From the NCBI RefSeq assembly GCF_000226115.1, contig NC_016459.1:558001-622000 (forward strand): a DNA stretch of 64,000 nt. Direction: 5' to 3'. Under the pieces are notes generated by a model. It made no database searches. It was not told the DNA's origin and was given only the letters and a program-made list of their open reading frames with translations. Both the position numbers and the translations under genes were made by a program. Positions 1-64,000 of this stretch are shown here, piece after piece. The stretch comes from Thermothielavioides terrestris NRRL 8126. Taxonomy: Eukaryota > Ascomycota > Sordariomycetes > Sordariales > Chaetomiaceae. How positions within the stretch are numbered: position 1 is the first letter of the stretch; each line of letters starts with the position of its first letter.

Positions 1-838
1 GGGTCAAAGCCCGGAGCAGCCTCCTCCTCGCTCTCGTCCTCATCCTCGTCCTCCTCCTCGCTCTCCTCCTTCTTGGCCTTCTTGGCCTTCTTGGACTTCT
101 TGGTGGGCGCGGCCGCCTTTGCCTTGCCCTTGCCCTTGCCCTTGGCGGGCGCGGGCGCGCGCTCGTCGTCATCGTCGTCGTCATCCTCGGCGTCGGCGTC
201 CTCGCACTCCATGGCGAGGAGGGCGCGCAGGGTGGCGCGCAGCGTCTTCTGGTCCTACCACACACAGTCAGACTAGCTCTTTTCCTTTGTCTTTTCATTT
301 GTACTCACGAGATTGGCCTTGGGCTCCTGGCGCCCCTGCATCAGGGCCAGGAAGTGCTTGGCGGCGGGGAGCACACTCGCGGGGCTGATTCATCAGTACC
401 GTGCGCCTTGCAACTGTGCTGACAGACTTACATGGAGCGACACTTCTTGCCGCGCGCACAGCGCGCGCACCGGGCCGCTTTGCCGGGGGCCTCCCGGCAC
501 TCCCCAGAGCTCTTGCCGCGCATGGCGGACTTCAGGCAACCCAGGCAGGGCTGCTCTCTCAGGGCGCCCTCCTCCTCCTCATCCTCCGAAGAGGAGGAGG
601 AGGAGGAGGGGGGCGCCGCACGCTTGGAGGGGGTCTTCGGCGTGGCGGGGGTCCTGCTGCAAGTGTCAGAGACGCGGATGTACGCGCCGCGCCAGTCGGG
701 CAGATTGTGGTGTGCTCACTTCTTGCTGGCGCCAGCGCCAGCCTTGGTGGGGGTGGCCGGGAGCGGGGGAGGCTTGTTCTTGGCCGCCTTGGCGGCGCGG
801 GCCTTCTCGAGAGCGGCGAGGCGAGCAGAGGACGGCAT
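1..838 (-). CDS. Six-cysteine, acidic/lysine-rich protein of unknown function (3' end off the window)
   Basis: Exons on the minus strand are 838-720, 653-432, 384-309 and 254-1, with GTGAGC, GTAAGT and GTGAGT donors and in-frame joins. The protein starts MPSSARLAALEKARAAK and runs into a TPATPKTPSKR and poly-Ser/Glu segment. A cysteine motif follows with spacing C-x2-C-x12-C-x9-C-x2-C-x5-C, then a 25-aa exon. The last exon alternates Asp/Glu runs with AKGKGKGK-type lysine runs and continues past position 1. The composition suggests a nuclear or nucleic-acid-associated protein, but that is inference. The Cys spacing and the small exon after it match the gene carried inside the gypsy element at 24552-25887. 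The acceptor at 653 could also be 656 (a CAGCAG repeat); both keep the frame. No function is assigned. Confidence 0.7.
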
Positions 839-839
839 G

Positions 840-893
840 GTTGTTGTTGTTGATGTTGTTGTTGTTGCTGATGCTGCTGCTGTTGCTCGCGGT
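840..893 (-). repeat. CAA/CAG/CAT trinucleotide microsatellite in a 5' leader
   Basis: On the minus strand this is a run of CAG, CAT and CAA triplets ending right before the ATG at 838. It lies in the presumed 5' untranslated leader of the six-cysteine gene and could vary in length. Confidence 0.8.
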
Positions 894-1447
894 CTGCAGA
901 GGAAGAGTTCGGGAGATGGTTTGAGGCGCACTCACCATGATTAAATACTTCCAGGAGTGCAGCCATCGACCGGCCTGCGGCACTGCGGTATTGTCTGCAT
1001 GGCGCGAATGCAACAATGGGTAGCAATGGTGGGCGTGCATTCAAGACGTTGGGCAACAAAGGCCACAATGGCACACATGCGAATGATCGCAATGCTCAAT
1101 TGCGCAACCTGCACCCACAATCGAGGCGGCACGATTCAAGATACGCGCCTGAATGGAGGATGGGGATGGAACGCGCTGCGCAATTGGGAACTGCGCACAA
1201 TGCGATCAATGGCGCTCGCAACAATGCCAACGACAGCGCCCCTGAATGTCAACTTTGGCGCCCCTGGGTCTGACCGCATTCAGCGCAGCACGCAATTCGC
1301 CAACGCACGCGCCACAACGCGTACACAATGGCGCGCGGACAACTTGCACAATGGCGGCGGCTGCGCGCAATGGTGGGATCAATACCGGAGGCCACAGTTC
1401 AATGCGCCTGGCAGTGCGAGCTCCAGAGTCAGTGCCCAGCATGCGTG
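894..1447. promoter_or_regulatory. CAATG-rich intergenic segment upstream of the six-cysteine gene
   Basis: No convincing coding exon is seen. From about 1010 to 1400 the plus strand holds about 11 copies of the word CAATG, often as GCGCAATGG or CACAATGGC, in normal-GC sequence. On the gene's own strand these read CATTG. The segment is placed as a promoter for the leftward gene by position only. Confidence 0.35.
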
Positions 1448-2560
1448 TTCCACAGACAGCCTCCTGAGAGTCTGTCTGGGGGGTGTGTCGCGTGCTAGTG
1501 CACACGTGACTCTATCTGCCAGGCTCCCTGCGCTCAGGGGGCACATGTCAGCTCTGCCCACACATGTATATAGACCTCGGCGCTCCTCCCACCCAGCTTG
1601 AGAGGAGCACCTCTCTCAATACACATGCCTCTGCATCCTGCATGGCCCCACTTCGCTGCTCTTCTCAGAATATAATAAACGAGTTTTAAGAACTATATTG
1701 CTATCAAGGTAGAGGACGAAAAGACTCTAGCTAGAGCCAAGGTAGAAATAAGTAATGTATTCAAGGATATAGACAAATATATAGAGAGAATATAGGAGAA
1801 GAGAAATATATATAAAGCGGGATAAGGAGACATTGTCGATATATAAAGAGGGAAGAAACTAGATCGTAAGAGAGGAGAGGGATATATACGTTGAGTATAG
1901 AAGGGAAATATAAGAAAGTTAGGTTATATAAGAAGAAGGGCTTTTAATAGCAACGAGTAAGGTCGAATTGTATATAATTAATAGGTATACCTAGTATAGT
2001 GTAGTTGCTCTATATAAATGTACAAAGAGAGGAGAGGGCTAATTAGCGGTTTACTAGAGCGATATAAATAAACAACTTGAGCTTAGGTAGTAGGACGGCT
2101 ATGAATAGTAAGACCTTAGTGGGCAACTACTTTAAACCTAACTACGCTAATACTTGATTTGGCGTTGTATATACCCTAACTCGACTGCCTAATAGGGCGG
2201 GGGGGGTATATTACGGACTAGGCTATACCTAGGCTAGGTATATAGGGCTACGCCCAAGATCTGTAGCGGCCCTAGGGCGGACCTATAGCGGGCCCGCCTC
2301 GCGCCTAGAATAACGTCGGCCTGAACCCACTCTGCGAGCCCCTGAAAACTCTACGTACAAGGACCGTAGCCTATACTTCTCCTTTTCCTTTCCTTAAAGT
2401 AGTTGAATAGAACATTGTGCGCTTGTCTACAGAACGCTATAAGGCTAGCACGCTACATTGGAAGACAATTGTATTGGTATAAACAAAGTTGAAACGGCTA
2501 TGCGCTTTCCCGAAACAATGGCGTAGTTAGTCGAGAATCAAGTATTCTACGATGCATTCT
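1448..2560. mobile_element. RIP-degraded retroelement relic with LTR-like left end
   Basis: GC-normal DNA from about 1448 to 1660 has an LTR look: a TGTCTGG start, a TATATAGA box near 1567, CTCCTCCCACC-type pyrimidine runs and a TCAATACACA segment near 1614. It then drops abruptly into TpA-rich DNA full of stop codons. One frame near 1700-1790 keeps gag-like spacing of charged residues, but nothing is open. No right LTR or target duplication was found, so the class is uncertain. Confidence 0.4.
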
Positions 2561-2706
2561 CAGCGTAGCAGGAGCATCGCAGGGATGGCCAACCTCGGGC
2601 AGTAACGTGGGTCTTGAGTGTTGGTGCCGCACTCAGCCCTAAGCCCGCAGTCCCCAGGCCCCCCAGCACTGGCATAGCAGTGCTAGTTTCGCGGTGGTGG
2701 ACGTTA

Positions 2707-3075
2707 AAGAGGTCCCGCCAAGACTAATTTCGGCCAATTGTCGGCAATGTTTTTACACCGTCAGTATATCGCCAAGATCGCCAAGGTGTTTACGCTATTG
2801 CCAAAGGTTAGTTCGCTAGGTATATAGGGGGCAACGCTAGCCCCCCGCTAGTTAGGATTTAGATTAAGGTCAGGATTCGGGTTATCGTTAGCGTATAGGT
2901 TATTCTCGTTTTCTTTGTTTTTGATTTGGTTAAGGTATCGTAATGTTGTTGTTGCAAGTCTTCGCGGTTTTGCATTGTTGATATTGCTCTAAGTCGTGGC
3001 GATCTCGCTCACCCTTGGCGATTTGTAATTTCTTGTAAGCGGCAAGCTCTGAAATTAGTCTTGGCGGGACCTCTT
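2707..3075. mobile_element. MITE-like element, copy 1 (more mutated)
   Basis: A 369-bp segment is bounded by terminal inverted repeats of about 26 bp that start AAGAGGTCCCGCCAAGACTA and end with the reverse complement. A TA dinucleotide flanks each side (2705-2706, 3076-3077), the target duplication of Tc1/mariner-type elements. There is no coding capacity. Internal bases show C-to-T and G-to-A decay relative to copy 2, as expected after RIP. Confidence 0.75.
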
Positions 3076-3091
3076 TAACGGCTGGATCTTA

Positions 3092-3481
3092 AAGAGGTCC
3101 CGCCAAGACTAATTTCGGCCAATTGTCGGCAATGTTTTTACAGCGTCAGTACCCCGCCAAGACCGCCAAGGGGTTTGCACTATCGCCACAGGTTAGCTAC
3201 AGGTTAGTTCGCCGGGGGTACGGGGGGCGGCGCCAGCCCCCCGCTAGTTAGGGTTCGGGTTAATAGTTAGGATTTAAGTTAAGGTTAGGGTACGGGTTAA
3301 CTTCGTTTTCTTTTTTTTCGATTTAGTTGAGGTTTCGCGAAGTTGTTGCTACGAGTCTTTATAATTCTTCGTTGTTGATGTTGCTCGAAGTCGTGGCGAC
3401 CCCGCTCACCCCGTGGCGATTTGTAAATACTTGTAAGCGGTAGGTTCCGAAATTCCGAAATTAGTCTTGGCGGGACCTCTT
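3092..3481. mobile_element. MITE-like element, copy 2
   Basis: A 390-bp segment has the same terminal inverted repeats as the element at 2707-3075 and is also flanked by TA (3090-3091, 3482-3483). The two copies lie in the same orientation only about 14 bp apart. The interior has a GTTAGGG/GGTTAA-rich stretch near 3245-3300 that resembles degenerate telomere repeat. It is non-coding. Confidence 0.75.
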
Positions 3482-3483
3482 TA

Positions 3484-3963
3484 AGGATAACCCTTTAACG
3501 ACGACCTTCGCGGCTCCCTTTGCGAGCCGCTAACTTTATCGAGTAACTAGCCAGTCAGCCACGGGTCTGCCAAGCCTCCGGCGGTCTTGGCGCGTTATGG
3601 GAACAGGCTCAGACCAATGAGCGCCGCAATTGTATTTCAGCTTCGGACCCAGCCAAGGCGGACCACAGGCAACTATTTCCACTAGCCCCGACGCCGCCGA
3701 AGTGCTTCGTGCTCACACGCTCCCGCCGCCCGTCGCCGCATTGGCTTCTGCCGGCTGGGCTGGCTGGGTTGGCAGAGCCGCACAACACTCGATCAAGAAG
3801 GACTCGGCCGCCGGTCAAATACGGCGATCTTGGCCACTTTCCTTGGCCACTTTGCGCCGCGGATCGTTTCCATCCCACTTCCCATCCACACGCAACTCCC
3901 AATCCTCTCGGCGCCCGGACGGTCTTCCCCATCCTCGCCGAACCCGACAAGACCGCCAAGACG
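3484..3963. promoter_or_regulatory. Upstream region of the aspartic protease
   Basis: Normal-GC DNA between the MITE pair and the protease ATG. Several overlapping short frames are shadows. No distinct promoter element was recognised. Confidence 0.3.
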
Positions 3964-5577
3964 ATGAAGTGCCGCAGCGTCCAAAAGCTTGGCCTCTTGG
4001 CCTCCCTCGGCGTCGGCGCCGCGGTTGCCACGCCCGACGGTGTGGTGCAGCTGGCGATCCAGCGCCGCAACGTCGCCGACAGCCGGCCTATCCTCCCGCG
4101 CGCGAGCAGCAGCCCCGTCCTCGAGCAGCTCCAGAACGACCGGAGCGAGGGCGCGTACATGGCCGAAGTCAAGGTCGGCACCCCGCCACAGACTCTGACA
4201 CTGCAGCTCGACACCGGCAGCAGTGACACGTGGGTGGTATCCTCTGGCGCCGAGATCTGCGAGCAGGGCCAGTGCGACCACGGGAGCTGTAGGAAACTTT
4301 CTTTCCGCCCCATGCGCGCCCGTGCGGGTCGCGGTCCGTGACGCGCTGCTGACCGCGAGCTTGTTTAGTCGACCGCTCCCAGTCGAATTCCTACACGGTC
4401 CTCGCCAAAGACGCCTTCTCGACCCAATACGCCGACAAGACCTCGGCCCAAGGCGACTACTTCAACGATGTCTTCAGCATCGGCAGCGTCACGCTCCAGA
4501 ACCTGACCATGGGCATCGGGCTCGAAACCGACATCCCCTTCGGCCTCGTGGGCGTGGGGTACCCGTCCAACGAGGCGGGCGTTGCCGAGGGCACGATCGA
4601 CGCGTATCCCAATCTGCCCCTGCAGCTGGTGAAAGAGGGCTTCACCAATACTGTGGCCTTCAGCATGTGGCTGAACGACCTGGGTTTGTTTTCTCTCCCC
4701 GTCCAACCCCCGTTTTTCGGCTTCGGCAATGCTAACCACCCTGACAACGGCAGACGCTAGCGCAGGCAACATCCTCTTTGGCGGCATCGACACGGCCAAG
4801 TTCGAGGGCCCGCTCACCCGCGTCAAGCTCTACCCAACACACAGGCAGTCCGCCGTCGACGAGTTCGCCGTCGCGCTGACTTCGGTGACCGCCGTCAGCA
4901 AGTCCGGCTCAGACAAGCTGGGCTCGGCCTCGTTCCCGGCGCCCGTGATTCTCGACTCCGGCACGACCGTCTCGTTCCTGCCGGAGGACCTAGTCGCCGA
5001 GATATATAGGGAGGCCAACGTGATCACCGACGACTCCGGCACGGGCGCGGTGCCCTGCAGCTACGCCAACGCGCAGGGGTACTTCTCGTTCGGCTTCGGC
5101 GGACCCGGCGGCGCCGTCGTCAACGTCAGCATGTCCGAGCTCGTGCTCGGCGTCGCCGGCACCATCACCGGCGGGTCCCACAAGGGCCAGGATGCCTGCA
5201 CCTTCGGCATCCAGGCCGTCTCCAGCAACGACACGTTTATTCTCGGCGACACCTTCCTGCGCTCCGCCTTCGTCGTCTACGACCTCGTCAACAACGAGGC
5301 CGCCCTCGCCCAGACCAAGTTCAACGTGTCCGACTCCAACGTTATTGCCTTCGCCAGCCTCAGCGCCACCGTGCCGAGCTCCACCCCCGCGCCCAGCCAG
5401 GACGCCATCTCGCAGGGCGTCGTGACGGCTACGCCCGCGAGCTACGCCGCCGCCGCCGCCTTCACGGCGTCGAGCGGCGCGGCGGGGCCGCTGGGCCCGG
5501 GAGGCGGCGTTGCTGGCGTGGCGCTGGCCACGCTGGTGTCGTTTGGCGTTGGCGTCTTCAGCTTTTTCGTGCTCTAG
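3964..5577 (+). CDS. Secreted, probably GPI-anchored aspartic protease (pepsin family A1)
   Basis: Exons are 3964-4288, 4369-4683 and 4754-5577, giving 487 aa. The N-terminus MKCRSVQKLGLLASLGVGAA is a signal peptide. Two catalytic motifs are visible: DTGSS (Asp about 83) and DSGTT (Asp about 281). The N-terminal lobe has the usual VKVGTPPQTLTLQLDTGSSD context. The last 80 residues are Ser/Thr/Ala/Gly-rich and end in a hydrophobic tail (LATLVSFGVGVFSFFVL), as in yapsin or OpsB-type GPI-anchored proteases of the fungal cell surface. Intron 1 has a weak GTAGGA donor and intron 2 a GTTTGT donor, but both joins keep the frame and restore family sequence. The likely role is processing of wall or secreted proteins, or extracellular digestion. 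Confidence 0.9.
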
Positions 5578-6570
5578 AGATAGAGAGGTTTGCAGCGGCA
5601 GCAGCGAGGTTTGCGGTGCATTTCTATGACTAGCGACATTTGGGAGTCTAGTGGGCGATTTCTTTTTCTTACAAGCTTTCTAAATGCTATACCCCTAATT
5701 AGATGTCGGAGATGATGGTGCCCTCGTTCTAGCCAGCTTCTTTTCTGCTGCATTACGTCGAAGGTGCCACCTCCCTGCACCCAACCACCTCAATCAGATC
5801 GGTTGGCCTGTTTCTGGCTTCACGGTCCAGGCCTTGAGGTTCCATGTACAGAACTTCGCATGCTGCCGAAGCCGCGCATTCCGAGTCCCCGAAAGAAAGA
5901 AAGTACGAAGCCAAGGGAGCAGATGCCCGAGAGAATAGAGGACCCTCAACTCCACACTGTCAGCCAAGTCCCGGTCGTCAATCCGGCTTCAAAGGTGCCG
6001 ACCTACGTGGGCGATGGAGGCAGGTGTCCTCATTCAGGCTCCTGAAAAGGACCAGTAAACAAACTGACAACAGGCAACGAACTCACTCGGCGGCTGTGGT
6101 GTTATGTGGTCTGAATATACCGCAATCTGTCCGTGGCACCGGGACTTACTTACGCAGATCTCCATCTCGGTCGACAACCGGGGCAGTTAGGAGCAGCGAC
6201 GAGGTCGGGAAGCACGTCGGGACAGGAGAACTGCGAGCGGTCCTGACGAGATCTGACGTCTTCAGAGATTTACGGGGCTCGCCACTCGTGGAAACAAGGG
6301 GGTCAGTCACACCACCAAGCAATCTTACCAATCTATGTCTCAGTCACCTTCTTAGTTGACTGTGAAAACACCGCGAGAATGGCAAAGTCACCGACCGATC
6401 TATTAATACTCTATCCTATCCTACCACGGCCAAACTCCACACCCTCTCACCGTCCTTCTGCAGGTGTCCGACTACTCCCGCTTCCGGCCGCAACCCATGG
6501 CAAACCAGCTACTTCTCTCTGCTCCCTCCTCCTTCACCACATCCCCCTGGCAGCGGCGGCTCACCACCCC
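5578..6570. other. Intergenic region, protease to lysine-rich gene
   Basis: Convergent 3' flanks of the plus-strand protease and the minus-strand gene ending at 6571. No frame with family-like sequence and no RNA gene were seen. Confidence 0.4.
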
Positions 6571-7746
6571 TTATTTGCCCGCTTCCCCCTTCTTTCCCGC
6601 CGCTCCCTTCTTTCCCGCAGCTGCCCCCTTTTTGCCCAATCCCAAATTCTTCTTCCCCGACGTGAATGTCTTCTTCTTCCCCGCCGCCGTGTCTGACGCC
6701 TTCTTGGCCGCCGCCTCCTCGGTGTTCTTCTTCCCCTCCTGCCGCGGCGGCTGGGATTTGTTGCCGGCGCCGCGCGGGATCTTGGGCAGACCGGCCTGGA
6801 TGCAGAGATGGAAGGCCGTGCGGTCTGCGAGGGTGGGCAGGGCCTTGATGGCGGAGAGGTAGGCTTTGTTGTGCGTTTGGGCGGCGAAGAAGGATGGGGT
6901 GAGGATGGGTGGGGGGAGTGGCGTCGTCCGTTTGCTGGTGGTTGCGGTGGAGTTCGCGGTCGGAGTGGGAGTGGAAGTGGGAGGCGGGGTGGTGATGGTC
7001 GGTTTGGGGTTGCGCAGGCGCTTGTCGATGGCCATGCGGACGACCAGCGGCCGCTCCGGGAACGTTGTGGTTTTGGCGGAGCGGTTGATTGGGGTTGGGG
7101 TGGCGCGGTTGAGGACAGCCAGGCCCTCCTCGCTGTCAGGGCTGACGCCGAAGACGCCGAGCCAGCCGATGTGGTAGGCCTGGCGGACGGCCTTGGACAG
7201 CCGCGCCACCCACTCGCCCTCTGAGAGGGCAAGACGCACGCGCGCCATGATGGGGAGCCAGAGCGCGCAGTCCGGGTTGCTCGTCCAGGCCGGCGCGGAG
7301 TCCTGCTGCTTTGCGGCAGCATCGCGAGCAAGGGCGTGCAGCAACGCCCTCAGCCAGCCGTTTGCGCCATGCGCCCAGGCCGGGTCGTCCAGAAGATGGA
7401 CCTTCGCCTTGCGCGCATACAGAGCGACGACCTGGACCGGCATGCTGCGGTTGTGGCTCAGCCGGGCGATCGCCTCCGCGTTTGCGGTCCAGTCGCCGCC
7501 GAGGTCCTCCTTCACGTGAGGGAGTTTGGACGTCAGCGACTCCAGGTCCTCCGGAGAGAGCGTCTCGATGTATTTCATCAGGCATGCGTTGACCTCGCCT
7601 GTGGTGAGGCCGGCCGTCTTGAGAATGTGCACGAGAAGGATGAACCGCAGGAGTTGTTCGTCCGCCTTGGCGTTCATGACTTGCCTGGCCTCCGGACTCG
7701 GGGTGTCTTGGGTGGAGGCGGGGGGGATCGAGCCGACGTGAGCCAT
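6571..7746 (-). CDS. Unknown protein with helical N-terminus and lysine-rich tail
   Basis: A single exon of 391 aa starts MAHVGSIPPASTQD. Residues about 25-220 look globular and helix-rich, with evenly spaced Leu, Ala and Trp. A Pro/Thr/Ser-rich linker follows (about 245-290), then a second short globular part. The tail alternates GKKGAAAGKKGAAGKKGE-type repeats, a probable nuclear or nucleolar targeting and nucleic-acid-binding region. No known domain was recognised. The start is the first ATG of the frame, with a short upstream region to 7800. The next gene (8772) diverges from it across about 1 kb. Confidence 0.7.
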   Translation of the reverse strand: MAHVGSIPPASTQDTPSPEARQVMNAKADEQLLRFILLVHILKTAGLTTGEVNACLMKYIETLSPEDLESLTSKLPHVKEDLGGDWTANAEAIARLSHNRSMPVQVVALYARKAKVHLLDDPAWAHGANGWLRALLHALARDAAAKQQDSAPAWTSNPDCALWLPIMARVRLALSEGEWVARLSKAVRQAYHIGWLGVFGVSPDSEEGLAVLNRATPTPINRSAKTTTFPERPLVVRMAIDKRLRNPKPTITTPPPTSTPTPTANSTATTSKRTTPLPPPILTPSFFAAQTHNKAYLSAIKALPTLADRTAFHLCIQAGLPKIPRGAGNKSQPPRQEGKKNTEEAAAKKASDTAAGKKKTFTSGKKNLGLGKKGAAAGKKGAAGKKGEAGK

Positions 7747-8771
7747 TGTCTTCGACGTGGTGGTGGCGAGTAGACACCTGAAAGACTTCTATGCTGTTCC
7801 CAAATCGAAGCCTGACTCTCGAGGTCTGCCAGTTGCAGTTGGAGGATATCAATTGAATTGAGGCTTCTAGCGTGGCTGGTCTCTTATATACCTGGCGCCT
7901 TAAGCAAGGTAGATCAGCAGAGAACTACACGGTTGTTCACTGACGACGCAGGCACAACGCCGGACAATTTCTTGGTGTTGCACAGCAACAAAGACCCGTG
8001 GAGCCCTCGTCGGGGAAGGGTATCGTGGCTCGGCCAGACTGTTCACTGAGCAGTGACCTTCGAAGTGAGGCAGGTTTTATGCCCGCCGCTTGAACAGCCG
8101 CCGTGGGGTGGTAACAAGCACCTGATGGACAACCTAGCACCGTTACACTGACATACGCATGCTGTGTGTTCAACTTGAGGATTTGTTTCCCGGGAAGGTA
8201 CAACGGGAGAACGCTATGTTGGCAGTTTGAACAACTCATCTGTAGAATATATCTGGTCTGACTCCTGAGGGACCGACAAACAAAGGGCTTCAGAGGACCA
8301 GGTAGTCCTGTGCAATGACAGGATTGGTTGCAAGAACTGTTGCATCATCTCCAATTTTCTTCTTGGGCACATTTGTAGGAGGGGTCACCAAAAGTCGACA
8401 TAACAAGCTGATCTGGCGTGCATGGCGTAGGATTTCGGAATGGTTCTTTACATTCGTTGTGAGGACGTCAAGGCGGTTTCCAAGAGGATCTGGCCCGAAA
8501 ATTCATTGGAACGGAAAGCTGCACAGAGCCCCATCATCCGCCGGATGGTGGTCGGAGCGGCCGCTGAGCCAGTAGGGATGCGTCCGGTTGGCTCTCCCGG
8601 TCCAGATCGGCGATGACACACCGGTTGCTGCAGGGATGCGGAAGCCGTCGCACTCCGCGGCTCGCCGAGCATACCTTAGTTAACCTTTCAACGCCTTTTG
8701 CACGCTTCCCAATAGAACCCCCGGTGCCTCGCCATAGTTCTCCCACGCCAACAACTCCTGCATACCCCAAG
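7747..8771. promoter_or_regulatory. Divergent intergenic region before saccharopine reductase
   Basis: About 1 kb between divergently transcribed genes, so it should hold both promoters. An 86-codon frame at 8315-8575 has no recognisable features and is treated as chance. No TATA-like site stood out. Confidence 0.35.
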
Positions 8772-10446
8772 ATGGCAAACCCCGTTAGGATTCTGGTCCT
8801 TGGGAGCGGCATGGTTGCGCCGCCGTGCGTGGAATACCTGAGCCGGAACCCTAGAAACGAGATTACTGTCGGGGTGTGACTTACTTGAAACCGTCCCCCT
8901 CCCCCGTCCGGATACTCCGGGTATCGCAGCCAGGAACTGACTGCGGGATCTAATCGGGAAACTTCCTCACAGCAAGCCGATCTGGCAAAGGCCTCCAGGT
9001 CCAGTATCCAAGGACCACAGCTCTGGCATTGGACGTGTCCAACGCCGCCGACCTCGAAGCCCAGGTCGCAGCGCACGATCTGGTCATCTCGCTCGTGCCC
9101 TACGCACACCACCCAGCCGTGATCCGGGCCGCTATCAAGGGCAAAACCAATGTTGTCACCACGAGCTATGTCTCGCCGGCCATGCGGGCCTTGGAGGACG
9201 ACGTCAAAAAGGCCGGCATCATTGTCCTGAACGAGGTCGGCGTCGATCCGGGCGTCGATCATCTCTACGCCATCAAGACCATCGACGAGGTTCACGAAAA
9301 GGGGGGCAAGGTACGTCCCGGGACTTCAGCGCCTTGAATATATGTTGGCTCACTCACATTCCCCGGCCAGGTCAGGGAGTTCTACTCCTTCTGCGGCGGG
9401 CTGCCGGCGCCCGAGTGCGCCGACAACCCACTCAGATTCAAGTTCTCGTGGTCGCCCAAAGGCGCCATCATGTCGCAGCGCAACTCGGCCTCCTTCCTGC
9501 AGCAGGGCAAGCAGGTCGACATCCCCGCCGCCGAGCTCATGTCCGCGGCCAAGCCATACCACGTCGTGGACGGCTACTCGTTTGTCGCGTACCCCAACCG
9601 CAACTCGGTCCCGTTCCGCGACTCCTACGGCATTCCCGAGGCCGAGACCGTGGTCCGCGGCTCGCTCCGGTACAGGGGAAACCCCGAGTTCATGATGGCC
9701 CTGGCCGGGCTGGGCTGGCTGGACGACGAGGAGGAGGCGTGGCTACTGAGCGGGATCACCTGGGCCGAGATCCAGCAAAGGCTCATCTCAGCTGCCAGTT
9801 CGGACAAGGAGTAAATTGACCAACCCAACTCCAAGCCAGACCGCGCCTCGAAGATATGCTGACCTGTTTTCGACAGCGCCCTCGTCGCCCGCATCAAGGA
9901 AGTGTACCCCTTCCCCAGCGAGGAGGAGGCGCACCGCATCATCGCCGGCATGGCCGAGCTCGGCCTCTTCTCCCACGCCCCGGCGGACATCCAGGGCGGC
10001 AACGTCCTCGACACGCTGTGCCACCACCTGGCCCGGCTGCTGCGCTTCAAGCCCGGAGAACGCGACCTGGTGATGCTGCAGCACAAGTTTGTCGTCGAGT
10101 GGCGCGACGGGAGCAAGGTCAGTCAGTCCAGTCCCAGCCCAGGCCAGACAGAGCATGACATCCCTTCCAGATCGTGATAGGTTTAGTATTATAGTATGCT
10201 GACGCGGGAGGTCCGCCTTAGCAAACCATGACCAGCACGCTCGAGCTGCTGGGCAACCCCGACGGGTTCTCGGCCATGGCGCGGTCGGTGGGCGCCACGT
10301 GTGGTGTGGCGGCGCAGCTGGTGCTGGACCGGCACCCGGCGTTCACCGAGCCGGGCGTACATGCGCCGTATACCAGGGAGATGTGCGAGCCTATTCGGGA
10401 GGGTGTTGCGCGTGAAGGGGTCGTTCTGGTGGAGAAGGTTTTGTAG
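8772..10446 (+). CDS. lys9: Saccharopine reductase (NADP+, L-glutamate-forming), lysine biosynthesis
   Basis: Catalyses the penultimate step of the fungal alpha-aminoadipate pathway to lysine (EC 1.5.1.10). The Rossmann start VRILVLGSGMVAPP is clear, followed by SLVPYAHHPAVI, TTSYVSPAMRAL, EVGVDPGVDHLYAIKTIDEV and CGGLPAPECADNPL, all family signatures, and VMLQHKFVVEW near the end. Exons are 8772-8873, 8999-9310, 9371-9810, 9877-10117 and 10222-10446 (439 aa, near the usual 450). The first join is a problem. The family-like residues after ITV sit in the frame reached from the AG at 8972, but no GT donor fits that phase. The canonical GTGTGA donor (8874) with the AG at 8998 keeps the frame but loses about nine residues beside the NADP site. 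Confidence 0.9.
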
Positions 10447-10611
10447 GGGGCACGCGGGATATCAAGTTATGGATGCTGCGAAGCACAGGGCAATGTATCC
10501 CATTTACGGCGCAGCTTCCGCGCTGTCCTTCCCGCCACGCTTCTGCGGTGTTCTACACCCTCTCTTCTATTAACATACTGCTTAATTATTCACCAGCCGT
10601 AGCACTCGTCC
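10447..10611. other. Short convergent 3' flank
   Basis: 165 bp between the ends of lys9 (plus) and the pectinase fusion (minus). It is AT-richer than the genes and presumably holds both polyadenylation regions. Confidence 0.3.
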
Positions 10612-13121
10612 TCAACTCGGACACCCCCCAGGGGGAAAATTACAACTACTCGCCACCCCGCCGCCGGTGACGCTGACATCCTCAAACCTGAAATCCTCGC
10701 ACGACCCGTCGCCGCAGAGGACGTAGTAGTCGCGGGCGGACGGGTCGGCCGTGCCGGTGACGTTGCGGAACAGCACGTGCTGGATCAGCACGCCGCTGGA
10801 CGGCACGCCGGTCGGCCCGCCGTTGAGGTAGTCCTGCTGCACGTCGATGCCGTAGGCGGAGATGCCGCGCAGCGCGATGTTGGCGTACGTGATGTTGGCC
10901 ACGAAGCCCGTCGCGTTGTAGTTCGTCTTGATCCGGCACCCGTTCTCGGACGCGGTCACGGTCGAGTTGGTGAACTGCGGCGAACGGGAGTTAGTGAACG
11001 GTTGGGGGTGGCATGCCGCTTCTTAAACAGGTCTGCGCGGGGAGAGGGGGGGAGGGACTTACCAGAATGTTCGTCACGTTGTTGTTGGACTTGAGGCCGA
11101 CGGAGCCGATGGACAACCCGTGGCCGCCGTAGCAGTCGAGGTCCGAGACGGTCATGTTATTGCCGCTGGTGATGGCCACGCAGTCGTCCTGGTTGTGGAC
11201 GACGCTGCGCCGGATGACGATGTTGCTGGACGAGCTGACGTCGAAGCCGTCCGAGTTGTGCGCCGCGGGCAAACCGTTGCTGCGGCTGTTCGGCGCGTCG
11301 CCGGCCGTGTTGTTGAGGACCAGGTCCTGGAAGACGAGGTCGGCGCAGCCCGAGATGGAGAAGAGATGGACGGGCCAGTTGCGGATGTACAGGTTCTTGA
11401 TCACCGAGCCGCCCGTCACCTTGCTCACCACGATGAAGTGGTCGGGCTTCGGGACGCCCCCGTTGGAGCCCAGGCCGTCCCAGTACGCCTGGCCGTTGCC
11501 GTCAATGATGGCGCCCGGGTTGGCAGTGACGGTAATCCCCTGGCCGCCGATGGTAATTGGGTTGAAGCTGGACGAGTTGGTGAAACCGAACGTCGTCAGT
11601 CCGTCAAATGTCACTGTTGCTCCGGCCTTCAGCTTGGAGAGGTCGATGGCAGACCCGCCGGGCGCCGCGATGTTGGACAAGACGATGTCGGTGCAGGAGG
11701 CGACGGCAGCCGAGATCTGAGAGTAGTCGGTACAGACGCAAGGGTTCGAGGAGGTGGTGGGAGAAGCACTTGAGGAAGTGGTCAAAGAAGTGACAGTCGT
11801 TGTCGCCACGGCGGTGGTAGACGTTGTCGATGCGGTGGGCGAGCTGGTAGACGTACTCGCCGCCGTTGAAGTGGTCGAGCTCGCCGTCGCCGAGGTAGAG
11901 ACGGCATCGTCGTCGCGCAAATCACTCGGGTCGAGGTATTTGGTGTCAACCCACCACTCGTCCTGGAAGTTATTACCGAGAATGGACCTGATCGGAATGC
12001 GTGCGGTCAGCTGCTCGCTGAACGACGCCCGAGGCCCCTCGTGCTGCACGGAGCCGGGGCCGTAATTGTTGTACTCGGCGAACGTGACATTGGCGGTGTT
12101 GGGCGTCGATGTCGACCATTCCTTCCAGCCGTCGGCGGCGATGACATTGCCCAGATACGTCTCCTGAAAGACGACCCGGGCAAAGGACCGCCAGGGCCGG
12201 CCCAGGTAGTTGATGCCGGCGGGAATCGTGTCGTTGATGCCCGCGACGCTGGACCGGCTGATCACGTACCAGGACGGGTTGGTGGCGCTGTCGCGGCCCG
12301 AGGCCGTGACGCAGCCGGTCGCGATTGTGCGGATGTCGACACCCTCGAACCAGGCCAGCGCCGTCTGTCCAAAGATAAAGTCGACAGCACCGACAATGAG
12401 ACTCTTGGCGTACAGCTGAAGGCCTGTGAGAATCGTAAGCCAAGGTCACCAACTTGCAGCCACTGAAACCAAGGGGCTTACCAGTTTCGGCGAGCACCGT
12501 GTCCTGGTACCCAATCAGCTGGCATCCGTAGTAGCCCTGGCCAGTGGCCTCGGCCGAGAGGGCCAGGTTCTGGCCATTCTGGGGAATATGACCAAAGGTG
12601 TTGACGATATTCAAGTTGTAGACTTTGGTGTTCTGCACACGGTCTCAGTCTCGCCGGGAAAGCACGGCAGACAGGGCTCGTAGAGGGCTTACCGGGTTCC
12701 ACTGGCGCAAGGTCGCAGTCTTGTCGTCGGACGTGGTATTGATGAGCGCCAGATTGTATGTGATGGTAGCCTGGTTGCCCTCATAGCTCTTCGAGTTGCA
12801 GGTGTACCCCTGGACGGTCAGGTTGGAGGCCAGGGGTGGGATGTAGACTTGCTCGACGTAGGTGCCCGGGAAGATGAAGAGATTTTGCGGCGTCTTGGTG
12901 GTCGTGCTGAGCGCGTTCACTCCCTCCTGCACGGTCCGGTACGAGCCCGGGTATGGGCTCGCGCTGTTGTCGACCACGACCGCGCCGGGGGCAGGGGCCA
13001 CTCTCGCCCATGGGCCCGAGCACGTCTTGGGCGGCGAACAGGCCCCGGGTTTGTGAGAGGCGGCGAGCGATCCAGAGAAGGACGCCCCGAGGGCGATGCA
13101 CGCGCAGAGAAAGCCCAGCAT
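10612..13121 (-). CDS. Pectin methylesterase (CE8) joined to polygalacturonase (GH28), secreted bifunctional enzyme
   Basis: Exons are 13121-12693, 12632-12482, 12423-11063 and 10974-10612, giving 767 aa. Residues 1-21 are a signal peptide (MLGFLCACIALGASFSGSLAA). The CE8 domain spans about 40-360, with catalytic Asp in YQDTV (about 187), Asp in VDFIFG (about 208) and Arg in LGRPW (about 269). A 54-residue Ser/Thr linker (about 367-420) leads to a complete GH28 domain with HNSDGFDV (Asp about 585), QDDC (606-607), GGHGLSIGS (His about 628) and CRIKTNY (about 660). The linker and both catalytic parts lie in one uninterrupted exon, so the fusion does not rest on a splice guess. De-esterification by CE8 would create the substrate that the GH28 half hydrolyses. 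No carbohydrate-binding module was seen. Confidence 0.93.
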
Positions 13122-14465
13122 GTTGCAACCGGGTGCTTCGTGTAGCTCTCGTCAGCCGCGATGTGCTGCAAGGCCACAGCACCGAGAACTTGGCACGGCA
13201 GCCGGGAGTAGATATACGCGGCCGTCTTCGACTCCACGCACCCGCAGGGACCCATTGCGCCCGAGGAAGCTCATTCCCCAAGCCGATCCCCGGTACTGTC
13301 CACCAATCACAAACTGGCCCGTCTCGTCGCGACGGTAGTGTCAACGGCTAAAGCCGTGTGGAGTTGCCTCCGCGCCGTCCGCCAGCGCGGGGTTTTGAGA
13401 GAATCTGGGGAAGGGAGAATGTCCACCAATGAGCAGTCCCGGGTCCGGTTCGTCAACCTACTCACACTACACTACCTTACTGTGTGTAGTTAGCAATTCA
13501 GAAGCCTAGTGCAGAAGGCCTGGAACGAGCGCCATCATGGGGGACACAGATCTCAGCTTCCCTTCCGGTCTGTCGGTTCTGTCAAGGCGCAGTGCCCACA
13601 GCGAGCTTTTACCGGGCACGGGCCTGATGTGTAATGACTATGACAGCTTCATCTGCGCCAATGTGACGGACCAGGCAGCGGTGGGAAATCGATTTATGCC
13701 AACGCGAGTGGTTGTGTTGCGGCCAATTTGAGACTGGTAAGGAAAATTGCGCCAGGCGAATGAGGGAAAGGTGAGCCCGGTATTGAGAAGTCTTGTCTCA
13801 TAGTCCTTTCTGTCGCCCTGGCTTTAGCTCAGGAAGGTGGTGAATGACGAGGCGGTTGTCAGCCCGCTTCTCGCTGCGACTCCTTTTACCCTCTCCTTTT
13901 GTTTGACAGTGCTGCATTGCTTCCAAACCACCCACTTGTTAGACTCAACCACATCGTCGCACTGCACGATGTCGGTAACAGCGGAACCCTACATGAGAGT
14001 AAGTTTTCGGACCCCTTGCCGTTTTCTTTTCTCTTTTTCATTTTCTTTTTTTTCTTTTTCTTTTTCTTTTTCTTTTTCTTTTTCTTTTTTTCCCCCTGGC
14101 AGCAGCAGCGATTCGAACGGTCCATCGGTGCCGTCAGCTATGGAAAGACTCCGCACTCCACAGCTTGCAGGAAGAGGGGTACTTGCAGAGAGAGAGCTAG
14201 ACGAAGCCCGCGGTGCCTTCGTACTACTGTGGTTCTAGCGGTTCGCAGCAGATGCGAGAGATCGCAGATAGCTTCTGTAAATCCCTGTTGTGCGCCCACA
14301 ACTGTGGGAGCCCCTGAAAAAGCCCCTGGCAAGTGCTAATTTCCCAGAGGTCACGTGTTTCAGCCCTTTGGGAGCCAGAATCGTAAACCGAGGCTGCTAA
14401 ATCTTGCAGTGACGCGCTTGGCAGCGACCGGGACTCAAACATTTCCCACCACAAGCAGCTACACA
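13122..14465. other. Intergenic region left of the transposon island
   Basis: Holds the upstream region of the pectinase fusion and about 1 kb without a convincing gene. A possible ATG at 13968 followed by a GTAAGT could start a small plus-strand gene, but no continuation resembling a protein family was found. Confidence 0.3.
14027..14094 (+). repeat. (CTTTTT)n polypyrimidine microsatellite
   Basis: A near-perfect run of TTTTTC units on the plus strand, closed by TTTTTTCCCCCTGGCAG. It resembles an extreme polypyrimidine tract before an acceptor AG, but a microsatellite is the simpler reading. Confidence 0.85.
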
Positions 14466-14470
14466 GCTGC

Positions 14471-14680
14471 TGTTGGAACCGCTACGCAGGCTTAGGAAGA
14501 TGAAGCTATCACGATATAAGCAATGCGTACAACTAGGAACAATCGTAGTGTTAAGGATGTTGTATTGTAGGAGAGTTTTCCTAATTAGGAGCCTAGTCTT
14601 AGGCGGCAGTTGGGCATTAGGCCAGTGGATCCTAATCTCGGTAGGCTGGCCCACTACCCTGGGCTAGGCTAGTTCTGATA
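14471..14680 (-). repeat. Copia 3' LTR (left, more RIP-mutated)
   Basis: A 210-bp terminal repeat. Its right edge reads TGATA where the other LTR keeps TGACA, a C-to-T change that destroys the canonical terminal CA/TG pair. Confidence 0.9.
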
Positions 14681-17600
14681 TACCCCCCTAGGTTGAGCTT
14701 TCGGCTCTAGCCTACCAAATCTAGTAATCTATAAAGCTATTCCTAACACTACGTCCTTCCTAATCTAGCAACTCTATAGTATTAAGGTCCTTCTGCTATT
14801 ACCCTAATCTATTAAGCTTTATACGCCTACTCTTTTTAATCCTATATATTATATTGTAAACTGAACCTTCTATTTGGCTAGAGCCTTCTTCTAGCTCTAT
14901 AATTCTTCCTTCTATACCACCTAGTAGACGTAGATCTTAATAAAGGCCTAGATATCTACTAGATTAAACATTTCTATAAACTTCCTATAGGGCTCTAGTT
15001 CTAATGCTTTTGTTAAGCCGTTGGCTAATATCTAGTTTAAAGGTATATAATCTACGTTAACCCTCTTGTTCTAAGCTTCTTAGTATAGCTAGTAGTTATA
15101 AATATCGATATATTTTAGCTTTGTCTATAATATAGGTATCTTAGCGTTAATTAGCTAAATTGTCTACTTATTATTATATTAGATCGATAGAATCTTATTA
15201 TCTAGATAGATCTCTAATACCTCTAATAGGCGCTAAAGGAATATACCTTCTTTTACTACCTATATAAGTGCTAACAACTCTGCTTCTATAGTTGATATAG
15301 TTACTATATCCTATTTACTAGCTCGTTAGGCGATTAGCTCTTTAAATAAGATAATAGTATAACCTTATAAGCTTTTACGATCAATACTATTGTTGGCGAA
15401 GCTAGTATCGTTAGCTATAATTAAGATATCTCCTCCTTCTAGTTAGAGGGCTTAGAACCTTGTTCAATAGAGGTATTATAACATTCGATTAGCTATATAA
15501 TAGTATTCTAGTCCTAGATTCTAATTAAACTATATAAGTTTAGAGGCTATAAAAGTAATATCTAGGTATATATTAATAGCTATATATAAGATTAAGCTAA
15601 TCTTCCTTTGATAGAGCCTAATAGAGCTATAGCTAGCAACATCGTTGTATAGGAGCAATTCGCCTTTAGCTATTAGAGTCTCTAGCTCTCCTTCTTCCTA
15701 GGCTAGCTTTATAATCTTCTCGATATATACCGTCTAGCTAAGCTAAATTAAACGCCTTCTATAGTCGTAATAAATCTCTATACCTAGGAACTATAGAAGA
15801 TTATCTCCTCTTATAAGTTTATACTTTTCTTATAGCTAGCTAATCACTTCGTTAGCTCGGTATTAATCTTTCTTATAGTAGACGAAGACGATGTTATCTA
15901 TATAGAAGAAGATAATAATACCTTTATTCGTTATAATATAGGGCTCTTATAGTATAGCCTAGAATCCTAGGTTCTTTAGAGTGGCTATTAGCTCTCGTTG
16001 CTAGAGGAAGGGAGACTTCTATAGGCTATAGAGTACCTTCTTTAGCTTTAGGATAGTTCTTAGCTTATAATAGCTATATAGTATCTCTATATAAATATTC
16101 TTATCGATCTTTCTATTGACGAAGGCATTGACTATATTAAACTACTTTAGTTCTAGGTCGAACCTTACTATAGTAGCGAACACTATTCTAAAGAATTATA
16201 TAGCGAGTATAGCTATATAGTTCTCCTTAATAAACCTCTTCTTTTGCTAATCGCTATATATTATAAGCCTCGCCTTATACTTAACGAAGTATCTACTTTT
16301 ATTAAACTTATAGATATATACCTATATACAATCTAAGATCTATTTACTTCAAATCTCTTTATTATAGTAGCGAATCTCTTCCTAGGAGCCTATCACTTTA
16401 TAGTTTCGAAGATAATCGTATTCTACCTCTAGAAATAGCTAGCCTAGTAGATAATCTTTAAGTTCAAAGTACTATCGAGGTATAGGTAGGAGTATCGACT
16501 AGTAGATAGATCTAAGCTTACCTTCTTTCTATAAGCGATCAACTTCTTCTTAGGAGATCCTCTTAGCGCTATTATCTTCCTTCTTAATAATATCGACTAC
16601 CTTCTTAGCCTTCTTTTTACTCTTTTAGGCGAGTTCCTCTCTCTCTTCCTCTATATAAAGGACCCTCTTTAAATATCTACGTTTAGTAGCTCTAGGATCT
16701 AACATTTCTAAGTTGAAAATAGCCTCCTATAGCTAGAATACTCCTTTAGAGGCTCTAGGCGAATATAAGCCTAGGAAGATAGCTATAATCAAGATACTTA
16801 GCGAAGTAAATAGAGGAGTTAGATATTAGAACTCTAGGAAGGTGCCTATAGTATCGCCTTTTACTATAATAGTATCTAATACTTCTTTAGTAGTAGCTAA
16901 GCTCTCTTCTAGTTCTTCGAAGGTTGTTAAAAGTATATCGAACGCCTCTATTATATCTTCTTCCTTAGCTATAGGTATAAGATCGCTATTATCTAGCTAA
17001 TCGGCATTATTAGCGTCTTTAGTATTAAGCTAGCGCTTTAGCTCTTCGAAGTCTATTTAGGGAATGTCTTATACTATAAGCTTTAGATTACCTAGATATA
17101 CCTACTTTTTATTAAAGATTATATTATATATATATACTACTTAGTCGATAGTGAGGTTCTAGATACGATAGATATTTAAGGAATTATATTCTATAAAGTA
17201 GCTGATCTAAGCTCTTAGTCGGAACTGTTCGAGGCGCCTTTCTTTCTTCTTAGCGATATCTGTTATAGCAAATGCCTTATAACCGTAGACCTTTAAATGC
17301 CCTTAGTATAGCTTATACTCTAAGGCTCTTAGGCTATCTCTCTTAGTAAAGAAGGTATAAAAGCGATCTAACAACGTTATCCACTCTATTGTCAAGGATA
17401 GTGTCCTATTATAGAGATATATCGTAGCTCTTATAACTTTTAGCTACAATTGCCCTAGCAACTATATACTAATGGCTATTGTTCTAGCCTTCTCTTTGAT
17501 TATACCCCCTAAGCGTTTAGTACCTCCGTTCTATATAGGTATATTAGGCGCTAAAGGCTCTATTTAGATACTTTATCTCTTTACCTAGGTAGTAATAGCG

Positions 17601-18155
17601 CTCGCCTATATAAATTTATTATTATATTCTAAAACTTTGATATATAGTTGATACTGCCTTTTAAATAGTATAGCGAGGTATTTAATAGCTACTAGGATGC
17701 CTAGCGCCTTATAGTCGTATAGATAGTAGTCCTATATTATACCTAAATAGCGATCTATCGCTAATAGTAGATGTTTAAAGCGCTATCGGCCTTCTTAGAA
17801 AGGGTATAAATCTAAGGCGATCTTATCGCCTAGGCTATAGTTCAATGGCCTAGGAATATAATTAAACCTACATTTTAACTTGCTAAAGCTATAGCTATTA
17901 TATTCGAACGTTAATACGCCTTTGATATATCCTCCTTATAAATAATTGACGAAATATTCAAAGGCCTTTAGGCCTATATAGCTAAGGCGTAGGTGCTAAG
18001 TTATAGTATTTGCTATACTCTCTATATAGCGAGCCTAGCGATCGAGTCTCTTCGTTTAGGTAGCAAAGGCTATAGGTATATAGTCTTCAGGTATATATTC
18101 AAAGATATATTGTTAAAGCTTCTTCGTAGTATATCCAAGGAGCGTATAATCTTAG
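14681..18155 (-). pseudogene. RIP-ruined copia pol (integrase, RT, RNase H relics)
   Basis: Read on the minus strand, the remains run integrase core (about 18100-17500), integrase tail (17500-17260), RT (about 16500-15800) and RNase H (about 15350-15200). Stop codons, mostly from CAA/CAG-to-TAA/TAG and TGG-to-TAG changes, interrupt every domain. No frame longer than a few dozen codons survives, so the element cannot encode its own proteins. Confidence 0.85.
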
Positions 18156-18749
18156 TGTCATGCCCCGGAGCCACCCTAACCCGCGGGACCCGCCTCGGCA
18201 CCCGGCACAGCCCTCGGAACGCGCCTCGGCACCTGGCACAACCCTCGGCCCGACCACCTCGCCCTGCATCCGGCACCCGGCGCAGCCTGGCCAACCACAG
18301 GGCACCACGCAGGTCATCTGCGTGCGCCACCAGGGCGCACGTCAGTAGCCCAGATCACGCGAGCCACCCGGAGGAGCGATCGGAGGGGCACAGAGCTGAG
18401 CGAAGTGCGGGGCATCAGGCTGAGCAAGTGCGGGGAACTGAGACATTGGGTCGGCAGCAGAGCGGATTGGGCGCACTCAGGGAGCTATGCAGGCGCCACA
18501 GGATGGCCCAGGAAAGGATCTGCGAGCTCAGGAATGGAGGCTGGCCGATGCGGAGGAAGATCGAGGGCCAGGATGGGAGAAATAAGGAGGATGGAACCCA
18601 CAGGCAGTGGGAGAGGCCAGCGTTCAATGCAACCACCCGCAACCCCCCTACCTGTAGCTACCCTGTAGCGCGTGCTCTGCTTGTGCCTTGCTCGTACTCC
18701 GTCACTTCAACGTATACCCCCTTCCTTCTGGGAGCCCCCGCTCCTGACA
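18156..18749 (+). repeat. Gypsy 5' LTR
   Basis: 594 bp, TGTCA to TGACA. A TATA-like AAATAA at 18580-18585 lies about 35 bp before the proposed transcript start at 18619, giving U3 of about 463 bp and R plus U5 of about 131 bp. The open frames inside the LTR are incidental. Confidence 0.95.
18619..18627 (+). promoter_or_regulatory. Proposed self-primer at the transcript 5' end
   Basis: AGCGTTCAA in the LTR is exactly complementary to TTGAACGCT at 18752-18760, just inside the 5' LTR. A tenth G:U pair is possible. Tf1/sushi chromoviruses prime reverse transcription by folding the first bases of their own RNA back onto the primer site. The distance from the TATA-like box fits. Confidence 0.55.
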
Positions 18750-18750
18750 A

Positions 18751-18760
18751 GTTGAACGCT
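18751..18760 (+). promoter_or_regulatory. Primer-binding site
   Basis: GTTGAACGCT begins 2 bp after the 5' LTR. It lacks the TGG start that pairs with the CCA end of a tRNA primer, but pairs with the LTR segment at 18619-18627, supporting self-priming. Confidence 0.55.
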
Positions 18761-18800
18761 CTTATCCCACCTCAGGGAGTTGAACCGGCGGAGACGAGCC

Positions 18801-20462
18801 ATGGCCCAGACCCGCGCCCGCGCTGCGCTCGAGCAGAGCCCTGCACCCTCGCAATCTCAGGCACTTTCCACCGATCCGACCTCTTCGTACACCCTCTCCG
18901 CACCGCCTGCGCCTGACGCCACCATGGGCGAGAGCTCCCAGCACGCCCAGATTGATCTGAACGGCTCCCGTGCAGCGCCTATCGACCCCCTGCTCTCCAC
19001 CCAGGAGCGCGACCTTGCTGAGGAAGAGCGCCGTCTGAGCGCTGAGATCGCTCTCGAGCGCCGCCGTCAAGCTATCCTCCAACTGCGAGCTCAGCATGCG
19101 CAGCTCCTGCGCCAGAATGCCCAGCTTGCGCATGTTGCCGAGGGCGCCACCTCTTCGAATTCCGACCCTCTTGCCGCCCAGACCGCCAATACCACCGTGC
19201 CGGCTGCATCTGTTGCCGCGCCTGCGCCCGCACCCGCTCCTGCACCTGCTCCTGCGCCTGTTGCCGCGCCTGAGGCTGCGCCCGTGGCCGCTGCGCCTGC
19301 GCCCGCACCTGTGGCCGCACCTGTGGCCGCGTCTGTTGCCATCGATGCCCCTCCGCCCGCTGCCAATCCTGAGTTCAGCGCTCCTATTGCGCCCTCGCCG
19401 ATCCTTCCCAGCGCTGCGGGAGCTCCCCTCTGGCGTGCCGCTGGCTTGAACCACCCCACGTACAGCGGCAAGGATGCTTCTTCGCTTCGGGCCTTCCTGT
19501 ACGACTGCCGCACCAACTTCCAGCTCATGGGCTACTCGCTCGATGGTAGCGACTGCGTTGCGTACGCGGCAAGCTGCCTCCGAGGCCCGCCCAAGAACGC
19601 CTGGGTGAAGTATGTCCAGGAGCAGGAGGCCGATCCTAACTTTCGTCTCTCGGCCATCACCTGGGGCGAGTTCGTTGCGTTCCTTCAAAACGAACTATCT
19701 GATCCCGATTCGCGCGCCTTCAGTGCGGCCTCGGAGCTTGAGCGCCTCGCACAGCGCGAAGACGAGACCGTCCCGGAGTTCGTTGAACGGTTCACCAGCG
19801 TAATCGCCGACATGCCTTCGAAGTGGGATGAACCCACCCGCATAGTCACCCTCCTGCCGAAGTTCCGCCCAGAGATCAGCTTCATCCTCAACTGCTCCCC
19901 CCAGTTACCCGCTACGTTCCAGCAGCTCGTGAGCTTCGCCCGCCGTATCGAGCATAGTCAGCGCATTGCCGGCACCTCTCGCTATCGCCCTCGCTCGTCA
20001 AACAACGCCCCCACGGCTCCGCAGCCGCCGCGCCCTGTTAACGTCCCGCCCGCGCCCTTCCAGCGCCCCGTTCGATGCTTCACCTGCGGCAGGGAGGGCC
20101 ATCGCTACGCCAACTGCCCCGAGAACCGCCCTCCTGCCCAGCCTGCCCCGCCTTCTGCCCCGCCTGTTCAGCCTGTTCCGCCTGCGGCTGCGCCCACCCA
20201 GCTTCCTCCTGCGCAGCCCGCACCCCAGCAACCCGCCCCAGATGCTGCCACGGCACCCGCTGCTGCGCCCAAGTCGCGCCCAGTTTGCTACACCTGCAAC
20301 GAAGTTGGCCACATCTCCACATTCTGCCCCAAGGCCATCTGCCGTCGTTGCGGGCGTACAGGTCACACCGCTGTTCGTTGCCCGGAGCCTCTGAACCCGA
20401 ACGCCCAGAATAACCCGAACCTTGCTCCGCTCGGGCGCGACCGCAGCGCCAACGCCGCCTAG
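18801..20462 (+). CDS. gag: Gag polyprotein of the gypsy element
   Basis: 553 aa from ATG 18801 to TAG 20460-20462. The N-terminal third is Ala/Pro-rich, with a PAPAPAPAPAP run. A retrotransposon gag core (about residues 210-390) has the usual WVKYVQ..W..F...L and ELERLAQREDETVPEFVERF segments. Three CCHC zinc knuckles follow: CFTCGREGHRYANC, CYTCNEVGHISTFC and CRRCGRTGHTAVRC, split by a Pro/Ala linker. They bind and package the element RNA. The earlier in-frame codon near 18780 is TTG, so ATG 18801 (51 bp after the LTR) is the likely start. Pol continues in the same frame after the stop. Confidence 0.93.
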   Translation: MAQTRARAALEQSPAPSQSQALSTDPTSSYTLSAPPAPDATMGESSQHAQIDLNGSRAAPIDPLLSTQERDLAEEERRLSAEIALERRRQAILQLRAQHAQLLRQNAQLAHVAEGATSSNSDPLAAQTANTTVPAASVAAPAPAPAPAPAPAPVAAPEAAPVAAAPAPAPVAAPVAASVAIDAPPPAANPEFSAPIAPSPILPSAAGAPLWRAAGLNHPTYSGKDASSLRAFLYDCRTNFQLMGYSLDGSDCVAYAASCLRGPPKNAWVKYVQEQEADPNFRLSAITWGEFVAFLQNELSDPDSRAFSAASELERLAQREDETVPEFVERFTSVIADMPSKWDEPTRIVTLLPKFRPEISFILNCSPQLPATFQQLVSFARRIEHSQRIAGTSRYRPRSSNNAPTAPQPPRPVNVPPAPFQRPVRCFTCGREGHRYANCPENRPPAQPAPPSAPPVQPVPPAAAPTQLPPAQPAPQQPAPDAATAPAAAPKSRPVCYTCNEVGHISTFCPKAICRRCGRTGHTAVRCPEPLNPNAQNNPNLAPLGRDRSANAA

Positions 20463-20496
20463 GAACTCGGGGGGCCCAGGTCGTCTCGGATCGAGA
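20460..20496 (+). promoter_or_regulatory. Putative gag-pol UAG readthrough signal
   Basis: GCC-UAG-GAA is followed by a G/C run (GGGGGGCCC) and a perfect 5-bp hairpin TCTCG/CGAGA (20484-20488 with 20492-20496). Gag and pol share one frame across this codon. Retroviral readthrough sites also place GC-rich structure downstream of a UAG. The structure here is modest, so its role is inferred mainly from frame continuity. Confidence 0.5.
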
Positions 20497-23400
20497 GCAC
20501 TGTCCTCGTGCGCTTGGATAAGAATTGGAAGCCTGCGGTAGCAATGCTAGATACTGGGTCGGATTACAACATGATCAGTCGCAGCTTTCTAGCTGAGCAC
20601 TCGCAGTTGACCAAGTTCATTCAGTGCCCTGGATTTGCCGCTGTTGGCAATGTGCCTGTTCTGACGTACGGCGTGTGCCCCCTGCATGTTCGCATCACCG
20701 ACCACCTTGGATACTCCCAGACCTGCCTGCTGCGCTTCGTGGTCGCAGATATCGAGCCATTCACAATCCTCTTGGGCCAGACTTGGATGGAGATGGCCGA
20801 GCCATTCTTCAACTACCACGAAAAGACTTGGACTTACCCGAACTCGAAGCGCCACCTTGGCTTGCAAGTTGAGCCCAAGCAGGATTGGAGCGATAATGCT
20901 TTCCTTGTTGCCGCGCTTGTGCCAGTCACCGACCCAGCCGAACCGCCCGACCCAGCCAACCCAGACGACCCAGCCGAAGAAGACTCGCCCACCGTTGGCT
21001 TGCAACCTGCTACTCCCGAGCTCCCGGAAGTGTATGAGGCCTACCGAGACCTCTTCTCCACTGCGGATCGACCTCCCCTGCCTCGCCACACTGCGCTTGA
21101 GCACCGCATCGATCTCGAAGACGGTGCGACTGCGCCATGGGGGCCGATCTACCCTCTCAGCGAGAAGGAATTGGAAACCCTGCGCAAGTGGCTCGCGGAG
21201 GCTCTGGAGAAGCAGTGGATCCGACCTTCCACCAGTCCCGCAGGCGCGCCCATTCTGTTCGTTCCGAAGAAGGGAGGCGAATTGCGCCTCGTTGTCGACT
21301 ATCGTGCGCTCAATCACATCACCCGCAAGAACCGCGCTCCCATTCCTCTGATCGGCGAGATCCTCGATCGCCTGTCTTCCGCGAAGATCTACACCAAGCT
21401 CGATTTGAAGGATGCGTACTATCGGATCCGGCTGCGCGAGGGCGACGAGTGGAAGACCGCCTTTCGCACGCGTTACGGCCACTTCGAGTTTGTTGTGATG
21501 CCGATGGGCCTGGCTAACGCACCCGCAACCTTCCAGACTTACATCAACCATGCCCTCTCTGGCCTTGTTGATGTCACCTGCATCGTGTATTTGGATGACA
21601 TACTGATCTTTAGCAACGACGAAGCTGAGCACGAGCGGCATGTGCGCGAAGTTTTGGAACGGTTGCGAAAAGCCGACCTCTACGTCAACCTTCCCAAGTG
21701 CCGGTTCCATGTGCGCGAAGTCGAATTCCTCGGGTTCATTGTCACCCCGGAGGGCATCAAGATGGAACCATCGCGCGTTGAAGCCATTGCGCAGTGGCCG
21801 CTACCTCGCAGCGCTCACGACATCCAGGTGTTCCTTGGGTTCACTGGCTTCTACCGCAGGTTCATTCGCAACTACTCGAAGATCTGCGCCCCCCTGACCG
21901 ACCTACTCCGAGGCAATCGCACCTTTGAGATGACACATGATGCGATCGATGCGTTCCACGAGCTACAGCGCAGATTCCAGGAAGCGCCCGTCCTGCGCCA
22001 TTTCGATCCCAGCCTTCCGACCCGCGTTGAGGCAGATGCTTCGAAGTTCGCCATCGGCGCGGTCCTCTCCCAACTGTTCGAGGGCCAGTGGCACCCTGTT
22101 GCGTTCCGCTCCCGCAAACTCAGCCCCGAAGAAACGCGCTACGGCACCGGTGATGGGGAGCTGCTTGCGCTCGTCGACGCCTTTCGTGCCTGGCGGCATT
22201 ACCTCCTGTACTCGCAGACCACCGTCATCGCCCTCACTGACCACCTAAACCTCGAGTACATGAAGACGAAGAAGCGGCCCTCTGCGCGGCAGCTGCGCTG
22301 GAGCGATGAGCTCGCAGAATTTGACTTCGTCATTAAGTATCGCCCCGGCCCGCAGAACCCTGCTGACGGACTCTCTCGAAGACCAGACCTGGCAGAAGGC
22401 CCCAGCGACGAGGGCGCCGAGAACCCGCTGCTACGGCTCCTGGAGGAGCGTATTGCTGCGGGAAAGGACCATGTGCCAGGGCACCGCTCTACGGTTGGGG
22501 TTGTCACTCTGGCTGTGCGGCCGAGACCCAGTATGGGCCTCAGAGAGTTGGAGGATGCGTATGAGCTGCGTGAGCGGGAGTTTGATGAGAGTGTTGCGCC
22601 TGATGTGCGCCTCGAGGAGGGCCATCGGGAGGTCTCGCAGCGCGTGGGTAGCGGCAAGCGTCACCGTGAGCCCACGGCTGGGGACGAGGGAGAGGCGGCG
22701 GCGCAGAGGCCTCGCCTGGATGACGCTTTTCCACTGGTCAACCACGGCTTGGACGGAAGTGCCACCCGCGGCCCAGATGGACCTGGTAAACCGCCGCTGG
22801 AGCGTGGCTCCCCGGAGGCCCAGGAAACACACGCAAGGGAACCTGGCCACCCGGGGCCTGGGCGGCGACCCCCCTCGGACCAGACGGCCCGCAGCAGTCT
22901 GGCTGGCGGCGTGCGTGCGCCTGATCACCGCCCGTACGTCGCTGCCGCTGCTAGGAAGCCGGTGGAGGACGAAGGCTGGCCTTTTGAGCAGCAACTAATC
23001 CAGGCACAGGAAGTCGATCCCTGGGTGACTGAGGGCGCTTGGAAGACGGCTCGCATGCGCAGGCAGTGGAAGCTCGGAGACGATGGCATCCTGCGTTACA
23101 GCGGCAGGATCTATGTGCCTGCGGCCCTGCGGCACACGCTTTTGGCGCGCTACCACAACGCTGCAACAGGTGGCCATGGCGGCATCAGGAAGACTCGCGA
23201 GCGCCTGATGCGCTACTACTACTGGCCGGACATGCGCAGGGAGATCGATCAACATGTGGTGGAATGCGTCACATGCGGCCGCACGAAAGCGAGAACCCAC
23301 CGCCCTTACGGCGAGCTCGCAGCGCTGCCGGTTCCTGAGCGCCCGTGGCAGGATATCACGGTCGACTTCGTCACTGGCCTGCCCACCTCCATCGACCCCC

Positions 23401-24437
23401 GCACGCACAAACCCTGCGACGCCGTCCTCGTCATCGTCGACAAGTTTACCAAGTACGCCCTCTACATCGCAACGCACAAGCAGCTCCAGGCTGGCGCCTT
23501 TGCCCACCTCTTCTTCGATTACGTCTACCGACCCTTCGGCCTGCCGCAGACCATTGTTTCCGACCGCGGGAGCTTGTTTACAAGCGGGTTTTGGCGCGCA
23601 CTCTGCGACCTCTTGGATGTCACGCAAAAGCTGAGCACTGCGTACCATCCTCAGACTGACGGCCAGACAGAGAGGCAGAATCAGGCGTTGGAGCATTACC
23701 TGCGCACTTACTGCGCGTGGGAGCAGCATGACTGGGCGCAGAAGTTGGCTCTGGCCGAACACACTTACAACACCTCAGTGCATTCGGCTACGAAGGCGAC
23801 CCCGGCATACCTCCTTTACGGCTACCACCCGCGCGATCCGGCAGACCCGCTTGCGAACAGCTCGAGCAACGTTCCCGCTGCGGAGGAGCGTGCTAGGAAG
23901 CTCGCCAAGGATCGGGAAAGAATCCGCGAGGCCCTGGTGCAAGCCAACGAAGGTTATGCGAAGTGGTACAACCGCAAGCGCACGCCCATGACCTTCAGAG
24001 TTGGCCAGTGGGTTTGGGTTGATTCAAGGCACATTCGCCAGCGGCGCCCGAGCAGCAAACTCGCAGATAAGTATCTCGGGCCGTTCAAAATCATCGCTGA
24101 TGTGGGCAGCAAGAAGATGGCGTATCGCTTGGATCTCCCGCCTGCGTTCAAGTTCCACCCTGTTTTCTCTGTTGCGATGCTCGAGCCGTTCAACGGCAAC
24201 CTGCAGGAAGCGCTCGCGTACCGCGATCGCGTGCAGGTCGTTGCGCAGGAGCAGCATTGGGAGGTCGAAGCCATTCTTGATCATGCAGGGCCACCTCTCG
24301 ACAGGTATTTCCTCATCAAGTGGAAGAACTACCCGCCAGAGGAGAACACCTGGGAGCCGCGCAGGCATATTGATGACGGGCCTTTACTGCGCGCTTACGA
24401 AGCACGCATTCAAGATGAGCACAGGCGCAGGCGATGA
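20463..24437 (+). CDS. pol: Pol polyprotein: protease, RT, RNase H, integrase, chromodomain
   Basis: 1,324 codons, open from directly after the gag UAG in the same frame, with no ATG before the protease active site. Order: aspartic protease (LDTGSD, residues 29-34), reverse transcriptase with YLDDILIF (about nt 21587), RNase H (VEADASKFAIGAVLSQ, about 22030), a charged spacer of about 200 residues, integrase zinc finger (H-x6-H and CVTC, about 23155-23280), DDE core (VDFVTGL, VSDRGSLF, GQTERQNQ) and a C-terminal chromodomain (YFLIKWKNYPPEENTWEP). The chromodomain, which steers insertion to modified chromatin, marks a chromovirus. All catalytic residues are present. The lack of a separate start suggests expression by stop-codon readthrough. 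Confidence 0.95.
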   Translation, partial: ELGGPRSSRIESTVLVRLDKNWKPAVAMLDTGSDYNMISRSFLAEHSQLTKFIQCPGFAAVGNVPVLTYGVCPLHVRITDHLGYSQTCLLRFVVADIEPFTILLGQTWMEMAEPFFNYHEKTWTYPNSKRHLGLQVEPKQDWSDNAFLVAALVPVTDPAEPPDPANPDDPAEEDSPTVGLQPATPELPEVYEAYRDLFSTADRPPLPRHTALEHRIDLEDGATAPWGPIYPLSEKELETLRKWLAEALEKQWIRPSTSPAGAPILFVPKKGGELRLVVDYRALNHITRKNRAPIPLIGEILDRLSSAKIYTKLDLKDAYYRIRLREGDEWKTAFRTRYGHFEFVVMPMGLANAPATFQTYINHALSGLVDVTCIVYLDDILIFSNDEAEHERHVREVLERLRKADLYVNLPKCRFHVREVEFLGFIVTPEGIKMEPSRVEAIAQWPLPRSAHDIQVFLGFTGFYRRFIRNYSKICAPLTDLLRGNRTFEMTHDAIDAFHELQRRFQEAPVLRHFDPSLPTRVEADASKFAIGAVLSQLFEGQWHPVAFRSRKLSPEETRYGTGDGELLALVDAFRAWRHYLLYSQTTVIALTDHLNLEYMKTKKRPSARQLRWSDELAEFDFVIKYRPGPQNPADGLSRRPDLAEGPSDEGAENPLLRLLEERIAAGKDHVPGHRSTVGVVTLAVRPRPSMGLRELEDAYELREREFDESVAPDVRLEEGHREVSQRVGSGKRHREPTAGDEGEAAAQRPRLDDAFPLVNHGLDGSATRGPDGPGKPPLERGSPEAQETHAREPGHPGPGRRPPSDQTARSSLAGGVRAPDHRPYVAAAARKPVEDEGWPFEQQLIQAQEVDPWVTEGAWKTARMRRQWKLGDDGILRYSGRIYVPAALRHTLLARYHNAATGGHGGIRKTRERLMRYYYWPDMRREIDQHVVECVTCGRTKARTHRPYGELAALPVPERPWQDITVDFVTGLPTSIDPRTHKPCDAVLVIVDKFTKYALYIATHKQLQAGAFAHLFFDYVYRPFGLPQTIVSDRGSLFTSGFWRALCDLLDVTQKLSTAYHPQTDGQTERQNQALEHYLRTYCAWEQHDWAQKLALAEHTYNTSVHSATKATPAYLLYGYHPRDPADPLANSSSNVPAAEERARKLAKDRERIREALVQANEGYAKWYNRKRTPMTFRVGQWVWVDSRHIRQRRPSSKLADKYLGPFKIIADVGSKKMAYRLDLPPAFKFHPVFSVAMLEPFNGNLQEALAYRDRVQVVAQEQHWEVEAILDHAGPPLDRYFLIKWKNYPPEENTWEPRRHIDDGPLLRAYEARIQDEHRRRR

Positions 24438-24551
24438 GCGGCGGGAACGCAACGAGGGCGCCAAGCGGCGCTTCAATTGAGGAAAAAAGAAAAGAAAAGG
24501 AAAAAAGAAAAAAACAACGCAAGAACCACCCACCCACCCAACAGCCACCCC

Positions 24552-25887
24552 CTACATCGCCAAGTCCTTCTCCAAGCCCTGGATCGACTCCGTCACGAAC
24601 TCGGCCACCTGCGCGTCATCAGCGCCCTCCTCGCTACCCCCCTCCCCCTCCTCACCCTCCTCCGGCGGCGGACCCCAGCTCTTCACCACCACCAAAATTT
24701 CATTCTTTGATTGTTAGCCACACACACGCTTCGTGGACGCAACGGACTCGCAGACTTACCACCACCCCCTCCACACGCTTCTGCTGCTCCTCCAGCTTGG
24801 CCAGCCTCTCCACCACCTCCTCCAGCGTAGTGCTAGGAGGAGGGGGAGGAGGTGGGAGCGGCGCGGGCGCGCCGACGAAGCGCCGGAGGCGCCTCTTCAG
24901 CACGCCCTCCGCCTTCCGCACCTCCCCCCACTGCTCCGAGAAGTTCTCGGAGCGGGCGGTGGGGGCGACCGGGGCACCGCTGATGGCCTCGCGGGCCACC
25001 GCAAGCGCGTCGACGACGCCCTGGACAAGCGCAGCCGGCTAGAACGCGCTCAGTACACGCATCGCGCACGCAGGGGAGACACTTGAAAACTTACCTTTTC
25101 ATCGGCGGCGGGGTGGTCCCTCTTGTCGAGGGCTTCGATAAAGCCGCAAACTGCGGCGAGGGCAGTAGGATGAATCTTCATTTTTTCAGAGGGATCAGCA
25201 ACAGCGCAACGCACACGCAACGAAAACGCAGGTTTCGGCTTCAAGGCGCTGAGGTCAGCGCCTTTGAAGGAGGAGGGCAACTCACAGCCGGGCAAGTATG
25301 GTTATTTTGCGCACACTCGACGCAGCGCGAACCGGAACCTACGAGCATGTCAGACGCAACGAACACGCAACCTACACGCAGACACGCACCGGCTTGATGG
25401 TGGCAGACGGGGGCGCCACCACTGTCGAAAAACTTGGCCACACAACGGCGGCAGCTACCATTGTCAGCACACGCACAGCCCGCGCCTCCGACACGCTTCG
25501 GTTGCGCTCTCTGCACTTACGGAATGATGCGGGCAGCGCCCGCAGGGACTCTCTTCTTGGGCGTCGAGTCAAGGTCACTGGACTGCCGCACTGTCAGCGA
25601 TCGCGTTGCTCCCCATCTGCGCCCTCTCTACGTACCGCCCTTCTCTTGCGGCCGAAGCCGCCCTTGCGCGGAGTCGGAGGCTCGGATTCCTCCATCTCTT
25701 CGTCCTCGTCCTCCTCCTTCTTCTCCTCCTTCTCGTCGTCGTTGGCGGGCGCAGCCGCCGCGCCAGACGCACGCTCCGCGGGAGCCGCGGGCGCGTCGTC
25801 GGCGGGCGACTCCGCCTCGCCAGCAGGGCGCTCTTCAGGCGCCGCGTTGATGGGCCGGAAGCCCAGGCTCGAGAACAACTTTGACAT
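24552..25887 (-). CDS. Antisense cargo gene of the gypsy element: six-cysteine protein of unknown function
   Basis: Seven exons on the minus strand, 25887-25636, 25582-25521, 25454-25390, 25338-25286, 25175-25095, 25038-24760 and 24704-24552, join in frame to 314 aa. Donors are GTACGT, GTAAGT, GTGCGT, GTGAGT, GTAAGT and GTAAGT. All acceptors end in AG and several introns carry CTGAC or CTAAC branch sites. The protein begins MSKLFSSLGFRPINAAPEER and runs through an acidic/lysine stretch (DEKEEKKEEDEDEEMEE). A motif C-x2-C-x12-C-x9-C-x2-C-x6-C follows, split over exons 3 and 4. A helical C-terminal half contains a likely coiled coil (TLEEVVERLAKLEEQQKRVE). The weakest acceptor is that of intron 4 (25175). 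No enzyme or known domain was recognised; the cysteines may bind zinc. Confidence 0.8.
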
Positions 25888-26400
25888 GATTGCTTCTACC
25901 CAGCGTGTCAGCAGCGTCCGCCCTGCTCCATCCATCGACATCTCAGCGTTGAAGGTCACTCACGAGGCGCGGCCGGAAATGAATGAGTTATTTGAATCTG
26001 CCACATTGTCAGCGCACCATTGCATTCTTCCCGCCGGCCGCGCAGCGAGTTCGCCAGCCACGCGGCCCTCGCACGCTGGAATCGCCAGAGCCATCCTGTC
26101 GATCGAGAGCCATCCTGCCAATCGACCGAACCATCGCGGGGCGACCTACCGAGGAGAGGCGAGGGCGGAAGCGCCAAAAAAAAAACGAATCATCTGCAGA
26201 GCGAAGAAGTCAGCCATGCGCGCGCGATCAGAGGGAGCGTTAGGAGGAAGCAGAGGGCACGCGCGCGATCGCAATCGCGGGCCAGTATCGCATTGTCGTC
26301 GTGGTGGGCTGGGCACTTAGGTGGGCTGGGCACTTACGAAGATGGCGCGAAGGAAGAAAAGGAGGAAAGGAAGGCTGGGAGCCGCGAGCCCAGAAGATAT
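25888..26400 (-). promoter_or_regulatory. Presumed promoter of the antisense cargo gene
   Basis: Upstream of ATG 25887 on the minus strand. It contains CAATGCGA, CAATGGTGCG and CAATGTGG words, similar in kind to the CAATG-rich DNA beside the gene at 1-838. A tandem pair of GTGGGCTGGGCACTTA occurs at about 26306-26340. No TATA box was recognised. Confidence 0.3.
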
Positions 26401-26738
26401 ACTCGGTAAGGTGGTCCAAGCTTGGAGGGCTCAAAATCCTGTGTTTCTTGCATCGCAATGTTCTGGCAGAAGTTTCAATTCCCCTTTTCCATGTGCGCAG
26501 CGAAGGCGCTTGGGACGCGCATAGTGTGCGCTCCTTACCCCTTTTTCTTTCCTGCCGTCACCCCAAACATGCACACCTTCTATTCAGTTCTATTCAGCTC
26601 TATTGTTGCCTTCCTGTTTCGGGCCTGAATAGGCCCTGAATAGGCGGCCCCAGATCTGAACAGGCCACTTCCATCTGGGCCGCCCTGGATCGCGCATGCG
26701 GAGGAGCAGTTGGATCGATGGAGGCCGCGCATGCAGGA

Positions 26739-26892
26739 AGATCGCAAGCCGCGCATGCGCCACCCGAACTACCGCTACGCGATCTGCCGCCGGCAGGCTA
26801 GGCCGCGGGCCGAAGCGCGACTGACAGGAACCACGCGTGCGGCAAGATCGTAAGCCGCGCATGCGCCACCCGAACTACCGTTACGCAGTCCG
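26739..26892 (+). repeat. 48-bp imperfect direct repeat near the 3' LTR
   Basis: AGATCGCAAGCCGCGCATGC... at about 26739-26786 recurs at about 26845-26892 with a few transitions. It lies between the cargo promoter and the polypurine tract and is of unknown role. Confidence 0.7.
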
Positions 26893-26979
26893 CCGCCGGG
26901 CATGCAAGGCTACGACCCCGAGGCGCGACCACTGCGCCCCTCAGGCTACGGCACGGCAGTCCCTGGGGTCAGGGACCTT

Positions 26980-26991
26980 GAAGGAGGAGGG
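26980..26991 (+). promoter_or_regulatory. Polypurine tract
   Basis: GAAGGAGGAGGG ends 3 bp before the 3' LTR. This is the standard position for priming plus-strand DNA synthesis. Confidence 0.8.
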
Positions 26992-26994
26992 CCC

Positions 26995-27588
26995 TGTCAT
27001 GCCCCGGAGCCACCCTAACCCGCGGGACCCGCCTCGGCACCCGGCACAGCCCTCGGAACGCGCCTCGGCACCTGGCACAACCCTCGGCCCGACCACCTCG
27101 CCCTGCATCCGGCACCCGGCGCAGCCTGGCCAACCACAGGGCACCACGCAGGTCATCTGCGTGCGCCACCAGGGCGCACGTCAGTAGCCCAGATCACGCG
27201 AGCCACCCGGAGGAGCGATCGGAGGGGCACAGAGCTGAGCGAAGTGCGGGGCATCAGGCTGAGCAAGTGCGGGGAACTGAGACATTGGGTCGGCAGCAGA
27301 GCGGATTGGGCGCACTCAGGGAGCTATGCAGGCGCCACAGGATGGCCCAGGAAAGGATCTGCGAGCTCAGGAATGGAGGCTGGCCGATGCGGAGGAAGAT
27401 CGAGGGCCAGGATGGGAGAAATAAGGAGGATGGAACCCACAGGCAGTGGGAGAGGCCAGCGTTCAATGCAACCACCCGCAACCCCCCTACCTGTAGCTAC
27501 CCTGTAGCGCGTGCTCTGCTTGTGCCTTGCTCGTACTCCGTCACTTCAACGTATACCCCCTTCCTTCTGGGAGCCCCCGCTCCTGACA
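26995..27588 (+). repeat. Gypsy 3' LTR
   Basis: 594 bp, no difference from the 5' LTR seen in the stretches compared, followed at once by the CTTAG target duplication (27589-27593). Confidence 0.95.
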
Positions 27589-27593
27589 CTTAG

Positions 27594-29748
27594 TGCCTAA
27601 GTAGATAGTTTAGTATACTCTCTAGCCTATTGTCTTACTAGATCCCTTATTAGTTAAGCTACTCCAACGATATAATGTTATATATAAAGGTTAGGCAGTA
27701 AACTACGTTGTATAGCGTAAGTACTATAACGCCTTTGTCGTTCTATAGTTTAATATTTATCTTGCTATATCCTTTAATCTAAACAAAGTACTCGCTTACC
27801 TAGATATAGTCATTAGGCGTAGCCAACTTAGGAGGGTTTTTAAACCTATTTAGATAGTTAGCGATATAAATAGTTGACCTTAAATCTAGGATTATTAAGT
27901 TAATTAAAGGATATCTCTAGCCTATTTAGAATATAGCTAGGATTATAGCGACGCTCGATATACATTTGCCTATAGCTCTCTACTACTATATTCTTATAAT
28001 ATACTAGTAGCTAAATATCGTTATAATGTTAGTGCCTATATTAGGGGCGTTGCTTATATTGGGGCCAATGCCTACTTCGAGAGCGGTGCTCGCTTTAGGA
28101 GCGTTACCCTCTTCCTAGGTAGTACTCTCTTTAAGAGTAGTGCCCTTTTCAAGGGCGTTAGCATCTGCTATATCTATTTTAGGGACTTTAGGCTCCTTTA
28201 TTAGGAGCGTAGCTATAGCTCTTTTAGAGTGGTCAGCTAGTCAATATAGTAATAGATCTTCGCCTATATCGCTCTTTATATTATTAGCGAGGCTACTCCT
28301 AGACCTCTTTATCTAAAGCCTATTAGCCTCTACTCATAGAGTTGAATTAGCTTTTAAATTAGCCTCTATATAAGCCTTAACGTATTCTCTAGGTTCCTAC
28401 CTAGGCAGTATACTCTTAGGGTTCAAGTAGTAGTATCGTTCTATTAGATAGAAGTAATCGTATATATAGCACTTCTTTAATATACTTAAGGACCTTATAG
28501 AGGTACTAAGAGCTATAGGCGCGCTTAGCTTACGTTTAAAGTAGGATTAGCCAATTCTAGCTCCCTCTTTACAACTAGTTTAGCGCCTAGAGCGATCCTC
28601 CTAATCTTCTAGTTACTTAAAGTCCTTATTTTCTTTCTCTCTAGGGCCGTATATCGGGAAGGATCCTTTCTCTATACGATTAGGCGCCTTCTTAAGGAAT
28701 AGATATATACCTTTATAGACTTCTATAACTATATCTTGAAAGGTTAGCTTCTTAAGGATCTCTATCTTATTTATAGTATAAAGGGAAATAAAGTTTAGAA
28801 ATAGTTTCTCTAATATAGCTATTAGTTCGTTAAACTATAGGCTAGGATCCTTCGCTTTGCTTATCTTCTAAAGGGAGGCCTTATCTATTAAGCTCTTCTA
28901 TTTAACAAGCTACTTTTTAAAATTAGTCTCTTTAATATATATATTCCTAGAGTATTTAAATATATTGAGATAGGTATAAATATATATTTAAAGCTTAGTT
29001 ATCGTCTTAATAGTCAACTAAATAATCTTTTTAAGATTATTATATTATATTCGAAGGTCGATATATTCTATAAAGTAGGTAGACCAGTAGTTGGCTACTA
29101 CTATAGTAGTTATAAAGGTCAATATCTAGGTAAGGTGATTGATCTAGCGTTTATAGTCCTTATATTTATAATCTAGATCCTTCTTAACCTATATAATAAC
29201 GATAACGATATTATTGTTGAACCACTTCTCCCTCTCGTTATAGAGCTTCCTCTAGTGGTCGTTTAATACCTCGACACTAAGCTACTTTTATAGACCCTTA
29301 TTCTTAGAGAGGGTCTAGGAGTCTATATTATCATCCTAGGCTATAGAGGTAGTGCTAGGCTACTACTCGCCTATAGCGGGCGCTCCTAGATCGGCTAGAG
29401 CTCCTACGTTAGCTATAGCTTCTACGGCTATAGCTAGTATAGAAGTCCGTAGTTTAACGATATATTCCTAGAGCTTACGTCGGATACATTTATAGGCGAG
29501 ATCGTAGATATTAGCTAGTATAAGCTTCGGGAGGAGCTTCGCCTTACCTTTGAAATAGTCGAGTAGGTCGAGATACTTAGCTTTATTGACGAACTTACAG
29601 TTCTAAGCCACCTAGTCATCTAGGCTAGCTAGGATAATGTCGATCTTTATATCGGCTTTTGAAAATATAGTAATTGCTACTAAGCGCTATATATAGAGCT
29701 ATATACTCAGAGATAGGGCTAGGTTTTCGAGCCAATGAGACTCTTAAT
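27594..29748 (-). pseudogene. RIP-ruined copia 5' part (gag/protease relic)
   Basis: The promoter-proximal part of the copia element, separated from its pol by the gypsy insertion. It is TpA-rich with stops in every frame. By position it should hold gag and protease, but I cannot name conserved residues with certainty. Confidence 0.6.
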
Positions 29749-29958
29749 TGTTGGAACCGCTACGTAGGCTTAGGAAGATGAAGCTATTACGATGTAAGCA
29801 ATACGTACAACTAGGAACAATCGTAGTGTTGAGGATGTTGTATTATAGGAGAGTTTTCCTAATTAGGAGCCCAGTCTTAGGCGGCAATTAGGCATCAGGC
29901 CGGTGGATCCTAATCTCGGTGGGCCGGCCCGCTACCCCGGGCCGGGCTGGTTCTGACA
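29749..29958 (-). repeat. Copia 5' LTR (right, less mutated)
   Basis: A 210-bp partner of the left LTR. It retains GC-rich stretches (GGGCCGGCCCGCTACCCCGG) where the left copy has T or A. Confidence 0.9.
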
Positions 29959-30237
29959 GCTGCTTCCCACGCTCGTAGCCACACGAGCCTGCTTGCAAAA
30001 GCTAAACAGGCCCCGAACAAAGCATCCCATACATAAGAGCCAGCATTCCATCTGAACCCATTGCCTCATTCTTTTCCGACCAATTGCAGCGATTTTAACG
30101 ATCCGTGGTTGCCGCTTGCGCTGTCAAACGACGAAATCGAAGTTCCATTGTCGTGCCTCGCTGCCTTCGGTCATGAGCGACCAGAAGTAATCGCGTCTCG
30201 CCGACTCCGATCCGCCCACCTCACCAGAGAAGACAAC

Positions 30238-31244
30238 ATGGAGAGCATTGGCGGCATAATCTCGGGTCCTGATGTCGTGGATGCTGCCCGTGAGCTTCCT
30301 AAGTCGACGAAGCACATTCAGAACTTGCTACGGTTCTCGGTGAGTTGCCATCCGCAATAACTCTGGTCTGCTTACACTGAGACATCGACAGATCGAACGC
30401 GATGTCGTGTTGCAACCAAATCCAAAGAAAAAGGGCGGATATCGCAGCATCAATTGGAAACGGCCAACTAACATCGAAGCCCTCTTGATGCATGTCACAG
30501 GCGTGGAACCCGAAGTGGAATGCAACTACTGCAATAAAAACCAGGGTCCCTTTATGAATTGCATCGTGTCACGGGACAATACAGGCAATGGCGCCTGCGC
30601 AGCCTGCCATTACAACTCTGGCAGCAACAGATGCAGTTTTTTCCTGGGAGAACAAAGTTAGTGCAGCCGTCTTCCAACACGTCTGCAACGCTGCTAACTT
30701 ACGTTTTACAGGGCCGGGCACCTCCTACAAGCATCATGGCCGTGGCGCTACAGCCAAGGACCCGAACCTCAACCCTCCGCCGACTTCCAAGCTGCAGACT
30801 TCCGAGAGACGGAAGACGCTGCAGAAGCGCAAATCCAGGGAGGAAGCACAGCCCACCCCTAAGCGTCAGCGCTATGTTGCAGACACTTCGCCTGTAAGCG
30901 CCCAGTCTCCCTCGGCCTCGGCCCCGTGTTTCCTTTCCCGCCCAGCCAACTCTCACGGGCAGTTCCCCCTCCCACTAAAACAACACTTCCAGTCTACAGA
31001 AAGCTCTGCGTCCCCTGTCCAATACAGCACGCATCGCCGCAGCACTGGAGAAGAGCAATTCCACGCCCAGTCAAGCGACATTTCTGGCTCCGCTAGCTTC
31101 AGGGACAACCGCGTCGACCTCGTTCGCGCCTTGTTCCCACATCTGTCAGCTGCAGAGGAACGGGCTATTGCAGGTGTTTTGATCGACCTGGGTAGCTTGC
31201 TTTATAGGTCTGCGGATGACAAGGAGCGAAGAAGGAGGATGTAG
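30238..31244 (+). CDS. DUF3716-like fungal protein with cysteine motif
   Basis: Exons are 30238-30339, 30392-30656 and 30712-31244, giving 299 aa, all with GT-AG introns. The start MESIGGIISGPDVVDAAREL is the first ATG that leads into the spliced frame. Residues about 75-115 hold C-x2-C-x3-GPF-x2-C, GACAAC and a final RCSF, the pattern I associate with DUF3716, a fungus-expanded domain of unknown function. A basic stretch (RRKTLQKRKSREE...PKRQR) looks like a nuclear localisation signal. The C-terminus is helical (VDLVRALFPHLSAAEERAIAGVL). It starts only 280 bp from the copia LTR. The function is unknown. Confidence 0.75.
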
Positions 31245-31725
31245 TCAGCAAGCAGGCGGGCAACCCCATTTGTAAGGTAATTAGTAGCGTGCTCGAGCTG
31301 CAGGATTTGCAGTAGGTTAGGTATTTGACTGCCGTATTGAGACATCGCCAGTACAGACTGTCCGTGAGAAAACACGGGCTGTCAAGGGTCAGTCCCAATC
31401 CAACCTGGAAGAACATGACTGCCCTTTCGGCTTGTTGACCGTCATGGCAAAACAGAGGCGAACTAGAACCTGCCTGCCAGCAATATTGTAAAGTTGGCTG
31501 GTGACTGATGAAGCCTTGTGTCAATGCGGTGATACAACCCAGTGTCGAAATGGGCGCCCTGAACGCTGTGTGCCAGTGTCAGGAAGCTGGCAGCGCAGCT
31601 GACGGCGGGCCGTTCATGGCCTCTGCTGTGGGTGACCACTAACTCTGGCGCTCGTCAACCCACCATTCTCACCCCTCAACGCCAACCCCAATCACCATCT
31701 CGATGCGCAATGCGCCTTGAGCAGG
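31245..31725. other. Intergenic region
   Basis: Between tandem plus-strand genes, with nothing recognised. It should hold the terminator of the DUF3716-like gene and the promoter of the BTB gene. Confidence 0.3.
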
Positions 31726-32693
31726 ATGGAGAACCAGTTCCGCTCGTCGGATGAGAAGTACGTCGGCCTTGATATTTTTTTTTCTCTTGGGAATTTTTCG
31801 AATGCTAATCGTGCACTTTCCCAGGCTGCTCCGCACGGGGCTCTTCTCCGACGTCACCGTCAAATGCGGCGACAGGACGTGGCAGCTGCACAAGAACATC
31901 CTCTGCTCGCGCTGCGTGTGGTTTGAAAAGGCGCTCACGGGCAGTTTCCAAGAGGCCAAGTCGGGCATGGTTGAGATCTCCAACTTCGCTCCCGAGGCCA
32001 TCGACTGGGTCGTGCGCTACATCTACACCGGCGGTACGTCGCCGGAGATTCGATTTGGAAGCAGATCACAGAAGGCTGACCGGAAATTCAGTGTGCGACA
32101 TCCCCTCGCTCAAATCATCCGCTCCCCCAACCAAGACCAACTTCGTCACCTGCTACGAGGTCTACACCGTGGCCGACTACTTCGCCCTCGCCCCGCTCGC
32201 GAAGATCGCCCTCGACACGCTCGCAGCCGAGTTCGACGCCCGGCTCGGGCCGATCCAGCTGCAGTACGAGTCAGCGGCGGAATGGCTGCCGGAGCTGTGC
32301 GAGGCCATCCGGCTCGTCTACGCCGACACGCCTCTGCCGGACGCCAACCTGACCCCGATCCGCCGCGCTTTCGTCTCCTTCGTGCACACGGCCCGCTTCT
32401 ACTTCCTGCAGGACGCCGAGTTCAACCGGTTCCTGGACGAGGAGGCGCCCGGGCTGGCGCTCGACCTGTTCCGCGCGATGCGCGCCACGGGCGACTTCGT
32501 CGCCCACCTGCCCGACGCCTGCTGCTCGTTCTGCAAGATGAAGCCGACCACCCGCGGCGACAAGGCGTACTACACGCACCTCGCGCCCGACACGCTCCGG
32601 CTGACGGCCTGTTGCTCCACCTGCGCCGCCAAGAAGGACCTCGGCTCCGGTATGGCCAACTGGGCTGGCAAGCGGGGCCCCGCCGGGGCTTAG
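31726..32693 (+). CDS. BTB/POZ domain protein
   Basis: Exons are 31726-31757, 31825-32033 and 32092-32693, giving 280 aa. The BTB core is clear at residues about 11-110: LLRTGLFSDVTVKCGDRTWQLHKNILCSRCVWFEKALTGSFQE and then YIYTG...YEVYTVADYFAL. BTB domains dimerise and often link substrates to CUL3 ubiquitin ligases. Here there is no second interaction domain such as kelch or MATH. The C-terminal part has CCSFCKMKP and CCSTCAAKKD, a possible four-cysteine metal site. An alternative 3' splice to the repeat-rich frame just downstream cannot be excluded. Confidence 0.85.
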
Positions 32694-32732
32694 AAGGCGC
32701 CCGTCGCGCGGTATCCGGCTTCTGCCCGCCCG

Positions 32733-33041
32733 TTGGCAACATTGACCTCGGTCCCGGTGGCCACCCAGGCAGCATTTGCCGCGGCGTGTGCTTTCAATGG
32801 CGTGCGTGGTCTTAACAACTGGAGCAACTTTGGCGGGCCGCCTCGGTCGAACGGTCAGGGCTACTTTGGCGCTCCGCCCTGGTCGAACAGTCACGCTCCG
32901 TCTGGGTCGAACGGTCAGGGCTACTTTGGCGGTCCGCCCTGGTCGAACAGTCAGGGCCACTACTTTGGCGGGCCGCCTGGCTCGAACGGTCACCCTCCGC
33001 CTGGGTCGAACAACAGCCAGGGCTATTTTGGTGGTCCTTGA
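32733..33041 (+). repeat. Imperfect tandem repeat encoding GSNGQGYFGGPPW-like units
   Basis: An open frame without an ATG, directly after the BTB gene. From 32815 it consists of about 33-39 bp units that would encode NGQGYFGGPPWSNS-type Gly/Pro/Tyr/Asn repeats. It may be an alternative last exon of the BTB gene, a separate low-complexity gene, or 3' untranslated repeat DNA. Confidence 0.5.
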
Positions 33042-33423
33042 GATTGCAGGGTTCCTTGCCTTTTCATAAGCAACCTGCACTACATCGTTTCTAGAGGTTT
33101 AGGCATGCTATAGTATTCTCGCTGGGCATGGTAACAACCAGTTTTCAATCAGGCCAGGCACGCATTCCTCCTCCCGCTCACTGGGGAGACGCTCCGGTCC
33201 CGCTTCTGGTTCGTGTTCTTGGCCAGCCGAATCGTGTGGTGTCTCCGCAGTTGGTCACCCGCCACGAGCCCCGTCGCCGAAGCCCCGTCGAGCTGCATGC
33301 GTGACATTTGGAGGGAGACCTCGGCTACTGAGCTGGTACAGGCAGTACGCACGTCCATGTTGGTGTCAGCGTTGGTCTCTATGCTATCCACAATGAATCG
33401 AGGCCCACTCCATCCGAATCACT
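33042..33423. other. Convergent intergenic region
   Basis: 3' flank between the BTB/repeat frame and the leftward GFA gene. No feature was recognised. Confidence 0.3.
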
Positions 33424-34256
33424 TCATTTCCCCTCCTCCTCCTCCTTCGGCCCGCTCCCCGGGATCTCCTCCCCGGTCTCCTCGTCCACCAGCGGACTCT
33501 GGTCAGACAGGCCCTTGAACTTGGGCAGCCCGTCCCTGATGTCGACCACGCGCTGCGGGTAGAACATGTGGCACTGCGGCTGGAAGGCCGCCCGGCCCGC
33601 GGGCGTGTTGATGCCCTCGATCAGCGTGGGGAACAGCAGGATCATGTTGCGGCCCTCGTCCATGACGGGCGTGCGGCAGTAGGCGCACTGCACCTTGCAC
33701 GGCAGGTGGTGCGTCGTCGACCTGGCCGTCGGATCGTACCAGCCGAGGTCGTGGTGGCCGCGGGTGAAGTTGACGTCCGTCTTGTGGAAGATGGCGGCCC
33801 ACTGGAAGGGAGCCCGCAGCAGGAGTCAGGAGTTAATTACCGTGCTGTGCGCGGAGATGTCCACCTCCTCCAGCGAAGACAGTTGCGTACCCCGTGCATC
33901 CGCTGACAGGTCGTGCAGTGGCAGTACTTTGATGCCAGCGGCTTCTCGCGGCTGAGCTCGTACTGCACCGCGCCGCAGTGGCACTTGCCCCTCCACTTGA
34001 CCTCGAACTGGTCGCCCGGCTCGTGTATCCGGTAGGGCGGCCGGTACTTCCACTGGTCTTCCTCGCGGTGCGTTGTCGAGCCGGCCTGGTGCTGGTGCGG
34101 CTCGTTGCCGTCACTGCGCTTGTTGCCACCCTTGTCTTCGGTCATTTTGTAGAGGACGCGCGAAGTGGTGAGAGTGCGGCCGAGGGCTGCGGCGTGTGAA
34201 AGGTGATGCTTGGCAAGCGAAGGGATGCAAGCTCGACGGAAGAGAGGGAGGGACAT
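33424..34256 (-). CDS. GFA/CENP-V domain protein, probable mitochondrial targeting
   Basis: Exons are 34256-33891 and 33801-33424, giving 247 aa. The N-terminus MSLPLFRRACIPSLAKHHLS...GRTLTTSRVLY is Arg/Ser-rich without acids, as in a mitochondrial presequence. The zinc-binding core has CHCGAVQYE, YCHCTTCQRMHG and CAYCRTPV, the conserved cysteines of the glutathione-dependent formaldehyde-activating (GFA/CENP-V) superfamily. The substrate of this subgroup is unknown. The family normally has a short APFQ-like segment after HG. Here those codons exist just before the TTCCAG acceptor (33813-33802) but fall inside the intron by the AG rule. Confidence 0.88.
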
Positions 34257-35163
34257 GGAGTGTGAATGATTGCTGTGTTAGTTTGCAAGCGCCGTTGGCG
34301 AGACGTGATCGACTTCGGCGCTGTAGAAGGGCCTGGAAATCGACATCTGGTCGATTTGCTTCCGTGCATGGCTAGGCGTCTCCTGCATATATAAAGCAGG
34401 GTGCCTTCACAGATCACCGTCGTCAGTTCTCCAGTTCCCTGGAGCAAATGTTCCTGACTGCCTGGCTGTTGACGTCACTGCAGTGCCGGTTGTGCCACTC
34501 CACAAATCTTGCAACCGCTGGCTGTCCACTTACACACCCCAGACCGGAAACACAAAAATCGAAAGTTGAAAGTCCGCATCAACTCCCTGCTGGTTTCACG
34601 ACGAACCGGAAACTCATGCATTCGTCAGCGCAGTTCGAAAAACCTGGCTACCTTAGATTAGTTCCGGACTCGGACAGCCGTTGAGGGTTGCAGCCAGTAG
34701 GTGAGTGCCGGACAGCGCGGACCTTCGATTCAGGGCGTTCAAGTCTTCGCCACGTTCACCCAAGCCGCTACCCGTTTCAATGGCTGCACCGGTGGCGTTC
34801 AATAGCCATACCTTAATGTCTTGAAGGAATGGTGAAGCCCTTGGCGAGAACGTCTGCAACCGGTCGGAAGTCGACGATTTCCCCACGCTGCTCCGGCTCT
34901 CCGGCGCCAGAGGATTAAGCCGAAAATGTGGAAAATGGATAAAGACGAGCATGCAACGGCGTACCTTCCGTCCGACGTGGATGTCCGACGCAAGGCTTGT
35001 GAGTATAGGGCGATAAATGGCGCGGTTTGCGGGTTGTAACTGCCGCCTTGCACCTGCCGGGCAACTGCTCGCGTTAGATTATTAGCTGCCTTCCCACCGT
35101 CGTCATCCCTCTCGTCCTGAGTTGGCGCCACAGCAATCAGCTCCGACAGAGTCGTCACCTACA
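34257..35163. promoter_or_regulatory. Divergent intergenic region
   Basis: About 0.9 kb between divergent genes (GFA leftward, O-methyltransferase rightward). A TATATAAA at about 34387 lies about 130 bp upstream of the GFA start on the opposite sense. No coding frame was supported. Confidence 0.35.
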
Positions 35164-36659
35164 ATGGCTGTACCTTTCGACTTGGTTGCGGCTGCCGAGA
35201 AGCTGCTCGCGCAAGCTAAGATGCTCGCCGCCGTACGTGATTCAAGTGAAGTCGCCAATGAGGAAGCACTGCGGCGGAGCATCGCGGAGACGGCGAGGAA
35301 GATCGCTCTTGAGACGGCGCCGCCGTTGGACATCGTCAAGTCTGATTGGTTTGTGGTCAGTACGAGTTAAACTGTCTGCCCACGATCTTCGAATCTAAAC
35401 CGCTTAACCCTCTCAGCTGGCCGACGTCGCGGCATGGAACATCTTCATCGACTGGAAAGCCTTCGACCACATCCCGCTGGAAGGGCACATCTCCATCGCC
35501 GACCTCGCCCGTGCTCTCGACGCCCAAGAGTCTCTCGTTGGTACGTCCTCATGCCGTTCAAACCCGCCCCCTTCCCTCTGCCATCATCTCCCCAGCTAAC
35601 GAACAACCCTCAACCGTCCCGCCCCAAAATCCCAGCCCGCATCTCCGCCCAGCTCCTCTCAACAGGCAAGCTCCTTCCGGGCCCGACGCCGCACACGCTG
35701 CGGCACTCGCGCATCTCGCCGCTCTTCCGCACGGCGCACCCGGTCTCCGCCCTCGCCGCCGTCGCCGTCGGCAACGGCATGAAGCCCTGCGCGCACTGGC
35801 CCGCCTACTTCGCCGCCCACGGCCGCCGCGAGCCGCCCGGCCTCGCGCCCACCCCGTTCGCCTTCGCCTGGGGCCGCCCCGACCTGCCGCCCTGGGAGGT
35901 CAAGGCGCTGCACCCGGCCTACGCGGCGCTGTTCACGCGCTGCATGCGCGCGCGCGAGATCGTCGCGGGCGATACCGCCGTTGTCGGGCCGCGGGCTGTG
36001 TATGATTTTTCGTGGGTCGGCGTGCAGGCGCAGGCGCAGGCGCAGGGGGTGCAACAGGGCCCGGCGCCGGTGGTGGTTGACGTGGGCGGTGGGCTGGGCC
36101 AGTTGCTGCGGGATCTGCTGAGGGATGTGCGCGGGCTGCAGCCGGGCCAGTGCGTGCTGCAGGACCGGAGGGAGGTGATCGAGGAGGCGAGGGAGGTGGC
36201 GCGCAGGGATGGCAGGTTGGAGGGGGTCAGGATGATGGAGCATGATTTCCACGAGGAGCAGCCCGTGAAAGGTGAGGGATTGCAACTGCCGGATAGTGTG
36301 TTCTCGGGTGGTTGCGGCGGCTTACTTTCATTCTTTTAGGCGCACTTGTCTACATTCTGCGCCGGATCCTGCTCGACTACCCGGATCAGCTCGCTGTTGG
36401 GATTCTCCGGCGCCTGGCCGAGGCACTTCCCGCCGACAATCCCAAGGCCCGGGTCCTCGTCATAGAAGCGAGACGGCTGGATGTCCCAACGCCGGAGAAC
36501 TGCAACGTGGACCTGTTCATGCTGAATCTCGGCGGCAAGCTCAGAGATGAGGCCATGCTCAAGGATCTGGCGGCTGCGGCGGGGTTGAGCGTGATGGGAT
36601 ATCATGCGAGTGCTCGGGAGGGCGATCCAACCTTTGTGATGGAGTGCGCGAGGGCGTGA
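35164..36659 (+). CDS. SAM-dependent O-methyltransferase (COMT/OMT2-type)
   Basis: Exons are 35164-35355, 35417-35540, 35636-36271 and 36340-36659, giving 423 aa. A winged-helix-like N-terminus (IPLEGHISIADLARALDAQESL) precedes the Rossmann domain. Motif I is VVVDVGGGLGQ, followed by CVLQDRREVIEEA and EHDFHEEQPVKGALVYILRRILLDYPDQ, as in fungal secondary-metabolism O-methyltransferases. The catalytic His-type segment is replaced by RRILLDYP (usually RHxLHDW), so Arg stands near the usual catalytic His. A QAQAQAQ run is inserted before motif I. No polyketide or peptide synthase is nearby, so the substrate is unknown. Confidence 0.88.
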
Positions 36660-38690
36660 TGGTTCGCGCCTTGCGATGCACGGCGTGGATGGAGCAGGTA
36701 GGCCTGCGGAGTGTCTACTTCAGCTTTCCACCGGAATTTCATCGTAAAGAGGGCGTTGCGAAATACAATGATTCCAATCTCCCCGTACAGGGTTGGAGCT
36801 TTGGACTTCCACGTTGCACGAACGTAGTGCAGACGCATGGTCGCGATGCCGCCCTCTCTATGCGGCTGTCCGAAGAGGACGAACTGGCGATGGGACGCGC
36901 TGAACAGTGGGAAATGGGTGCTCGATGAGTATACTAAATGATTGGGTAGAGGCTGGCTTGTAGTGAGACTTTTCTAATGGTTTGTTCTGGTACTGGGTAA
37001 AGGTGAGACGGTAGGACGGTGTTTGGTTTTCAGGAGGTGGTTAGATGGCCTGGTGAGGTAAAGCAAAAGTACCTAGGTACGGGCGAATTATTTCTGAAAC
37101 AGACGAGAGTGTTGGCGTTTTGCGAGTTTGATTCCATTGCACACTACATGTTTTAACTGCGTATCCAATTGAGCAGACGGTGAGTGTTTCTCTGGTGAGA
37201 CTGACATCTGCCCTCCAGTTTGATTGAATCAAGAAGACCGGGTCTTGGAGGCTGCCACGGTGATAGGTACTATGTACCTTGCCTGTCGTGCAGCTCTTTA
37301 GCAGCCATTTTGCCATTCAAGTGTTGCTATTGCAAATGAGATGGAGCGACGAGGAAAGCAGAGTGATAATTTGCAAGCGTCTTGCGACACAGCGGCTCAG
37401 CGTCGCACTGCATCGCGCAGGGCCAGTCGGGTTGCAGCATCTAGCCATGTGTAGGGGCTCTGACGTGCAGCTGCAGCGGCAGCAAATGGCTGCTTCGGGC
37501 GCCGCCGGCTGCCATCGGGGGAATGCGGCCGAATTCGCCAGGTCAAGTTGGAAGTGCGGCAGGTCGGGCAGCAACCCAGCGACAAGCGAGGAGCAACGGC
37601 GAGACGAGACTCAAGGGTTGAAAATGGCGCAAGGGGTGTCACTTCGCTGTCGAGGTTGCTTGCTTGCATCTCGCTGCTTCAACGCGGCCAAGCTCAACTG
37701 CTCAACTCGGCTCGTCGTTCAGGCATCGTCAACCAGAGGCAAAGGAGCTTGGGGCAGTCCTTTGTATGCAGATGCTTTTGAGCGAGGTCAGAATGCCACG
37801 ACCAGGAATTTGAGATCGATCTGATTCTAGCCCACACTCGAAGGCCCGCCATTCCGCCGGCACTTGGGCAGGGGTCGGCTTGCGGCTGTTCTGGTGCCGA
37901 AAGAGCCAAAAAACTGTGAGAAAAATGCGAAGTATCAGTAGTTTCCTCGGGACGATATGTGTATTAATCAATCTGTCAACCATTTTCTTGTAGAGTTTCA
38001 GTTGATCCTGGGCATCGCAGATGAGTTTTGGTGGTGCTGGGACATGCTCTGCCGTATGCGTTTCCAAGCTGCCCCAAGCTGCCTGCCTGGTAAGCCTGCT
38101 GAATGCTGCCCCGCCATGAGGGCACCCCACCTTCGATTTCTTGCCCCGCGTTGCAACGCGCCGGGACAGAATTGGGAGTAACTTAACCGGTCGAATCGAG
38201 CGATCTTTTCCCTGCGGTCCGGCAAGGAGCAAAGCAGCAACCTCCAACTTGAGCAGGGCGGACAACGACGCGGGACAAAAGGCGAGATTGAACAAGCTGC
38301 CCGGCAGGGGGGTGCGCTCTTCAAGTTTGAGCCCCGCCATTCTCTCGGCCTTCTATTCGGAGCACACCAGCTAAGGTACTGTGGAGAAACCCCCCGGTCC
38401 CCCTCCAATCCTCCCCTTGCAGGCAGCCAATCGATCCCTGCAAGAACACACAAGGTCTGGCCCGCAATCGCTGGGAGCTTGCCAAGTTGGCCGTGCCCGG
38501 CCTGTGAATGTTCCCGCTGCTGCACGCTGCCCCGCTGACGTTGTTCGTGGATTCTTGACCGGACCAGACCTGACCGGGCGCTTTATTTATCTCGCGATTC
38601 CTTTTGCGTCGGTCACCGGCGCGGTTCCTACTCTCCTTGATCCCTTCTCCATTTCCGACCTCGCACAGCGTCTCACGCACCATCGCCACC
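36660..38690. other. Long intergenic region upstream of trehalose phosphatase
   Basis: About 2 kb with several short frames but none with recognisable protein character. A TTTATTTATC near 38582 lies about 110 bp before the TPS2 ATG and may be promoter sequence. No RNA gene or repeat was seen. Confidence 0.35.
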
Positions 38691-41600
38691 ATGGACCCCA
38701 ATGCGGACGCGCCCAACAGCGTCCACCAGGTAGAGGCCGCTTCCACTTCGGCTTCCGGGACCAGCGAGGTGCGCCCTGGGGTCGTGAACCGCACTGAGTC
38801 CTCTCTGCCGCCGAACCTGCGTCCTTCCGTCATCGATGTGCCCGTAACACCGGGAATCACCCGCGAGGCCTACGAAGTGGAATTGAGCAACAAGTCAGAG
38901 GGCGCTGCCGGCACTGAGCGATTCGAGGAGGGCTACTTCTCGCGCCACGACGTCGAGCATGCTCTCGCCGCGTCGCCCATTCCGGGCTCGACAAACCGCG
39001 AGGGCCAGTCATTCCTAAACAAAATTGCGACTGGCGCGCAGGAAGGAACCGACTATCTGCGGCGCGTGAGCGTCGCCGCCATGGGCGAGAGCGGGCCCAA
39101 TCCCCCCAGCAGTGGTTCCAGTGTTCCCCAAGCGTCAATGTCCGACATTCGAGCTATCAGCCCGGATCTGGCACTCACCGGGAACATCATCTCGGCTACC
39201 TTCAATATCCCGCACTCGTTAACATACCGCAAGGGCGCCGACTGGGTATGTGCCTGCTGTGTTTATTCCCTCGTCAATCCGCCAATTCCCCATTCTTCTC
39301 ATGCTATTTCCCGCAGTTTCATCGCCGCCTCTTCCCCCCCCCTCCCCCCCCCTCAATGCGCCGTGCAATGGGCGGACCGTAATTAGCACATGGGCCATTG
39401 AATTGCCAAGCCGTGGGATGGTGGGGTGGGGCTGATGTCATCGTGTCCCTGCAGGAATTGAATCCGCGTCGCGGCCAGTCGGCCCTTTTCGACGCCTTCT
39501 CGTACCTTTCGTCCGACGAGGCGCCCTGGAACCACACGGTCGTCGCATGGACGGGCGAGATCGAGACACCCAGCGAGCTGTCGCCTCCGAACACCCCGCC
39601 CTTCACGACAGTACACCTCAGCTCGCTCAATGCGCTCTCCAAGCCGATCCCGCTCGACCCCTCCAAGGCCCCGCCGACGCCGCCCGCGGCCGACGGCCTG
39701 TGGATTCCCAAGGAGGACATGCAGCGGCTCGAGCGCCAGCTCTCGCATAACAAGAAGATCAAGACCATCCCAGTCTGGCTCGCCGACGATGCCGACGGAC
39801 GCGAGGACGGCATCAAGCTGAAGGACCAGGCCCGATGGAGGCGCTACGCCGAGCACGACCTCTATACCCTCTTCCACTACAAGCTGCCCGAGCCGAGCGA
39901 CGGGCGCCGGGAGCGCGTGCATTGGGCCGACTACTACCGCATGAACCAGAAATTCGCCAACAAGATTCTCGAGGTCTACAAGCCCGGCGACGTCGTCATG
40001 GTGCACGACTACGCCCTGATGCTGCTCCCAAGCATGCTGCGTCAGCGCGCCCCACACATGTACATCGCCTTCTACCTGCACTCGCCCTTCCCCAGCAGCG
40101 AATACTTCCGGTGCCTGCCGCGCCGCAAGGAGGTGCTGGAGGGCGTGCTGGGCGCCAACCTGATCGGCTTCCAGAGCTACAGCTACTCGCGCCACTTCGC
40201 CAGCTGCTGCACCCGCATCCTGGGCTTCCCCTCGGACGGCTCGGGCGTCGACGCCTACGGCTCGCGCGTCGAAGTTGGCGTATTCCCCATCGGCATCGAC
40301 GCCACCAAGGTCGCCCGCCTGGCCTGGACCGACTCGGTCAACGAGAAGTTCGCGGCGCTCAAGACCATGTACGCCAACAAGAAGATCATCGCCGGCCGGG
40401 ACCGTCTGGACAGCGTCCGCGGCGTCGCGCAGAAGCTCATGGCGTTCGAGCGCTTCCTCCAGCTGTATCCCGAGTGGCGCGACAAGGTGGTGCTGATCCA
40501 GGTGACGTCGCCGACCAGCATCGAAGAGGAGAAAGAGGACCCCGAGAATAAAATCTCGAGCCGCGTCAACGAGCTGGTCATGAAGATCAACGGCGCCTAT
40601 GGGTCCATCGGCTTCTCGCCCGTGCTGCACTTCCCGCAGTACATCAGCCAGGACGAGTACTTCGCGCTGCTGCGCGCTGCCGACATCGGCCTCATTACGT
40701 CGGTGCGAGACGGCATGAACACCACGTCGCTCGAATACGTAATCTGCCAGCGCCAGTCGGCCGGGCCCCTGATCCTGTCCGAGTTCAGCGGCACGGCCGG
40801 CTCGCTCAAGGACGCCATTCACATCAACCCGTGGGATCTGACTGGCGTCGCCAGGCAGATCAACAACGCGCTCACGATGCCCCAGGAAAAGCGCGAGGCC
40901 ATGCAGCAGAGCCTGCTCGCGCACGTCACCAGCAAGAACGTGCAGTACTGGATTGCCGGCTTCCTGCGCCGGCTGGTGGCGGTGCTCGGCAGCAGGAAGA
41001 ACGTCGCGGCCACGCCGCTGCTCGACCGGTCGGCGCTGCTCCGCAAGTACCGCGCCGCCAAGAAGCGCCTGTTCATGTTCGACTACGACGGCACCCTGAC
41101 CCCCATCGTCCGAGAGCCCAGCGCGGCAATCCCGTCGGAGCGCGTCATCACCAGCCTGAAGGCCCTGGCCGCTGACCGCGACAATGCCGTCTGGATCATT
41201 TCGGGCCGCGACCAGGATTTCCTGATGCAGCACCTCGGCCACATCACCGAGCTCGGTTTCAGTGCGGAGCACGGCAGTTTCATGAGGCACCCCGGCGCGA
41301 CGGAATGGGAGAACCTCGCCGATAAGCTCGACATGGGCTGGCAGAAGGAGGTGCTCGAGGTGTTCCAGAAGTACACCGACAAGGTGCCAGGTAGGTTTTT
41401 TTTTTGTTTTTTTCTCCTCCCTTTACATATCTGATTGCTCCCCCGCGCATCGCATCCAACTAACCGGTCGCCGTGTGTAGGCTCCTTCATCGAGCAGAAG
41501 CGGTGCGCGCTGACGTGGCATTACCGCCTGGCCGACCCCGAGCAGGGCGTCCACATGTCGCACCAGTGCCGCAAGGAGCTCGAGACCACCGTCGGCCGCA

Positions 41601-42151
41601 AGTGGGACGTCGAAGTCATGACCGGCAAGGCCAACCTCGAGGTGCGCCCGACATTCATCAACAAGGGCGAGATCGCCAAGCGGCTCGTCACCACCTACAA
41701 CGCCGAGCTGCGCGCCCTCGCCGCGTCGAGCCCCGGCGAGGGCGGCGACGGGACCAAAGACGGCAACAACGACAGCAGCAGCCCCAACAAGCTCGGCTTT
41801 GTCCTCTGCATGGGCGACGACTTCACCGACGAGGACATGTTCCGCGCGCTGAACGGGCTGAGCCAGCCGGCGGCCGGCCAGGGCTCGGGCCCCGCCGCCG
41901 CCGCCGCCGCCGCCGCAGGAGCCGCCGAGGTCGAGGCCGACGACTGCTTCACCGTTACGGTCGGCGCGAGCACCAAGGTCACCCTCGCCCGCTGGCACCT
42001 GCTCGACCCTGAGGACGTCATCGAGTGCGTGGCGCTCCTGGCTGGGGTCGGGGGGAGTGGCACGGGCACGACCAGCGGCGGCGTGCTGAGCATGGGCGAG
42101 GTCAACCTCGCGGCGCTGAGCGCTGTTGAGGATCATATCCCGGCGCACTAA
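38691..42151 (+). CDS. tps2: Trehalose-6-phosphate phosphatase with GT20-like N-terminal half
   Basis: Exons are 38691-39245, 39455-41390 and 41481-42151, giving 1,053 aa. Removes phosphate from trehalose-6-phosphate (EC 3.1.3.12), the last step of trehalose synthesis for stress tolerance, in the TPS complex of the cytosol. Residues about 200-680 are a GT20 synthase-like domain (VMVHDYALMLLPSMLR, HSPFPSSEYFRCLPRR, SVRDGMNTTSLEY). The HAD phosphatase domain has MFDYDGTLTPIV (Asp about 728 and 730), WIISGRDQDF and GDDFTDEDMF, so it is catalytic, unlike the regulatory TPS3/TSL1 type. An Ala run (eight residues) and a TKDGNNDSSS insert lie within the phosphatase domain. The ATG context ACCATGG is near ideal. 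Confidence 0.95.
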
Positions 42152-42889
42152 CGCTACCTACCCCTTTGCGGCTTCTCGGGGGGTTGCTGCGGTTGGGGAT
42201 GGTGCTTTTTTTTTCGCTAGCGATGGCTTCCGATTTCCTTGTTCCCCTGCCCCGTTTTCCTTCTGATTTTTCACTTGCATGGAGCTGGAGCGGGAGCGTC
42301 CAATTGATCATGACGATGGATGATGTGCCTCGGGGGCCGGCACACGGACAACTCTCTGCATGCGGGTGGGCATAGACTACTGCTCTCTTAGCTACTGGCT
42401 CGGGTTGGGGGCGGACGGATGCTTACCTGGGCTGTTGCGCTGCATTGGGAGGGGAATAGATTTGATGTATTGTAACTGGTGCCCTCTGAAGGAGGGAACG
42501 ACTGGCAGAGTCCGGGAGGTTGCCTCGCCCCGGGGTCGTGGGCGGGCGCCTCTCACTTGGCCCGCTTGCCTGGCTTTGGCATGGAATCCAGCTGCGTTGA
42601 TCTTTCATGGGTCAGGTTCCGAGGATGATGAGAGCGGCTATTGGTACTGATCCCTGTTGGGTCTGTTCTGTGAGAGACGCTATCGGAGAGTGGACTACAT
42701 GGCTCAGACCAGTTATGCAGGGCAGGGCCATGAGGAAAGGGGTGGCGTTGCTTTGAGGGGCAACATCGGGCACCCCTCCTCTCCCACCTGACTACCATGT
42801 CATGGACAACTCACCAGGGGGGTGAAGCATCTATGTAACGAAGTAAACGGCCTTGTGCAGACACCCCTCCGCTATTCAACCAGCTCAGA
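42152..42889. other. Convergent intergenic region
   Basis: 3' flanks of tps2 (plus) and the MFS gene (minus). No feature was recognised. Confidence 0.35.
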
Positions 42890-44536
42890 TCACCGGCCCC
42901 CCTCTTCATCCCCCTCCCGCTCCTCCCCTTCCCCCACCACCGCCCTCCTCCTCCCCCCTTCCCCGGCAACCGCCCTCCTCTTCTCCGTCCCCGCGAAGCT
43001 GACCAGCATGCCGAGGTCGTACACGACCTTGAGCGAGCCAGCCAGGCCGAAGGCGAGCCCGAACCGGCCGCGCCCCGCCAGCACGCCCGTCAGCAGCGGG
43101 CCCAGGCTCTGCGCCGTGGTCTTGACCACGTTGACGGCGCCCATGACGGCGGTGCGCTGCGCGGCCGGCAGCGCCGCCGCCAGGAAGGCCGTGCGCGGCG
43201 CCACGTCCATGTTCTGCGTGCAGGCGCGCAGGATGAGCAGGGTCAGCGCCAGCGGCAGATGCGAGGGTAGCGGGAGCAGGGTGAGCGTCAACGAGGAGGG
43301 CAGGTGCGTGAAGACCATTGTCTGTGTTTGTCATCCGGGGTTAGTGTGTTGCGTTGCTATGTAGCGATATAGGGAGGTGAACCAAGACGGGGAGGGGGGT
43401 TTTGGTGTGGGGGGGGGGGGGGGGGGGCTGGGCTTTACCTTGACATTGCCGATGCGCTTGGCGATGGAGGACGCGACCAGCACGGAGGCCGCGGCGATGG
43501 TGCTGGTGACGAAGAAAATGCTGCCCAGCTGGCCCTCGGGCAGGCTGAACTTGCGTCGGAAGTAGTACGTCATCCAGGTGGGCGATGCCAGGCCCGAGGC
43601 AAACGAGTCGACCCCGAAGAGGATGAACAGGCGGATCACTAGGGACCAGAGATCCTTGTCGAGCGAGGCGAACAGGCCCTGCTTCTTCTGTGCGGGCGGC
43701 TGCTCGCGCTGCTGAGGGGCGGCGGCGTCTGCCAGTAGGGGGCGTGTCTCGTCGTTCTGCGGTGGTTGTGCCTGTTGTGGCTGCGGCTGCCGCGCCTCGT
43801 CTTTCTTGGCCGCCTCAACGTCGCGGCTCAGGGCCAAGGTCAGGGACAACTTGACCACGCCGACGGCGCTGTAGGCGAAGAAGACGACGCGGCAGGACGC
43901 AACGAACTCCCACCCGTGCAGCGCCTGCAGCGAGGTCATAGCCCAGCCGCAGACCAGCTGGCCCAGAGCCGTGCCGGCCGACCCGAGCAGCGCATACCAC
44001 GCGAAGACATCGGGCAGCAGCTCGCGCGGCGTCAGATGCGCGACGGTAGACTCCTCCACGGCGCGGAACGGGCCGATCTCATTTCCACTGGACGCCAGGG
44101 AGACAGCATTAATGGCGCTGGCCTTCGCACGCGCAATAGCCAAAAAGGAACACACACACACTCACCTCGGACTGATGACGCCCACCACAGCCGCGGCCAG
44201 CAAGACCCAGTAATTCCCGGACAGGGCAAACACGACGCCGCTGGCGGCCATGAGCACGGCGCCGAGGGCCAGGACGGCGCGGCGGCCCACGGCGTCGGCG
44301 AAGAGCGTCAGCAGGAAGCTGATGACGACGTCGCCGGCCAGCGTCAGCGTCATGAACAGGCCGATCCAGTCGTCGGCGATGCCCACGGCCGACAGGTAGC
44401 TCGCGAGGATCAGCGTCGACCCGCCGTAGGCGAACAGGCGCACGAACCGCTGCGCGCACAGCAGCTTGACGTCGCGCGGGGCCCGCCACATGGTGGCCAG
44501 GCCCAGCTCGTGGAGGATGCGGGCGGGGAGGCGCAT
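42890..44536 (-). CDS. Major facilitator superfamily transporter
   Basis: Exons are 44536-44166, 44087-43439 and 43321-42890, giving 483 aa. Several hydrophobic helices are visible (LFMTLTLAGDVVISFLLTLFAD, AVLALGAVLMAASGVVFAL, YWVLLAAAVVGVISP). The loop 2-3 signature DAVGRR is a variant of the MFS GxxxDxxGRR motif. GNEIGPFRAVEES is a segment shared by a fungal MFS group. A cytosolic loop (RDVEAAKKDEARQPQPQQ...) separates the halves. ATG 44536 is preferred over an upstream in-frame ATG at 44623 because the extra 29 residues are not conserved in character. Intron 2 contains a long G run. The substrate is unknown. Confidence 0.85.
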
Positions 44537-44863
44537 TGCGAGGGGTGTGGGAGCGGGGGTGGTGATGGTGGTGTCGAGGTGAGTGAGATGGAAGTGGATT
44601 ATTCGGGCAGAGAATAAACTCATTGGCGCGCTGATTTACGTGAACTGTTTGGTTCAAGTTGGATGGTTCATTCAGCTTACGCAAGCATGTGGGGCTTCAC
44701 GCGTGTATCAGTAAACTTCAGGATCTTAATTCCTGTCTTCTCGGCTCCGACTCGGTCTTAAGGGAATCAAGCAACGCGCCCCCGAGGCTGTAGCCGACCA
44801 TCCCACAACTCCCCGCCGAGCCTCCCTGAGTCTGATGCTCCATTGATACGTGATTAACTGCGC
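44537..44863. other. Intergenic region upstream of the MFS gene
   Basis: 327 bp between two minus-strand genes, with nothing recognised beyond a likely MFS promoter. Confidence 0.3.
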
Positions 44864-46201
44864 TCAGCTGCCTGCCGGTTTGATGCCCATCTTGAACACC
44901 GGACTGCTGTCGAAATTGGCGTAGTCGTGGAATGCCGCCGCCTGCTGCTTGGAGATCTCGACTTCCTGGCCGCGCTCCACGACCCCCCTGTCGTACTCGT
45001 CCATGGCCGCCTTCAGCGACCGCCGGCCCTCCTGCACCTCGACCATCCGCTTGACGAACTCGTCGGCGTCCTTGATGGCCAGATTCCCTCCCTGCCCTCG
45101 GTGGAACGTCATGCTGTGCGCCGCGTCGCCGGCCAGCGTCACCCGCCCGCCCCGGTTGTCCCACGGCTTCGGGTGCCAGATGCGCAGCTGGTCCGTGCCG
45201 ATCGCCACGTCGTCGGCCAGCCACTGCACCACCGACCGGTACGGATCCGCCCAGCCGTCCATGTGCGCGCGCAGCCTCTCGAGCCGGTTGCCCGTGTTCT
45301 CCTCGTCCTCGCGCGTCGCGATCGGCCAGGTGACCAGCAGGTAGAACAGCCAGGTCTCGGGCCGGTCCAGGTCCGGCTTGTCCAGCAGGAACAGGCCCAT
45401 GTACATGCCCTTGGGGTGCGGCGCGACGTCGACGCTGGGGTTCATAACGGCGTCGAGCCAGCGCGCGCGGTCGGCCGGCAGCCGGAACGGGAAGTTCATG
45501 AAGGCGTACGGCAGCACCTCCTGCGCCGCCGCCGCCTCGCCCAGCAGGCACCGCCGCACCTGCGACGCGCCGCCGTCCGCCCCGACCACCACCGTGCCCG
45601 TCTCGGCCGTGCCGTCGGCGAAGTGCGCCGTCACCGTCGCGCGCGAGTCGTCATTGTCGCCGCCGTAGGAGAGCGACACGAGTCGCTTGCCGCGCTTCAG
45701 GCGCAGCCCCGCCGCGAGCACGCGCTTGGTCTTCTGGATCTGCATGCGCCGGATGCCGCCCGGGTAGCGCACGCGGATCTTGGTGGCGCCCGTGGCGCCG
45801 TCGCGGATCAGCACGCCCTGCTCGCCAGCCGACGCGACGGACAGCGACACGTCGGGCTGGCAGGCCTGCAGCTGCGGCACGAGCTCCGGCGGGAGGAGCC
45901 CCTCGAGCAGCGGGAGTGCCCAGCTGAGCGTGATGCCCCAGTTGCGGTCGCGCGGCGTGGTCTCGCGGTCGACGAGGCTGTAGGAGATGTTGTGCTGAGT
46001 GGGAGTCAGTTGGGGGGTGACCGGGCTGGTTCGCGGCGGAATCAACTTGCCTTGCGCAGGCCATGCGCAATGGCGATCCCGGCTAGGCCTACTCCCGGTG
46101 TCTGCGGTCAGTAAATACCCACGTGCGTGGATGTAGGGGTCCGCGATTCTTGCCAACTAACCAGCGCCGACAACCACTACGTGGAGAGGTTTGTCCCCCA
46201 T
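44864..46201 (-). CDS. FAD-dependent monooxygenase (group A flavoprotein)
   Basis: Exons are 46201-46162, 46088-46051 and 45994-44864, giving 402 aa. The first splice rebuilds a perfect FAD site VVVVGAGGLAGIAIAHGL (GxGxxG). Later motifs are VVVGADGGASQVRR (DG motif) and RVTLAGDAAHSMTFHRGQGGN (GD motif binding FAD and NADPH). Intron 2 starts GCAAGT, the standard GC-AG donor; using it joins HGLRK to HNISYSLVDRE, as in the family. The 402-aa length suits a single-domain salicylate-hydroxylase-like enzyme. The substrate is unknown. Confidence 0.9.
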
Positions 46202-46738
46202 TATCCCAGCAGTCCAGCTGTCACCTAAGAATTCAGAACCCGGAGGATAGAGGCCGTCGGTCGCAGGAAGACCGCAACTGGACACACCAACGAGTGAGGC
46301 CTAAGTCGAGAAGGGGTGGTATTGCTGTCTGACGGCGAAGCATACGTAGAATATATTCGCGTTGTACAGTACCCCGCTCGCCAAGTTGTCAAGGGCAGAA
46401 GAGAGTGCAGGGCGAAGCGGACTCCCCCACAGCCGCACGCTGCAGCGTAGCTACGGCCAGGAAAGCGCCACTCGAGCTGGGCTGGATCCGTGACGTTACG
46501 TAGCAGGAGCCACTCGGACACGCGCCTTGAAGCACCCATCATCATTGCTCCCGTTACTTTAGCCTCACTAGGAAGCTCAGGGCACGAGATGATGTATGGA
46601 AGACGCAATATTGGCCGCGTACCGCAGATTGCACCGCCGACCTGACTAAGGAATAGTAACGAGAGTCGAAACTCTCATCCAAGGCCGACTAAAAGGAATG
46701 TGATAGACCGGCACATCTTTGAATCTCGGCCTCTGCCC
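46202..46738. other. Intergenic region
   Basis: 537 bp between minus-strand genes; no coding or RNA feature was seen. Confidence 0.3.
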
Positions 46739-48719
46739 TCACGCAGCACTCTCAGGACCTTCACTGACCACCACCCCCTCGGCCGCCCGCAGCGCCCTGC
46801 CCACGCGCTCCTCCAGCCACGCCCACTCCTCCAAGCCGACGCTGATGCGCACCAGATCCTCCACCACGCCGTACTCGGCCGCCCACTCCAGCTCCCTGTA
46901 GTGCGCCAGCAGCGTGTAGGCGCAGCACAGCGTGAAGTTGGTGCCGAGGCTGGGGCCCTTGGCGACGTCCAGCGCGTCGTAGAACGCGACCGCCCGCGCC
47001 GGCGCCGCGAACCGCACCGACAGCAGGAACCCGTACCCGCCGCCCTCCCGCCGGAACCGGTCGTACATCGCCTGCGTCGGGCTGCCCTGGGGGTAGAACA
47101 CCTCCCGCACGCAGCCGCTGCGCCGCAGCATGTCGGCGACGCGCGCCGCGTTCCCGCTCGCCGCGCGCACCCGCGCCGCGAAATCCCGGCTGTTCGCCTC
47201 CATCCGGACCACGTCCGCCCAGAACCAATTCCTTTCTCCCGTCCTCCGTCCTCCATTTCCACTTCCTCCACCCCCGCCCCCCTCCCTGTGCTCAAGCCGC
47301 TCCAGCGCGCCCTTCAGCGTGGCATACCCCCACCCGCGCGGGTTGAGCACGGCGGCGCCGCCCATGACGTCGCACGCGCCGCTGAACATCTTGGTCAGGC
47401 TGGTGCACGCCACGTCGCACGCCGCCAGCAGGCGCAGCGCCGCGTGCGTGCCCACCGTGTCGTCGACCACCAGCGGGATCGCGTGGCGCGTGGCCAGCGC
47501 CCGCAGCCGCGCCAGGTCCGGCGCCTGCAGCAGCGGGTTGCCTGGGAATTCGGTGAATATCGCGTCGAATTTCATCATAGTAGCGGTCGCGGGGGCGGTG
47601 GTGCTGCACTGGGGGATGGTTGGGGAGGGTGCGGAAGGGTTGAGCATGGCTTCGAGGGCGGTGATGGCGTCGGCCGTGGCGTGGAAGAGCGTCGGCTCGA
47701 AGCCGAGGACACGGTGCAGGACTTTGTACGTGTCGACGTAGAGGAAGCTGTCGGGGTCAACAGGTTCGGATTAGTGCATCGGCGTAAACAAGGCCCAAGG
47801 GTTGCAGGTCAGACACTCACCCGAAGACAGCCACGCGGTAGGGGTTGTCGGGCGTTGCGCGGCGCAAGGATTTGATGGCGGCCGCGATCTCAGCGATGGC
47901 GGTCATGCCGGTGGGAAAGAGGAACACGTCGGATGGTGAAACTTCGAGGTTGTCCTCCGCAGAAGACTGGCCGGCGGCTATCCTGCTCTTCAGCGTGCTT
48001 CGCGCCTGCTCGGCCTGGCGCGCTATCTCGGCTGGGGCCGGCATCGATCCGGGATCTGGGGGCGCCGTCGACAGGAAGGGCGCGTGCTCCAGCCAGTGCG
48101 TGGCGCGCCTGCTCGAGATGCCGAAGCCGGTGTGCTGCCAGAACGCTTTGGCTTCCGCGGCCAGCTCGGCCGGATACGTCACGAGGACGATGTCTTCGTT
48201 ACCGACGGTCACTGCCGACTCGATGTCACCGTCACCCGGCACGCCGTCCACCGCCTCCACAGGCGTAATCCTGCCCTCCCAGCTCACGACGTAGACTCCA
48301 ATGTCGGCCGCGCTGAAGCGCTTCGAGGCAGGATCGCTCCACGCGGGCAAAGTCTTGCGACACGCCTGCGCATGGCCAACGCTGTCCAGCACAATGGCGA
48401 GTTTGGTGGTCCCTTTTTCCCTGTCGCCGGTCTCTCCTGCGCTCCGTTGCTGCATGTCGAGAAGCTGCATGGCCAGCCGGTCGACCACTCTCGGGATGAA
48501 AAACCGCGGGTATCCGGTCTTCATGGCGTTCAGCACGCGCGGCTCCCGCGACGCCCAGCCGACCGTGTCGGCCCATTTCGGCAGGTGGACGCTGACACCC
48601 TGAGCGGTCAGGAAAGAATGGCTTGGGTCATTTGGAGCGCACGGAACACTTACATGCGGATTCCCAGGCGGCAGCGATATGCCCAGGGGCAAATCCTCGG
48701 GTGCGGCGATGGTAGCCAT
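46739..48719 (-). CDS. Cystathionine gamma-synthase-like PLP enzyme
   Basis: Exons are 48719-48654, 48599-47821 and 47747-46739, giving 617 aa. Fold-type-I PLP enzyme of the transsulfuration group, expected to make cystathionine from O-acylhomoserine and cysteine in methionine synthesis. Visible signatures are VSVHLPKWADTVGW at the start, FPTGMTAIAEIAAAI, VVDDTVGTHA (Asp for the PLP pyridine nitrogen) and TSLTKMFSGACDVMGG (Schiff-base Lys). The fungal enzymes (STR2/MET-7 type) are long, as here. An insert of Gly and Arg (EGGGGGGSGNGGRR) lies after the lysine segment. A 17-G run sits in the 5' leader at about 48768-48785. Confidence 0.88.
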
Positions 48720-50124
48720 TGTGGCCTCCTGCCGAAATGATTATTTCGAGGAGGGAGGCGTGGTTTGGGGGGGGGGGGGGGGGGGAAGCTCCGTCCGCAA
48801 TCCGAATTGACGAGAATCAAGAAGGCTCGACTCTCTCACTCCCGCAGCTCCGCAACGCAGGGCTGATGGCACGGCCGATAAGCTGCATGATGGCGCACGC
48901 TTGATCTAAATAATGGCAGGATAGTCGCACACGGTTGGCCGGAAGCAGCCTAGACTGTCTCCCTTGCTGGCGGTGAAGCTGCAGCAGTCACTGTTGCACG
49001 ATGCAAGCAAGCTGTTGCCAGCGAGTCGCTGCCAGCGAGCTGTCATTGCCACGGCGGAGATCCCCACTGAGAGGGCATGACATCACAGATCTGTCTCTGG
49101 TGCATATCGGACGGACGCAACATGCTTGGCAGCGCAGTAGACAAACCGATGGTTTAAAGTGCTCAAAAGCCAGATTATGTCCTCCGGTTCGGTCGAGTCA
49201 AGATTGATTGTGTGATACATTAGTTCAATGCCCTCTGGTGGGTTGAACCAGGAATTCCCTAGGCTTCTTCCTCTGCTCATTGCCTGCTGTAATGGTCGCC
49301 GTTGTATGGTTGTGTAGGTGATATCGCAGCAATCGCCGTGATACAGGTTTGGATCTGCCGGTCGAGGATCGCTGGAGCACCCCAGTCAGAAAACAACTGA
49401 TGTGTAATGTGCTCAAACAACCTGTAGCTGCATGTGCTGCATTGCCACTTGGGCTCCCTGGGCTCAAAGTTTTCTCCGAGCAAAGCAACAAATGGCCGGG
49501 CATCAGCACTGGTCCGACAAAGACTCGGTGTGGTTCACGAACGACTGGAGTAGCAACGGGAGCGGGGGGTCGAAAATGGAAGGGTCATTTTGGAGCACAA
49601 TACTGAACTTGCTGGTTGTTGGGAAGCATTGTAGTTTGCATTGTGGTGAATAATCGAAATGGCAGCTCACCACGGCTGTTGGGCATCGCCATGGTACATG
49701 CTTGGCTGGTGTGAATATCTGTGTAAGTGATAAGGAGCTTCTGCGACAAACCCATGATCCAGGTGCCTCGGCGTCATACAGGTTTTCGTAGCAGTGGACT
49801 TGACGCCGGAACGCCAATAAAGCTAAGAATGATGAGTTATTGTGCATATGCAACCTGGTGGCCACCCGCTCGATTTTCTCGGGACTTGCAGGTTCTGGTG
49901 AGGACGGCCTCCGCCGCCTGCACCCGCGCCTCCGAGTTTGACTTTCGCGAGCCAAATCACGGGCAAGGGGCCAGCCAGTGATTTTGGCACATGCGGCCAC
50001 AGAACAGAAATGTCAAAGCAATTGTTCTTTCCCACCCATTCCTCACCCCTCTTCCCTCTCTTTCGCTTTCCGCTGGCACTCGACCTCGCAAAACCACACT
50101 CGACCGAGGACAACAACAACCATC
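48720..50124. promoter_or_regulatory. Divergent intergenic region
   Basis: 1.4 kb between divergent genes. It includes the poly-G tract at about 48768-48785 close to the cystathionine synthase start and a CT-rich stretch (50041-50075) before the next gene. No other gene was supported. Confidence 0.35.
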
Positions 50125-51763
50125 ATGGCTTCGCGATACTCGCTCCGCGCAAAGACGCGCGAGATCCGCTACAATGAGCCCCAATGCCTCGACGACATTG
50201 ACACCGACGACGAATTGTACGAGTCGTCCGACGACCCTCCCAGCACGCCGACCCCCCTTGGTAAGTCGGGCAAGCAGGTCTGCACCATGCTCGGCGGCAG
50301 CCCGCGCGGAAGGATCAAGGGCACTCGCGCCGGGAACCGCCACAACAAGACGAAACGCCCCGGCTCGCCCAACCTGAAGAAACCTCGCCCGAAGGTCGCG
50401 CGCCTCCTCCGATTCTCTCCCGTTAGAAAGAACAAGCGCGAATCCCACCAGCAACTCCCGCCCTGCGGCAGCATGTCCCAACCCGCGATGCACCACGGAC
50501 TCATGGCGCAATCTTCGCTCGACGGCTACGGAGACAACATGGGAGGTAGCAGCCACTTGATGCTTCCCTCGATGGCAACTTGTTTAGTTCCCGCCTCGCA
50601 CTTTAGCTTCGGATACCAGCCCGGCTACACTAACAACATCGGCGACTCCCTGCTCGCCAAGCCTCCTGTAGCTCCCGCTCAAGCAGCCCCTTTTGCCGCA
50701 GCCCACGGCGCGTTGAAGCATCCTAACGGTACAGACATCGGCATTGCGCCATTCAGTTGCGACGTCATGAGCAAGATTGACCCGAGACTCCTCGCTCCGG
50801 CTGCGCAAGTTACGCAGTATCACCAGGGCGGGCTTGGTTCCATGCCCGTCGACGACTCCCTGTATGGACGCTCGACTCTGCCGGCTGCTTCTGACGGTTA
50901 TGGCACCTCGAACGGCTATGTGAATGGCTACACGAATGGCTACTCGAACGGCTGCAAGCCATTTAAAAACTACGGCCAGGGACACGGTGACAGCAACCTG
51001 CCGACCGCCTTGGCCGACGTGGACATTTCAGGTTTGTCGAGTGGCCTCGATTTCGCAAATGGCTATGGCTCCACCTCTCTTTATCATCGTCAGAGCAATG
51101 AATATGCGGCAGCCAATGCCTACCAGCCCTGCGCCAGCAACCTGCCCTTCGCCAGCAACGCGCCAGCTGTCAACCAGTTAACCTGGTACCCGGCGAACTT
51201 TTCGTCGACCAACTCTGCGCAGCAACTCGCCTTCTGTTACCCAACCCCACCCGCTAAACGCTTCATCAAGGCCGTTGCTTCACCTGGCCTATTTACAGGC
51301 CGCTTCGTGACCTCCATTGCTGGACTTGAAGACCCATTCGTCGACACCCCGCCGCCGAAGCGAGAATTGTACACCGTTGCCGGCTTTGCGCCTGTTTCCA
51401 GTCCGACTCCAGTTTGCCACGAGCATGAGCAGGCCCCGAATTTGGCGGACATGGACCAGCTTACATTCGACGAGCGGCTGATCGACCCCCGGCTCTTGAA
51501 GGTGCGTAACTGAGTCGACTTGCGTAGCCATTCGGCATGCGGGAGATTCGCATGCAGATAAGACCATAATATATCTATCTCTCTCACGCTCCTTTCCGTT
51601 TCTCTTCCCTCGGGACATGGCATTCTCGACCTTCCCACAGACAGCTGGATTTCCCAGCGCCCTGCACCGTGACAGCCACCGTCACCCATTCCCAACCTTG
51701 CCCGTGTATGACTTTGGGACGACCCAGAACCAGTATCTGACGATTCCAGTGGGCGCAGCATGA
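50125..51763 (+). CDS. Unknown Asn/Gly/Tyr-rich protein with IDPRLL motifs
   Basis: Exons are 50125-51501 and 51641-51763, giving 499 aa. The splice at GTGCGT / TTCCCACAG replaces a short read-out end with a 40-aa tail ending TTQNQYLTIPVGAA. The N-terminus MASRYSLRAKTREIRYNEPQ is basic. Residues about 60-110 are rich in Lys/Arg (TRAGNRHNKTKRPGSPNLKKPRPK), a nuclear signal. The middle is disordered, with NGYVNGYTNGYSNG repeats. The motif IDPRLL occurs twice (KIDPRLLAP and LIDPRLLK). It could be a transcriptional regulator, but no DNA-binding domain was recognised. Confidence 0.65.
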
Positions 51764-51821
51764 GACCGACAACCAAGTCCGCCAGTCAGCTTTGAGCAAC
51801 GACGTGGCGCTCGACAACATG

Positions 51822-53096
51822 AGCACGATTGCTCAGTTCAACAGGGAGGACAAGGAGGACGACGAGGACAAGGAGGACGATGACGACGAAGCGACCGTGA
51901 TCCAGTCCCCCGACCGCGAGCGCGCTAGCAGCCCGGCCGCCGCCTCCGACCCCGGCGACTCCGGCAAAGAAAACCGCCCGCACCCTCCCGTCGGCAGCGA
52001 CTCCGACTCGGACACCGCCGTCACCGAGGAAGCATACGGAAACGACACTGACAACGAGCAGGAGGAGGAGGAGGGGGGCGAAGAGGAGGACTCCGCCTCG
52101 GGCGCCGACGACGACAACGCCCCCGCGCCCGCGGTCCCGCACCAGCCCCTTGTGCCCCCCTCCGAAATCCACAACCCAGACGTCAACCCAGCCGCCGCCT
52201 TCTGGCGACCCGCCCCCAACCTCCATCATCAGCAGCCGCACCCGGTGGCACCCGTTAGCATCCACTCGACCCCTCCAATCCCGCTCTTCGACACAGACCC
52301 AGCGCAGCCCTTCGCGCCGTGGCGCGCCTCGCTCCTCCCGCCCTTCCGCCCGGAGCCGACCGACCGCGTGCTGCTCGTGCCGGCGCGCTTCCTGGCCGCC
52401 CTCGGCGCGCTCTACCCGGGCGCCACCTTCGCGGTGGCGCGGCACCCGGCGTCGGCGGGCTTCGCGGTGCGCGCGACGGGGCGGGAGCTCGCGCTCGGCG
52501 TCGCGCTGCATTTCCCCGCGCTGGGGCGCGCGGCGATTCAGGGGGAGGTGGTGGGGCAGGAGGACATGCATGACTTGCATGAGGGGGAGGGGGAGGGGGA
52601 GAAAGGTGAAGTGAAGTACATCGTCAGCCTGCGCCGGCGTGACTGGCCGTCCGGCGGGGTCGCGTGGCTGCCGCACACGCCGGCGGCGTGCGCGTGGGTG
52701 CGCGAGGTGAGGGAGGTGTTTGACGTGCTGCCCGGCGGGGCCGAGGCGTTCTACTTCGTGCCGCACCGCGCGCCGGTGCGGGGCCGGGGTGGTCGCCGCG
52801 GCAGCGGCGGCGGACAGGGCGGAGAAACGGCGGTGGTCAAGGGCATGTGGGTGTGCCGCGCGTACGAGGGGCGGCGGGGCCCGCAGGACCCGCGGGTCAT
52901 CCTGGACTGGGTGCGGCAGGGCGGCCGCGCCGTGCGGGAGGACCAGCTCGGCCGCCAGGTGCTCTGCCGCATGGGCGAGGCGTGGGTCTGGCCGGAGCAG
53001 TATCCCAAGATGACGAAGGCCGAGCGGGAGGCCAAGGAGAGGGAGACGCGGGAGGCGAAGCGGATGAGGATGGACGACACGGCGGATGGGGAGTGA
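51822..53096 (+). CDS. Unknown acidic N-terminus protein
   Basis: One exon of 424 aa from ATG 51822. Residues 1-110 are strongly acidic (EDKEDDEDKEDDDDEAT, EQEEEEGGEEED). A Pro-rich linker follows, then a globular half (residues about 170-400) with FRPEPTDRVLLVPARFLAALGALYPGA and MWVCRAYEGRRGPQDPRVILDW. The tail is charged and helical (TKAEREAKERETREAKRMRM). It begins only 58 bp after the stop of the previous gene, so the two may be transcribed in tandem or be parts of one longer model; a splice from 51502 to 51786 would also join them in frame. Confidence 0.6.
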   Translation, partial: STIAQFNREDKEDDEDKEDDDDEATVIQSPDRERASSPAAASDPGDSGKENRPHPPVGSDSDSDTAVTEEAYGNDTDNEQEEEEGGEEEDSASGADDDNAPAPAVPHQPLVPPSEIHNPDVNPAAAFWRPAPNLHHQQPHPVAPVSIHSTPPIPLFDTDPAQPFAPWRASLLPPFRPEPTDRVLLVPARFLAALGALYPGATFAVARHPASAGFAVRATGRELALGVALHFPALGRAAIQGEVVGQEDMHDLHEGEGEGEKGEVKYIVSLRRRDWPSGGVAWLPHTPAACAWVREVREVFDVLPGGAEAFYFVPHRAPVRGRGGRRGSGGGQGGETAVVKGMWVCRAYEGRRGPQDPRVILDWVRQGGRAVREDQLGRQVLCRMGEAWVWPEQYPKMTKAEREAKERETREAKRMRMDDTADGE

Positions 53097-54170
53097 GCGG
53101 TGGAGTGGGTGGTGGAGGAGGTTAGGGTGCGCTTGTGAGCGCTGGGACCCTGGGCTGCTTCGTGCTGCGTCCGCTGAGGTTCCTGCTTCGGTTTTCTTGT
53201 GTTTTTCCTTCCTTCTTTTCTTCATGGTCAGTCGGGCGGCCGGTCGATGACCTGGCCCTGACCATAGTCTGGCCCGCTTGGCCTTCATGTGTATGCTAGC
53301 CAGCACCTGTATGTACCAACACTCGACAGAGGAATCGATTGCCAGATTGCCACACTTCGCGGCCTATGGTAGTATTGTCGAGCTGAGGAAGTTCCCTATT
53401 TGGTGCACAGCCCGGAATTCGGGCTGCCGCCTGTCAGTGCAACAGGTCGAGGAGCTGAACATGGCAGCGGTGGCCGCCCTTTCTTCTCCAGATCTCATGG
53501 CCCACGACTAAGGTTAGGATGGTTCGCGTGCGGTGACGACCTGGCCCGGCTAGATGTGGTCCGATCCGTTAATTTTTGGCCGTAAAGCAAGGAATCACTG
53601 AACAATACGAAGTCCTCGTCCAACGTCTCGTCGTCTCCATCGCTGCCAAGCAACCACACATGAATCCACGTTGGAGCATGCGATCTGGGGACTATGTTTG
53701 ATGGATTTTCTGGCGCTAAGTAACAGCGTACTACACGGTAGTGCTTAGTGAGTCTCGTGAGAGTAATGCGCTGAGTAAGGGGCGAATTCACTGGCTGCCG
53801 CTTGGGAATGTTACCTCCAGGCAGCCGAGTTCCGGATCAACAACCGATTGCAGGGAGCGGGAAATGGGATCCTCCTCTAGCAGCAGTCGGCAATGTTGCC
53901 CATGACGACCTCGGCTCTTGGAGCCGGCTCGGCGAAGTTGGAAACGAGCGTCAGCGTAGTACCTGCTCGTGAGCAATTGAAGGTCACCGTGCACAGCCAA
54001 GAAGGATGGAGCAAAGCATGGGAGGATGAAGTGTCTCTGAGGCGCCCGTTGAGGATGCAAGGATATAAGAGAGGTGATCGTCAAGCTTCCAGTTCAGTTC
54101 TTTGGATCATCAGCACCGCTCCTGTATGCTCCTCATCCATTGCCTATCGCAACAGCCCGAAGCCGTCAAG
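53097..54170. other. Intergenic region
   Basis: About 1.07 kb between plus-strand genes. Short frames only. A GATATAAG at 54060-54067 lies about 105 bp before the next ATG and may be its TATA region. Confidence 0.35.
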
Positions 54171-54809
54171 ATGAAGATACTCGCCACCCTGGCCGCGCTC
54201 CTCGTAGCCGTGGCCACTTCCAAACCCGTGGCCACCGCCCCTCGAACCGAGGCGCAAGCCGAGCTGGACAAGCGCGACACCGAAATCGTCTACCTGGCCA
54301 ACTGCAAGCACTTAGTGTCGGGCTGCCCTTCTCCGGCCGAAACCGACTCGTACATTTTCGTAAGTTTCACAGGCATCTCGGACAGCGCGGAGTACTCGGG
54401 GGCTGACTGAGGAGGATCAGTACTACCCAGCCAGCGCGGCGGCCAACAGCGGCCAGCCCTTCTCCAGTGACAACCAGTGCGCGGTGATGACGAGCAGCTA
54501 CGCGTGGTGGGGGAACAGCTCGCTGGCGTGCACCTTCCCGACCAACGGCCGGTTCTCGGCGCACATCGACGCGGATGCGCAGAGCGGCCCCGACTATTCG
54601 TGGGCCGGGTGCGAACTCCTCTCCGCTCCCCTCGACCATATTCTGTGCCCTGCGGCTCGGCTAACCGGAGATTTGACGGTTCCAGCTGGGGCTCCAACGG
54701 CTGCAAGAACTGGAACTGCTACAAGGACAACGGGCGCACCATCATCACTACCTCTGGCACGGAGTGGTCCAACAGCTGCAGCAGCGTCTACTACTGTACC
54801 CCGCAGTAA
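54171..54809 (+). CDS. Small secreted cysteine-containing protein
   Basis: Exons are 54171-54359, 54421-54608 and 54686-54809, giving 166 aa. A signal peptide (MKILATLAALLVAVATSKPV) is followed by a possible Kex2-type site (LDKR, residues 32-35). The mature part has about eight cysteines and many Trp/Tyr/Ser residues (SYAWWGNSSLACTFP, GWGSNGCKNWNCYKD), ending VYYCTPQ. The size, Cys content and secretion fit the small secreted proteins of fungi, including effector-like and antifungal types. No specific family is claimed. Confidence 0.8.
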
Positions 54810-55178
54810 GCGTGCTTCGACAGGCTTCACGGCGACGGCGACTGGGGCCGTCGCGTGGCACATCGACCTTGGTATATCTTCGTCGATTTCATGTAGATTT
54901 GCTTTTCCGGCCGATATTTTCCAGCACCGAGACTCTGCTGCCCTTCAAAACATGCTCGGTGTGTCACTTCGATGGCTCAATGTAGCCGGGCTGCCACGGG
55001 CCACATGATCGAGCGAGCTTAGTAGCAGCCTGACGTCTGTGTGCATGGTCGCTGTGCATGGTCCATGATGCCAGGGCCCTGAGGGCCGCAAGCCAGTTGC
55101 AGGCCGTCCGCCACGGTTGTTGAGGAGCAGCGTGTTTCCATAGCCTGGCCGTCGTCGTCCACATCGTGCCGGCCTCGC
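54810..55178. other. Convergent intergenic region
   Basis: 369 bp with no recognised feature. Confidence 0.3.
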
Positions 55179-55604
55179 TCACCCCGGTCGAGAGGTGGTC
55201 CCCGTCGTCCCGAGGGACTCAATGATCTCACGGGCGTTCTGGATGTTGCCGCTCTCCAGGGCCTTTCGGATCTGTGCCCAGTCCCGCTCGAGGCGGACAA
55301 GAGACAAGTAGTACCGAGTTGAGCGGTAAACGCTTGTGTGGTCCTGCTCGAGCAGAGCGCTGATATCGGCGTAAAGGCCCCGCAAGAGAGCCGGGGTGGT
55401 CTCGTTGAGCGCCTGGGTGAACGCAAGGTGACCTGTGTCGATGGTGTCGCAATCGTTCAGCAGGGCATGCGCTCGATGTCCAGTCGTGCCAAAACCGTCC
55501 TTGAAGAAGAACTTGAGGGCCTGAGTGGCTCCCTCATGGGTGAGCTGAAACTCCTGGCCCTTTTTTCCCTGCTTCTGGTGGGTGAACGCTGCCTCCATCG
55601 GCAT
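55179..55604 (-). CDS. Unknown 141-aa helical protein
   Basis: Single exon starting MPMEAAFTHQKQGKKGQEF. It is predicted to be mostly helical, with Leu/Ala repeats (ALLRGLYADISALLEQDHTSVYRS) and a C-terminus ARE II ESL. No family was recognised. It could be the surviving end of a larger gene, since nothing upstream extends it. Coding bias is less convincing than in neighbours. Confidence 0.4.
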   Translation of the reverse strand: MPMEAAFTHQKQGKKGQEFQLTHEGATQALKFFFKDGFGTTGHRAHALLNDCDTIDTGHLAFTQALNETTPALLRGLYADISALLEQDHTSVYRSTRYYLSLVRLERDWAQIRKALESGNIQNAREIIESLGTTGTTSRPG

Positions 55605-55995
55605 CTCGCATGCACATCACGCGCCGAATGTTCGGCGGGCACACAGTATGTGCGTCCGTGCTGAACACAAACGAGACCCGGCATGCATGTGTTGCGTCCC
55701 GGACGACGCCTACACTCCTCCCTCGAAACAGCGCCTACGCTTGGCGAAACCCCGTGCCTGGCTGAGAGCGAGGTTGAATGCCGCAACCCTCGACGGTGTG
55801 AAAGGTGTGACGTCGGTTCTGGCAGGGGTCCGTAAATCAGAAAATACCTTAATGAAACCTCCCCGCTAAACTGACGTATTGGACAGACTAGCCCGAAACG
55901 GCAGCGCCGCCAAAAAGCACATGCATTTCATGCTCCGATCAAGGACGCGGTTTCGTTCTCCCTCCGGCACGAGACACCACCCCCCCCCCCAAAAA
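55605..55995. promoter_or_regulatory. Divergent intergenic region before the citrate carrier
   Basis: 390 bp; it ends in a poly-C/poly-A run (55979-55995) immediately before the ATG, an unusual leader. Confidence 0.35.
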
Positions 55996-57205
55996 ATGTC
56001 GTCTGCGCCGGCCAAGGACGACAGGCACCCGGCCGTCAAGGGGCCCAGCGCCCTACGGTCCATTCTCGCCGGTTCAACAGCCGGCGCAGTGGAAATTGGT
56101 GAGGACTAACTGCTCCGTGGCCCGTGGCTGGCCACAAGCTCAAGTTCACCCGAGGTCGCTTGCTAACCGGACGCCGGACCAGCCATCACGTACCCTGCCG
56201 AGTGTATGCCGAGTCCCCTTCCGAACCAATTCGCACCGCCTGTCGACCCTGACACGATGCCGCAGTCGCGAAGACCCGGACACAGCTCAATCGCAGGTTA
56301 GCCGACGGGCAGAAGCTGCCGTGGCCGCCATTCGGCCGGCAGTGGTATGCCGGGTGCACCACACTGATCATCGGCAACTCGGCCAAGGCGGGGATTCGTA
56401 GGTGCCGGCGGCTGAGGCAGACCGGGGACAGCAGCATTGGTTGACCGCATCGCCCAGGATTCGTCGCCTTCGACCAGTACAAGAAGCTTCTGGCCGACGC
56501 GGACGGCAAGATGACCGGCCCCCGAACCGTGCTCGCGGGGTTCGGCGCCGGCGTGACCGAGTCCCTGTTGGCCGTCACCCCGACCGAGAGCATCAAGACC
56601 ACGCTGTGCGCAGCCCCTCTTTCTTCCTCTCCAATCCCCCACCCCGACGCACCCACACATGCAGGAGAACAGCCCAACTGACAGCCGGCTCGCTCACCAA
56701 CAGCATCGACGACCGCAAGTCGGCCAACCCGCGGATGCGCGGCTTCCTGCACGCGGTGCCCATCATCGCGCGCGAGCGCGGCCTGCGCGGCTTCTTCCAG
56801 GGGTTCGTGCCGACGACGGCGCGGCAGGCGGCCAACAGCGCGACGCGCTTCGGCGCGTACACGGCGCTCAAGCAGCTGGCCGAGGGCTACACGGCGCCGG
56901 GCGAGAAGCTCGGCGCGGCGGCCACCTTCGCGCTCGGCGGCGCGGCCGGCCTGATCACGGTCTACGTCACGCAGCCGCTCGACACGATCAAGACGCGCAT
57001 GCAGAGCATCGAGGCCCGCCGCGTCTACGGCAACTCGCTGCGCTGCGCTGCCATCATCTTCAAGCAGGAGGGCTTGTTGACGTTCTGGAGCGGCGCGCTG
57101 CCGCGCTTGGCGAGGCTGATCATGAGCGGCGGGATTGTGTTTACCATCTATGAGAAGAGCATGGAGCTGATGGATCGGTTGGATCCGGAGCGGAAGTATA
57201 TTTGA
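55996..57205 (+). CDS. ctp1: Mitochondrial tricarboxylate (citrate) carrier
   Basis: Exons are 55996-56098, 56183-56203, 56266-56397, 56458-56605 and 56704-57205, giving 301 aa, the usual carrier length. Three carrier repeats are present, each with the P-x-[DE]-x-x-[KR] signature: YPAEFAKTR in repeat 1, TPTESIKTT in repeat 2 and QPLDTIKTR in repeat 3. It exchanges citrate for malate across the mitochondrial inner membrane, feeding cytosolic acetyl-CoA. The first signature is assembled across a 21-nt microexon (AITYPAE), needed to restore YPAEFAKTRTQLNRR. All five joins keep the frame. Confidence 0.92.
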
Positions 57206-57447
57206 GGAGTGGCATGGCAGTGGATGCGGCTGAGGTGCGATGGGGAGAGTTCAGCGGCGCCCTCACACAGTACATTGCGCCGGCTTCCGGAGGAAGACAT
57301 ATACCCCGATTGACAGGTAGACAAAGGCCCAGTTGTGGCCCGTACAGTTGTTGGTATAACAGTCTCGAGCCCAACGCCAAACGCCGTGACATGCAAATAT
57401 CCATGGATGGTACAGTACAGCATACTGCTTCCCGATCCTCGCCGCCC

Positions 57448-57977
57448 TCAGGAAAACCGAATCATGCCGCCGAGCCTCTTGGCTATCCTCCCCAACCACG
57501 ATCGATGCGGCGCCTCCTCCAGCTCCTTCAGCAGATCCTTGTAGTACGTCGGGTTGCTCTTGGGCTCGAAGATGCTCGGCGGAGCGCGGTACTGTCCGGA
57601 GCCAACCCAGCCGTCAGCCTCTGCCAAACACCCTCTTCTCGGCCGCAAACAGCACCCACCTTGTTCTGGTACCGGTTCTCCAGCAGCGAGCACAGCGCGT
57701 TGGCCTGCCGGAGATCGGCCTGCTCCTGCGTCGCCGCTGCGCCCCGGCGGGCGGTGGCCGGCGCCAGGGGGCGGCCCTGCTCCAGCCGCCGGGCGAGCAC
57801 GTCGCGCAGCTGTAACTCGGGCCGCAGGACGGCTTTCGGCCAGCGCGACAGCGCGCCGCGGAAGTGGTTCGCTGCGACCTGGAAGATGGGAAAGGGGAAC
57901 GAGAAAGTCAGTCTTGTTATGCTCGGCAGGGATTGAGGAGGGGGGAAAGAGCGTACACTTGTGGCTGCGCCGGACAT
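57448..57977 (-). CDS. CBP6-like cytochrome b assembly/translation factor
   Basis: Exons are 57977-57957, 57878-57660 and 57591-57448, giving 127 aa. Small basic protein starting MSGAATSVAANHFRGALSRWPK. The segments LSRWPK...LQLRDVLARRL and PKSNPTYYKDLL follow the pattern of yeast Cbp6 and related UQCC2-type factors, which bind newly made cytochrome b at the mitochondrial ribosome for complex III assembly. The identification rests on short sequence patterns and size. The first exon has only seven codons. Confidence 0.65.
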
Positions 57978-58513
57978 GGTTGTGCTGGGCTTGGCTCGCT
58001 GGCTCCCGAACCTTCCACCGGACTGAATTGGATTTCGAGGAGTCTTTCCCAGGAGCCGGAGCTTCATGGGGAAAGGAAAAGTGGGTCCATTGGCGTTGCA
58101 GTCCGTTGGGTCAGTTCCGTCATCAATGCGAATTCGGGAGTTGGTGGATCCCTTCTCTTTGTGGCAGCCGCTTGGTCTTGGCGCAACACAATCCCTCAAG
58201 TCTTCCGTTAGTCAGGCGGTCCTGCTGGCTGCGGCATCATCGGCCAGGCTCGCCCCCTCAAATTCCCGCTCCGTGACAAAGCGGTGCGTTCACTCATCGG
58301 CCATTTCCTACACGTTAGACGTTTCCTCCACTTTGACTCCTTGCCCTCTCTTTTTCATTTCCTTGTTGTCCCCCTCGAGTTTTAGATATTCCGCTTTGTT
58401 GCGAGATTCCGTTGCAGCAGCCTGTCCCTTACCGCCGATCGCCCCCCGGAAACCACCGACCGACCACGCTCCTAACTGCGCACCACTGTTGAACGCAGTC
58501 CCGCGCGCCCACC
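57978..58513. promoter_or_regulatory. Divergent intergenic region
   Basis: 536 bp between the CBP6-like gene and the BSD2-like gene, with CT-rich stretches on the plus side near 58315-58380, consistent with a fungal core promoter. Confidence 0.35.
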
Positions 58514-59676
58514 ATGTCGGGCCGCTACGAGCGGGTACGATTATCTCCCGCATCCCGGGAGGGATGTTCTTGATGGCGTTCCTTCGGGTCTGACGGCTTG
58601 CAGGTGAATTCCCACGACGTGGACGAGCCCGAGACACCAGCGGCGCCCCTGCCAAGGCCGACGTATCCGATCCCCAACTCACCACCCCCATCGTTCCACT
58701 CGCGAGCCTCGTCGAGAGAACGGCAGACCGCGGTCAACCCGGACCTGGCCGACGCCTTTGACGCCGACGGCGACGACAGCGACGATGAGGCCGACGACAG
58801 GCAGCGGCTCGTGCGCGGCAGCGCGGCGCCGTCGGTTAACGGAGCCACGCAGGCCGGAGCAGCCACGACACAGTCTGCAGCGCGGCCAGCGCAACCGCAA
58901 CGGCCGGTAGGGGGTGCGCCGACGACGTCCCGCGTCTACGGCAGCGGCATACAGTCGGATGGCGTTTTCTCCAATTTGTCGGCGAAGCCGGATCGGGGAG
59001 ACGGAGAGAAGGAGGAGCTGCCTCCGGTAGGTGCAGCGTTGCCTCCGCGTCCTTGGTAATCTTTCTTTGCTAACCCCTTGCCCTCTCTCAGTCCTACGAA
59101 CAAGCCGCAGCCGACCAGGCCCCGCCGTACTGGGAAACGACGATCCTCGCCCCCGGCCTCGGCGGCCCCGACGACGTCTACATCGACGGCCTGCCCGTGG
59201 GCTCGTTCTTCGGCTTCGTCTGGAACGCCATGATTTCGATGGCCTTCCAGCTGGTCGGCTTCCTGCTGACCTACCTCCTGCACTCGACGCACGCGGCCAA
59301 GAACGGCTCGCGCGCCGGCCTCGGCATCACGCTGATCCAGTACGGCTTCTACATGAAGAGCACGCCGTCCGGGCCCGGCGGCGGCGGCAACCCACACTCG
59401 CACATGGAGGGCGACGGGTACACGAACCCGGCCGATCCGAACGCGCACAACTTCGATCCGAACGACGTCAACAAGTCAGGCGGCGGCAGCAACGATATCA
59501 CGGGCAGCGACTGGGCGGCGTACATCCTGATGATTGTCGGCTGGTTCATCCTGATTCGGGCGGTCAGCGACTACCTGAAGGTGCGCAGGCACGAGCAGCT
59601 CGTGCTGCAGAGCCCGGACCGCGGGCTGGGCATCCCGGTTGTTGCGGCCGGAGAGTCGCCCGAGACGGCGGTGTAG
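58514..59676 (+). CDS. NDFIP/BSD2-like membrane adaptor for Rsp5-type ubiquitin ligase
   Basis: Exons are 58514-58534 (seven codons), 58604-59026 and 59092-59676, giving 342 aa. The disordered acidic N-terminus (DADGDDSDDEADDRQRL) leads to a PPxY-type site (APPYWETTI), the docking motif for WW domains of NEDD4/Rsp5 ligases. The conserved block DDVYIDGLPVGSFFGFVWNAMISMAFQLVGFLLTYLL contains the first membrane helix; two more follow (GLGITLIQYGFYM, WAAYILMIVGWFILI). Yeast Bsd2 uses this layout to send metal transporters to the vacuole. The role in metal homeostasis is by family analogy. Confidence 0.88.
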
Positions 59677-60398
59677 ACAGATGTTTGGGCGGGATTTGAG
59701 AGCGCGGAAGTTTTCGCGGCGGCGTTTCGGTGCAATGCATGGATGGCTCTGGAACTGGTGACAAGCCTGTGATTATGTTGTTCTCATCGCGACTCCGCAG
59801 CAGGTTATATATCCCATATTCGAATGTAAAGACTCTGTCGGCAAGGTGTCTGGCATTCCGCGCTGCGCTGCCCTCGGCAAACAGCTATCACTGTACTTCC
59901 GTCCTACCTTCCATTGGGATTCTCTGCTCTGTTCCCTTACATAATGCCGCGACCCGATGAGCCGGGCCAGGAGCGGGGCAGTCGCGCCCAAGCCTGACGT
60001 TTCAATGGCCAGCCATTACATCACAGGCAACGTCAACCCGCCATCACAAAGAACCCGCAACTCGCGGTTGTCGCGCCAATCAAGACAGGACCATCAGCTG
60101 TTACTGCTTCGTCCGCCGGCTCACGTCTTACAGGGAGCTTTATCGAGTGCCAACTCCAACGTCGGTCCACTCGGTCCACCACCGCCGCCCCTCCGTGCTA
60201 TCAGCAGCTTGCACCGACGTACTGTAGGTCCCTCGCCAGAGCCCTTCAACACTGGCGAACGGGAAGAAGCTGCTTGTTCTGCTGATTCTGGGCGCCCTCC
60301 CGCTCTTCCGGGCCTGCGGCGTGCCCAAACCCGGGCTCGTCTCCTTCCACACGACCCCGTCTCACCACGACCGGCACCGTCTTAGCAGCATCATCGAC
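59677..60398. other. Intergenic region
   Basis: 722 bp between tandem plus-strand genes, with no supported coding frame. The last 150 bp are presumably the leader of the methyltransferase gene. Confidence 0.35.
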
Positions 60399-61199
60399 AT
60401 GGCCTGGCGCAGCTCGGGCGGGTCCAACCGCGACCTGGTCGAGAACCTCTGGCGCAACCAGCTGATCACCCACCAACAGGTGAAGGAGGCCTTTCTCAAG
60501 GCACGCAGCCACCATCGCACCTCACGCAAATGCAAAACTCAAACCAGTAACTAACGAATGCCCACCCGGCAGGTCGACCGCGCGCACTACGCGCCCACGT
60601 TCCCCTACGAAGACTCGCCCCAGCCGATCGGCCACGCGGCGACCATCTCGGCGCCGCACATGCACGCCTCGGCCGCCGAGCACCTGCTGCCCTTCGTCAC
60701 GCCGGCGCCGCCGGCGCGCCCGGCCCCGCGCGTGCTCGACATCGGCTCCGGGTCGGGCTACCTGACGCACGTGCTGGCGGAGCTGGCCTGCGCCGGCAGC
60801 GGCGCCGATTCAGGTGCCGTGGTCGTCGGCCTCGAGCACATCGCGCCGCTGCGCGACCTGGGCGAGCGCAACATGCGCAAGACGGCGCGCGGGCGCGAGC
60901 TGCTGGACGCCGGGCGGGTGCGGTTCCGCGTCGGCGACGGGCGGAAAGGCTGGCTCGAGCCCGGCGAGGAGCACAAGAAGTGGGACGCCATCCACGTCGG
61001 CGCCAGCGCCGCCGAGGTGCATGATGCCCTGCTCGAGCAGCTCAACGCGCCCGGGCGCATGTTCATCCCCGTCGACGACGACGAGAGCGGGTGGGGCCAG
61101 CATGTCTGGTGCGTCGACAAGGATGAGAAGGGTGTGGTCAGCAGGAGGAAGCTGTTTGGTGTGCGGTATGTGCCGTTGACGGATCCGCCGAAGGAGTAG
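60399..61199 (+). CDS. Protein-L-isoaspartate O-methyltransferase
   Basis: Exons are 60399-60500 and 60573-61199, giving 242 aa. Repairs isoaspartyl residues in aged proteins using SAM (EC 2.1.1.77). The N-terminus MAWRSSGGSNRDLVENLWRN, then YEDSPQPIGHAATISAPHMHA and the SAM motif VLDIGSGSGYLTHVLAEL are diagnostic. The intron starts GCACGC: using this GC donor joins QVKEAFLK to VDRAHYAP exactly as in the family. The GT 21 bp earlier (60480) would drop VKEAFLK. Confidence 0.93.
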
Positions 61200-61583
61200 G
61201 GGTGGGAGGTGCGGTGGCATTGCGCAGAATGGATGTGCCTTGTCTTGTTGAAGGTGATCATTTTCATGAATTCCAGCATGGGTGGTAGGAAACAGAGTGG
61301 TACTTCGGGGTAGGCGGTACATGCGATGATTAAATGAGCCGATGATCAGAGCGTAGCAGTCATCGCATGGGACACGGATGAAGGCATGCTCTCTGATGAA
61401 CTTACAGTTGAGCTCGACGACTATTAGCAAGATAGGAGCTGGGTTTATGATATCATGAACGCGTTGTACAATGCCCACGTCTTTCATGTCCACCTCCCTT
61501 CTCGACAAATTATCATACAACGTCGCCTTCCCTCCTCGATACACATCATACAACGCCTGGCGCACATTCCCCCCCTCACCCCC
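61200..61583. other. Convergent intergenic region
   Basis: 384 bp of AT-richer 3' flank between converging genes. Confidence 0.3.
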
Positions 61584-63119
61584 CTACTCCACCCACTCAT
61601 ACTCAGGCAACGCGGCCTCCTCCCGCTTGGCAAACGCCCCCGCCGCAAACCGCTGCACCGCCTCTGACACACCGGTCCTGCACACCGCCCACAACGCCCA
61701 ATTCCGCAGCCACAGCCCCCACGCGCTCTGCGGCGCCAGCACGGCGCCCACAAACCCCGGCGTCCGCCGCATCTCGGCCACCAGCGGCATCATCACCGCC
61801 TCGTACCGCTCCAGCGCCGCGTCCAGCAATGCTCCGGTGCCGTCCCAGCCCAGCACCCCCTCCTCCACCCCGCTCTCACCATCCGCAACCTTACCCAGCC
61901 CCAACCCGCTGCTATCCCGGGCAGCACGTCGTTGTTGCCGTGGATGCAGCCGACGCAAGCGCAGCGCCCTGCAGATCTCGCCAGCAAGCACGTACGCGCC
62001 GGCGAGCGCGAGACTGGCGCCCGCGCCCGACGCGCCGGACGCGTAGCCCGCGTCGCCGACCAGCGCGACGCGCGCGGCGTGATGGGAGGAGGAGGAGGTC
62101 CACAGGCGCGGCGGGCGGACCTGGCTCAGCTCGGTCGCGTGGAAGTCGGGCGATGCGGGCAGGGCCGCGAGCAGGGCTGTTATCACGCCCCGGGGCCACG
62201 TTGGGGTGCGGGTTGGATGGGTGAGGTGGTGCGTGATGAAGGATTTTATGGCGGAGTCTGGGGGTGAGGATGGGTCTGGGGAGGAGGAGGTGGAGGAGGA
62301 ATGGTCCTGCGCGGCGGCGGCGCGGAAGGCGAGGATTTCGGCTGGCAGGTTGCGGCTGCGCGGGCGGACGCCGATAATTGTGGCGCGCGTGGTGCGTGGG
62401 TCGGCGTCCGGGCCGATGCAGACCAGGCGGCCGCCGGGTGCGTTGTAGGCGCGGGCGAGGTTGGGGTCGGAGCCGGCGACGGCGTCGGCGGGGAGCAGGG
62501 CGGTTGGTAGCGAGAAGTAGGCGGCCCACCAGTTCGTCGGATGCATGTGCTCGCGCGCGGAGCAGCCGAAGGCGAGGGCGCGCGTGCGCGAGGTGGAGCC
62601 GTCGCAGGCGACGATCAGGTCGAAGGGCGACGGCGGCAGGCGGCCGTTGGCGAAGGTCACCGTGACCGGCCCGCTGGTGGTGTCGGGCGCCGGCTGCTCG
62701 ATGGAGGCGATCTGCTCGCCGAAGACGTAGGTGATGTTGTCGTTCGCCTTGGTCAGGTCGAACAGGATCTGCGACAGGTCGCCGCGCAGGATCTCGTACT
62801 CGGACACGAGCGACTGCTGGTCCGGGTTGCCGGTCGGCTTGATGGTGGCGAAGGCGCGGCCGCGGGCGTCGACGAAGCTGAGGCCGTGGATGGGCGGCCG
62901 CTTGGCGCGCACGGCCGCCTCCATGCCGGGCATCTTGCGCATGACGGTCACGCCGACGCCGCGGATGTCGACGTTCTGGCCGTTGGTGCGCAGCTGCGGG
63001 AAGCGTTCGATGACCGTCACGCGCGCCCCGGCCTTGGCGAGCCAGTATGCCGCGGCCGGACCGGCGATGGAGGCGCCGACGACCAGGACGCGGAGCTTCG
63101 GGTCGTTGGACATGTTCAA
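61584..63119 (-). CDS. FAD-dependent monooxygenase (UbiH/phenol hydroxylase-like)
   Basis: Single exon, 511 aa. FAD site LRVLVVGASIAGPAAAYWLAKAGARVTVIERF (GxSxxG variant), mid-motif LIVACDGSTSRTR (DG motif) and VALVGDAGYASGASGAGASLALAGAYVLAGE (GD motif). This resembles the bacterial-type tetracycline-degrading/aromatic hydroxylase group. A Ser/Pro insert (DHSSSTSSSPDPSSPPDS) lies in the middle. A second ATG two codons later (MSNDPKL) is an equally good start. The lack of introns contrasts with its neighbours. Confidence 0.9.
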   Translation of the reverse strand: MNMSNDPKLRVLVVGASIAGPAAAYWLAKAGARVTVIERFPQLRTNGQNVDIRGVGVTVMRKMPGMEAAVRAKRPPIHGLSFVDARGRAFATIKPTGNPDQQSLVSEYEILRGDLSQILFDLTKANDNITYVFGEQIASIEQPAPDTTSGPVTVTFANGRLPPSPFDLIVACDGSTSRTRALAFGCSAREHMHPTNWWAAYFSLPTALLPADAVAGSDPNLARAYNAPGGRLVCIGPDADPRTTRATIIGVRPRSRNLPAEILAFRAAAAQDHSSSTSSSPDPSSPPDSAIKSFITHHLTHPTRTPTWPRGVITALLAALPASPDFHATELSQVRPPRLWTSSSSHHAARVALVGDAGYASGASGAGASLALAGAYVLAGEICRALRLRRLHPRQQRRAARDSSGLGLGKVADGESGVEEGVLGWDGTGALLDAALERYEAVMMPLVAEMRRTPGFVGAVLAPQSAWGLWLRNWALWAVCRTGVSEAVQRFAAGAFAKREEAALPEYEWVE

Positions 63120-63456
63120 CTGATGGCCAGTGCCGGTGGTTGTCTCAGGGGTAGGCGGATGGGTGCGGGAAAGGAAGACAAGGTGGGAGCATTACGGCCG
63201 GGAAGGCCATAATTGTCCCTTTATAAGACACTGACATGCTTGGAGCAGCTGCCGGGTCGCTCCGTTGAAGTGAGCATGCAGCCACAAGAACATGCCTGCC
63301 TTTCGGGCCCAGAGCCCCGAGCTGGATGTTGTTGCTCGGCCCTTGGCCGCCCGAGCTCCTGGCCAATCAGAGCGCGCACCGACGGAAGTAGAACACCTCG
63401 GTCTTGTCCTCATGCAGCGGCGCCATAGCCTTCAGGAGGGCCGACGTGAAATAGGC
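63120..63456. other. Intergenic region
   Basis: 337 bp between minus-strand genes, probably the promoter of the monooxygenase. No site was recognised. Confidence 0.3.
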
Positions 63457-64000
63457 TCATGGCGAGAAGGAAAGATCCCCGCTTTGGTGACCCGCTGGGT
63501 AGTGGCCGTCCTGGATAAGCTCGGGCCAGAACACCCAGTCTACGCCGGCTACGTCAAAGCTGCTGCTGAGGTCGAAGTCGGTGGCGCCGATACTTTTATC
63601 CAGGGCCAGGCCCGGCGTGGTGTCCGTATCTTCCCCGTTCTGGCCCCAGCCCTCTTTGCGTTGCTTCTTCCTGGTGCAGGCCGAACGCAAGGCCGCGATG
63701 AATCCTGGCTCCGGCGCGCCACTCTTCCCCCTTGTCGGCGGGTTGGCATCCCACGCCTTCAAGGCCAAACGCCCCAGCGCCAAGTATAGGGGCCGCCAAG
63801 ACTGGGCAAGCTCGTCGTGGTTGCCGTACTGATGCTCGATCCTGTCCCACGCGGCGTCAATTTCTGCAGCTGAGAGGAAGTCTCGGCGCCTGGCCAGACT
63901 GATCAGCACGACGATCATGGAATCCCAGGTGCCCCACACGAAGAAGTGCCGCAGATACCATCGGTACTTCCGCAAGCCCGCGTGCAAGCACACCGCCGCA
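63457..64000 (-). CDS. C-terminal end of a probable fungal-specific transcription factor (5' part off the window)
   Basis: The frame is open to the window edge and stops at 63457 (about 181 codons). The segment YRWYLRHFFVWGTWDSMIVVLISLARR and AAEIDAAWDRIEHQYGNHDEL resembles the C-terminal helices of fungal Zn2Cys6 regulators after the middle homology region. The tail is rich in Asp/Ser/Trp (ATDFDLSSSFDVAGVDWVFWPELIQD), typical of an activation domain. No zinc cluster is visible because the N-terminus lies outside. Confidence 0.65.
   Translation of the reverse strand, partial: AAVCLHAGLRKYRWYLRHFFVWGTWDSMIVVLISLARRRDFLSAAEIDAAWDRIEHQYGNHDELAQSWRPLYLALGRLALKAWDANPPTRGKSGAPEPGFIAALRSACTRKKQRKEGWGQNGEDTDTTPGLALDKSIGATDFDLSSSFDVAGVDWVFWPELIQDGHYPAGHQSGDLSFSP

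Follow-up and report, generated by a model that had tools for sequence, protein, structure and literature searches.

A probable resident antisense accessory gene with six predicted introns in a Ty3/Gypsy chromodomain retrotransposon family of Thermothielavioides terrestris

Introduction

Accessory genes in antisense orientation between pol and the 3' long terminal repeat (LTR) are already known in LTR retrotransposons. In plants, the aORF-3R class is found in maize Grande (gene23), rice RIRE2, and Silene Retand, and a nuclear location or DNA binding has been suggested for some of the encoded proteins (PMC7264820 and PMC11963269, both in excerpt). Boty-like elements of the fungus Botrytis cinerea bear an additional antisense gene, brtn (PMC7264820, PMC8365987, and PMC4227169, all in excerpt), which the excerpted review PMC7264820 groups with the ORFs that lie in antisense in the interval from pol to the 3' LTR. 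HBZ of HTLV-1 and APH-2 to -4 are antisense, spliced, nuclear regulators; HBZ comprises activation and bZIP parts, has its promoter in the 3' LTR, and exists in spliced and unspliced versions that differ at the 5' end and the N-terminus (PMC10186651, in excerpt). Words starting with "intron" were absent from the main texts of PMC7264820 and PMC11963269, and no intron-bearing antisense gene in LTR elements was recognized in our literature search on such genes. What is unusual about the gene described below is that it has six introns.

We analyzed a 64,000-nucleotide stretch (the window, to which all coordinates refer unless a contig is given) of the genome of Thermothielavioides terrestris NRRL 8126, a heat-loving soil fungus. 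A preceding reading made from the letters of the window (the sequence-only reading) had recognized an LTR retrotransposon with an intron-containing gene in antisense and interpreted the latter as cargo.

Architecture of the element

The element (18156-27588) shows the RT-RNase H-integrase order, a C-terminal chromodomain, paired LTRs, and a 5-bp target-site duplication, and is thus a Ty3/Gypsy element of the chromovirus type. The 5' LTR (18156-18749, plus strand; TGTCA...TGACA) and the 3' LTR (26995-27588, plus strand) are the same at 594 of 594 bases, and the element is flanked by CTTAG on both the left (18151-18155) and right (27589-27593). The LTRs without difference and the perfect target duplication that had been reported for this element are therefore both real. 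The gag ORF (18801-20462, plus strand) encodes Retrotrans_gag (PF03732) and CCHC zinc knuckles and ends with TAG, while the pol ORF (20508-24437, plus strand) encodes RT, RNase H, integrase, a Tf2-type SH3, and the chromodomain. At 20460-20466, a single TAG separates gag from pol, which share one frame (the pol frame is open from 20463), so that the pol product may be made by stop-codon read-through. Nine bases of the LTR (18619-18627) are complementary to 18752-18760, just past the 5' LTR, and this complementarity resembles the arrangement of Tf1-type elements, which are self-priming. The surroundings of the element are AT-rich DNA resembling a RIP-mutated Copia element (a weak SH3_retrovirus match, below its cut-off).

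The antisense gene and its predicted protein

We rebuilt the minus-strand gene model from the splice sites read off the sequence, and the resulting model was equal to that of the sequence-only reading, namely a 7-exon gene in the interval between pol and the 3' LTR (24552-25887, minus strand) with six GT-AG introns and a frame of 314 codons followed by TAG. The start ATG is at 25887 in exon 1 (25636-25887), which is followed on the same strand by exon 2 (25521-25582), exon 3 (25390-25454), exon 4 (25286-25338), exon 5 (25095-25175), exon 6 (24760-25038), and exon 7 (24552-24704, stop codon included). The six introns range from 51 to 110 nt, and every one of them is bounded by GT and AG. By eye, CTRAY, a branch-point-like consensus, is present near the 3' end of five introns, and in intron 5 its place is taken by CTGAG. 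From these signals, we infer that the gene is spliced. The promoter presumably lies in the stretch upstream of the gene on the minus strand (25888-26994). The same stretch contains two 69-bp direct repeats (26725-26793 and 26831-26899) that are 87% alike.

The predicted protein of 314 amino acid residues contains an acidic stretch in the part encoded by exon 1 and basic stretches, RKRR and PKKRV (the latter in exon 2), that look like nuclear signals by eye. Near the C-terminus, a heptad-like, coiled-coil-like helix was also noticed by eye. Six cysteines are arranged as C106-x2-C-x12-C-x9-C-x2-C-x6-C142 (25292-25453, minus strand), of which exon 3 supplies CRRC...C and exon 4 CVEC......C, and their spacing is roughly zinc-cluster-like. 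The Zn(II)2Cys6 domain (PF00172) has the spacing C-x2-C-x6-C-x5-12-C-x2-C-x6-8-C. The predicted protein resembles the fungal transcription factors of this type in the six cysteines with two CxxC groups, the coiled-coil-like stretch, and the acidic region, but differs from them in the first loop, which has 12 residues in place of 6. With this loop and no match to Pfam, we do not regard the protein as a member of Zn(II)2Cys6.

The Pfam search with the antisense protein gave no family at an E value of 0.1, and the PDB sequence search gave no match. The protein searches, which used a filter of 5-residue words (with the best 8000 candidates scored in the search with the window protein), detected no relative outside T. 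terrestris; a fast-evolving relative would escape such searches, because shared 5-residue words are required. Viral contigs were scanned for both the antisense protein and RT, and no match was obtained. The window protein had a single relative in the databases searched, namely THITE_117983, a public gene model that lies within another copy of the element damaged by RIP. This model was placed on the antisense gene of the RIP-mutated copy L006 (G000:C3:955457-958009).

Our best guess from the predicted residues is that the antisense protein is a nuclear regulator of the element, and its nuclear location, zinc binding, and regulatory role are predictions from the features above. Alternatively, the resident gene may serve a structural or replicative purpose, such as a nucleic-acid chaperone or integration targeting, instead of regulation. 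The basic, Cys-rich core and the location of this chromodomain element within AT-rich repeats agree with such a role, and the function of this class of antisense ORFs is described as not known in the excerpted review PMC7264820. We nevertheless consider a structural role quite unlikely, as expression from its own minus-strand mRNA is more in keeping with a regulator than with a component of the particle, which is an argument and not a test.

Copies of the element in the genome

We searched the genome (36.9 Mb in 6 contigs) for further copies, and the counts of matches given here are lower bounds. The antisense segment as a probe yielded at least 39 matches, five of which were full-length at 100% identity. 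A 2-kb pol probe yielded at least 35 matches, and the segment was found at most 60 bases downstream in 30 of them; the remaining five are interior pieces that stop short of the 3' end of pol. Altogether, each of the 30 listed pol matches extending to the 3' end of pol is directly followed by the segment. The comparison of adjacency and target-site duplications covered all 35 pol matches and, among the 39 segment matches, the 32 that remained after the seven shortest were excluded. With an RT probe, at least 30 copies of the same family were detected.

In both the segment and the part matched by the pol probe, five copies show 100% identity. The other 25 loci bear C>T/G>A changes of the RIP type. 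For instance, L006 has 551 RIP-type changes versus a single other change. In the region 22940-26994 of 19 copies, the sites were mutated at 78% for CpA, 51% for CpG, 7% for CpC, and 10% for CpT. The divergence of the non-pristine copies consists mainly of C>T and G>A changes and is RIP. Classical RIP favors CpA, and the T. terrestris copies differ from it in that CpG was mutated besides CpA.

Around the five pristine copies, the GC content of the 1.5-kb flanks is 0.34-0.49 in nine of the ten cases and 0.515 in the tenth, all being below 0.6, the value typical of the window outside repeats. The pristine copy on C3 and one of those on C5 lie within one repeat family, which looks like Copia from a weak match. 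The low-GC repeat flanks fit with chromodomain targeting of silent DNA. Two pristine copies (G000:C2:5098475-5107907 and C5:3241011-3250443) have swapped target duplications, as the left GTAAC of the C5 copy corresponds to the right one of the C2 copy, and the left AAGTA of the C2 copy to the right one of the C5 copy. When the flanks were joined across the swap, unbroken alignments were obtained at 39 of 40 and at all 40 of the listed repeat places, figures that pertain to the swapped joins alone. Either a misjoined assembly or a reciprocal exchange between C2 and C5 by way of the element can account for the swap.

No intron loss was observed in any of the 28 copies aligned across the whole antisense gene. 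L026 and L030 were cleanly aligned over part of the gene, and the introns are present wherever they aligned, leaving a firm count of 28 of 30. The sequence-only reading had proposed to ask whether other copies hold the segment and its introns, and both questions received positive answers: the segment accompanies every listed pol match with a 3' end, and the introns are retained in all of the copies aligned over the entire gene. Its idea that the antisense placement hides the splice sites in the genomic RNA agrees with this retention of introns through retrotransposition.

The interpretation of the gene as cargo did not survive the same data. In that interpretation, a recently captured host gene travels in this particular copy together with the introns and promoter that belong to it. 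The complete exon-intron structure in antisense and the introns resembling ordinary fungal ones are what such a capture would give. Nevertheless, the segment accompanies all of the 30 listed pol matches with a 3' end, the heavily RIP-mutated ones among them, and the own-genome search gave no intact host paralogue, just a small degenerate relic and an F-box gene matched in a low-complexity stretch. The search of the own genome with the protein returned the family copies, a relic of exon 4 (see below), the F-box match, and C4:921553 (E value of 0.07). We rejected the F-box match (C1:6116259) as a host source, as it corresponds to a proline-rich stretch and was gone on low-complexity masking. The segment is not restricted to a few copies, as a transduced host gene would be, and the own-genome search gave no host source gene for it; a later nested insertion is rejected on the identical position in 30 of 30. 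Recent capture is thus very unlikely. From the presence of the segment in all of the pol matches reaching the 3' end, the lack of observed intron loss, and the lack of a host source in the search, we propose that the segment represents an accessory gene in which the element family is resident host to its own copy of the coding sequence.

Coding constraint on the antisense frame

Whole-copy substitution rates were set aside because the divergence of those copies is RIP, and we tested selection with non-RIP differences only, which record the variation from before or apart from RIP. The alignment comprised 19 copies (L006-L022, L025, and L028), in which locally dense mismatches were masked; the five identical copies have no differences. 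L023, L024, L026, L027, L029, and L030 were outside this set for nested insertions or divergence, and these copies contributed to the test either through L029 by itself or through clean intervals. As the copies have common ancestry, the P values serve as guides.

In the antisense exons, 7 of the 12 differences at the sites shared among the 19 copies were synonymous against 3.0 expected (P = 0.011), and the corresponding figures for the diverged copy L029 were 13 of 33 against 6.3 (P = 0.0026). When the two were united, 15 of 38 lineage-level differences were synonymous against 7.4 expected (P = 0.0018), and 22 of 67 against 12.9 (P = 0.004) when all distinct differences were counted. Singleton changes in the exons were nonsynonymous in 11 of 15 cases, as expected after insertion. 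The pol control in the union set gave 29 of 44 against 10.6 expected, and the constraint on the antisense frame is weaker than that on pol. For three sense ORFs overlapping or neighboring the gene, no significant synonymous excess was found in the union set (P = 0.33-0.67). The non-RIP changes of L029 amount to 6 per 390 positions in the introns and 33 per 930 in the exons, so the introns are no more diverged. Four exon indels in the clean alignments (3, 12, 15, and 15 nt) are all multiples of three and lie in low-complexity stretches, while lengths such as 1, 2, 4, and 5 also occur in the introns, the spacer, and the upstream region.

Outside the family, we found a relic of exon 4 on C1 (L061:2538-2588, within L061:2538-2603; G000:C1:2829437) with normal GC. 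Eight of its ten differences are at third positions, with seven silent and two replacement codons (P = 0.0016), and all three cysteines are kept. The relic is isolated and sits beside a sugar-transporter-like gene (named by eye). Altogether, the antisense frame appears to code for a protein.

These results also bear on two other readings of the segment. Firstly, the true product might be an env-like sense ORF (25298-26320, 340 amino acid residues), with the antisense frame being its shadow. Such a frame does exist in a GC-rich stretch, and the small set of shared sites showed 7 synonymous differences of 14 against 4.2 expected (P = 0.096), but there was no excess in the union set (11 of 38 against 11.8; P = 0.67) or in L029 (9 of 33 against 10.3). 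As its constraint is not significant, we reject the sense ORF, which we regard as extremely unlikely. Secondly, the segment might work as antisense RNA, a source of dsRNA tuning silencing, with the protein being incidental. Antisense non-coding transcripts are reported for other elements in the excerpted review PMC7264820, and the coding constraint below that of pol is in line with this reading; on the other hand, the synonymous excess in a spliced antisense frame, the in-frame exon indels, and the silent changes in the relic exon argue against it. An RNA function with an incidental protein is thus unlikely.

A second Gypsy family

T. terrestris possesses a second Gypsy family, the RT of which, read through RIP damage, is 43% identical to that of the element described above. 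Beyond its pol lies a 2.3-kb segment with at least 42 long matches, or at least about 40 copies, as counted by segment match alone; the 3' LTR was not located. The antisense strand of the least damaged copy reads a six-Cys layout like that of the 314-residue protein, and five further copies can be aligned to it along 681-825 nt with no indel. Either C or Y is found in the cysteine columns, which is what G>A changes would give, and the first is Y in six of six. The Cys pattern, which was framed after the motif had been seen and allowed Tyr for the first two Cys, appeared in 1 of 3000 triplet shuffles and 3 of 3000 base shuffles, and the same Tyr-tolerant pattern occurred nowhere in the 64-kb window. 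A stricter pattern without internal stops had no match in the second family, and its last four-Cys part alone was found in 17 of 1000 shuffles. When the Cys core was compared with the second family by BLOSUM scoring, the best score of 37 was at another place and was not significant, being reached by 71 of 400 shuffles. A profile search with the second-family readings retrieved one further T. terrestris protein and nothing else. These observations are suggestive, but no proof, of a related antisense six-Cys frame in the second family.

If such a frame exists, antisense genes with multiple introns that encode nuclear, zinc-cluster-like proteins might form an old family common to fungal Gypsy elements, amounting to an HBZ-like switch of latency or timing with an evolutionary origin separate from that in retroviruses. 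The genes would then have been kept intron-rich because of their antisense placement. We offer this broader scenario tentatively, as a possibility that is more doubtful than not.

A model for the antisense gene

Taken together, we consider it probable that the segment is a resident antisense accessory gene of the Ty3/Gypsy chromodomain family, with a spliced minus-strand mRNA and a likely nuclear protein acting on the element. The position of the gene, the splice model, the presence in the copies with a pol 3' end, the retention of introns, and the protein-level selection signal were observed, and transcription and splicing are predicted. When expressed, the gene would be transcribed from the minus strand, and its transcript would be spliced and then translated. 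It is the sense RNA that transposition copies, and the antisense introns read CT..AC there; the introns would survive every round because the splice sites are unrecognized in the RNA that is copied. The protein would enter the nucleus and act on the DNA or RNA of its own element, and the candidate actions, for which HBZ of HTLV-1 offers a close parallel, are repressing or timing sense transcription or helping a nuclear stage.

If this model is true, an LTR retrotransposon can permanently keep a gene with six spliceosomal introns simply by antisense orientation, and HBZ-like antisense regulators may recur in fungi. The 30 copies, of which 25 are marked by RIP, provide a natural test set.

Comparison with known antisense genes

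As far as the excerpted descriptions go, the T. terrestris gene is like brtn in being an extra antisense gene in a fungal LTR element with a chromodomain-bearing gag-pol. The two were compared by description; the protein searches gave T. terrestris matches alone, and brtn may have introns too. The gene is also like the plant aORF-3R genes, as excerpted, in its antisense orientation, its place between pol and the 3' LTR, and its presence in most copies of the family. Of the properties by which that class is recognized, presence in most or all copies was found here in 30 of the 30 listed pol matches with a 3' end, and a conserved coding sequence was found at a level weaker than in pol. Unlike the excerpted plant genes, the T. 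terrestris gene has six introns and no detected relative. With no homology claimed, HBZ, as described in the excerpted source, appears to be the best functional analogue of the T. terrestris antisense gene.
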